Below, one piece after another: positions 1 to 37,168 of a stretch of DNA of 37,168 nt (positions are counted from its first letter, which is position 1; each line of letters opens with the position of its first letter). Position numbers and translations under genes: made by a program. The DNA is from Bacteroidetes bacterium SB0662_bin_6 (GTDB taxonomy: Bacteria > Bacteroidota > Rhodothermia > Rhodothermales > VXPQ01). The notes beneath the pieces are model-generated. The model was given only the letters and a program-made list of their open reading frames with translations. It did no database searches and was not told the DNA's origin. The stretch spans positions 1-37,168 of the forward strand of contig VXPQ01000021.1 in assembly GCA_009839485.1 (NCBI GenBank), in the 5' to 3' direction.

Positions 1-537
<537 letters not shown>

Positions 538-989
538 AATGAAGTTGAATGATCTGCTTGACTCGTATTTGTCTGTCTCATCATGCGCGCCGTTTGTCCG
601 ACGCACAGGAATCAACGGGACTCGCTATGCTTCCATTCTCATCAAAGAACATGGCTGGAAACGCTCCCGCCGCCTGAAAAAAGCGAACCGGTCAACCAGC
701 CACCGTGCAGAAATCAGGCCCTACATCGCAATGCGGCCCCGAAAAAAGCACGGACAGAAAAAATACGCCAACAATCTCTTGATGTCAAGAGGCTGTCGGC
801 GCATATTCAGCCTGCCTTACACGGCGATATAAGCCGGAGGTTCCAACCTTGTATTTATGAAATGTGTGTTGAGAAGAACACGCCCGCACCAACCGGCACA
901 TGAACAGCGTTCATCCGTATGAACCGGGGAAAACAGCATTGCGTACCTTGTTACGTCAAAACCCGTAAGACCCTGCAAAGTCCCGGATC
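538..989. other. 16S leader and upstream non-coding region
   Basis: No credible protein gene is seen between the 16S 5' end and the PASTA-domain gene. The short frames here have no recognisable product. The part next to 16S should be the leader of the rRNA transcript, read leftwards. The only clear signal is the promoter-like pair at 760-788 on the minus strand. Several short A-runs (for example near 677-682 and 741-746) are present without a convincing terminator hairpin. I saw no tRNA. Confidence 0.6.
760..788 (-). promoter_or_regulatory. Candidate rRNA operon promoter
   Basis: Read on the minus strand, TTGACA (788-783) is followed by a 17-nt spacer and TATTTT (765-760). The run TATTTTTT also resembles the Bacteroidota TAnnTTTG -7 element. 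Transcription would begin near 753, leaving a leader of about 215 nt before the 16S 5' end, a normal arrangement for rRNA operons. The assignment rests on consensus and position only. Confidence 0.5.
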
Positions 990-1853
990 ATGCCGCCGGA
1001 AACCGCCAAACGCCTGCTTTCAAGAACGGAGTCGTACATCCGAACGCTTCTGCGCAATCCGTACTGGTGGGGAGGACTGATCCTGTTGACAGCCTTCCTT
1101 GGAATCAGTTATGTGCTCGTCAACGACCTGCTTATGCCGAAGCTCACAAGACAGGGAGCCCATCTGCAGGTCCCCAATGTAGTCAATCGGCCGTACGAAC
1201 AGGCAAGGAACGACCTCGAAGCCCTTGGACTGCATGTCGAACGTATCGTGCAGCAGTACAATCCGGCCTTCGCCCGCGATGTGGTCGTGGATCAAAACCC
1301 TCTCCCCTCTGCGCTCGTAAAGCCGGAACGGCACATTTACCTGACGATCAACAGCGGGGAATTACGGCATGTGGTGGTCTCTGACGTGGTCGGCCTTTCT
1401 CTTCGCGAGGCCGTAAACCGGTTACGCGCACAGGGTCTGCACATCGAGGAAACATTGCCCGATTCCATCCCGGCCCCCAATCGCAATACCGTTACCGGGC
1501 AGGAACCCGCTGCCGGAGATACCCTCACGGAGGGAGCTTCCGTATCCTTGTGGTACAGTACAGGCCTTGGCATAGGCTACAGCACGATACCGGATATCAC
1601 CGGTCTGGGCATCAATCAGGCGCAAGACAGTCTGCTCACCATGCAATTGCGCTCCATTGTGATCAGTGCACCGGACAGCCTCTCCGACCCGAACGCGCCG
1701 GACTCTATCGTGTTACGCCAGAGCCCTGCTCCCGGAACGCGTGTGCGCGCCGGATTCGAGGTGCGCCTTCATACCTGGCAAGCCGAACAGCCTGAACCTG
1801 ACAGACCTTTTCCTTTTCGATTCGAAGAAAACGAACCGGGAGTCGGGCTATGA
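990..1853 (+). CDS. PASTA-domain membrane protein
   Basis: 287 aa. A short basic N-terminus is followed by one membrane segment at about residues 27-46 and three tandem PASTA domains at about 58-123, 127-192 and 199-262. Each has the typical V-P-(D/N)-V-x-G/N start and a conserved Q-x-P near its end (DQNPLP, GQEPAA, RQSPAP). PASTA domains bind peptidoglycan fragments or act as spacers in Ser/Thr kinases and penicillin-binding proteins. This protein has neither a kinase nor a transpeptidase domain, so it resembles the stand-alone PASTA proteins found in Bacteroidota, which are probably periplasmic cell-wall-binding proteins anchored in the inner membrane. The ATG at 990 has no strong ribosome-binding site but leaves the membrane segment properly placed. 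It is divergent from the 16S gene and followed by the DinB gene 81 bp downstream. Confidence 0.85.
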   Translation: MPPETAKRLLSRTESYIRTLLRNPYWWGGLILLTAFLGISYVLVNDLLMPKLTRQGAHLQVPNVVNRPYEQARNDLEALGLHVERIVQQYNPAFARDVVVDQNPLPSALVKPERHIYLTINSGELRHVVVSDVVGLSLREAVNRLRAQGLHIEETLPDSIPAPNRNTVTGQEPAAGDTLTEGASVSLWYSTGLGIGYSTIPDITGLGINQAQDSLLTMQLRSIVISAPDSLSDPNAPDSIVLRQSPAPGTRVRAGFEVRLHTWQAEQPEPDRPFPFRFEENEPGVGL

Positions 1854-1934
1854 CGGGACCCACGTGAAACGTATAGACTCTACCCTCATACTCACCTTAA
1901 CCATTCCTCATCCCAATTCCCAAGGAGAATACCC

Positions 1935-2426
1935 ATGAACGGCGCCGCGCTGCTTCCCGAATTCGATCACGAGATCGAAAACACCCGCAAAATGCTTGCA
2001 TTGGCGCCTGACGAATGTCTGGATTACCGCCCTCACGAAAAATCGTGGACGCTCCGGCAACTCGCCACCCATGTGGCAAACCTGCCCACATGGACCGGCC
2101 CGACATTCCATATGGATGAACTGGATCTGGCGCAGCCGTTCGAACCATGGATTCCTGAAAACACGGACGAAATCCTTGCCGCATTCGACAAAGCGGCCTC
2201 GGAAGCCCGCCTCGTGCTGGAAAGCGCATCGGCCGACACATTCCTTGAACCCTGGACCCTGAAGGCAGGGGATCAGATTCACTTCACCATGCCGAAAGGC
2301 GTCGTATTCCGCAGTTTTGTCCTGAACCACCTCATCCATCACCGCGCCCAACTCGGCGTCTACCTGCGCATGTGCGACATTGCGATCCCGGGCATGTACG
2401 GCCCTTCCGCGGACGAAACAATGTAG
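1935..2426 (+). CDS. DinB-family protein
   Basis: 163 aa, the usual size for the DinB/YfiT four-helix-bundle family of putative metal-dependent enzymes (many are thiol-dependent transferases or hydrolases of unknown substrate). The features seen are a first His in the TLRQLATHVANLP helix (about residue 46) and the C-terminal NHLIHHRAQLGVYLR helix, which supplies two more His and has the family's typical H-H-R-x-Q-L pattern. These three His would form the metal site. AAGGAG at 1921-1926, 8 bp before the ATG, is a good ribosome-binding site and fixes the start. The gene is convergent with the TonB-dependent receptor gene, whose stop is 25 bp away. The substrate cannot be told from sequence. Confidence 0.85.
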   Translation: MNGAALLPEFDHEIENTRKMLALAPDECLDYRPHEKSWTLRQLATHVANLPTWTGPTFHMDELDLAQPFEPWIPENTDEILAAFDKAASEARLVLESASADTFLEPWTLKAGDQIHFTMPKGVVFRSFVLNHLIHHRAQLGVYLRMCDIAIPGMYGPSADETM

Positions 2427-2451
2427 ATCCGGTTCGCGCGCAGTTTCGGCG

Positions 2452-5400
2452 TCAACGCCCTTCCTCCAGGCGCCAGGTAATCGACAACTTCACGCGCCGC
2501 CCCTTCGGGCTGTGTGTGAAGCCATCGAATGCAGATTCCCAATTGACAAAAGGCGGATCCTTGTCCAGCAGATTGAGCACGGACAACGTCACGTCGAACC
2601 CGCCCGGTAAATGCCGGTATGCGCTCACATCGAGGGTTGCGAACGAATCGATGGTCCGAAGCTCCGATCCCTCTGACTCGTTCTCATTGATATAGGAGGG
2701 GATGTAATTCAGGTAGCTGACCAGCGAGTAAAGACTCCTGTGGTAGCCGGCGTTCACCCTGGATTTCCACTTCGGAATCGGCGGCGCCGAGGGATTGTAC
2801 CGGTTCAGGTAACCGGCGCCTTCCTGCTCACCCGCCAACTCCACACCGCTCACTTCCAGCGCCTTCACAAAGTAGGAGCGGGTCCAGGTGCCTTCGAAGC
2901 CCCCCGAAAGGACCCCGGCCCCGGCGGCAAAACGCGTGCTGAGATGCCAGTCGATACCGGAGGTGGTAATCCCCGGCCAGTTGACTGCGTTTACGCGGAC
3001 ACGCTCAATAAGCTGGGAATCGCAGCCCGATGCACCGCCAGGGCACGTAATGTACCGCTGCACCGCTGCGCGGGCGGCTCCACCCTGGTGATACAGCGCC
3101 GTAATCCCGCCATGCGGCAACACGCCGATGGCGTCCCTGAAATTGTAGGACCAGTAATCGAGGGTCGCACGGACATGGTCACTGGAAAATGCCGCCCCGA
3201 CATTGTATGTCAGCGCCCGCTCGGGTTTCAGATCGGCGTTTCCGAACGTATCGATCGGTTTGTAGGTGCCCGTTTCCGCAACCCAATCAAGCCCTGTAGC
3301 CCGATCCTCGTTCAGTTCGTCCACCGACGGCACCCGAAGCGTAGACTGCACCGAACCGCGGAAAATCAACGCGTCCGTTGCCTGGATGCGCATTGCGAAC
3401 TTCGGATCGAAGCTGCTTACGATTTCGTGAAATTCATAGTTTGCCGCAACCTGCGCGTCGAAACGCGCGCCTACCGTAAGCGGAACCTCGGCAAAGAACC
3501 GATGCACATTGCGCGCATCGTCGTAGGGATAGTACCCGGTGGTGAACGTATAGGGGCCCACCTTGTCCCTGCAACCGACGTCTCCAGGCACCGCACAAGG
3601 ATTCGTGTTCTGATTGGCCGGATCGTTCGGCACGGCGGACACGGCGGTCCGGCGAAACTGATACCCTACCGCATACGCCGCAAGCCCTTCGACCAGACCG
3701 CCGGTCAATACAGCGTCGGCCACGAACAACTCAGCCTTGTTTTCCAGATCCAACTCCTCGTTGATCCAGCCGATTAGCGCAGGACTATTCGCCAGATTCC
3801 CGGCATGATCGGGATTCGCCATACCCTGAAACGCGGCGCCGGGCTGTGCGGAATACCGGAGTGCATTGCTGAACGGATTGTAATACATGCATGCTCCCTG
3901 ACCCGGTACGGCTCCATTGAGCGCGCCAAGCCGCATCCCGGAAGGAGCCGCGCGGTCTACCTCCACGTCCACGCCGCAATCAGGACCGCCGAAACCGCGG
4001 AAGGCAAGGAATTTCCTGTACGCGTACTCCGCCGGAAGATTCACGTTGTTGGTAGCGCGTGAGTAGCCGACACCCACATCAAGCTTCACACTCCGACCGC
4101 CGAACGCCTCGAACGCATGATCGACCGAGGCGGAAATGCGCTGCGTGCCGGACGCGCGGGCCAACGTACGTCCGGGACCGCTGTTTCCTACGAGACGGCC
4201 AAAGAAATACCAGTCGTCTTCAAGGCATTCGGCGCCGGAAGCGAAACCCACACGATCCGCATGCATGCCGCAGAACGCTTGCCGCCCGGGATTGCCGGAC
4301 GGAACGATCTGGGTGCCGTCATACGGAGAAATAGGCGGAAACGACGGGGTGGTCAGCCAATCCGGCGTTACAGCCTGGGCCCATAGCCCCTCGATGCGGT
4401 AACCGGACCGGTCGCCCAAACGCCCGTTGATCTCTCCGAAAGCCCGGATATGCCTGCTTTTTTCGATCAGGTTATCCCAGGGTGCATAGCGGAAACGGCA
4501 TGTGGCGTCTTCAATATGGCCGCCAAAATCCACGCAACGGGGATCGAGAAATCGTCTTTCCGCATCGCCATGAGCAGCGACGAGTTCATTTACGAAGGCG
4601 TTCGCGCCTTCATTCCCCGTCAGGGAGGGTCTGTAAAATGCGCCCGGATTACCTGTATACGACCAGCCCCCGGCCTGCGGAAACGGACGCAATGACCATG
4701 GCCGCTCCGAGACCCTCAACTCCTGACGATACATCATTTCCGCAGCAAACACCGCATGGGCGCCAGCGACATCCCCCCCCCAGATCGCGCCGGCATACGT
4801 ATCGCCGGCGTCGGCATAGTACTCGTGAGAAGTGGCGACTTCCAGACCCTCGAAATCACTGCGCGTCACAAAATTGGCGACGCCGGCCACCGCATCCGAT
4901 CCATACACGGCGGAGGCTCCCTCTTTCAGAACCTCTATACGACTGATCGCGATGGCGGGCACGGCATTCACGTCTACGAAGCGGCCACCGATCAGGCGCG
5001 CCGGTAAGTATACCTGCCGGCGCCCGTTGAACAGCACCAGCGTACGGGAGGGCCCCAGGCCGCGGAGATTTACGCTGGCTACGGTTTCCTGCACGGAGGC
5101 AGGCGGCCCGGTGCTATTGTACCAGCTCTGGCGCTCGCCGATCACGCCATGAGACACACTCAGATTCTTGAAAAGCTCTACCAGTTGCGGAGCACCCTGT
5201 TCCGCCAGCGCCGCCCGGTCTACCGCGGTAACGGCATAGGGTAGATCAATGGCAAATTCCTCGACGGATGTACCGGTCACTACCACTTCGTCAAGCTTCA
5301 GCACCGTGGGCGTGATCCGCAACGATAATTCCGTGGTCTCCCCGGCACTCACCGTAAGCTCGCGTACAAGTGTGGAATAGCCGATAAAAGAGACTCTTAC

Positions 5401-5658
5401 GGTCTGCTGGCCCGCCGGTACAAAAGAGAAACTGAACGCTCCTTCCGCGTCCGTATATATGATCGCATCCAGACCGGTGATATACACTTCCACTGCTTCC
5501 ACCGGAAGCGTATCCGAGGCGTCCACTACTGTACCCGTAACGCTCCCGGTCGATTGCGCATGCACCGGCGACGCCCACAAGACAACGCACAAGGTCAGAC
5601 AGCACATTGAAACGTGTCGTGCGAATGCAGTCGAACTAAATCTGTCGTGTATATACAT
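2452..5658 (-). CDS. TonB-dependent outer-membrane receptor
   Basis: 1068 aa from the ATG at 5658. The N-terminus has a basic stretch, a hydrophobic core (CCLTLCVVLWA) and a cleavage site near SPVHAQ, so it is exported. A carboxypeptidase-regulatory-like beta-sandwich follows (GSVTGTVVDAS ... YTDAEGAFSFSFVPAG), then a plug domain (DEVVVTGT ... LRGLGPSRTLVLFNGRR ... IEVLKEGASAVYGSDAVAGVANFVTR) and a long 22-strand barrel ending in a short aromatic/basic terminus. Such receptors import siderophores, cobalamin, sugars or peptides using TonB energy. No SusD partner is adjacent, so it is not a classic SusCD pair and the substrate is unknown. Paired Cys in extracellular-loop regions (about 300-420) suggest disulfides. 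A longer frame opens with TTG at 5721, but only the ATG puts the signal peptide at the N-terminus. The AT-rich 5659-5766 interval upstream probably carries its promoter. Confidence 0.92.
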   Translation of the reverse strand: MYIHDRFSSTAFARHVSMCCLTLCVVLWASPVHAQSTGSVTGTVVDASDTLPVEAVEVYITGLDAIIYTDAEGAFSFSFVPAGQQTVRVSFIGYSTLVRELTVSAGETTELSLRITPTVLKLDEVVVTGTSVEEFAIDLPYAVTAVDRAALAEQGAPQLVELFKNLSVSHGVIGERQSWYNSTGPPASVQETVASVNLRGLGPSRTLVLFNGRRQVYLPARLIGGRFVDVNAVPAIAISRIEVLKEGASAVYGSDAVAGVANFVTRSDFEGLEVATSHEYYADAGDTYAGAIWGGDVAGAHAVFAAEMMYRQELRVSERPWSLRPFPQAGGWSYTGNPGAFYRPSLTGNEGANAFVNELVAAHGDAERRFLDPRCVDFGGHIEDATCRFRYAPWDNLIEKSRHIRAFGEINGRLGDRSGYRIEGLWAQAVTPDWLTTPSFPPISPYDGTQIVPSGNPGRQAFCGMHADRVGFASGAECLEDDWYFFGRLVGNSGPGRTLARASGTQRISASVDHAFEAFGGRSVKLDVGVGYSRATNNVNLPAEYAYRKFLAFRGFGGPDCGVDVEVDRAAPSGMRLGALNGAVPGQGACMYYNPFSNALRYSAQPGAAFQGMANPDHAGNLANSPALIGWINEELDLENKAELFVADAVLTGGLVEGLAAYAVGYQFRRTAVSAVPNDPANQNTNPCAVPGDVGCRDKVGPYTFTTGYYPYDDARNVHRFFAEVPLTVGARFDAQVAANYEFHEIVSSFDPKFAMRIQATDALIFRGSVQSTLRVPSVDELNEDRATGLDWVAETGTYKPIDTFGNADLKPERALTYNVGAAFSSDHVRATLDYWSYNFRDAIGVLPHGGITALYHQGGAARAAVQRYITCPGGASGCDSQLIERVRVNAVNWPGITTSGIDWHLSTRFAAGAGVLSGGFEGTWTRSYFVKALEVSGVELAGEQEGAGYLNRYNPSAPPIPKWKSRVNAGYHRSLYSLVSYLNYIPSYINENESEGSELRTIDSFATLDVSAYRHLPGGFDVTLSVLNLLDKDPPFVNWESAFDGFTHSPKGRRVKLSITWRLEEGR

Positions 5659-5766
5659 GGGTTGTGGTGGATTATCGATGGGGTGTAAAATCGGGCGGAC
5701 ACAAAATGCTCCGATAAACAACGATAGAGTAAAGTATAAAAAAGTAAATGTTAAGAGAAATGCAAA

Positions 5767-6282
5767 CTATTCCACCACATGGATCGTGAACCCGTCGTTC
5801 ACGTCCACATCCACGCGCTCGCGATGCTTCGTCTGGAGAAATAGACCTATGTAATCGGGCTGAATCGGATATTCCCTATGCCCCCGGTCAACGAGCACAA
5901 CCATCTGTATGCTCCGCGGGCGTCCGTAATGTACAAGCGCATCCAGTGCGGCACGGGCCGTTCGACCCGTAAACAGCACATCGTCCACCAGGACGACATC
6001 CCGGTCTGCAATTTCGCGCGCCATATGGGACGTGTCTGCGATCTCTTCATCGGGATCCCGGTCATCCCTGTATGCGGACACATCCAGATTACTTACCTCA
6101 AACGTACGGCCTTCGAGCACCTCCATCTCGCGGGCAATCGCTTCCGCTACGGCGCTGCCGCGGCGACGGATGCCCACCAGTTCTACATCGGATGCTCCGC
6201 GGTTACGTTCGACAATCTCGCAGGAAAGCCTCACCAGCATACGCTGCACGCGCTCCGGTGACATGATGAGCCTGCGCGCCAT
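5767..6282 (-). CDS. pyrR: PyrR: pyrimidine regulator / uracil phosphoribosyltransferase
   Basis: 171 aa, normal for PyrR. The PRPP-binding signature VVLVDDVLFTGRTARAAL sits at about residues 95-112, and the family markers IMSPERVQRMLVRLSCEI, VGIRRRGS and VVLVDRGHRE(Y/L)PI are present. In Gram-positive bacteria PyrR binds pyr mRNA in response to UMP and attenuates transcription, and it also converts uracil plus PRPP to UMP. In Bacteroidota-like species the enzymatic role is the safer assumption, since no pyr genes are next to it here. ATG at 6282 is chosen; a second Met at 6264 (MSPERVQ) is possible. It lies 51 bp downstream of the small secreted protein gene and 108 bp upstream of the receptor gene. 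Confidence 0.93.
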   Translation of the reverse strand: MARRLIMSPERVQRMLVRLSCEIVERNRGASDVELVGIRRRGSAVAEAIAREMEVLEGRTFEVSNLDVSAYRDDRDPDEEIADTSHMAREIADRDVVLVDDVLFTGRTARAALDALVHYGRPRSIQMVVLVDRGHREYPIQPDYIGLFLQTKHRERVDVDVNDGFTIHVVE

Positions 6283-6333
6283 ACGCCGAGCATGAAAAGA
6301 TTGCGGACGAAGTATCTGCGAGAGATCCTCGTC

Positions 6334-6786
6334 TCACTGAAACATGGCCTTGATACTACCCCATGTGCGCCGAACCGCCGTCGGCGTATAGGCAACCTGT
6401 TGTGATCCTACAAGTTGTCGCCCCCCATCATCCAGCACGGCATACAACGTATACTGAACCACTTCAGCCCCCTTATACAGATCGTCATCCCGAAAAACAT
6501 AGGGGTGACGTGCGCCAAGCGGCTCCACCTCGACCACCCTTGTACCGGCGCCTGATTCCGCACTCACTTCCACCTCATAGTAGTCCAAATCGTCTTCGGA
6601 CTCTGCCGCCCATTCCACTACAGGGACCCCTTCATCCAACTCTACCGCAAAACGGAGTGCCTTGAAGCCACTGACATGGGTTAACTGAGCATGCACCTCC
6701 GCCGCCTGATCAACAGGAATTGCATTGAAGCCGAGAAGGCTTCCCGATGCCACCACTGCAAGCACTATGAAGGCGAATTGTTTCAC
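6334..6786 (-). CDS. Small secreted protein of unknown function
   Basis: About 150 aa if started at the GTG at 6786, which reads M-K-Q-F followed by a hydrophobic stretch (AFIVLAVVASGSLLGF), a plausible signal peptide. The mature part is acidic and beta-rich, with alternating hydrophobics (LRFAVELDEGVPVVEW, YYEVEVSAESGAG, VQYTLYAVLDDGG), suggesting an Ig- or fibronectin-III-like sandwich. I recognise no family. The frame remains open back to a GTG at 6933, but that start would overlap the Fur gene by 52 bp and lies upstream of the likely promoter at 6832-6860. The signal peptide also argues for 6786; a GTG at 6816 is the other option. Confidence 0.65.
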   Translation of the reverse strand: MKQFAFIVLAVVASGSLLGFNAIPVDQAAEVHAQLTHVSGFKALRFAVELDEGVPVVEWAAESEDDLDYYEVEVSAESGAGTRVVEVEPLGARHPYVFRDDDLYKGAEVVQYTLYAVLDDGGRQLVGSQQVAYTPTAVRRTWGSIKAMFQ

Positions 6787-6831
6787 AAAAGGAGAAAAGA
6801 CGGAGGGTTGGCTCACAGGTGCATCCCGTAT

Positions 6832-6860
6832 AATATATACCCAATTCGGTGTAACGTCAA
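6832..6860 (-). promoter_or_regulatory. Candidate promoter for the small secreted protein gene
   Basis: On the minus strand TTGACG (6860-6855) is followed by 17 nt and TATATT (6837-6832), inside the longer AT run TATATATTATAC. A start near 6825 would give a leader of about 39 nt to the GTG at 6786. The site lies just after the Fur gene stop, so the secreted-protein gene can be transcribed independently of fur. Confidence 0.5.
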
Positions 6861-6881
6861 GATGCGGCGGCACGTTCCTGT

Positions 6882-7361
6882 TCACGCCTCCTGTGCAACA
6901 GCCGTTTTGTTCGGGCAATGCTCCCGCGCGCACCGCCCATACATGTTGAGCGAGTGGTGCTTGATATCAAACTGATATATGTCAGCGACCATTTCCTGGA
7001 TGCTCTGTATACGCGGATCGCAGAATTCGAACAACTCATTGCAATCCATGCAAATCAGATGGTCGTGCTGCCAATAACTGAAGGCCCTTTCGTACTTCGC
7101 CTGATTTCTTCCGAACTGATGCCGGACCACAAGATCACAATCCATCAACAGTTCCAGCGTGTTGTACACGGTCGCGCGGCTTATCCGGTGCCCGCCGTCC
7201 TTCAACCGGATATAGAGTTCGTCGGCGTCCACATGATCGTTCGTAGCATAAATCTCCTCGAGAACGAGAAAACGCTCCGGAGTTTGCCTGCGGCCGCGTT
7301 GCCGGAGAAAAGCGCCGAATAAACGACGAACTTCTTCCATTTGCTGGGGCGGAACGGACAT
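6882..7361 (-). CDS. Fur-family transcriptional regulator
   Basis: 159 aa. A winged-helix DNA-binding domain fills residues 10-85, with the recognition-helix segment HRISRATVYNTLELL. The dimerisation/metal domain follows, with WQHDHLICMDCNELFEF (His99, His101, Cys104, Cys107) and a second Cys pair in CAREHC (Cys144, Cys149), giving a structural Cys4 zinc site. The family represses iron uptake (Fur), peroxide defence (PerR) or zinc uptake (Zur) genes using a metal co-repressor. Fur is the likeliest, but the sequence alone does not separate the types. The nearby TonB-dependent receptor could be a target; no obvious 19-bp Fur box was seen before it. The gene lies 98 bp downstream of tmk on the same strand. 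Confidence 0.9.
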   Translation of the reverse strand: MSVPPQQMEEVRRLFGAFLRQRGRRQTPERFLVLEEIYATNDHVDADELYIRLKDGGHRISRATVYNTLELLMDCDLVVRHQFGRNQAKYERAFSYWQHDHLICMDCNELFEFCDPRIQSIQEMVADIYQFDIKHHSLNMYGRCAREHCPNKTAVAQEA

Positions 7362-7459
7362 AGGGCGATGCGGAAGTGTACGAACGGCCTGACTATTCCC
7401 TCAACCGCCGCCGGGGAGATGCGGTTCCGAAAAAGACATGCGCCGTTCCATGAACCCGC

Positions 7460-8140
7460 TCAAGGAACTTCCCGTTCGGGCAGCAAATCCTGAGTGCCGC
7501 GCCAAATCGTATCGGCGAGATCGTCCTCGCTCAATGTGCCATCCAGGCGAACGATGCGATCCGGCTCAGCCGCCGCCAGTTCGTCGAATGCTTTCGCTAC
7601 CCGGTCGTAGAATGCCTGCCCGGACTGCTCCATGCGATCCGGCTCGGCCCGCAATGCCTGTTCGGGCGGAACGGACGGATCTTCAAGAAGCGGTTGGGAC
7701 CGCTGGGCGCGGCGCTGCAAGGCCTCTTCAGCAGGAAGCACGAGCAACCAGGTCCGATCCGGCCGGAGTCTACCCGCGACCCGCTCATTGAGGGACGATA
7801 TCCAGTCCGGATCGGCAATCCCGCGGCCTACCCCCTGGTACGCCGTGGTCGAATCGTAAAACCGGTCGCACACTACCACCTTGCCTTTTTCCAGCGCCGG
7901 ACGAATGCATTCTTCCACAAGCTGCGCCCTCGCGGCAGAAAACAGCAACAATTCCGGCAAGGGACCGATCTCAAAGTTGGAATCGAGAAGAATGGTCCGG
8001 ATATGCTCGGAAAGCGGGGCGCCGCCGGGCTCCCGAAAGAACTCGACATCGTATCCTTCGTCTACCAGTTGACTCACCAGCCGAGCGGCCTGGGTGCTTT
8101 TCCCGGCGCCGTCGACGCCCTCGATCGTTACGAAAATCAT
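7460..8140 (-). CDS. tmk: Thymidylate kinase
   Basis: 226 aa. The enzyme phosphorylates dTMP to dTDP for DNA synthesis in the cytoplasm. Seen: P-loop EGVDGAGKST at residues 7-16, FREPGG (dTMP-binding DR-type loop region), CDRFYDSTTAYQG (the DR[YF]-x-DS-x-AYQ signature) and a basic LID segment (RRAQRSQP). Length is typical of bacterial Tmk. The ATG at 8140 directly precedes the P-loop strand (MIFVTIEG). The first gene of a minus-strand series (tmk, fur-like, secreted protein, pyrR), it shares a 236-bp divergent intergenic region with the TPR gene. Confidence 0.95.
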   Translation of the reverse strand: MIFVTIEGVDGAGKSTQAARLVSQLVDEGYDVEFFREPGGAPLSEHIRTILLDSNFEIGPLPELLLFSAARAQLVEECIRPALEKGKVVVCDRFYDSTTAYQGVGRGIADPDWISSLNERVAGRLRPDRTWLLVLPAEEALQRRAQRSQPLLEDPSVPPEQALRAEPDRMEQSGQAFYDRVAKAFDELAAAEPDRIVRLDGTLSEDDLADTIWRGTQDLLPEREVP

Positions 8141-8248
8141 CGGCCGTTTTCAGTCCCTGCAGAACGAGTAAGGAACGGGACGGGAAGCGGGATCATGGAC
8201 AATCCCTCCGTTTCCACCTGCATTCCTTATCCGGACAAAGCGAACTCT

Positions 8249-8277
8249 TTGTAAATTGGATAGTACCCTGCTATAAT
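8249..8277 (+). promoter_or_regulatory. Promoter of the TPR-DUF368 operon
   Basis: TTGTAA (8249-8254), a 17-nt spacer and a perfect TATAAT (8272-8277) lie in the divergent region between tmk and the TPR gene. Transcription would start near 8284, directly before a run of eight T (about 8286-8293), and leave a leader of about 93 nt to the ATG at 8377. This is the best sigma-70-like match I found in the window. Confidence 0.65.
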
Positions 8278-8376
8278 ACGGCGAACTTTTTTTTCGCTGC
8301 ATCTTTTATTCTTTCGTGTCCGGCACCATCCTGCCCGCGTCCGCACACTCCCTGCAACCAGTATTTCCGCGCTGGC

Positions 8377-9801
8377 ATGAGCATGTTTGACTTCGAGTTC
8401 GAGGACTTCGACGAGCCTGCCGACGAAGGGCGAATGAACGCATTGCTTTCCGCTTATGAAGGGAACGCGCCCGCCTGGCTCGACTCGGATTCGCTGGAAG
8501 ATATCGCCAATTACTACTTCGAACAGGGCCGCTACGAAGATGCGCTGAGCGTCATTGACCGCTTGCTGGGCATCATGTCCCATTCCTCGGATGCCTGGAT
8601 GCGGCGCGGCATTCTCCTGAACAACCTCGAACGTCACAAGGAAGCCCTGGAGGCTTACGACAAGGCGCTTACCTTGAATCCGGTCGACTCGGAAACCCAC
8701 GTCAACCGGGGAATCACGCTCAATGCGCTGGGCCGCAGCCAGGAATCCCTGGAAGCATACGGAGAGGCCATCCGGATCGATCCGATCAATGATGAAGCCT
8801 TCTTCAATCGTGGTGTAGCGCTCGAACACCTGAACTCGCTGCAGGACGCTGTTACGTCTTTCCGGCAATGCGCGGAACTGAACCCCGAGCACCCCGAAGT
8901 CTGGTACGAACTCGGATTCTGCTACGATTGCCTCGAAAAAGACGCGGAAAGCATTGTCTGCTACGAACGGCATATCGACATCGAGCCCTACTCGCAGGAC
9001 GCATGGTACAACCGGGGCATCGTGCTCAGCCGGATGTCCCGCTTCGAAACCGCCGTGGATTCCTACGATATGGCTATTGCCATACAGGACGATTTCGCCT
9101 CGGCGTGGTATAACCGGGGCAACGCACTGGCCAACATAGGCCGTCCCGAAGAAGCCATAGAAAGCTACCGGAAAGTCATAGAACTGGAAGGCGGCGATCC
9201 GGCCACCTGGTACAACCTCGGACTCGCGTTCGAGGAAATGGAAGATTACCTGCAAGCCTTCAGATATTTCGAGCAAGTCATTCGGCAGGACGAAGCGCAT
9301 CCCGAAGCCTGGTACGGAATGGGATGCTGCCTGGATGCGCTCGAACGGCACGAGGAAGCACTGGCGCTGTTCGACCGGGCGCTGGCGCTGAAACCGGATA
9401 TCGGAGAATTCTGGCATGCCAAAGCGGATTGCTTGTATAATGCAGGTAACGTTGCGGAAGCGCTGAAGACATACAAGCACATCGTATCCACCCATCCCAA
9501 AAACAGGGATGCCTGGTTGGATCTGGCCGAAACCTATTTCGAGACGGGCCACCCCGAATCTGCACTCGATGCCTATCAAAAGGCTCTCGCACTGCATCCC
9601 GACGCCGGCGTGCACTTTCTACAGGCGAGAGTATTGTTTGCGCTGGGTCGCACGGACGAAAGCATGCACTCGCTCAAGATGGCTTTTCGGATGGATCCGA
9701 ATATGAAAGAGGAATTGCAGCGCGTCTGTCCGGATATGTGGCGCGACGCACAAATCCGACACATGCTGGGATTGGGAAATGGGCCTGCGCCGCGGGTATA
9801 A
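8377..9801 (+). CDS. Protein with about 12 tetratricopeptide repeats
   Basis: 474 aa, soluble, no signal peptide. An acidic N-terminus (FDFEFEDFDEPADEG) is followed by about twelve 34-residue TPR units beginning near residues 39, 73, 107, 141, 175, 209, 243, 277, 311, 345, 379 and 411. They are recognisable by repeated AWYNRG / ALE-YDKAL / NP patterns. TPR solenoids mediate protein-protein contacts; no catalytic domain is present. The stop overlaps the start of the DUF368 gene by 23 bp, so the two are co-translated and may act together at the membrane. The start ATG at 8377 lacks a clear ribosome-binding site, but the next Met is only two codons on. An equally long frame on the opposite strand is only its shadow. 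Confidence 0.88.
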   Translation: MSMFDFEFEDFDEPADEGRMNALLSAYEGNAPAWLDSDSLEDIANYYFEQGRYEDALSVIDRLLGIMSHSSDAWMRRGILLNNLERHKEALEAYDKALTLNPVDSETHVNRGITLNALGRSQESLEAYGEAIRIDPINDEAFFNRGVALEHLNSLQDAVTSFRQCAELNPEHPEVWYELGFCYDCLEKDAESIVCYERHIDIEPYSQDAWYNRGIVLSRMSRFETAVDSYDMAIAIQDDFASAWYNRGNALANIGRPEEAIESYRKVIELEGGDPATWYNLGLAFEEMEDYLQAFRYFEQVIRQDEAHPEAWYGMGCCLDALERHEEALALFDRALALKPDIGEFWHAKADCLYNAGNVAEALKTYKHIVSTHPKNRDAWLDLAETYFETGHPESALDAYQKALALHPDAGVHFLQARVLFALGRTDESMHSLKMAFRMDPNMKEELQRVCPDMWRDAQIRHMLGLGNGPAPRV

Positions 9802-10693
9802 CCTCCGCGAAAGCCTGACACATGTCGTGCAGGGCCTTCTGATGGGCGCCGCCGATATCATTCCCGGTGTCAGCGGCGGCACGATCGCATTCATCGTCGG
9901 TATTTATCCCCGGCTGATTTCCGCGATCAGCCATGGATTTTCGATGCTGACCTCTCTGGTCAAAGGTCGGCTCGGAGAAATGCGCCGGCATGGCGCCCGC
10001 CTTGAATGGGGACTTGTCCTACCGCTTGCGGCAGGAATAGGCGCAGCACTTCTTGTCGGGGCCAAAGTCATCCCGACCCTGCTCGAAACCTGGCCTCATG
10101 AGACGCTTGGACTGTTTCTGGGTCTGGTGGCAGGATCCGTCGGGGTGCCGTGGAAACGGATCGGGCGCAGGAACATGTCCGTGCTGTGCATGCTCGTGGC
10201 AGCCTGCGGCGCGGCTTTCCTTCTCACGGGCATTCCTGCGTCAGGAGATACGCTGGAGCCTTCAGGCATCCGTGTGTTCGCCTCCGCAGCCACAGCCATT
10301 TGCGCAATGATCCTGCCGGGCGTTTCCGGGGCATTCCTTCTCAAGGCAATGGGCATGTATGAAGTGACGCTGCATGCATTGAATGACGGAAATATCGGAT
10401 ATATTGCGCTGTTTGCCGCCGGAGCGATTACCGGATTGGGGTTGTTCTCTCGCTTGCTCAACCACCTGCTCAGACAATACGCCGACCTGACCATGGCGGC
10501 ACTGGTGGGCTTGATGATTGGCGCACTGCGGGCACTGTGGCCATGGCAAACCCCTGAACGCGCGCTGCAGATGCCCGGAGAAGGCGAGCCGTTCTGGATG
10601 GTTGTACTGCTGGCGGCGGCAGGCTTTGCGTTCATAACCATCCTGACGCGGCAGGCAAACCGCATGGGGCGTCCGGAAACGGACGGCCCCTGA
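9779..10693 (+). CDS. DUF368 membrane protein, polyprenyl-phosphate transporter family
   Basis: 304 aa, about eight hydrophobic segments. The family signature GAADIIPGVSGGTIAFIVGIYPRL is at about residues 23-46, and a related second copy, AMILPGVSGAFLLKAMGMYE, is at about 178-197, showing the two-half architecture. DUF368 proteins have been reported to recycle undecaprenyl phosphate across the inner membrane (the PopT group, alongside DedA/UptA), returning the lipid carrier used for peptidoglycan and surface polysaccharides. That role is carried over from family knowledge. ATG at 9779 lies inside the TPR gene, in another frame. The gene is convergent with menC, 9 bp apart. Confidence 0.88.
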   Translation: MGLRRGYNLRESLTHVVQGLLMGAADIIPGVSGGTIAFIVGIYPRLISAISHGFSMLTSLVKGRLGEMRRHGARLEWGLVLPLAAGIGAALLVGAKVIPTLLETWPHETLGLFLGLVAGSVGVPWKRIGRRNMSVLCMLVAACGAAFLLTGIPASGDTLEPSGIRVFASAATAICAMILPGVSGAFLLKAMGMYEVTLHALNDGNIGYIALFAAGAITGLGLFSRLLNHLLRQYADLTMAALVGLMIGALRALWPWQTPERALQMPGEGEPFWMVVLLAAAGFAFITILTRQANRMGRPETDGP

Positions 10694-10702
10694 GCAGGCA
10701 TC

Positions 10703-11824
10703 TCACCACGCCAGCCGTTCGAGACGGCATGTGAGGTCGTCAATTCGATCGCGATCCGCCTCGACGCCCAATCCTGTGTGGTCCAAAGGCGCCTCCACGA
10801 AGCCATCGGGAGACATGGTCCACTCCGGCTGCACGATATCGGATGCCCAGTAGCGGCTGCTCGGAGAAAGATCGCCCGGCAGCGTAAAGCCGGGGAGAGA
10901 GGCCAGGGCCACATTATAGGCGCGCCCTATGCCCGTTTCGAGCATGCCGCCAACCCAAGCGTCGAGATGATGCTCGCGGCACACATCATGAATCGAGATC
11001 GCTTCGGACAATCCGCCTACGCGGCCGGGCTTCACATTGACGATACGTCCGCTGCGAAGCTGAACCATGTCTTCCACCCGGCCCGGACCGGTAATGGATT
11101 CATCGAGACAAACAGGCGTGGAAAGCTGCGCCTGCAAGGCAGCGTGACGAACGAGGTCGTCCTGCGCAAGAGGCTGCTCGATCATGGTTAATCCATACCC
11201 ATCGAGCGTGCGCAGAAGTTCGATATCGGCAAGCGTGTAGGAAGCATTCGCATCGACGGAAAGCGGAACGTCTGCGCCAATTTCCGACCGGATGGCTTCG
11301 ACGCAGCGCACATCGGCGCCCGGCCCGATCTTTATCTTCACATTCCGGTATCCCTGCCCGAGACTATCCTGCACGCGTTCTACGAGCAGGGATTCCTTTG
11401 GCTGCATGCCGAGCGCAATGCCGGCGGGGACACGGCGCTGCGTGCCTCCAAGGAGCGCGGCAAGCGATATGTTCATCCGCTGCGCTTCAAGATTCCAGCA
11501 CGCCATTTCCAGCGCCGCCTTCGCCATCCGGTGGCCGCGGAATGCACGAAGCGGGATGAGTACATCCGAGGGAGTACGGATATTGTGCCCTTTGAGCGCC
11601 GGAACGAACCATTCCCGAATGGCGAACCATGCCGTATCGATCGTTTCGGGGCTGTAGTGCGGCGTCTCCTGCGCCACACATTCGCTCCATGCCGTTTCCC
11701 CGGTGTGCGCGCTTATCTCGAGCAACAAAATGCGGCGGGTGTCCTGTATGCCGGAAGCTGTCACGAACGGCTGCTTCAGCGGTAACCGGATCTCGCGCAT
11801 CTCGATGGTATCGAGCTTCAGCAT
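10703..11824 (-). CDS. menC: o-Succinylbenzoate synthase (enolase superfamily)
   Basis: 373 aa. It dehydrates SHCHC to o-succinylbenzoate in menaquinone synthesis. Seen: a capping N-terminal domain (LPLKQPFVTASG), then a TIM barrel with the Lys pair in NVKIKIGPG, metal ligands Asp in SVDANASY, Glu in MIEQPL and Asp in CLDESI, and the second catalytic Lys in NVKPGRVGG. The segments WSECVAQETPHYSPETIDTAW and WVGGMLETGIGRA match the MenC branch that is related to N-acylamino-acid racemases. Dipeptide epimerase is the alternative, as no other men genes are nearby. ATG at 11824 is chosen because GGAG lies 8 bp upstream and it follows the aroE stop by 11 bp. An upstream frame extension would overlap aroE. 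Confidence 0.82.
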   Translation of the reverse strand: MLKLDTIEMREIRLPLKQPFVTASGIQDTRRILLLEISAHTGETAWSECVAQETPHYSPETIDTAWFAIREWFVPALKGHNIRTPSDVLIPLRAFRGHRMAKAALEMACWNLEAQRMNISLAALLGGTQRRVPAGIALGMQPKESLLVERVQDSLGQGYRNVKIKIGPGADVRCVEAIRSEIGADVPLSVDANASYTLADIELLRTLDGYGLTMIEQPLAQDDLVRHAALQAQLSTPVCLDESITGPGRVEDMVQLRSGRIVNVKPGRVGGLSEAISIHDVCREHHLDAWVGGMLETGIGRAYNVALASLPGFTLPGDLSPSSRYWASDIVQPEWTMSPDGFVEAPLDHTGLGVEADRDRIDDLTCRLERLAW

Positions 11825-11835
11825 GCCGTTCTCCG

Positions 11836-12723
11836 TCAACGATGCAGCATCTCCGACCGTCTGCGCAAGGCCTCCTTGACCACATCGACAGGCATCTCGT
11901 GTCCGGTCCATTGCACGTAGGCCGCAGCAGCCTGCTCCACGAGCATATCAAGCCCCCCGAGCGTGACGGCTCCCCGGCTTGCGGCATCGCTGAGCAGGCG
12001 CGTCTCTTCGGGATTGTACACGATGTCGTACACGATATGGTCATCGCCAAAATCATCGGCGTTACTCCACGGAGAATCATCCACCGCAGGATACATACCC
12101 ACCGGGGTCGTGTTCACCACAAGCCGCGCACCGCGCACCGCGGCCCGGGCAGACGAAAAGGCGTGTACTTCAAGGGCTTTGTGCTCGTCGAATGCGGTCA
12201 GATCGGTTGCCAGCATGTCCGCCTTTGAAGGAGTCCGTGCAATAAGCGTAAGGCGCTTTGGACGAAACGTAACGAGCAGCGCGTAGGCGACAGCCCGTGC
12301 CGCGCCTCCGGCGCCAAGCACGGCCATATCGGCGCCCTGAAGCCGATCCGTCAGGGAAAGAAGCGGGGCCAGAAAACCGGTCACATCCGTATTATCCCCG
12401 AAAAGCGTGCCGTCAGGGCGGCGCACAATCATGTTTGAAGCACCGACAGCACGTGCCCGTGGAGACAATTCATCCAGATAGGGAAGTACGGCCTGCTTGT
12501 GAGGAATGGTGACGCCTGCCCCCGCGAAATGCAGCGCCGCAAGACCGCGCACCCCATCCTCGATACGTTCGGGGGGTACGGGAAAGGCTGCGAACGCGAA
12601 ATTGATGCCCTGGGCTGCAAAAGCCGTGTTATGAATAAACGGAGACAGCGTTTGCCCCACAGGATAGCCAAGCAGGGCGATCAGACGCGTGTTCGCATCG
12701 ATATGTATGGCGTCGGGCCCCAC
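11836..12723 (-). CDS. aroE: Shikimate dehydrogenase
   Basis: 295 aa. It reduces 3-dehydroshikimate to shikimate with NADPH in the aromatic amino-acid and chorismate pathway. Seen: substrate-binding GYPVGQTLSPFIHN, the catalytic Lys in GAGVTIPHKQAV, the Asp in GDNTDVTGF, the nucleotide-binding loop VLGAGGAARAVAYAL and the C-terminal GGLDMLVEQAAAAYVQWTG. The GTG at 12723 begins one base after the antiporter stop codon (TAG at 12727-12725) and gives a normal length. Starting further upstream would overlap the antiporter and add an Arg/Gly-rich stretch foreign to the family. Chorismate made through AroE feeds menaquinone synthesis, so pairing with menC makes sense. Confidence 0.93.
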   Translation of the reverse strand: MGPDAIHIDANTRLIALLGYPVGQTLSPFIHNTAFAAQGINFAFAAFPVPPERIEDGVRGLAALHFAGAGVTIPHKQAVLPYLDELSPRARAVGASNMIVRRPDGTLFGDNTDVTGFLAPLLSLTDRLQGADMAVLGAGGAARAVAYALLVTFRPKRLTLIARTPSKADMLATDLTAFDEHKALEVHAFSSARAAVRGARLVVNTTPVGMYPAVDDSPWSNADDFGDDHIVYDIVYNPEETRLLSDAASRGAVTLGGLDMLVEQAAAAYVQWTGHEMPVDVVKEALRRRSEMLHR

Positions 12724-12724
12724 G

Positions 12725-14587
12725 CTACCGGGCCGCCTCCCCCCCGGACCGCGCAGCCACAGTACCTGTTTTCCGCGCCGGCGGGTCAATGAGCGCTATC
12801 AATGCATTGCCCGGATCGGGTCTGACCAGGCTGTCATCTTCTGAAAACACTTGCAACTGATTTTTTCCGCGCACCACAAAAAGCGGAATCATGCGGGAGC
12901 CGTACTTCGCTTCAAGCCTGGACCAGGTGCTCTCGTCTTCGATAGTGAACGTCCGGACTGTAGCCCCCGCTGCAAATTGCGCAGTGAGCGACGTATGATT
13001 GGTGCCCGTCCCGAACAGAGGCCGTCCGCGAAGATGCTGCACCAGCTTCTCATCCGCATCTTTGCCCCGCTGTTTGTCTCGCGTAGCCAACTGGTACATT
13101 TCGGCACTGTCGAAAACCTGCGCAAAACGCACTACGGTAAGCGAATTGACTTCATCGTTGGGCGTAAGCACGATAAGCCGCCCGATCCCGCTCAGATCCA
13201 ACTCGTCCAGAATGGACTCGGACAACACATTGCCACGCAACGCATGCAGGCCGGCTTCACGGGCACTGGTCACGTTGCTGGGGTTGGTATCCACCATAAG
13301 CACGCTGAATCCGGCCTGATCCAGGGCGCTGGCAATGTGGCGGGCCCAATCGTGGGCTCCAATGAAGAGGACGCCCTGGGGATTAGGTTCCGCAAGCCCC
13401 AGCCAGCGTGCAACCGGCGAGATCGTAAGACCATAGATCGCGACCGTGCCGATGATCACAAGAAATACGATGGGGACGATAAATTGCGATTCCTCCGGAT
13501 ATATCTCGGCAAGCCGGAACGTGAAAAGAGAGGCCACGGCAGCCGCAACAATGCCGCGAGGCGCCAGCCAGGACAGAAACATCTTTTCCTTGACATACAG
13601 GCGCGTACCGAGCATCGACAAAAAGACTGCGGCCGGCCGTACGAGCAGCATAAGTATGAGAAGAAAAACGATGGCCTCCCAGCCGATATACTGTATATCG
13701 CCCAGGTCGAGTTGCGCCGCCAGCATGACGAACAGCGCGGCGATCAGCAAAACCCGCAAGTCTTCCTTGAACTCCACAATGCGCCGCACCGCGACGAGGC
13801 GCTGGTTAGCCACCACGAAACCCATGGCCGTCGTGGCCACAAGGCCGCTTTCCGGCTGCAGCGCATCCGAAATGGCAAAGACGGCAATGACTACCATGAG
13901 CGCCATCGGATTCTGGAGATAATCCGGCACCATGCGACGACGCAGCAGAAAAACAATAATTCCTGCTCCCGCGACTCCTATCCCAACGCCGACAAAAAAT
14001 TCCAGCAGCAGACCTTTGAGTGCATGCGATGCCACACTTCCCACCGTGCCTGCCCCTGTCTCGTTGATCAGTACGAGCGCTTCGAGCACGAGCACAGCGA
14101 GAATCGCACCGATCGGATCAATGGTAATGCCCTCCCACTTCGCCAGGGCGCCTACGCGCCCCTTGGGCCGGATATGCTGGAGAATCGGAACGATGACCGT
14201 GGGGCCTGTAACGGTCAGAATCGCCCCGATGAGAATGGAAATACTGAGACTCAGTTTCAGCAGGAACAGGGAGGTAATCGACGCAAGGATCCAGGTGATC
14301 AGTACACCAATGGTTATCAGACGACCGACCGCACCGCCCACCTCGCGCAACTCGTCGAGGCGCAGACTCAGCCCCCCCTCGAACAAAATGATCCCGATCG
14401 AAAGCGCCACAAACGTAAAAACCCATTCAGCACGCATCGCAGCCGGATCCAGGATACCAGTGACCGGACCGGCTATAAACCCGAACGTGAGCAACAACAA
14501 AATGGAGGGTACGCGATACCGCCACGCAATCCACTGTGCGCTGACGCCGAGTACGAAAACCGCTGCTATGCTGAAAAGGGCGGACAC
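12725..14587 (-). CDS. CPA1-type sodium (potassium)/proton antiporter with TrkA-like tail
   Basis: 620 aa. Residues 1 to about 395 are a membrane domain with about 12 segments typical of Na+/H+ exchangers (FEGGLSLRLDEL, GAILTVTGPTVIVPIL, EGITIDPIGAILAVL with the ion-binding Asp). A cytoplasmic Rossmann-like RCK/TrkA-N domain follows (about 405-520: GVLFIGAHDWARHIASAL ... VLMVDTNPSNV), then a TrkA-C-like segment. It resembles NhaP/KefB-type antiporters controlled by nucleotide or ligand binding to the RCK part. The glycine-rich loop is degenerate (IGAHDWA rather than GxGxxG), so ligand binding may be altered. GTG start at 14587, no clear ribosome-binding site. It is the first gene of the antiporter-aroE-menC series. 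Confidence 0.88.
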   Translation of the reverse strand: MSALFSIAAVFVLGVSAQWIAWRYRVPSILLLLTFGFIAGPVTGILDPAAMRAEWVFTFVALSIGIILFEGGLSLRLDELREVGGAVGRLITIGVLITWILASITSLFLLKLSLSISILIGAILTVTGPTVIVPILQHIRPKGRVGALAKWEGITIDPIGAILAVLVLEALVLINETGAGTVGSVASHALKGLLLEFFVGVGIGVAGAGIIVFLLRRRMVPDYLQNPMALMVVIAVFAISDALQPESGLVATTAMGFVVANQRLVAVRRIVEFKEDLRVLLIAALFVMLAAQLDLGDIQYIGWEAIVFLLILMLLVRPAAVFLSMLGTRLYVKEKMFLSWLAPRGIVAAAVASLFTFRLAEIYPEESQFIVPIVFLVIIGTVAIYGLTISPVARWLGLAEPNPQGVLFIGAHDWARHIASALDQAGFSVLMVDTNPSNVTSAREAGLHALRGNVLSESILDELDLSGIGRLIVLTPNDEVNSLTVVRFAQVFDSAEMYQLATRDKQRGKDADEKLVQHLRGRPLFGTGTNHTSLTAQFAAGATVRTFTIEDESTWSRLEAKYGSRMIPLFVVRGKNQLQVFSEDDSLVRPDPGNALIALIDPPARKTGTVAARSGGEAAR

Positions 14588-14927
14588 TATACAGGGAACA
14601 AGACCTTAATGGGAGACGCCGCAGAGCCGAACGGAACTGCTTTGCAACATGCATGCGAAACATGAAGCTGCCTCGCAGCATCCGGCAAAAAACGGCTAAT
14701 CTAACTCTGCGGAATATGCGCTCGGTTCCAACTCGACGAAGATTCCGGCCCTCCTGCATCCGATACAGGGGTATGTCCGGCCCTGGCCAACGAATTATTT
14801 ATTTTGTCCGGGAACCCGCTGCATATTTGTCGTAACTCCATCGTAACATTATGCCTGCGGGCGCATGCGATCCGCATGCCGGCCCTGGTAAACACCCGCT
14901 CCTTTGTCCGAAAAAAGGGTTTCCCGT
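14588..14927. other. Divergent intergenic region with leader hairpin before the dehydrogenase
   Basis: No gene seen. It separates the antiporter (minus) from the Glu/Leu-type dehydrogenase (plus). A perfect hairpin lies at 14863-14879: arms GCATGCG and CGCATGC around ATC, 49 bp before the dehydrogenase ATG. There is no T-run after it, so it is more likely an operator or leader structure than a terminator. A weak promoter-like pair precedes it (TTGTCG 14827-14832, 17 nt, TATGCC 14850-14855). The AT-rich patch at 14790-14802 (AATTATTTATTTT) may also matter. Confidence 0.4.
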
Positions 14928-16337
14928 ATGTCGCACACAGCAGATTTTCTGGGGGACGTAAACCGGTCGTTTATGAAAGCGGCCCGACTCACGAACCACC
15001 CCCAAGGGCTCCTCGAACAAATTCGCATGTGCAACAGCGTCTATGCGATGGAATTTCCCCTTGTACGGGATGACGGGTCCATCCATGTCGTTCAGGCGTT
15101 CCGCGCCGAGCACAGCCATCACAAGCAGCCGGCAAAGGGCGGTATCCGCTATGCGCCCACCGTATCAAGAGACGAGGTGGTGGCGTTGGCCTCACTCATG
15201 AGTTACAAGTGCGCCGTGGTCGATGTGCCTTTCAGCGGGGCCAAGGGCGGCATCAAAATCGACCGGAAGCAGTTCTCGGCCAGCGAACTGGAGCGGATTA
15301 CCCGGCGCTACACGTTTGAGTTGGTTCGAAAGAACTTCATGGGGCCGGGCATCGATGTACCCGCTCCGGATTACGGGACCGGGGCCCAGGAAATGGCATG
15401 GATTTTCGACACCTATAATCAACTGTCGGATAACCCCCTCGATGCGGCGGCCTGCGTGACCGGAAAACCGGTTGGCCACGGGGGGGTGCACGGGCGCAGG
15501 GAGGCTACGGGCAGAGGAGTCTTTTTCGGTATCCGCGAGGCATGCAGCGATAAAAAAGCAATGAAAGCGCTCGGCCTGGATGCCGGGCTGGAAGGGAAAC
15601 GCGTCATCGTGCAGGGCCTGGGCAATGTGGGATTCCATGCAACATATTACCTCCAGGAGGCTGGCGCCCTCATCGTGGGTATTGCAGAGATGAACGGCAC
15701 TCTCGTCAAGGAAGACGGGCTGAACGTACAGGAAGTGGGCGCCTGGCGGCAGGAACACGGCACCATCGAGGGATTTCCGGACGGGCGCATGATCCAACCT
15801 TCCGGGAAGGCGCTTGAAATGGATTGCGACATCCTGCTGCCCGCCGCCCTCGAAGGACAGATTACGGGCGAGAACGCGGGACGTATCAAGGCGCGTATCA
15901 TTGCAGAAGCGGCAAACGGACCGACCACCTCGGAAGCCGACGAGATACTTCGGAAACGAAATGTGCTCTTGCTGCCGGATATCTATCTCAACGCCGGCGG
16001 GGTCACCGTATCGTATTTCGAGTGGCTGCGAAACCTGTCTCACGTGCGGTTCGGGCGCATGAGCAAGCGGTTCGAAAGCGATACACAGCAAAAAATGCTT
16101 TCAGCCATCGAAACCGCGACAGGAAAAGCGCTCTCACCGGAAGTGCTTGCCACGATTGGCAAGGGGGCCGACGAAATCGACATCGTCAATTCGGGGCTCG
16201 AAGAGACCATGGTTTTCGCCTACAATGAGATTTACGACATCTCGAAACGGTTGAAGACCGATCTGCGCACGGCGGCCTTCGTGAGCGCCATCAACAAGAT
16301 CGCCGTGCTCTACAACCAGATGGGGATCTTTCCGTAG
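14928..16337 (+). CDS. Glu/Leu/Phe/Val-type amino-acid dehydrogenase, probably glutamate dehydrogenase
   Basis: 469 aa. It catalyses oxidative deamination of an amino acid, most likely glutamate to 2-oxoglutarate plus ammonia. Seen: KGGIRYAP (substrate/Lys), the catalytic Lys in PFSGAKGGIKID (about residue 106), the DVPAPDYGTG segment, TGKPVGHGG(V/S)HGR-EATGRGV, and a Rossmann fold with VQGLGNVGFHA. The length and these motifs match hexameric GDHs better than the shorter leucine dehydrogenases (about 365 aa). ATG at 14928 follows an AAAAAAGGG ribosome-binding-like run; a TTG 24 bp upstream is in frame but less likely. Convergent with nrdJ, 30 bp apart. Confidence 0.9.
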   Translation: MSHTADFLGDVNRSFMKAARLTNHPQGLLEQIRMCNSVYAMEFPLVRDDGSIHVVQAFRAEHSHHKQPAKGGIRYAPTVSRDEVVALASLMSYKCAVVDVPFSGAKGGIKIDRKQFSASELERITRRYTFELVRKNFMGPGIDVPAPDYGTGAQEMAWIFDTYNQLSDNPLDAAACVTGKPVGHGGVHGRREATGRGVFFGIREACSDKKAMKALGLDAGLEGKRVIVQGLGNVGFHATYYLQEAGALIVGIAEMNGTLVKEDGLNVQEVGAWRQEHGTIEGFPDGRMIQPSGKALEMDCDILLPAALEGQITGENAGRIKARIIAEAANGPTTSEADEILRKRNVLLLPDIYLNAGGVTVSYFEWLRNLSHVRFGRMSKRFESDTQQKMLSAIETATGKALSPEVLATIGKGADEIDIVNSGLEETMVFAYNEIYDISKRLKTDLRTAAFVSAINKIAVLYNQMGIFP

Positions 16338-16367
16338 ACGAAAATCAGCGCCCCGATCCGCTCCGGA

Positions 16368-19300
16368 TCACCCGCATCCGCTGGTGGAACCGCAGTTGGG
16401 GCACGAATAGCATGCGCCGCTGCGGACCGTGATGGATCCGCAGTTGGGACAGGCCGGACTATCCTCCTGATTACGGAAGGTAGTCTCGCTCGAAGTGGCT
16501 GAACGGCTCCCCTCCATGGCCTCCATGAACGCCTCCACCGTGCTGCCGACGAGCGCATCCAAAGGCTCCGGCGGCGCGGAAAGCTGCGTCTGCATCTGAG
16601 CCTGGGGCTGAAGCTGGAGTTGGGGCTGGGCTGCATTGCCGGAAGGAGATTCCCCTTCGCTGGAAAGACCATTGTCGACCTCCTCTTCCTCATGCTTATG
16701 CACCCGCATAAACTTCAGGGACAGGTACCTGAAGATGTAATCCATGATCGACTTCGTGATCGGGATCTCCTTGTTTTGCGTAAAGCCGTTCGGCTCGAAG
16801 CGCATGTGGCTGAACTTGTTGCAGAGATCAGCCAGCGGAACGCCATACTGCAACGCGATGGATATCGAGGTCGCAAACGCATCCATCAGCCCGGAAATCG
16901 TAGAGCCCTCCTTCGCCATCGTGATGAAGATTTCCCCGGGCATGCGCGAGTCGGGATACAGCCCGATATGCAGGTAGCCCTCGTGTCCGGCGATGGAGAA
17001 TTTGTGCGTCATGGAAGGACGTTCGTCGGGAAGCCGCTTGCGGATCGGCTGATACACGATCTTTTCGGTGATTTCCGGTTCGGACGTCGCCATCCCGTCG
17101 CCGGAGGATTCCTCATCCCATCCCTGGCTTTTTCTGGTATTGCCGCCCCTGGAGGTGGAGAGCGGCTGGCTCCGCTTGGAGTTTTCGCGGTAAATCGCAA
17201 GTGCTTTCAGGCCCAGTTCCCAGCCCTGTACATAGGCGTCGGCGATTTCCTCAACCGTTGCGCTTTCGGGCATATTGACCGTCTTGGAAATGGCGCCGGA
17301 GATAAAAGGCTGCACGGCCGCCATCATCCGGATGTGGCCCATGTGATGAATGGAACGCTCTCCCTTGAACGGTTTGAAAGCACAGTCGAACACGGGAAGA
17401 TGTTCTTCGCGCAGCGCCGGGGCGCCTTCAATGGTATCGTTCTCGTCGATATACCGAATGATCGCATCAATGTCCGGAGACGGGTAACCGAGGCGGGCGA
17501 GCGCTTCGGGCACGCTGCGATTTACGATCTTCATCATCCCGTCGCCCTGACCGGCCAGCAGTTTGTATTTGACCAGCGCGATATCCGGTTCGACGCCCGT
17601 CGTGTCGCAATCCATCATGAACCCGATCGTGCCGGTCGGCGCCAGTACCGTGGCTTGCGCATTCCGGTACCCGAACTGCTCGCCGGCAGCTATACAGTAC
17701 GTCCACGTTTCGCGGGCGGCCTCAAGGAGATAGTCCGGGCAACTGGTATGGATTTCATCGACCGCCGCGGCGTGCATGCGCATCACCTCGAGCATGGACG
17801 AACGGTTTGGGGCAAACCCCGCAAACGGTCCGATTTGGGGGTTGGCGGCAATCTCGGCGCTGCGGGCATACGCTTCGCCATGCTCGATCGCCATCAGCGC
17901 TCCGGCTACCGCGCGGCCTTCGTCGCTGTCATAGGGAAGCCCCATCGCCATCAGCAAGGCGCCGAGGTTGGCAAAGCCGAGCCCGAGAGGACGGTAGGCA
18001 TGGGAATTCTCGGCGATTGCACGCGATGGATACCCGGCGTTGTCTACCAGAATCTCCTGCGCCGTGATAAATATGCGCGTGGCCGCACGGTAGCGCTCGA
18101 CATCGAACGAACCGTCTTCCCGTTGAAACTTGCGAAGATTCAGGCTGGCCAGATTGCAGGCTGAATCATCGAGGAACATGTATTCCGAGCAGGGATTGCT
18201 CGAATTGATCGGCCCCGAATCCTTGCAGGTATGCCACCGCTGGATCGTATCCTCGTATTGCACGCCCGGATCGCCGCACACATGGGTGCCCTCGGATATT
18301 TTGCGGAGCACATCTTTTCCGGAAATGGTATCGATCACTTCATCGTCGAGCACGCCCCGAAGGTTGTACGGACTTCCGGACTGCACGGAATGCATGAGGT
18401 CATCGTCCACGCGCACGGACTGATTGACGTTCTGGAAGGCCACGCTGCCGTACGCCGGGCCATTGAATGAACCGTCGTAGCCTTCTTCGATCAGCGCCCA
18501 GGCCTTCCGTTCTTCTTCCTGCTTCGCCGCAACGAATTCGAGAATATCCGGATGCCAGGACTTCAGCGTCTGCATGATAGCTGCACGGCGCGTTTTGCCT
18601 CCGGACTTGATGGTTCCGCCGGTAGCATCCTGTACGCGCATGAAGCTGACAGGCCCGGACGGCTGCCCGCCGCCGGAAAGTTTTTCTCTGGAGGAACGCA
18701 GCTTCGACCAGTCCGCGCCTACCCCCGAACCGAATTTGAAAAGCCGGGCGCTTTCTCCCATCAACTGCCAGATATCGTCGATGGAATCTTCCACCGATAT
18801 GATGAAGCAGGCGGAAGCCTGCGGGCGCTGGTAGGGATCCACGGGGACCGCCCGGCCCTTGCTTTCATTCCATCCGGATATCTTCTTACCGCCCGAATCG
18901 CGGATCCCGTACTGCTGATACAGGCCGACATTGAACCATACCGGACTATTGAATGCGCCGTATTGATGCAGGCAAAGCCAGGTAAGTTCATCGTAGAAGC
19001 GTTCGCCGTCTTCCTTGGTGGCGAAATAATGCTGCTCCGTTCCCCAGTCGGCAATCGTGCGCGTGACGCGATGAATGAGCTGCCGGAGTGAGTTCTCGCG
19101 CCCCCCCTTCGAAGGATCCGTTCCCGATTGCTCTACATCCCCATAAAAATATTTGCTGGCCACCACGTTCGTCGCCAGAGGGCTCCAGGATTCCGGAAAA
19201 GCCACCTCTTTCTGCTCGAAGACCGCTTCGCCCTGCTGATTTCTGATAGCCGCATCGCGCCGATCCCATGCAAGGGTGTCGAAAGGCGAGCGCCCTTCCT

Positions 19301-19484
19301 CGGAAAAAACCCGTTCGATATGCAATCCCCCGGCAAACTGCTCGTGCGTGAACGCCGCGGCGTCCGTCTCGCGGGACCCCTCCACGGATTTCGCGTCATC
19401 AGCTCTCAATCCGGAGAACAGACCGGACGAGACTTCTTTGTCGGGAGTATCAGAGATAAATTTGTCCTGGGGGAATATGCTCAT
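16368..19484 (-). CDS. nrdJ: Adenosylcobalamin-dependent (class II) ribonucleotide reductase
   Basis: 1038 aa. It reduces ribonucleotides to deoxyribonucleotides using a cobalamin-derived radical and is oxygen-independent. Seen: FGSGVGADWSKLRS and GGGQPSGPVSFM near the active site, catalytic Asn-Cys-Glu in NPCSEYMFLDDSACNLASLNL, and APTGTIGFMMDCDTTGVEPD. The tail has a linker rich in Gln/Leu/Pro (about residues 955-970) and ends in two closely spaced CPNCG motifs (a zinc ribbon) plus terminal Cys residues that probably relay reducing equivalents from thioredoxin. The start is an ATG at 19484 with GGAAGGAG about 9 bp upstream. The enzyme needs vitamin B12, yet no cobalamin riboswitch was found upstream. 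Confidence 0.95.
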   Translation of the reverse strand: MSIFPQDKFISDTPDKEVSSGLFSGLRADDAKSVEGSRETDAAAFTHEQFAGGLHIERVFSEEGRSPFDTLAWDRRDAAIRNQQGEAVFEQKEVAFPESWSPLATNVVASKYFYGDVEQSGTDPSKGGRENSLRQLIHRVTRTIADWGTEQHYFATKEDGERFYDELTWLCLHQYGAFNSPVWFNVGLYQQYGIRDSGGKKISGWNESKGRAVPVDPYQRPQASACFIISVEDSIDDIWQLMGESARLFKFGSGVGADWSKLRSSREKLSGGGQPSGPVSFMRVQDATGGTIKSGGKTRRAAIMQTLKSWHPDILEFVAAKQEEERKAWALIEEGYDGSFNGPAYGSVAFQNVNQSVRVDDDLMHSVQSGSPYNLRGVLDDEVIDTISGKDVLRKISEGTHVCGDPGVQYEDTIQRWHTCKDSGPINSSNPCSEYMFLDDSACNLASLNLRKFQREDGSFDVERYRAATRIFITAQEILVDNAGYPSRAIAENSHAYRPLGLGFANLGALLMAMGLPYDSDEGRAVAGALMAIEHGEAYARSAEIAANPQIGPFAGFAPNRSSMLEVMRMHAAAVDEIHTSCPDYLLEAARETWTYCIAAGEQFGYRNAQATVLAPTGTIGFMMDCDTTGVEPDIALVKYKLLAGQGDGMMKIVNRSVPEALARLGYPSPDIDAIIRYIDENDTIEGAPALREEHLPVFDCAFKPFKGERSIHHMGHIRMMAAVQPFISGAISKTVNMPESATVEEIADAYVQGWELGLKALAIYRENSKRSQPLSTSRGGNTRKSQGWDEESSGDGMATSEPEITEKIVYQPIRKRLPDERPSMTHKFSIAGHEGYLHIGLYPDSRMPGEIFITMAKEGSTISGLMDAFATSISIALQYGVPLADLCNKFSHMRFEPNGFTQNKEIPITKSIMDYIFRYLSLKFMRVHKHEEEEVDNGLSSEGESPSGNAAQPQLQLQPQAQMQTQLSAPPEPLDALVGSTVEAFMEAMEGSRSATSSETTFRNQEDSPACPNCGSITVRSGACYSCPNCGSTSGCG

Positions 19485-20056
19485 AATCGCTGCTCCTTCC
19501 TTGACGTTATATGCCGCTATTCCTGACCGATTGGGAAAAACGGGCGAACAAATTGAAAATAACGGACTACCGTTTGCCCTTCCGGCCTAACCGTACAGAG
19601 GCTAAAGCCGGAGTGTATAATAACGAAGTTATAAAACCGTTATGCAAGTACAAATCCAAGGTTTTTTTATCGACAGGACGGATTTCACAATTCCCCGTAA
19701 TCCACACCGTTATCCACAGAGGTGCAAACCAGAGAAGCACCGCACCGAATCCCGGACGCCACGCGATCTTAATTCCGTTATTGCATAAATATTCTCTTGC
19801 TCACATCCTGCACACAGGTTATCCACCATTTTTTTAACGAGCCGGGAACGCACCGTACAAGGTTATATTTGCAATAACGGTTATACATTCCATAAAGAAA
19901 ACAGGCTCCGGCCCCATTCCGCACCCGGGATGAAAGAATGAATCCAAAGGCGCGATCAGTCGTTTTACTGCGGGCGCGATGCGCCCCTGCCATCGCGGCG
20001 GACAACGTGGAGATCCACAGAGCATTACTCGTTATATAAAATCAACGGCAGGTATA
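19485..20056. promoter_or_regulatory. nrdJ upstream region with DnaA-box-like sites and a repeated TGCAATAACGG motif
   Basis: 572 bp without a credible gene. A perfect DnaA box TTATCCACA lies at 19710-19718, with one-mismatch forms at 19698-19706 (TAATCCACA) and 19819-19827 (TTATCCACC), all in the same orientation. TGCAATAACGG occurs at 19870-19880 (plus), as its exact complement at 19775-19785, and as the one-base-shorter TGCATAACGG on the minus strand at 19646-19637. A small perfect hairpin is at 19972-19986 (GGGCGC, GAT, GCGCCC). AT-rich runs occur at 19615-19675. The combination suggests control of nrdJ, and possibly of the plus-strand gene at 20057, by DnaA and an unidentified regulator. 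There is no dnaA gene nearby. Confidence 0.5.
19617..19647 (-). promoter_or_regulatory. Candidate nrdJ promoter
   Basis: On the minus strand TTGCAT (19647-19642) is followed by 19 nt and TATTAT (19622-19617). Spacing of 19 is long for classical sigma-70 but acceptable for the Bacteroidota -33/-7 pattern. It would leave a leader of about 125 nt before the ATG at 19484. The -35 side overlaps the TGCATAACGG motif copy at 19646-19637, which would let a bound protein block or assist the polymerase. Confidence 0.35.
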
Positions 20057-20464
20057 ATGTTGCAGGAAAGCGTCGAGCGCAGCGCCTATCCTCATCCTGA
20101 GGAATTCGAGGTCATGCGCCCGGAGTACTCTGAAATAGAAGACGACTACTTTCGAGCCGTCATCACCGTCTCGCCGTTTCGCGTCACGGGCGAGAGCCGT
20201 ACGGAGGCCGGCGCACGTCGGGCTGCGCTCTACGAAGCGGAAAAAACCTATCGTTCCTACCACCCGTCCTACAGGGTGCGCAATCCTTATCCGGATACCT
20301 TCTCGGATCGCGAAGGCACCAGATGGTCACGCGTCCCGGCGTCAAAGCGCGACAAAATGGGAGACTACCTCTTCGTGGACGCGAGCGACGAAGAAGACTA
20401 CGCGGATATCGAGTCCATGCTGACCTGGGACGTACGTCCGAACGATGTCAATCCGGCCGATTGA
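20057..20464 (+). CDS. Hypothetical 135-aa protein
   Basis: Starts at the ATG at 20057, a few bases after GGCAGG. The protein is acidic and charged, with many Tyr and Arg and no signal peptide or membrane segment. A central stretch (FRVTGESRTEAGARRAALYEAEKTY, about residues 42-66) has a beta-strand followed by an Ala-rich helix, loosely like the second half of a double-stranded-RNA-binding fold, but this is too weak for a call. The C-terminus is strongly acidic (DASDEEDYADIESM). I recognise no family. It is divergent from nrdJ, sharing its 572-bp regulatory region, and lies 93 bp upstream of a membrane-protein gene on the same strand. Confidence 0.6.
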   Translation: MLQESVERSAYPHPEEFEVMRPEYSEIEDDYFRAVITVSPFRVTGESRTEAGARRAALYEAEKTYRSYHPSYRVRNPYPDTFSDREGTRWSRVPASKRDKMGDYLFVDASDEEDYADIESMLTWDVRPNDVNPAD

Positions 20465-20557
20465 CCGGTAGAAGCGCCGGGGCAAAATGCAGGGAGGTAA
20501 ACAGGAGCGGGACGATCCGGCATGACCGATTAATCGTCAACACGCCAACCTTCAGCC

Positions 20558-21292
20558 ATGGGCGAGTACAAACCCGATCGACCCGTTCCGGACCAAAGCG
20601 CACGCAAAAGCAGTTCGGGCATACCGGCCTGGCTGTTTGCGGTCCTGGTGATCGCCCTTCTAACGCTTCTCGGCATGGGCGGCCGTTACTACCTCCACGG
20701 GAATCTCAACGCCATCCATGGGCTCTTCAGTCTCTTTTTCTCCACCAATCTGCTGATTTGCTATTGGGAGATGTGTCTCTTCCTCCGACGGGACTATATC
20801 GAGAAGCGTACCGGGTACTGGCGCGGACGACAACGTGAAATCGGCCGAATACCGGCTCCTGAGTTTCTATCCACCCGCGTGCCGTTGACACGGACATTGT
20901 CCCCGACGGTGTGGGCGGATGTCTGGGCAGTGTACTCGATGATCGACCCAGCCTATTCGGATCGACGCACGTTCGGTTTCAACGTCGATATCGGCAACGG
21001 TTTCTTTACGCCGGTTCCGACACTGATCCTTTACGCAACCTATACGGCCGGTTTCCTGCCGGCTGTCGTTGCCGGCATTATTGGCGCCATGCTGTTCTGG
21101 CAGTGGACGTACGTATCGTCGCTCTACTGGGTCAGTTTCTTTGTGGCCGGAAGCCGGGCCCACATCACCAGGGGCGAGTTTTACATCTATGTAGGCGCCA
21201 CGAACGCCTTCTGGGTGATATGCCCGTTGTTGGGATTGTACGTCTCCGTGCGCCTGATCCTGGACGGCGCCTACAGCGTGCTGGGCTTTTGA
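20558..21292 (+). CDS. Hypothetical multi-pass membrane protein
   Basis: 244 aa. Hydrophobic segments lie at about residues 23-43, 53-76, 152-200 (probably two) and 210-235. A hydrophilic region in the middle has many Arg/Asp (FLRRDYIEKRTGYWRGRQREIGRIPAPEF, VWAVYSMIDPAYSDRRTFGFNVDIGNGFFTP). Aromatic residues are dense in the last half (FWQWTYVSSLYWVSFF). The layout loosely recalls EXPERA/emopamil-binding-like proteins, but no catalytic signature is convincing, so I leave it unassigned. ATG at 20558; no strong ribosome-binding site. The next gene (CCA-adding type) starts 67 bp after its stop on the same strand. Confidence 0.7.
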   Translation: MGEYKPDRPVPDQSARKSSSGIPAWLFAVLVIALLTLLGMGGRYYLHGNLNAIHGLFSLFFSTNLLICYWEMCLFLRRDYIEKRTGYWRGRQREIGRIPAPEFLSTRVPLTRTLSPTVWADVWAVYSMIDPAYSDRRTFGFNVDIGNGFFTPVPTLILYATYTAGFLPAVVAGIIGAMLFWQWTYVSSLYWVSFFVAGSRAHITRGEFYIYVGATNAFWVICPLLGLYVSVRLILDGAYSVLGF

Positions 21293-21359
21293 TCACCGGT
21301 TTAGTACGAATACTCCTCTGACCCCCCGAAAGAACATAGCATCCGGCCTGGCCGACACG

Positions 21360-22994
21360 TTGCGTGCCGGTCCCTTTGCATCTTTGTTGCACAGGGTCGG
21401 ACAGGTTGCCGACAGAGAGGGCATCGACGTATGGCTGGTGGGAGGAGCCGTACGGGACATTCTTCTGGACAGGTCCGTCCCGGAACTGGATTTCGTATCG
21501 GTTGGACCCGGCAGCGGCATCCGCCTCGCCAAAGCGCTTGCCAAAGAACTCGGCGGACGCACCGTGCATGTGTACAAGACGTATGGAACCGCCGCCATCC
21601 GCGTACCCCATCCGGGGATCCATGGAAAATCCGGGGACCGAAAGACGCTTTCCCTGGAATTCGTGGCGGCACGGAAAGAGAGCTACCGCCGCGAATCGAG
21701 AAAGCCTGTGGTCGAAGACGGCTCGCTGCTGGATGATCTGCGGCGGCGCGACTTCACGATAAACGCGATGGCGGCCGCCATGAACCCGGATCGTTTCGGA
21801 GTGCTGAAGGATCCGTTCAAAGGGCTGGGGGACTTGTCCGAGGAAGTGCTGAAAACCCCTCTCGATCCCGGTGCTACGTTCGAAGACGATCCGCTCCGGA
21901 TGATCCGGGCCGCACGATTTGCAACCCGACTGCAGTTCCGGATCGAGGCGGAGGCGCTGCATGCCATGAAACGGCAGGCCGGGCGTATCGCCATCGTGAG
22001 CGGGGAGCGCATTACGGACGAACTGCAGAAGATCATCTGCGCCGCATGTCCCTCGGTGGGGTTCCGGATTCTTTTAAATGCCGGGCTGCTGAAACACATT
22101 CTGCCGGAGCTCACTGCGCTGCAGGGCGTCGAGACCGTGGACGGCCATCGCCACAAAGACAATTTCTTCCATACGCTGCAAGTCCTCGATAACCTCTCGG
22201 CGATGACGGCGAACCGGAGCGGCGAGGAGACGTGCTATCTGCGCTGGGCAGCGCTTCTGCACGACATCGGAAAGCCGCGCACCAAACGATTTTCGTCCAC
22301 CGCCGGATGGACCTTTCACGGGCATGAAGAGGTCGGTGCGAGAATGATTCCCGGCATCTTCAAAAAGCTTCGGCTTCCCTCCGGCGATCCGGTAAAATAC
22401 GTGCAGAAACTCATCCGGCTGCACCACCGGCCCGTATCCCTTGTGGACGAGGAGGTCACCGATTCCGCCGTCCGGCGGCTCCTTTTCGAAGCAGGAGACG
22501 ATATCGACGATCTGATGACGCTGGTTCGGGCGGACATCACGTCCAAGAATCCCAAACGTGTACGCCGCTATCTCGCCGCATTCGATCACGTCGAGGATAA
22601 AATGCGGAAGGTCGAGGAAAAGGATCGCCTTCGTAATTTTCGCCCCCCCGTGGACGGACGCGAGATCATGCAGACCCTGGGCATCGGAGAATCTGTGGTG
22701 GTCGGCATCATCAAGGAAACGATCCGGGAGGCGATTCTGGAGGGAGACATCCCCAACGAACACGACGCCGCGTTCCAGCTCATGATGGAAATCAAGGACG
22801 ACGCGCTGCGGCGCGGCGCCCTCTTCGAGGAGTTTATCGCGCAACTCGAAGGACCGGAAAACGCGGCCATCGGCGCGGTCAAGGAGGTCGTTTTTTCCGG
22901 GGAGTTGCCGGAGGACCGCGCTGCCGCCTGGCAGTATCTGACGGACATCAAGAACAGCGTGACCGCACGCCGCAGGGAGGAAAACGGGATATGA
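21360..22994 (+). CDS. CCA-adding / poly(A) polymerase-type nucleotidyltransferase with HD domain
   Basis: 544 aa. It adds or repairs the 3' CCA of tRNA (or adds poly(A)). Seen: the nucleotidyltransferase signature VWLVGGAVRDILL with the metal-binding pair in ELDF (normally D-x-D, here E-L-D), RRRDFTINAMA, the RNA-binding FEDDPLRMIRAARFATRL, and a His-Asp (HD) phosphohydrolase domain starting HRHKDNFFHTLQVLDNL with LRWAALLHDIGKP. The frame is open upstream of the only start candidates (TTG at 21360, CTG at 21348), so the true start is uncertain. The last 80 residues hold two related helices (GIIKETIREAILEGDIPNEH and GAVKEVVFSGELPEDRAAAW), the second being extra to the usual family end. Its stop overlaps the next ATG by 4 bp. 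Confidence 0.88.
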   Translation: MRAGPFASLLHRVGQVADREGIDVWLVGGAVRDILLDRSVPELDFVSVGPGSGIRLAKALAKELGGRTVHVYKTYGTAAIRVPHPGIHGKSGDRKTLSLEFVAARKESYRRESRKPVVEDGSLLDDLRRRDFTINAMAAAMNPDRFGVLKDPFKGLGDLSEEVLKTPLDPGATFEDDPLRMIRAARFATRLQFRIEAEALHAMKRQAGRIAIVSGERITDELQKIICAACPSVGFRILLNAGLLKHILPELTALQGVETVDGHRHKDNFFHTLQVLDNLSAMTANRSGEETCYLRWAALLHDIGKPRTKRFSSTAGWTFHGHEEVGARMIPGIFKKLRLPSGDPVKYVQKLIRLHHRPVSLVDEEVTDSAVRRLLFEAGDDIDDLMTLVRADITSKNPKRVRRYLAAFDHVEDKMRKVEEKDRLRNFRPPVDGREIMQTLGIGESVVVGIIKETIREAILEGDIPNEHDAAFQLMMEIKDDALRRGALFEEFIAQLEGPENAAIGAVKEVVFSGELPEDRAAAWQYLTDIKNSVTARRREENGI

Positions 22995-24535
22995 GCCGCA
23001 AACCGATCCGCAAAATTCTGGTCGCCAACCGGGGCGAGATCGCCGTGCGCGTCTTTCGAACGTGCCGGGAACTGGGCGTATCGACCGTGGCCGTTTTCAG
23101 CGAGGCGGATCGCAGCGCCTTCCACGTCCGCTTTGCCGACGAAGCTTTCTTGATCGGGCCTGCTCCTGCCGCACAGTCCTATCTTGACGCCTCGAAAATT
23201 GTTGATGCGGCCCTTCAGTGTGGCGCCGACGCCATTCATCCCGGATACGGATTCCTTTCGGAGAATGCCGCTTTCGCCGAAACGTGCGCGGAAGCGGGGG
23301 TCACGTTTATCGGGCCGCCTCCGGAAGCCATTCGCAATATGGGGGACAAGACGAAGGCGCGGGCCCTGATGCAGCAGGCAGGCGTGCCCGTGGCGCCCGG
23401 TTCCCCGGCCATCGCGGAGGACTCGCCCTCTGATAAGGTGACGGCGATTGCCGCAGAAATCGGTTTCCCCATACTGGTCAAGGCTGCTGCGGGCGGGGGC
23501 GGCAAGGGAATGCGCGTCGTCCATTCTGAAGACGATCTCCAGCGGGCCGTAGCCGCCGCGCAGAGCGAAGCCCGGGCTGCGTTCGGCGACGGGCGCATTT
23601 TCATCGAGAAATACATTGAGGAGCCCCGCCATATCGAGTTTCAGGTGCTGGCGGATGCACAGGGCCATACGGTGCATCTGTTCGAACGGGAATGTTCGAT
23701 CCAGCGGCGTCATCAGAAGGTGGTCGAGGAAGCGCCTTCTCCCGTAATGACCCCGGAGGTGCGCGTACGCATGGGGCAGGCGGCTGTCGATGCGGCGCGC
23801 GCCTGCGGATATGTGAATGCGGGAACGGTCGAGTTTCTGGTGGATGCGGACCTGAACTTTTATTTCATGGAGATGAACACTCGTCTCCAGGTCGAGCATC
23901 CGGTGACGGAATGGATCACGGGCATTGATCTCGTAGCCGAACAGATCCGCATCGCAGAGGGAGAATCTCTTCGTGTGAAACAGGACGACCTGCACATGCA
24001 CGGGCACGCCATCGAATGCCGGGTGTATGCGGAAGACCCGGAAAACGAATTTCTTCCCGATCCGGGCGCACTGGTGCGCCATGCGCCGCCTTCCGGGTCT
24101 GGTGTGCGGGTGGACGCGGGCGTGGAGTCGGGCGACCGCGTGGAAATCCACTACGATCCGATGATTTCCAAGCTCACCACATGGGGCAGAACCCGTCCGG
24201 AAGCCATCCGGCGCATGGTGCGGGCGCTGGATGAATATGAAGTGACCGGAGTTCGCACCACTATCCCGTTTTGCCGGTATGTCATGGAGCATGACGCCTA
24301 CGTGTCCGGGCGGTTCGACACGCACTTTGTAGCGCGTCATTTCTCCGACGGACTCCCTGCATCGGATAAGGATGACCTTATCGAAGCGGCAGTGCTGGCG
24401 GCGGCGCTGCACCACATCGGACGATCCGCTGCTTCCGGAGCGGCAGGCCGTCCCGGGAATAATGAAAACAGCCAGGGGAGCGAACGATCCGGCACGGCAG
24501 GGAGCCGCTGGCTGGATCGCAGGGAATACCGGTAG
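22991..24535 (+). CDS. accC: Biotin carboxylase subunit of an acyl-CoA carboxylase
   Basis: 514 aa. It carboxylates biotin on a carrier protein using ATP and bicarbonate. Seen: KILVANRGEIAVRVFRTCRELG, the DAIHPGYGFLSEN loop, the ATP-grasp glycine loop AAAGGGGKGMR, RHIEFQVLAD, ERECSIQRRHQKVVEEAPSP and the metal/biotin site MEMNTRLQVEHPVTE. It is longer than E. coli AccC (449 aa). The last roughly 60 residues are Ala/Ser/Gly-rich and end without a biotinyl-Lys motif (AMKM), so a separate carrier protein is needed. No carrier or carboxyltransferase gene is nearby, so acetyl-, propionyl- and methylcrotonyl-CoA carboxylase subunits remain possible. Translationally coupled (ATGA) to the CCA-adding gene. 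Confidence 0.85.
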   Translation: MSRKPIRKILVANRGEIAVRVFRTCRELGVSTVAVFSEADRSAFHVRFADEAFLIGPAPAAQSYLDASKIVDAALQCGADAIHPGYGFLSENAAFAETCAEAGVTFIGPPPEAIRNMGDKTKARALMQQAGVPVAPGSPAIAEDSPSDKVTAIAAEIGFPILVKAAAGGGGKGMRVVHSEDDLQRAVAAAQSEARAAFGDGRIFIEKYIEEPRHIEFQVLADAQGHTVHLFERECSIQRRHQKVVEEAPSPVMTPEVRVRMGQAAVDAARACGYVNAGTVEFLVDADLNFYFMEMNTRLQVEHPVTEWITGIDLVAEQIRIAEGESLRVKQDDLHMHGHAIECRVYAEDPENEFLPDPGALVRHAPPSGSGVRVDAGVESGDRVEIHYDPMISKLTTWGRTRPEAIRRMVRALDEYEVTGVRTTIPFCRYVMEHDAYVSGRFDTHFVARHFSDGLPASDKDDLIEAAVLAAALHHIGRSAASGAAGRPGNNENSQGSERSGTAGSRWLDRREYR

Positions 24536-24538
24536 GCC

Positions 24539-26029
24539 CTAGACGATCTGGTCCGGCCCGTACTCGAGCACCCGGCCCCGATAGCCGAACAGGCGTTTCA
24601 ACACGCGGATGAGCGCCGGCGAGTACCGCTTGATGTACCACTGGTCCGCCGCCCGCCGCACACCCAGTCCATAGGAAGGGTAGGGGTGGATGGCGTCCGA
24701 GATATGCCTCAGGGAGATGCCCCGCCGCATGGCAAGGGCTAACTCGCAGATCAGGTCGCCGCCCCGGGCGCCCAGGATGGACGCTCCCAGTATTTTCCCG
24801 TCGCGCGGGCGGGCGTGTACCTTGATCATGCCGTAATCCTCCCGCTCGGTGATGGCGCGGTCGATCTTGTCATAAGGGAACCGGAGCGTCTCGTATTTTT
24901 TGCCTGCCGCGCGGAGCGCATCTTCCGTGGCGCCCACATGCGCTAGTTCGGGGTCGGCATAGGTGGTCCAGGGGAGGTGCGCGGCGTCGATTTTTGCAGG
25001 CGCTTTCAGCAGGGCGTTCATCGTCGCCACCTTGGCCATATGCTCGCTCATGTGCGTAAAGGCGAATCGGCCGGTCACGTCCCCGACGGCGTAGATCCCG
25101 GAGCGGGAGGTCCTGCACCGGTCGTCCACCTTGATACCTCGGGCGTCATACGCCACGCCTGCGGCCTCGAGGTTGAGCGCTGCGACATTGGGTTTCCGTC
25201 CGGCGGCCACAAGAAGCGCATCACCATGGAGAACAAGGTTTTCGGGATTATCGCCCGAGGTTCCACCGCCATCGATCCGCACGGCTATGCCGTCTCCTCG
25301 CTCCTGCACGGAGGATACGTTCGCGCTCAGCACGTACCGGATGCCCTCTTCTTCGAGGCGGGCCTGCAGCATGCCCGCGAGTTCCTCGTCATCCCGAAAG
25401 AGAATGCGGGGTTCCCGGTCAATCACGGTGACGTCGGAGCCAAGGCGCCGGAATGCCTGCGCCATCTCGGTGCCGATGGGGCCGGCTCCGAGCACGATAA
25501 GATGCCGGGGCTGTTCGGTCAGTTCAAAGATGGTTTCGTTTGTGAGAAAGGGCGCCTCCCGAAGGCCTTCGATCGGAGGAATAAAGGCCCGGCCTCCCGT
25601 AGCGATGATGAACCGGCGCGCGGAGAACCGTTCCGTTGCTCCATCCGAAGCGATCTCGATGGTCCCGGGGTTTGTGAACCGGGCGGTTCCCTGTTTCACA
25701 TCGATCCCCATGTTTTCGTAAATCTCCGGAGCGTCCGCCTCTTCGTAAATGTGATCACGCAACGCGTGGACCCCCGCAATGACCTCCGAAAAATCCACCG
25801 ACACCTCGCCCGTCCGAACGCCGAACTCCCCGCATCTTCGCGCGCTGTGCGCCGCATGCGCCGCGCTCAGAAGCGCTTTGCTGGGTACGCAACCGTACCA
25901 GGTGCAGTCGCCGCCGAGTCGGGCCTGCTCCACCATGAGGGTGCGGGCGCCGAAACTGGCGCCTACCCCCGAAGCAGTGAGGCCGGCTGCGCCGCCTCCA
26001 ATGACAATGAGATCATAGTCTGTGGGCAT
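24539..26029 (-). CDS. MerA-like pyridine-nucleotide-disulfide oxidoreductase
   Basis: 496 aa flavoprotein. FAD site IVIGGGAAGLTA at 9-20, redox-active disulfide GGDCTWYGCVPSK (Cys42, Cys47), NAD(P)-binding HLIVLGAGPIGTEMAQAF and a second FAD motif SGIYAVGDVTG. The sequence is closest to the mercuric reductase/dihydrolipoamide dehydrogenase group. It lacks both the N-terminal heavy-metal domain and the C-terminal vicinal Cys pair of true mercuric reductases. The usual C-terminal catalytic H-x-H-P-T-x-x-E is replaced by IHPYPSYGL, so the His-Glu acid-base pair is not conserved. The substrate is unknown. It is 16 bp downstream of the TfoX-domain gene, same strand, and convergent with accC by 3 bp. 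Confidence 0.87.
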   Translation of the reverse strand: MPTDYDLIVIGGGAAGLTASGVGASFGARTLMVEQARLGGDCTWYGCVPSKALLSAAHAAHSARRCGEFGVRTGEVSVDFSEVIAGVHALRDHIYEEADAPEIYENMGIDVKQGTARFTNPGTIEIASDGATERFSARRFIIATGGRAFIPPIEGLREAPFLTNETIFELTEQPRHLIVLGAGPIGTEMAQAFRRLGSDVTVIDREPRILFRDDEELAGMLQARLEEEGIRYVLSANVSSVQERGDGIAVRIDGGGTSGDNPENLVLHGDALLVAAGRKPNVAALNLEAAGVAYDARGIKVDDRCRTSRSGIYAVGDVTGRFAFTHMSEHMAKVATMNALLKAPAKIDAAHLPWTTYADPELAHVGATEDALRAAGKKYETLRFPYDKIDRAITEREDYGMIKVHARPRDGKILGASILGARGGDLICELALAMRRGISLRHISDAIHPYPSYGLGVRRAADQWYIKRYSPALIRVLKRLFGYRGRVLEYGPDQIV

Positions 26030-26045
26030 CGTACAGGCTGATTTT

Positions 26046-26321
26046 TCAGGATTTAGAAGGTGCTACATCCAACCGGATATCCGCCTCGCGTTTGAGGGTA
26101 GCCTTGCGCTCCGGGCCGAGCGCGTTCCAGTGTTTCCCGGAAAGCGCGCCATCCAGCGCGTAAAGCAGCAGGATCGTGACCTGCCCCGGTCTTTGGTGCT
26201 TGAGTATTTTCCAGGCCATGACCGCGCCCATGGCTTCAAGATCGGCGTGCGTATGGATGCCTATATCGTGCAGCCATGCGGCGCTCTTCGGGCCGATGTT
26301 TTTCAGGTTTTCGACATCCAT
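26046..26321 (-). CDS. TfoX C-terminal-domain protein
   Basis: 91 aa. The whole protein corresponds to the helical C-terminal domain of TfoX/Sxy proteins: LKNIGPKSAAWLHDIGI (a helix-hairpin-helix-like start), DLEAMGAVMAWKIL and the conserved LLYALDGALSGKHWNALGPERKATL. TfoX is a competence regulator in gammaproteobacteria. Single-domain forms like this are widespread in other phyla and have no established role. ATG at 26321. It heads a two-gene unit with the flavoprotein gene. It is unusual only in lacking the TfoX N-terminal domain, as many relatives do. Confidence 0.88.
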   Translation of the reverse strand: MDVENLKNIGPKSAAWLHDIGIHTHADLEAMGAVMAWKILKHQRPGQVTILLLYALDGALSGKHWNALGPERKATLKREADIRLDVAPSKS

Positions 26322-26422
26322 GGCAGGCTATGCGGTTCGTCGGAAGCGTCAAACTACGTCATTCCCTGCCATGGGGTTCATTTTCACGGAAATGCGTTGA
26401 AAATACCTGTGCTGAGGAACGC

Positions 26423-26451
26423 TTGCTTCGGTACATTCCTTACAGTACAGT
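26423..26451 (+). promoter_or_regulatory. Candidate methyltransferase promoter
   Basis: TTGCTT (26423-26428), 17 nt, TACAGT (26446-26451). A start near 26458 would give a leader of about 48 nt to the ATG at 26506. The -10 hexamer lies inside the palindrome at 26438-26455. Confidence 0.4.
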
Positions 26452-26455
26452 AAGG
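26438..26455. promoter_or_regulatory. Palindromic operator-like site before the methyltransferase
   Basis: CCTTACAGTACAGTAAGG: 16 of 18 positions are symmetric, with perfect 6-bp arms CCTTAC and GTAAGG and a GTAC core. There is no T-run, so it is not a terminator. Overlap with the putative -10 suggests autorepression of the R-M genes by the methyltransferase or another DNA-binding protein. The usual controller-protein (C-box) sequence is not present, and no C-protein gene is seen. Confidence 0.4.
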
Positions 26456-26505
26456 GGTTATCATGTGGGCAGAATGTGTTCGCTGCATTTCAAGGGGAGG
26501 ATAGC

Positions 26506-27645
26506 ATGGAAATGACTTCGAGGCTGCTATGCGGTTCCGCTCAGTCTATGGACAAAGTTCCGGATGCATCGGTTGACCTGATCGTAACCTCGCCGCCCTA
26601 TCCGATGGTCGCCATGTGGGACGATGTATTCGTTTCGCAGGATGGCCGTATCGGTGATCGGTTAGCCCGCGGAGAGGGTCGGGCCGCTTTCGACCTCATG
26701 CATCAACTCCTTGATACGGCCTGGGAGGAATGCAGCCGGGTCCTGAAACCGGGCGGTCTTGCCTGCATCAATATTGGCGATGCGACCCGAACTCTGGACG
26801 GCGATTTTCAGCTGTACTCCAATCACTCCCGAATACTTGGCTTTTTCCTTGGACACGGATTTGCAGCACTGCCCGACATACTCTGGCGCAAGCAAACAAA
26901 CGCCCCAAACAAGTTCATGGGGTCCGGGATGTTACCCGTAGGGGCGTACGTGACCTACGAACACGAATACATTCTCGTCCTTCGAAAGGGAAGGCGCAGA
27001 AGGTTTGATAAAGAGGCAGAGAAAGATCGCCGTCGGGAAAGCGCCTTCTTTTGGGAAGAGCGTAATGTCTGGTTTTCCGATATGTGGTTTGACATAAAGG
27101 GGATCGACCAACGTCTCGTCAACACCGCGGCTCGGGAGCGCAGCGGCGCATTCCCGTTCGAGTTGGCCTACCGGCTCATTTGTATGTTTTCCATCAAGGG
27201 GGATACGGTGCTGGATCCATTTGCAGGCACCGGGACCACATTGGTTGCGGCGCTGGCTTCAGGAAGAAATTCGCTGGGCATTGAGATCGACGATACATTA
27301 CTGCCTGTCGCGCGGACTTTCATGGAGGCTGCGCCGCGCATCGCCGGCGAATACAATCAACGCCGGTTGGTCCGGCATCAAAACTGGGTTCGTACGCGCA
27401 CGGCAGAGCACGGCCCGCTGAAATACGCGAACCGCCATTACGGTTTTCCGGTGATGACCGCACAAGAACAGCACCTGTTACTGGATGACATCACAGGTAT
27501 AGGGATCGTCCCTGAAAAAGAGGGTGTGACGGTCTGGGCGCAATATGGAGAAGAGGCCCGGTCTGGCGCGGCATCCTGGTTAGCGAACGCAGCGAAAAAG
27601 CCGCCTATAAGAAAGCAAAACACCCAGGTTCAGTTACAACTTTAG
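26506..27645 (+). CDS. DNA methyltransferase, beta-class (probably N4-cytosine), CTAG-type R-M system
   Basis: 379 aa. It transfers a methyl group from S-adenosylmethionine to a base in a specific DNA site. Motif IV TSPPY is at residues 28-32, followed by VLKPGG (motif V-VI region, about 79-84), and the SAM-binding motif I DPFAGTGTT is at 237-245, with SLGIEID after it. This order (IV before I) is the beta class. TSPPY is typical of N4-cytosine enzymes. ATG at 26506 has a strong ribosome-binding site (AAGGGGAGG, about 26492-26500); an upstream start at 26476 is unlikely. It is convergent with the MjaI-type endonuclease gene, 5 bp apart, and so is its protective partner by context. Specificity for CTAG is inferred from the endonuclease family. 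Confidence 0.88.
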   Translation: MEMTSRLLCGSAQSMDKVPDASVDLIVTSPPYPMVAMWDDVFVSQDGRIGDRLARGEGRAAFDLMHQLLDTAWEECSRVLKPGGLACINIGDATRTLDGDFQLYSNHSRILGFFLGHGFAALPDILWRKQTNAPNKFMGSGMLPVGAYVTYEHEYILVLRKGRRRRFDKEAEKDRRRESAFFWEERNVWFSDMWFDIKGIDQRLVNTAARERSGAFPFELAYRLICMFSIKGDTVLDPFAGTGTTLVAALASGRNSLGIEIDDTLLPVARTFMEAAPRIAGEYNQRRLVRHQNWVRTRTAEHGPLKYANRHYGFPVMTAQEQHLLLDDITGIGIVPEKEGVTVWAQYGEEARSGAASWLANAAKKPPIRKQNTQVQLQL

Positions 27646-27650
27646 ATGAG

Positions 27651-28232
27651 TCAAAAATCGAACGAGACAGTAATTCCACTCTTTTTCTTTTCATAAAGTA
27701 TCAATTCGCCCTGTATCTCTTCAGGCAGCATATCCTTGACCGCATAGGTTGACGGTTTAACGGAAACCGCCATCGTGCCTATGAAACCATCGATCCCTTG
27801 CGATTCCTCATCGGGTGTTGCCATCCGGTAATCGACCCCCTTGCGTTCTGCAATTCTTGCCAAAATAGCTTCCTGAAAGCACAGACCGATAAAGGTTTTT
27901 ACCAACACAAGATCCTCGACCCATTCACGCACCATGCTTTTGTCGATCTCCTGCATAGCTGCCCGCAACTTCTCTACCATCTCGTAGATTCGATCCGTCG
28001 CATTATCCAGCGCTTCGGGCTTTTGCGTTCTGTACCAGGCTTCCCATTCCTCATAGCTTTTCCCGCCAAATTCCTGAAACAATTCGGTCATCTGGCCAAC
28101 AATCCGCGGGCGTGTCCCTTGGGCATTCTGGTTGGCCAGGTTTATAATCTGGGATGTGTACTTAGGAAAAGCATGCTGTTTCTGCGATACAGCCTCGGCA
28201 AGTTCCGCATTTTTAATCTTGAATGTGGGCAT
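27651..28232 (-). CDS. MjaI-family type II restriction endonuclease
   Basis: 193 aa. It resembles the MjaI endonuclease family (Methanocaldococcus CTAG-cutting enzyme). Typical segments are FPKYTSQIINLANQNAQGTR (20-41), SYEEWEAWY, VREWVEDLVLVKTFIGLCFQEAIL and ATPDEESQGIDGFIG...VSVKP. Glu121, Asp148 and Lys159 (within GIDGF ... VSVKPSTY) form a plausible PD-(D/E)xK nuclease core. Cleavage of unmethylated CTAG is predicted from family, not shown. The gene looks more AT-rich than its neighbours and encodes many Lys/Gln, in keeping with horizontal transfer. ATG at 28232; no clear ribosome-binding site. The upstream neighbour on this strand is ruvA, 71 bp away. Confidence 0.85.
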   Translation of the reverse strand: MPTFKIKNAELAEAVSQKQHAFPKYTSQIINLANQNAQGTRPRIVGQMTELFQEFGGKSYEEWEAWYRTQKPEALDNATDRIYEMVEKLRAAMQEIDKSMVREWVEDLVLVKTFIGLCFQEAILARIAERKGVDYRMATPDEESQGIDGFIGTMAVSVKPSTYAVKDMLPEEIQGELILYEKKKSGITVSFDF

Positions 28233-28303
28233 GTCTACTGCCGGCAGTTTTCGGTGTCATACTTGCGTTTTTCGTGGTTAAATATGTACCTCACAGAAAC
28301 GCG

Positions 28304-28912
28304 CTAATGCTCCCTCAGCACGAGCCGCACCATGTCCTCGACGGTCCCGGTTTCAGGATGGCGCTGGAGAATTTTCCGGAGGGCCTTCTCGGCGGCGGCC
28401 CGCGTGTACCCGAGCGATTCGAGGGCGGCCAGTGCATCGATACGCGCAGATCGATCCGGGCCGGATACGCTTTCCCCGTCCGACGCGACGCCCGGCTCCG
28501 GCCATTCCATCGCCGCAAAACGGTCCTGCAGTTCCACGATCATACGCTGGGCCATTTTGCGTCCGACCCCCGGAATCCTCGTCAGTATTGCCTCGTCCCC
28601 ATGCATTACATAGGTCCGGAGATCGTCCGGGCGCATTACCGAAAGAGCGGCCAGCGCCAGTTTCGGCCCGATGCCCGAGACGTTCAGCATCACCTCGAAC
28701 ACCTGTTTTTCCCGTTCGGAAAAAAATCCGTACAGTAGCGCCGCATCCTCCCGCACATGAAAGTGGGTAAAAAGACGCACCGGCTTGTGGACCTCCGGCA
28801 GGCGCTCGAAGGTCGAGGTGGTGACAAGCAGTTCGTACCCCACGCCCTGCACGTCGACCACGGCGCGCGTGGGCTGCTTCTCGACAAGTTGACCGGCGAT
28901 GTAGGCGTACAT
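28304..28912 (-). CDS. ruvA: Holliday junction branch-migration subunit RuvA
   Basis: 202 aa, the normal length. RuvA tetramers bind four-way DNA junctions and load RuvB. Seen: N-terminal OB-fold (MYAYIAGQLVEKQPTRAVVDVQGVGYELLV), two helix-hairpin-helix motifs in domain II (LNVSGIGPKLALAALS and LTRIPGVGRKMAQRMIVEL), an acidic flexible linker at about 140-152, and the C-terminal RuvB-contact domain (DALAALESLGYTRAAAEKALRKIL). ruvB and ruvC are not adjacent. The start is the ATG at 28912. Its upstream region carries the palindrome at 28971-28997. Confidence 0.95.
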   Translation of the reverse strand: MYAYIAGQLVEKQPTRAVVDVQGVGYELLVTTSTFERLPEVHKPVRLFTHFHVREDAALLYGFFSEREKQVFEVMLNVSGIGPKLALAALSVMRPDDLRTYVMHGDEAILTRIPGVGRKMAQRMIVELQDRFAAMEWPEPGVASDGESVSGPDRSARIDALAALESLGYTRAAAEKALRKILQRHPETGTVEDMVRLVLREH

Positions 28913-28970
28913 GGTTGCTGACAGATGCTTCTCATACAGGACGAAACGCCCTGAACGTCGTGTGTCCTGG

Positions 28971-28997
28971 TGATCTATGCAATATATGCATAGATCA
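28971..28997. promoter_or_regulatory. Perfect 11-bp palindrome upstream of ruvA
   Basis: Arms TGATCTATGCA (28971-28981) and TGCATAGATCA (28987-28997) around ATATA. There is no U-tract on either side, so a protein-binding operator is more likely than a terminator. It lies 58 bp upstream of the ruvA ATG (minus) and 117 bp upstream of the amidohydrolase ATG (plus). Confidence 0.5.
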
Positions 28998-29008
28998 GGC
29001 CATCTTTA

Positions 29009-29036
29009 TGCAAAATATGTATATAGTGATTTTGCA
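29009..29036. promoter_or_regulatory. Second inverted repeat, same intergenic region
   Basis: Perfect 8-bp arms TGCAAAAT (29009-29016) and ATTTTGCA (29029-29036) with a 12-nt AT-rich spacer. The first palindrome ends 11 bp before it. It probably belongs to the control region of the divergent ruvA/amidohydrolase pair. Confidence 0.4.
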
Positions 29037-29113
29037 AGATGATTCATTCGAGGGTTCGTATACTATCTCCTTCACGACACCTCTGTCTCAATCTACCCAT
29101 GGAGGTCGATACG

Positions 29114-30436
29114 ATGCGTCAAGTTACGTCATACCTTGCGATGGTATGCATGTTCGTTGTATGCATACTCACCCCCTGCCTCGCCCAGGCCCAGATCGCG
29201 TTCGAGCATGTCAATGCCCTGCCCATGACGGACGAAGAAGTACGAACCGACTGGACCGTGCTCGTGGAAGGCGACCGGATCACGGCAGCCGGCCCTGCTG
29301 AGGAAGTAGAGGTCCCGGAAACGGCAGAGCGAATCGACGGAACAGGAAAATACCTGATTCCCGGTCTGGCTGAAATGCACGGGCACGTCCCCTCCCCGAA
29401 CGATGGCGACGAATACATTGCGTCCCTTATGTTTCTGTACATCGCCAACGGGGTCACGACCGTACGCGGCCTCCTTGGAGAACCGGGCCAACTGGCGCTG
29501 AAGGACGCCACGGCGGACGGAAGCCTCCTTGGCCCGGCGCTGTATCTTGCAGGCCCGGCCTTCAACGGCGGGACTGTTTCTTCGCCGGAACAAGCGGACC
29601 GGCGCGTACGGGAGCAAGTGACCGAAGGATGGGATTATCTGAAGGTGCTTCCGGGGATGACCCTTGAGGAATTCGACGCCATGGCCATGGCCGCGAACGA
29701 AGAAGGCATTCCCTTTATCGGACATGTCACCGCCGAGGCGGGACTGATCCACACCATCGAAATGGGGCAGCAAACAATCGACCACCTGGACGGCTACATA
29801 GAATATCTGAGAGGCGAAGGAGACACCATTGATCCGGAACGCCTCGAAACCGCCATCGCCATGACGAAGGAATACGGGGTATGGGTCATTCCGACCATGG
29901 CGCTCTGGGAAACCATCCTTGGCGTACCGTCCACAGCAGATATGGCGGATTATGAAGAACTGCAATATATGCCGCCGGATATGGTGGCTTCGTGGGGCCG
30001 GTCCCAGGACCGGCGCCGGGCAGGAAGCGGGTTCAGCCAGGAACGCCAGGACCTGATTGCAGCCCAGCGCATCGACCTGCTGAGAGCGCTCAACGAGGCC
30101 GGCGCACGCATTCTCATGGGCACGGATTCCCCGCAGGTGTTCAGCGTACCGGGTTTTTCGCACCTGCGTGAACTGCCCTTCATGGTGGACGCAGGCATGT
30201 CGCCGTACGAAATCCTTGTTTCCGGAACCCGGGCGGTCGGGGACTACCTGCACGAAGAGGATACGTTCGGAACGATTACGGCGGGAAGCCGGGCGGATCT
30301 CATCCTGCTCAACAGCAACCCTCTTGAGGACATAATGCGTGTGTTCGACCGGGCCGGGGTAATGGCGCGCGGGCAGTGGGTATCCGAATCGGATATACAG
30401 GAACGCCTTGCAGAGATTGCGGCAGGATATCAGTAG
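29114..30436 (+). CDS. Secreted amidohydrolase-family metal hydrolase
   Basis: 440 aa. The signal peptide is MRQVTSYLAMVCMFVVCIL with cleavage near AQA (residues 24-26), so it is periplasmic or extracellular. The amidohydrolase barrel has metal ligands in AEMHGHV (His89, His91), a probable carboxylated Lys in YLKVLPG (Lys177), His204 in FIGHVTAEAG, His224 in TIDHLDG and Asp338 in LMGTDSPQ. The C-terminus shows the usual GTITAGSRADLILLNSNPLEDI. Relatives include prolidase-, imidazolonepropionase- and Xaa-Pro-type hydrolases; the substrate is not known. GGAGG at 29101-29105 places the start at 29114 rather than the earlier in-frame ATG at 29039. Convergent with the O-methyltransferase gene. Confidence 0.87.
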   Translation: MRQVTSYLAMVCMFVVCILTPCLAQAQIAFEHVNALPMTDEEVRTDWTVLVEGDRITAAGPAEEVEVPETAERIDGTGKYLIPGLAEMHGHVPSPNDGDEYIASLMFLYIANGVTTVRGLLGEPGQLALKDATADGSLLGPALYLAGPAFNGGTVSSPEQADRRVREQVTEGWDYLKVLPGMTLEEFDAMAMAANEEGIPFIGHVTAEAGLIHTIEMGQQTIDHLDGYIEYLRGEGDTIDPERLETAIAMTKEYGVWVIPTMALWETILGVPSTADMADYEELQYMPPDMVASWGRSQDRRRAGSGFSQERQDLIAAQRIDLLRALNEAGARILMGTDSPQVFSVPGFSHLRELPFMVDAGMSPYEILVSGTRAVGDYLHEEDTFGTITAGSRADLILLNSNPLEDIMRVFDRAGVMARGQWVSESDIQERLAEIAAGYQ

Positions 30437-30464
30437 GATCCCGAAGTCCCCTGCACATACACGC

Positions 30465-31127
30465 TTATCGCTTCCGGACCAGCGTGACGCCGTCTGCAAT
30501 GGGCAGCATGCAGCAGTCCACGCGGTCGTCGTGTGCAATGGCGGTGTTAAGCGCCGCAATGGCGCGGGTGCTGGCGTCGTCTTCGGCAGGATCGAGGACG
30601 CGGCCATCGCGCAACACGTTGTCCAGGGCCGCAACGCCTCCCGGGCGCAGAAGCTGCAGGACCAGCTCGTAGTAGATGCCGTACGATTCCTTGTCGGCGT
30701 CAATGAATGCAAAATCGTACGTGCCTGCGCGCGCTTCGTCAAGTAATGCCCGCAACGTATCCGCCGCATCTCCCGGACGGAATTCGATTTTGTCCTCCAC
30801 GCCCGCTTCACGCCAGTTGCGGCGGGCTACGCGCGCATATTCCTCACTCACGTCACACGCCGTCAGGAGGCCGTCGTCCGGAAGCGCCTGGGCGACCACA
30901 ATGGAACTGTATCCGGTGAACACGCCGACTTCGAGGGCGCGGCGGGCGCCGGTCATGCGCACGAGCATCGCCATGAACGCCCCCTGTTCCGGCGCAATCT
31001 GCATCTGGGCTTCCTCCATGGACGCGGTCTCTTCCCGCAATCGCCGCAACACGTCGCTCTCGCGAACGGCGTGACGGACCAGGTATTCATGGAGTTCGGG
31101 GGAAAGCCCTATGCTTCGGTTCGACAT
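30465..31127 (-). CDS. Class I SAM-dependent O-methyltransferase
   Basis: 220 aa, matching the bacterial caffeoyl-CoA O-methyltransferase-like family (TrmR/catechol-O-methyltransferase-like). Seen: ALEVGVFTGYSSIVVAQAL (SAM-binding motif I), LTACDVSEEYARVARRNW, FAFIDADKESYGIYYELVL (metal-binding Asp of the catalytic site) and PGGVAALDNVLRDGRV. Some relatives methylate tRNA 5-hydroxyuridine, others small phenolics; sequence alone does not decide. ATG at 31127. The gene lies 41 bp downstream of pgm on the same strand. Confidence 0.88.
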   Translation of the reverse strand: MSNRSIGLSPELHEYLVRHAVRESDVLRRLREETASMEEAQMQIAPEQGAFMAMLVRMTGARRALEVGVFTGYSSIVVAQALPDDGLLTACDVSEEYARVARRNWREAGVEDKIEFRPGDAADTLRALLDEARAGTYDFAFIDADKESYGIYYELVLQLLRPGGVAALDNVLRDGRVLDPAEDDASTRAIAALNTAIAHDDRVDCCMLPIADGVTLVRKR

Positions 31128-31168
31128 GGAAGAAACAGATTACATGTGAAAATGGATACGCTCCTCTC

Positions 31169-32821
31169 CTACACGCCCGCATCCTCAAACACGCGCCGGA
31201 CCATAGCCTGCGCCTCCTCCTGGATTTGCCGGAGATGTTCTTCCCCGAGAAAACTCTCCGCATAAATCTTGTACAACTCTTCCGTACCGGAGGGTCTTGC
31301 GGCAAACCACCCGTTCTCCGTAACCACCTTGAGACCCCCGATCGGAGCATCGTTGCCCGGCGCCTGCGTGAGCTTCGCGGCAATCGGCTCGCCGGCAAGC
31401 CCGGCGGCGGTCACCTGCTCGGGAGCAAGGCTTGCAAGCACTGCCTTCTGCGAGCGGGTGGCGGGCGCATCCATGCGTTCGTATACGGGAGATCCGAAAC
31501 GGTCCTCCAGAAGCGCATAGTGTTCAGCGGGGTCTTTGCCCGTCACAGCGGTTATCTCCGCGGCAAGCAGATTGAGAATGATACCATCCTTGTCGGTCGT
31601 CCATACCGAGCCGTCCTTGCGCAGGAACGATGCCCCGGCGCTCTCCTCTCCGCCAAAACCGTAGGACCCATCGACCAGCCCGTCCACGAACCACTTGAAC
31701 CCCACCGGGACTTCCGCAAGGCGCCGTCCCAGGCCGTCAGCCACCCGATCAATCATGGAACTGGATACGAGGGTCTTGCCGATCGCTGCGGCCCCGGGCC
31801 AGCGCGGGCGATGCTGGAACAGGTATCCGATCGCGACGGACAGGTAATGATTGGGACGCATCAATCCGCTTGTCTTCGTCACGACGCCATGCCGGTCAAA
31901 ATCGGGATCGTTGCCGAACGCGATATCGAACCGGTCTTTCAGCCCGACGAGGCTTGCCATGGCGTACGGCGAGGAACAATCCATGCGGATTTTCCCGTCC
32001 CTGTCGAGCGTCATGAACGAAAAGGTCGGATCCAGGACGGGGTTGACCACCTTGATGTCGAGTCCGTACCGGTCTGCCACAGGCTCCCAGTACGCTACCC
32101 CCGCCCCGCCCATGGGATCGGCGCCGATCTTCAGACCGGAGGACGCAACAGCTTCCATGTCCAGCACCTGGGCGAGGTCCTCTACATACGGCGTCATAAA
32201 ATCCACTTCCCGGGTCGTATCCGCCTTGCGGGCCTGCATGATCGTCGTGCGCCGGATCCCCTGCAAACCGGTTTCGAGGAGTTCGTTCGCCCGATCCTGG
32301 ATCTGCCCGGTCGTTGCCGCATCGGCAGGCCCCCCTGTAGGCGGATTATACTTGAACCCCCCGTCCTCCGGAGGATTATGGGACGGGGTGATGATGACGC
32401 CGTCCGCCAGCCCGCCTGTACGTTGTGCGTTATACCGGAGAATAGCGTGCGACAGCACAGGGGTAGGCGTGTAGCCCTGTCCCTTTTCCACATGCACAAT
32501 CACCTCGTTGCCCGCAAACACTTCGAGGGCCGTCGTAAAGGCCGCTTCCGACAAGGCATGGGTATCCATACCGATCAGGAGCGGGCCATCGATCCCGTTT
32601 GCGGCGCGCACCTCGGCGGTGGCCTGGCATATCGCGGCAATGTGGTCGTCGTTGAACGAACCTCCGGGCGAAGTACCCCGATGCCCCGACGTGCCGAACG
32701 CCACGCGCTGCCCCGGATCCCGGGGATCCGGCCTGACCGAAAAATAGGCGGCGATCAGCCGGGGAATGTTGACGAGGAGGTCAGAGGGAACCGGCTTCCC
32801 CGCAAGGGCATGGTGCGCCAT
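31169..32821 (-). CDS. pgm: Phosphoglucomutase (alpha-D-glucose phosphate-specific)
   Basis: 550 aa. It interconverts glucose-1-phosphate and glucose-6-phosphate. Seen: [19 protein letters not shown] (substrate loop), the phosphoserine site [25 protein letters not shown], the metal-binding loop [36 protein letters not shown] (sugar-binding) and the C-terminal phosphate-binding [17 protein letters not shown]. The length is normal for the bacterial Pgm group. ATG at 32821. Upstream is a 419-bp intergenic stretch with an inverted-repeat element before porX. Confidence 0.95.
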
Positions 32822-33240
32822 GGTCGGGTAGAGCGAGAGCGTATGTGCGCCAGGAATACGTAGTGCCGGGCATAAGGTACGACAATGTTACGGATACTCT
32901 GATCAAAACCACTTCGCTCAGCGCTTCACTTTCGTGCGTGAAGCGCCCTTCGGGAGGCTGAGAGAAGCACGCTGGCCGCGTCATTCCTCATTATGTGGGG
33001 GCCTGCCACATTGCTTCGTCATTCCTTGCCAGCGCACTTCTCTCAGCCTCTGAGCTTTGTGGACTTAATTAGAGTATCCGTGCGGATACTCTTACCTTTC
33101 CGGAGGAACACGAAGCGCCTTCCCGAATGTATGAAGGCCGGTTGCGAAGCACAGAAAAAACGCAACGCGAACATACTAAAGGATAATCTGCGCGCCGCCC
33201 CCGCCGCGCATCGCAGAAAACGCCCACACGCCCCAACCCT
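32822..33240. other. Intergenic region pgm-porX
   Basis: 419 bp with no convincing gene, between divergent pgm and porX. About half is the inverted-repeat element at 32891-33092. The rest (32822-32890 and 33093-33240) shows nothing clear. No obvious ribosome-binding site precedes porX; its promoter must lie inside or just after the element. Confidence 0.6.
32891..33092. repeat. Imperfect inverted-repeat element between pgm and porX
   Basis: The left copy begins CGGATACTCT (32891-32900) and runs to 32976. The right copy runs on the minus strand from 33080 to 33028. Both contain CCAC...GCTCAG followed by AGGCTGAGAGAAG and CGCTGGC; the last 23-bp arms (32954-32976 and 33028-33050) differ at two positions. 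The left copy carries an extra hairpin (GCGCTTCAC 32921-32929 and GTGAAGCGC 32938-32946). The 51-bp centre has CGTCATTCCT twice (32979-32988, 33017-33026). A third CGGATACTCT at 33083-33092 makes a perfect 10-bp-arm hairpin with 33071-33080 and a TG loop. No open frame is seen. The structure suggests a REP/MITE-like mobile or regulatory element. Confidence 0.6.
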
Positions 33241-34797
33241 ATGCCCGGCAAACCGAAAATCCTTTGGGCGGACGACGAAATAGACCTCTTGCGTCCGCAT
33301 ATTCTCTTTCTGGAAACGAGGGGGTATGACGTCACCAGTGTGACGAACGGCGCCGACGCCATCGGACAGGCGGACCACACACGCTACGATGTGATCCTGC
33401 TGGACGAACAGATGCCGGGCATGGGAGGCATCGATATTCTCGAAGAACTCAAGCAGAAGGCCCCGGAAACACCCGTGGTCATGGTCACGAAAAGCGAAGA
33501 GGAACGCCTCATGGAAGAGGCGCTCGGCGGACAGATCAGCGATTATCTGACCAAGCCGGTCAACCCGAGCCAGATATTGCTCACCATCAAGCGGCTTCTC
33601 GATCATAACCGGCTTCGCACGGAAAAGGTCTCCCGCGATTATCTGCAGTCGTTCAACCGGATCACCCAGGCCCTCATGAACCCTCTCACGCACGCGGAGT
33701 GGGTGGACGTATACAGACAACTGGTGCATTACGACCTCGAACTGAAAGGCGACGAAGGCGCCCGGAAAATTCTCGAGGATCAGTACCGGGAAGCGAACCG
33801 GGCATTCGGCAGGTTCATCGAAGACGAGTATCCCTCATGGATTCATGCGCGCCCGGGCGAAGAACGCCCGACGCTCTCGCACGAAGTGATTCCGAGATAC
33901 GTCTTTCCAAAAATGGGATCCGGGAAGCCGGTCATCTTTATGGTCATAGATTGTATGCGGTATGACCAGTGGCTGGAACTGGAAACGCTGTTGTACGACC
34001 TGTTCGATATAGAAAAGGAATTCTACTACTCGATCCTCCCCACGGCGACCCCGTATTCCCGCAACGCCATTTTCAGCGGCCTGTTGCCCGCGGACATTGC
34101 GAAACGCTACCGGACCATGTGGGAGAATGGAGAGGACGACGAACATAGCCGGAACCGCAACGAGGAGCAGTTTCTCCGGGACCTGATGAAACGGCATACG
34201 CTCGATCCCAGGATACGCTACGAAAAACTGGTCAAGTCGCGGGAGGGGCACGAATTCGCCCGGCAGACGGATGCATTCGTGTCGCAGGACCTTAGCGCCA
34301 TCGTGATCAATTTCGTGGATATTCTGGCGCACAGCCGGTCCGATTCGGATGTGCTCAAGGAAATCGCCCCGGACGAGCGGGCGTACCGGGCCCTGACGCG
34401 CACCTGGTTCGAACATTCCTGGCTGTACCAGGCCTTTGCCGAATTTGCCCGCACGGAATGCACTATCGTGGTGACGACCGATCACGGAGCCATCCGGAGC
34501 CTGCGTTCCACCAAAGTCCATGGCGACCGGAATACCTCCACGGCGCTGCGCTACAAGTATGGCCGCAACGTGAAATGCAACGGGAAACATGCGATTCTGG
34601 TAGAGAACCCCGAGGCGTACGGCCTTCCGAAAAACGAGGCGAATACAAATTATATCATCGCCAAGGAGGACTATTATTTCGTGTATCCCACGAATTTCCA
34701 CCACTATCAGAATCTGTATCGGGACACGATGCAGCACGGCGGCGCCTCGCTCGAAGAAATGGTGCTGCCTGTCGTGACCCTGCGTCCCAAGGCATGA
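33241..34797 (+). CDS. porX: PorX-like response regulator with PglZ domain
   Basis: 518 aa. An N-terminal receiver domain (acidic pocket Asp11-Asp12, phosphoacceptor Asp55 in DVILLDEQMPG, conserved Lys in YLTKPV) is followed by a helical linker (about 125-205) and a PglZ/alkaline-phosphatase-superfamily domain (from FMVIDCMRYDQW, with SILPTATPYSRNAIFSGLLP, NFVDILAHSRSD and VTTDHGAIR). PorX regulates the type IX secretion system in Bacteroidota with the histidine kinase PorY, and its effector domain is a nucleotide-cleaving phosphodiesterase. Asp in the first motif, Thr in PTATPYSR and the Asp-His pairs are the likely zinc ligands and nucleophile. ATG at 33241. It overlaps tsaE by 4 bp. Confidence 0.93.
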   Translation: MPGKPKILWADDEIDLLRPHILFLETRGYDVTSVTNGADAIGQADHTRYDVILLDEQMPGMGGIDILEELKQKAPETPVVMVTKSEEERLMEEALGGQISDYLTKPVNPSQILLTIKRLLDHNRLRTEKVSRDYLQSFNRITQALMNPLTHAEWVDVYRQLVHYDLELKGDEGARKILEDQYREANRAFGRFIEDEYPSWIHARPGEERPTLSHEVIPRYVFPKMGSGKPVIFMVIDCMRYDQWLELETLLYDLFDIEKEFYYSILPTATPYSRNAIFSGLLPADIAKRYRTMWENGEDDEHSRNRNEEQFLRDLMKRHTLDPRIRYEKLVKSREGHEFARQTDAFVSQDLSAIVINFVDILAHSRSDSDVLKEIAPDERAYRALTRTWFEHSWLYQAFAEFARTECTIVVTTDHGAIRSLRSTKVHGDRNTSTALRYKYGRNVKCNGKHAILVENPEAYGLPKNEANTNYIIAKEDYYFVYPTNFHHYQNLYRDTMQHGGASLEEMVLPVVTLRPKA

Positions 34798-35231
34798 AAC
34801 ATCTTTTCCCTGCACACACTTCCGGTGCAGCGGAAACCCGCCGGCTTGGGCGCACCGTTGCAAAACAACTTCAGGCGGGGGACGTGGTCGGCCTGTACGG
34901 AAATCTCGGAGTGGGAAAGACGGTGTTTGCGCAAGGGTTGTGCGAGGGGCTCGGGCTGGCCGCCGAACAGATTACCAGCCCCACATTCTCCATCCTGCAC
35001 GAGTACGAAGGCGGCACCTGGCCTGTCTATCATTTCGACGCCTACCGTATTGAAAAACCGGACGAATTCTTCGATATCGGGTACGAGGAGTATTTCTTTG
35101 GAAACGGCGTATGTATCATCGAGTGGGCCGAGCGCATCGAGCCGCTGCTGCCCCCGGAAACGTTACGGTTTCGCATGAAACACGAAACGGAAAACGAACG
35201 AAGCATCCACTTCGGCGGGATTGCGCCATGA
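34794..35231 (+). CDS. tsaE: TsaE, tRNA t6A37 biosynthesis ATPase
   Basis: 145 aa. It works with TsaB-TsaD to add threonylcarbamoyl to A37 of ANN-decoding tRNAs. Seen: P-loop GNLGVGKTVFAQGLC (Lys42), SPTFSILHEYEGG and the conserved FDAYRIEKPDEFFDIGYEEYF segment, CIIEWAERI. The start is fixed by the ATGA overlap with porX (34794-34797) and the stop overlaps folC in the same way. TsaE next to PorX recurs in the phylum to my knowledge; it implies co-translation, not shared function. Confidence 0.95.
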   Translation: MKHLFPAHTSGAAETRRLGRTVAKQLQAGDVVGLYGNLGVGKTVFAQGLCEGLGLAAEQITSPTFSILHEYEGGTWPVYHFDAYRIEKPDEFFDIGYEEYFFGNGVCIIEWAERIEPLLPPETLRFRMKHETENERSIHFGGIAP

Positions 35232-36502
35232 TGCGCGAGATCGACGCCCTGCTTGCAAAACTTCCCCGATTTTCAGAGCAGGGAATATGGAAACCGGGCC
35301 TCGAACGTACGCACCATCTTCTCGACGCCCTTGGACGCCCGCAGGATGCGTTCGATATCGTGCATGTGGCCGGTACGAACGGCAAGGGATCCACCGCATC
35401 GTTTCTTGCCGCAATGAGCCGCGCTGCGGGACTGCGAACCGGGCTTCATACGTCGCCGCACCTGTGGAAGGTGACGGAACGTATGCGGATCAACGGACAG
35501 GCTGCGCCGGAAAACTGGCTGGCCGACGCCCTGCGGCGCACCCGATCTCTTGTCGAAAAAACGCAACCGAGCTATTTCGAACTGACCTTCGCACTCAGCC
35601 TGTTGTACTTTGCGGAACATGGCGCGGATCTGGCTGTCGTCGAGACGGGGATGGGCGGGCGGCTCGACGCCACGAATGTACTCAGCCCGGTGCTCTCGAT
35701 CATCACCGAGATCAGCCTCGATCACACCCGGTTTCTGGGGCATACCCTCGAACATATTGCCCAGGAGAAGGCAGGTATCGTCAAACCCGGCATCCCCGTG
35801 GTAACGAGCGCCCGGTCCCCTGCGGTCGAAGTGATCGAAGAGATTGCCGAAACGCGCGGCGCCCCGGTACACCGGATCGAACGGGAGGTGCAGATGCTGT
35901 CGGAATCCATTGCCTTGACGAAATCGACGGTTACGGTATCCACGCCGAGCCGAACCTTCCAGGACCTGCATGTGGGATTGGCCGGGAAACATCAGATCCG
36001 GAATGCCATGACCGCGCTGCGAGCGGCGGAATTATTGCATATCGACAAACGCGCCGTGCATACGGGCATGCGGGAGGTCTGCACCCTGAGCGGACTGCAT
36101 GGCCGTTGGGAAGTGCTGGGCGAAAAGCCTCTGGTGGTGACGGATGCGGCGCATAATGCGGATGCGCTGGCTGCTACCCTCCATCACCTGAAGGCTTTCA
36201 GGCGGGCAGGAAGCGCCCTGACCGTGCTGTTCGGCGTCATGCGGGATAAAGATACAGGGGCCATGGGGAAACTGCTCGCGGAGGCCGGTGCATACGTCCG
36301 GCCCGTGAAACCGGTGTCCGACCGCATGTGCACTCCTGAAGAACTGGCCGGGGTGCTGCGGAACGCAGGCGTCCGGGTCGGCGAGCCCTGCACCATTCGG
36401 GAAGGTATCCGGGCTTTCCTTGCCGAAGCATCTGCTGCGGATACGTTGCTGACGACCGGTTCGCACCGCATTGCAGTGCGTCCGGAAGACCTTTCCCCAT
36501 GA
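35228..36502 (+). CDS. folC: Folylpolyglutamate synthase / dihydrofolate synthase
   Basis: 424 aa from the ATG at 35228. A Mur-ligase-like enzyme, it adds glutamate to folates and, in many bacteria, to dihydropteroate. Seen: HVAGTNGKGSTASFLA (P-loop), TSPHLWKVTERMRING, the ETGMGGRLDATNVL metal/ATP segment, SLDHTRFLG, EKAGIVKPGIPVV (carbamylated Lys region), HGRWEVL and the C-terminal VVTDAAHNADALAATL. Length is typical. The start overlaps the tsaE stop (ATGA); a frame open from 35111 is just extension inside tsaE. Confidence 0.93.
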   Translation: MMREIDALLAKLPRFSEQGIWKPGLERTHHLLDALGRPQDAFDIVHVAGTNGKGSTASFLAAMSRAAGLRTGLHTSPHLWKVTERMRINGQAAPENWLADALRRTRSLVEKTQPSYFELTFALSLLYFAEHGADLAVVETGMGGRLDATNVLSPVLSIITEISLDHTRFLGHTLEHIAQEKAGIVKPGIPVVTSARSPAVEVIEEIAETRGAPVHRIEREVQMLSESIALTKSTVTVSTPSRTFQDLHVGLAGKHQIRNAMTALRAAELLHIDKRAVHTGMREVCTLSGLHGRWEVLGEKPLVVTDAAHNADALAATLHHLKAFRRAGSALTVLFGVMRDKDTGAMGKLLAEAGAYVRPVKPVSDRMCTPEELAGVLRNAGVRVGEPCTIREGIRAFLAEASAADTLLTTGSHRIAVRPEDLSP

Positions 36503-36844
36503 CCTTGTCCGAGGCACATTGCATAATTTTTCAGAATGATAATTTGACTTCCCGTCAGGAAAACCTATCTTGTTACCCGGAGAGCAGGTCATTGCCATAC
36601 GTTATAGCTATAGGTTATCGTATGTGCGCTCTCGAAGCTCCCTGGTCCCAGCGGCCCATCTTTCTGTCTGGACCACGGCAGATCATTCATCCCACCGAGT
36701 TTATTTTTGTACCCCTTTCAGACGCTGTAGCGTCCATTGTGAGGCCGGCACGAATAACGCGGAACCCCTTTCCGATCGTTTAGGCCGGCATTCATCCTTC
36801 GTACGGATCCACGGGATCCGTTCCCAACCTCTTATCTGGCAACG
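36503..36844. other. Intergenic region folC-rho with long rho leader
   Basis: 342 bp without a credible gene. A promoter-like pair is at 36544-36571. Downstream, CATACG (36596-36601) and CGTATG (36619-36624) form an inverted repeat around an AT-rich core that itself contains the palindrome TATAGCTATA. A leader of about 265 nt before the rho ATG is long and may be where Rho limits its own synthesis, as known in E. coli; nothing here proves it. Confidence 0.4.
36544..36571 (+). promoter_or_regulatory. Candidate promoter upstream of rho
   Basis: TTGACT (36544-36549), 16 nt, TATCTT (36566-36571) followed by G, which also resembles the Bacteroidota -7 element TAnnTTTG. It lies just downstream of folC. 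Confidence 0.4.
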
Positions 36845-37168
36845 ATGAACATCCACGAATTGCAAAAGAAAAAACTGCCGGAACTCAAGGAAATCGCTCG
36901 CAGTCTCGGCCTGAGCGGCTATTCCCAGAGCCGCAAGGAAGATTTGATTTATCGCATCATAGAGGCGAATGCAGAGGTCGTTGCAGGCAACGGTTCCATG
37001 CGAACCCGCCCGACCCGCCCGAATCAGGATCTCAGCCGTCCATCCGAAGACCGCGTCCGCCCGGAGGACGGTCGTGCGCGTCCGGCGGAAAACCATACCG
37101 CCTCCGGGGAAAACCTCTCCCCGGGGGGCGGGGGGGGCGGCCGGACGGGGGCGGGGGGGGTGTGAGAG
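36845..37168 (+). CDS. rho: Transcription termination factor Rho, N-terminal part, cut at window end
   Basis: The first 45 residues match the Rho N-terminal helical domain: MNIHELQKKKLPELKEIARS, then LGLSGYSQSRKEDLIYRIIE. An Arg/Pro/Glu-rich insert follows (residues about 58-95), as in the enlarged Rho N-termini common in this phylum and in Actinobacteria. The reading frame then enters a run of G/C bases (37121-37161) and meets TGA at 37163-37165. The RNA-binding and ATPase domains would lie beyond the window. The G-run is suspicious for sequencing error, so the stop is probably not real. ATG at 36845. Confidence 0.75.

Follow-up and report, generated by a model that had tools for sequence, protein, structure and literature searches.

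A repeated word before nrdJ in Rhodothermales, shared with smc and the replication terminus, and a catalytically inactive Xer paralogue as its likely reader

The region upstream of nrdJ, the gene for a class II ribonucleotide reductase, in an uncultured genus of Rhodothermales is best explained as a compound operator-promoter. In this region, copies of a short asymmetric word, one of them on the likely -35 element, are interleaved with DnaA boxes. The same word is found at the promoter of smc, at that of a gene for a degenerate Xer-family protein (termed pseudo-Xer here), and on both sides of the replication terminus in other families of the order. The reading preferred here, to which a probability of roughly 0.6 is given, is that pseudo-Xer binds the word. 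It would then repress nrdJ, smc and its own gene in the manner of MrpR and would also mark the terminus, and DnaA would act on nrdJ as well.

The window, that is, the whole stretch of DNA that was analysed, is contig C21 of 37,168 bp, within a 69-contig draft genome of 2.92 Mb. The gap between nrdJ and a divergent ORF at 20057 is 572 bp long. The features of the region are as follows.

16368..19484, minus strand: nrdJ, adenosylcobalamin-dependent class II ribonucleotide reductase, 1038 aa (Pfam PF02867, PF08471, PF12637; relatives 70-98% identical)
19558..19565, plus strand: word copy D, AATAACGG, within the 5' untranslated region of nrdJ (from the sequence; TCCGTTATT kept in 6/6 genus genomes)
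19617..19622, minus strand: likely nrdJ -10, TATTAT (TTATTRTA kept in 6/6 genus genomes; spacing as at smc)
19637..19647, minus strand: word copy C, TTGCATAACGG, which overlaps the likely -35 of nrdJ (identical in 6/6 genus genomes; smc has the same module)
19667..19675, plus strand: weak DnaA-like box TTATCGACA, one mismatch (lost in G001 and G002)
19679..19693, minus strand: conserved block GAATTGTGAAATCCG (nearly unchanged in 6 genus genomes)
19698..19706, plus strand: DnaA-like box TAATCCACA, one mismatch
19710..19718, plus strand: perfect DnaA box TTATCCACA (compare the order-wide TGTGGAWAA boxes)
19775..19785, minus strand: word copy B, exact TGCAATAACGG (position conserved)
19819..19827, plus strand: DnaA-like box TTATCCACC, one mismatch, between copies A and B (a box recurs here across the order; degraded in G003)
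19870..19880, plus strand: word copy A, exact TGCAATAACGG (in other families doubled, with a spacing of 23 bp)
20057..20464, plus strand: divergent small ORF, 135 aa, sharing the intergenic region with nrdJ (no Pfam match; start region conserved in the genus)

The first-pass annotation had listed three copies of the word, one on the likely nrdJ -35, and these were recovered at 19870-19880, 19775-19785 and 19637-19647; the fourth copy, at 19558-19565, was not in its list. The cluster of DnaA boxes that it had described before nrdJ was also borne out, as one perfect and three one-mismatch boxes, all on the plus strand, within 161 bp. The block GAATTGTGAAATCCG at 19679-19693 (minus strand) matches neither the word nor a DnaA box. 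The nrdJ product gave no match to the ATP-cone in Pfam. Two other ideas about the region were rejected. Copy D was considered as part of a hairpin, but G001 and G002 keep the word and not the hairpin half. A riboswitch before nrdJ was likewise dismissed, as only the 16S rRNA matches Rfam in the window at gathering thresholds.

Both exact copies of TGCAATAACGG in the window fall in the nrdJ upstream region, and with up to two mismatches allowed the word is not enriched inside the window (5 matches vs 8.76 expected). A genome-wide search for TGCAATAACGG, one of the checks suggested earlier, gave counts above random. There are 8 copies in the window genome (G000) vs 3 of the reversed pattern, and 45 vs 8 over the six genus genomes (8, 9, 8, 5, 6 and 9 copies in G000, G001, G002, G005, G003 and G004, with 3, 1, 1, 2, 1 and 0 reversed). 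An extended word, TGCAATAACGGAWATTNAAA, was tried and not retained; with up to three mismatches it gave 7 matches in G001 and 10 in G002, and only 2-5 in each of the other four.

Alignment of the six genus genomes, read on the nrdJ strand, gives a fixed order of elements: copy A (inverted), the GTGGATAAC box, copy B, GAATTGTGAAATCCG, copy C on the -35, the TTATTRTA -10 and copy D. All copies of the word hold their position across the genus, the contig of G005 starting after A. Copy C on the -35 reads CTTGCATAACGG and is identical in all six genomes. In G004, copy B is cut down to CAATAACGG and copy A takes the form TTACAATAACGG; in G002 and G003, copy B is CGCAATAACGG. The exact DnaA boxes are less well preserved than the word in this alignment: the perfect box TTATCCACA of the window reads TGTGGAAA in G004 and G005 and is gone in G001 and G002, and the box between A and B reads GCGAATAAC in G003.

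Beyond the genus, a comparison was made of 56 genomes that have a tblastn match and 450 bp or more of upstream sequence (one locus per genome, G005 excluded), and it was observed that the layout A, A', box, B, box, C recurs across the order with near-constant spacing. As 29 of the candidate loci of this comparison had been picked by the doublet CCGTTATT-N15-CCGTTATT, the counts were repeated on 35 genomes chosen regardless of motif, namely those of 40 relatives with a usable upstream region. The doublet itself is present in 29 of the 114 order genomes, once in each, with none for the reversed control; 28 of its 29 loci are at nrdJ and the remaining one runs into a contig edge. In the 35 unselected genomes, CAATAACGG in either direction precedes nrdJ in 26, with 48 copies vs 0.24 in dinucleotide shuffles, the exact form not being found in the other 9. 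The motif conservation in relatives that had been proposed as a check is thus seen both in the genus and in the order. Similarly, TTGCAWAACGG precedes nrdJ in 14 of the 35 genomes (14 copies vs 0.00 in shuffles), and the core ATAACGG in 34 (111 copies vs 3.30). In nine genomes (G007, G012, G014, G015, G016, G021, G027, G031 and G035), the matches to NrdJ are split inside single open frames of 1371-1856 aa, which suggests inteins, judging from the frames.

The first-pass annotation saw no match of the repeated motif to the NrdR box, and this judgement is upheld at the level of the protein. NrdR (TIGR00244) was found in none of the 40 relatives, while 9 of 14 control genomes were positive; with the gene missing from 40/40 relatives, NrdR control of nrdJ was ruled out. 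The word also does not fit what we take to be the NrdR box. The arrangement resembles an NrdR regulon in that operators are repeated before a ribonucleotide reductase gene, but here NrdR is missing in 40/40 relatives and the word is not palindromic.

The promoter element of nrdJ is shared with another gene. The module TTGCAWAACGG-N11-15-TTWATT is present in 46 of the 114 order genomes, mostly twice per genome, and absent in 68, with one reversed-control match overall. Among 30 module loci tested, 13 lie upstream of nrdJ and 15 upstream of smc, with L246 at a contig edge and L248 elsewhere. At 13 of the 15 smc loci, CAATAACGG stands 72-129 bp upstream of the -35 word copy, usually at 105-113 bp, and the smc of the window genome itself carries both elements. 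Outside the order, 5 of 130 genomes of the class match the module, none of them at nrdJ or smc. Conserved copies of TGCAATAACGG were also noted upstream of a PBP1A-like gene in 3/6 genus genomes (L005, L051, L052) and between thyA-like and 2-oxoacid oxidoreductase-like genes in 4/6 (L004, L047, L055, L061), the genes being named by eye.

A third gene lies recurrently next to word sites, at L006 in the window genome and at L277 and L290 in two other families. Its product, pseudo-Xer, belongs to the Xer family (TIGR02224, E 6.7e-38, far under the equivalog cut-off; XerD 1a0p, E 1.7e-13). When aligned to XerD, it has Ser in place of catalytic Arg I and Thr in place of Arg II. Both arginines are replaced, by Ser and Thr, in 30/30 copies. 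All 30 retain Lys and the two His, and 29 retain Tyr. None of another 20 copies, drawn from more diverged families or from other ones, has the first Arg, and 2 have the second; the Tyr is lost in family f11, in most of f15 and in 3/4 f13 copies. Judged by these residues, pseudo-Xer is catalytically dead. A profile of the protein finds one match each in 104 of the 114 order genomes and matches 2 of 130 other genomes of the class.

The pseudo-Xer gene carries the word at its own promoter. CCGTTATTG reads toward the gene from 64-184 bp upstream in 27/30 cases, falling on a TTGACA-like -35 in many of them; the three misses all belong to family f10. In f10 and f13, the CCGTTAT core is at the start region in 7/7 copies examined. 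The word is missing from the pseudo-Xer promoter in f4 (2/2), f15 (10/10) and f21 (2/2), and in f4 words are still present at nrdJ despite this. In f15, 14 of the 15 genomes have a strongly diverged pseudo-Xer (182-334 bits) and lack the nrdJ/smc module; G052, the sole f15 genome with a normal pseudo-Xer (482 bits), has the module at smc. A monomer of a tyrosine recombinase, as in Xer/dif, recognises one asymmetric arm, about 11-12 bp long. Because pseudo-Xer is the only member of a sequence-specific DNA-binding family among the three targets, has the word on its own promoter and would suit an asymmetric word of the size of one arm, it is most likely the reader of the word. The link between the protein and the word rests on the promoter site, on co-occurrence and on the size of the site.

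In families other than that of the window, the word takes the form TTGCAATAACGG and flanks the replication terminus as a polar mark. In 8 genomes from five other families of the order, the CAATAACGG sites switch strand once, at a single place, and copies at the terminus extend to TTGCAATAACGG. For this count, the nrdJ, smc and pseudo-Xer promoter sites were removed first, the flip itself was taken as the terminus position, only contig C1 was used for the multi-contig genomes G017, G018, G021, G028 and G036, and G003 and G004 were not included. There are 11-26 such non-promoter sites per genome, and 145 of the 148 agree with the chromosome arm, the three that disagree being all far from the flip. 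When two break points are left free, 148/148 agree, the two-block agreement having a chance of about 0.06 each for G018 and G028 taken alone. The sites are also clustered: 94 of the 148 are no more than 5% of the genome away from the flip, in either direction, vs 14.8 expected. GC skew goes from plus to minus at the flip in G007, G012 and G016. In G003, which belongs to the genus of the window, the 9-mer is not enriched (26 vs 24 reversed), and besides the nrdJ and pseudo-Xer promoters there are only four 11-mer sites, all in the expected direction.

An intact Xer gene is present at the flip centre in G012, G016, G017, G021 and G036. Upstream of it, a dif-like NGATAA-N6-TTATCN site was seen in G012, G016, G017 and G036, and G021 has a similar site 4.7 kb from its terminus Xer. 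In G003, the same Xer gene and dif-like site are found at 2.04 Mb, within the skew-change zone (L409, about 2041859); the sites lying before the intact terminus Xer gene are L409 (G003), L303, L305, L322 and L323. The GATAA-N6-TTATC site came from reading upstream of the terminal Xer gene; a scan of the terminus centres with the canonical dif consensus, as we take it to be, gave 17/25 positions at best and nothing convincing. The terminus Xer and its dif-like site are possibly a single-recombinase dimer-resolution system. Beside a conserved rhomboid-like gene, two CAATAACGG copies were noted 54-55 bp apart in two families (L273/L275 in G012 and L286/L288 in G016). The nrdJ region was also considered as oriC, which is not supported: the GC skew of the window has no clear turn there, and in G012, G016 and G036 the distance from nrdJ to the point opposite the flip is about 40, 340 and 1150 kb.

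As regards DnaA, 4 of the 6 box matches of the window sit within the 161 bp, with 4.25 expected over 37,168 bp. In the unselected genomes, TGTGGAWAA precedes nrdJ in 19/35 (28 boxes vs 0.26 in dinucleotide shuffles) and the forward box is not present in 16/35. Since the boxes are conserved in the order far above chance, a DnaA link for the class II reductase can with good reason be inferred from them. DnaA boxes upstream of nrdAB and an established DnaA control of nrdAB have been described in E. coli (available text of PMC8203912), and by analogy the boxes next to copies A, B and C point to a second regulatory input. The likeness lies in DnaA boxes upstream of a ribonucleotide reductase operon; the differences are that here the enzyme is of class II and of another phylum, that the action of DnaA is predicted from the boxes, and that the boxes interleave with a second word common to smc and the terminus. 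The first-pass annotation had put such a DnaA-reductase link at the centre. The boxes of that proposal stood, being conserved across the order, but the word did not turn out to be private to nrdJ; as it is common to smc, pseudo-Xer and the terminus, the main reading shifts from a DnaA-controlled reductase to a regulator with chromosome-wide sites. The window genome has two full DnaA homologues of 486 and 420 aa (C60:28050-28535, minus strand, and C23:28053-28535, plus strand; L011 and L012). One dnaA directly precedes dnaN, and DnaA boxes TTATCCACC and TTATCCACA lie upstream of the other. The word was looked for at both dnaA genes and none was found nearby, save one AATAACGG within dnaN.

Under the preferred reading, pseudo-Xer would bind the word as a monomer, the site being asymmetric, about 12 bp and of the size of a Xer arm. 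At nrdJ, smc and its own gene, the protein would cover the promoter (at the -35 or, in two families, at the start region) and repress it; it is this overlap of the word with -35 or start regions that suggests repression. The distal nrdJ copies A, A' and B may stabilise repression, perhaps via looping, and DnaA on the adjacent boxes would tune nrdJ, much as it does with nrdAB of E. coli. Pseudo-Xer would be held at the terminus by the oriented sites in a direction-dependent manner; there it would most likely stop or unload a machine that moves from the origin toward the terminus (SMC, the fork or FtsK). Since a mere sink needs no polarity, a directional role of the word at the terminus is likely, going by the orientation of its sites, and SMC is the favoured partner because the smc promoter has the same word. 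The terminus sites could also serve as a reservoir that links the completion of replication to the expression of nrdJ and smc. Several results weigh against this reading: the wordless pseudo-Xer promoters of f4, f15 and f21, with words at nrdJ in f4 all the same; the genomes whose nrdJ has no exact CAATAACGG (9/35) or no forward TGTGGAWAA (16/35); the 68 order genomes without the promoter module; and the unenriched 9-mer in G003.

A partial precedent for such a protein is known. In prophage SPbeta of B. subtilis, MrpR is a dead tyrosine recombinase that acts as the repressor of a repeated element (available text of PMC10516654). In both cases a tyrosine-recombinase fold devoid of catalysis is turned into a DNA-binding repressor, the repressor role of pseudo-Xer being predicted (for MrpR, the same portion of PMC10516654). 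The two differ in that pseudo-Xer is chromosomal, single-copy and spread over the whole order, with nrdJ and smc as promoter targets and with terminus sites. A comparison of pseudo-Xer with the MrpR structure 8A0A gave no sequence match to E 0.001.

The word might instead be read by the active terminus Xer as half-dif sites, with the promoter effects being secondary. The intact Xer at the centre of the polar array in five genomes, as well as in G003, and the dif-like site upstream of it in five genomes, or 4.7 kb off in G021, are in keeping with this, and in G017 one dif-like arm, TTGCGATAACAG, differs from TTGCAATAACGG by 2 letters. There is also a precedent, as XerD sites of B. subtilis that unload SMC at the terminus are on record (cited in the available text of PMC12322038 and PMC8242196). 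This precedent has a Xer-family protein, the terminus and SMC in common with Rhodothermales, but here the candidate is a dead paralogue and the word also stands at promoters. Moreover, the dif-like arms are GATAA rather than AATAACGG, and the dif-like site lies before the terminal Xer gene whereas the word lies before that of pseudo-Xer. A reading of the word by the active Xer is considered unlikely. It is clearly improbable, too, that the word serves as Ter sites at which a Tus-like terminator protein arrests forks, the promoter copies being for gene control. Tus-Ter sites are oriented on both arms and denser toward the terminus (available text of PMC8707476 and PMC8347550), and the word sites of the 8 genomes from families other than that of the window are likewise arm-oriented and terminus-clustered; their polarity and clustering, at 11-26 non-promoter sites per genome, would fit a fork trap. 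However, no candidate protein besides pseudo-Xer emerged, and at both nrdJ and smc, copy C is part of the promoter, at a fixed spacing.

KOPS and AIMS are also oriented sites on both arms whose density goes up near the terminus, with a floor of 96 copies for the AIMS octamer (available text of PMC5993296). A KOPS-like FtsK loading sequence would account for the origin-to-terminus polarity and for a density that climbs toward the dif-like site, but it gives no reason for the promoter copies at nrdJ, smc and the DNA-binding gene. The 11-26 non-promoter copies of the word per genome are also far below the AIMS floor of at least 96 (same portion of PMC5993296), and this explanation is the hardest to credit. 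From Tus-Ter, KOPS and AIMS alike, the word differs in being a 12-mer of about a dozen to two dozen copies with additional copies at promoters, which those marks are not known to have. Lastly, nrdJ might have a promoter controlled by DnaA alone, the other word being a local accessory site. The conservation of the boxes in 19/35 genomes (28 vs 0.26 expected) and the established DnaA control of nrdAB in E. coli (available text of PMC8203912) are on its side, but a local site would hardly be common to smc and pseudo-Xer and polar at the terminus, which leaves this explanation very improbable.

The preferred reading, i.e. binding of the word by pseudo-Xer, may be extended to the order as a whole. 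There, NrdR would have been replaced by a domesticated dead Xer, the polar 12-bp word being at once the operator of nrdJ, smc and the pseudo-Xer gene and a directional mark of the terminus; this wider proposal is put forward tentatively, at somewhat less than even odds. The word may tie nucleotide supply to the chromosome cycle. If so, the completion of replication and SMC traffic would be physically coupled to deoxynucleotide supply, with DnaA as the origin-side input at nrdJ; a tyrosine recombinase turned regulator would be a chromosomal core gene; and the terminus would have a polar mark other than the Tus, RTP and KOPS systems. Both the setting of reductase levels in the absence of NrdR and the signalling of the end of replication to gene expression become testable here, through a single short word, a candidate protein and three target promoters. 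Cultured members of the order include Rhodothermus and Salinibacter. Nothing was found in the open-access literature on the word or the pseudo-Xer protein in Rhodothermales, nor was a counterpart found there for their combination of features.

Two minor observations concern the rest of the window. Its start (1-537) falls inside a 16S rRNA gene on the minus strand. At 26476-28232, an N6_N4_Mtase DNA methylase stands beside a MjaI-type restriction endonuclease, and the restriction-modification pair looks complete.
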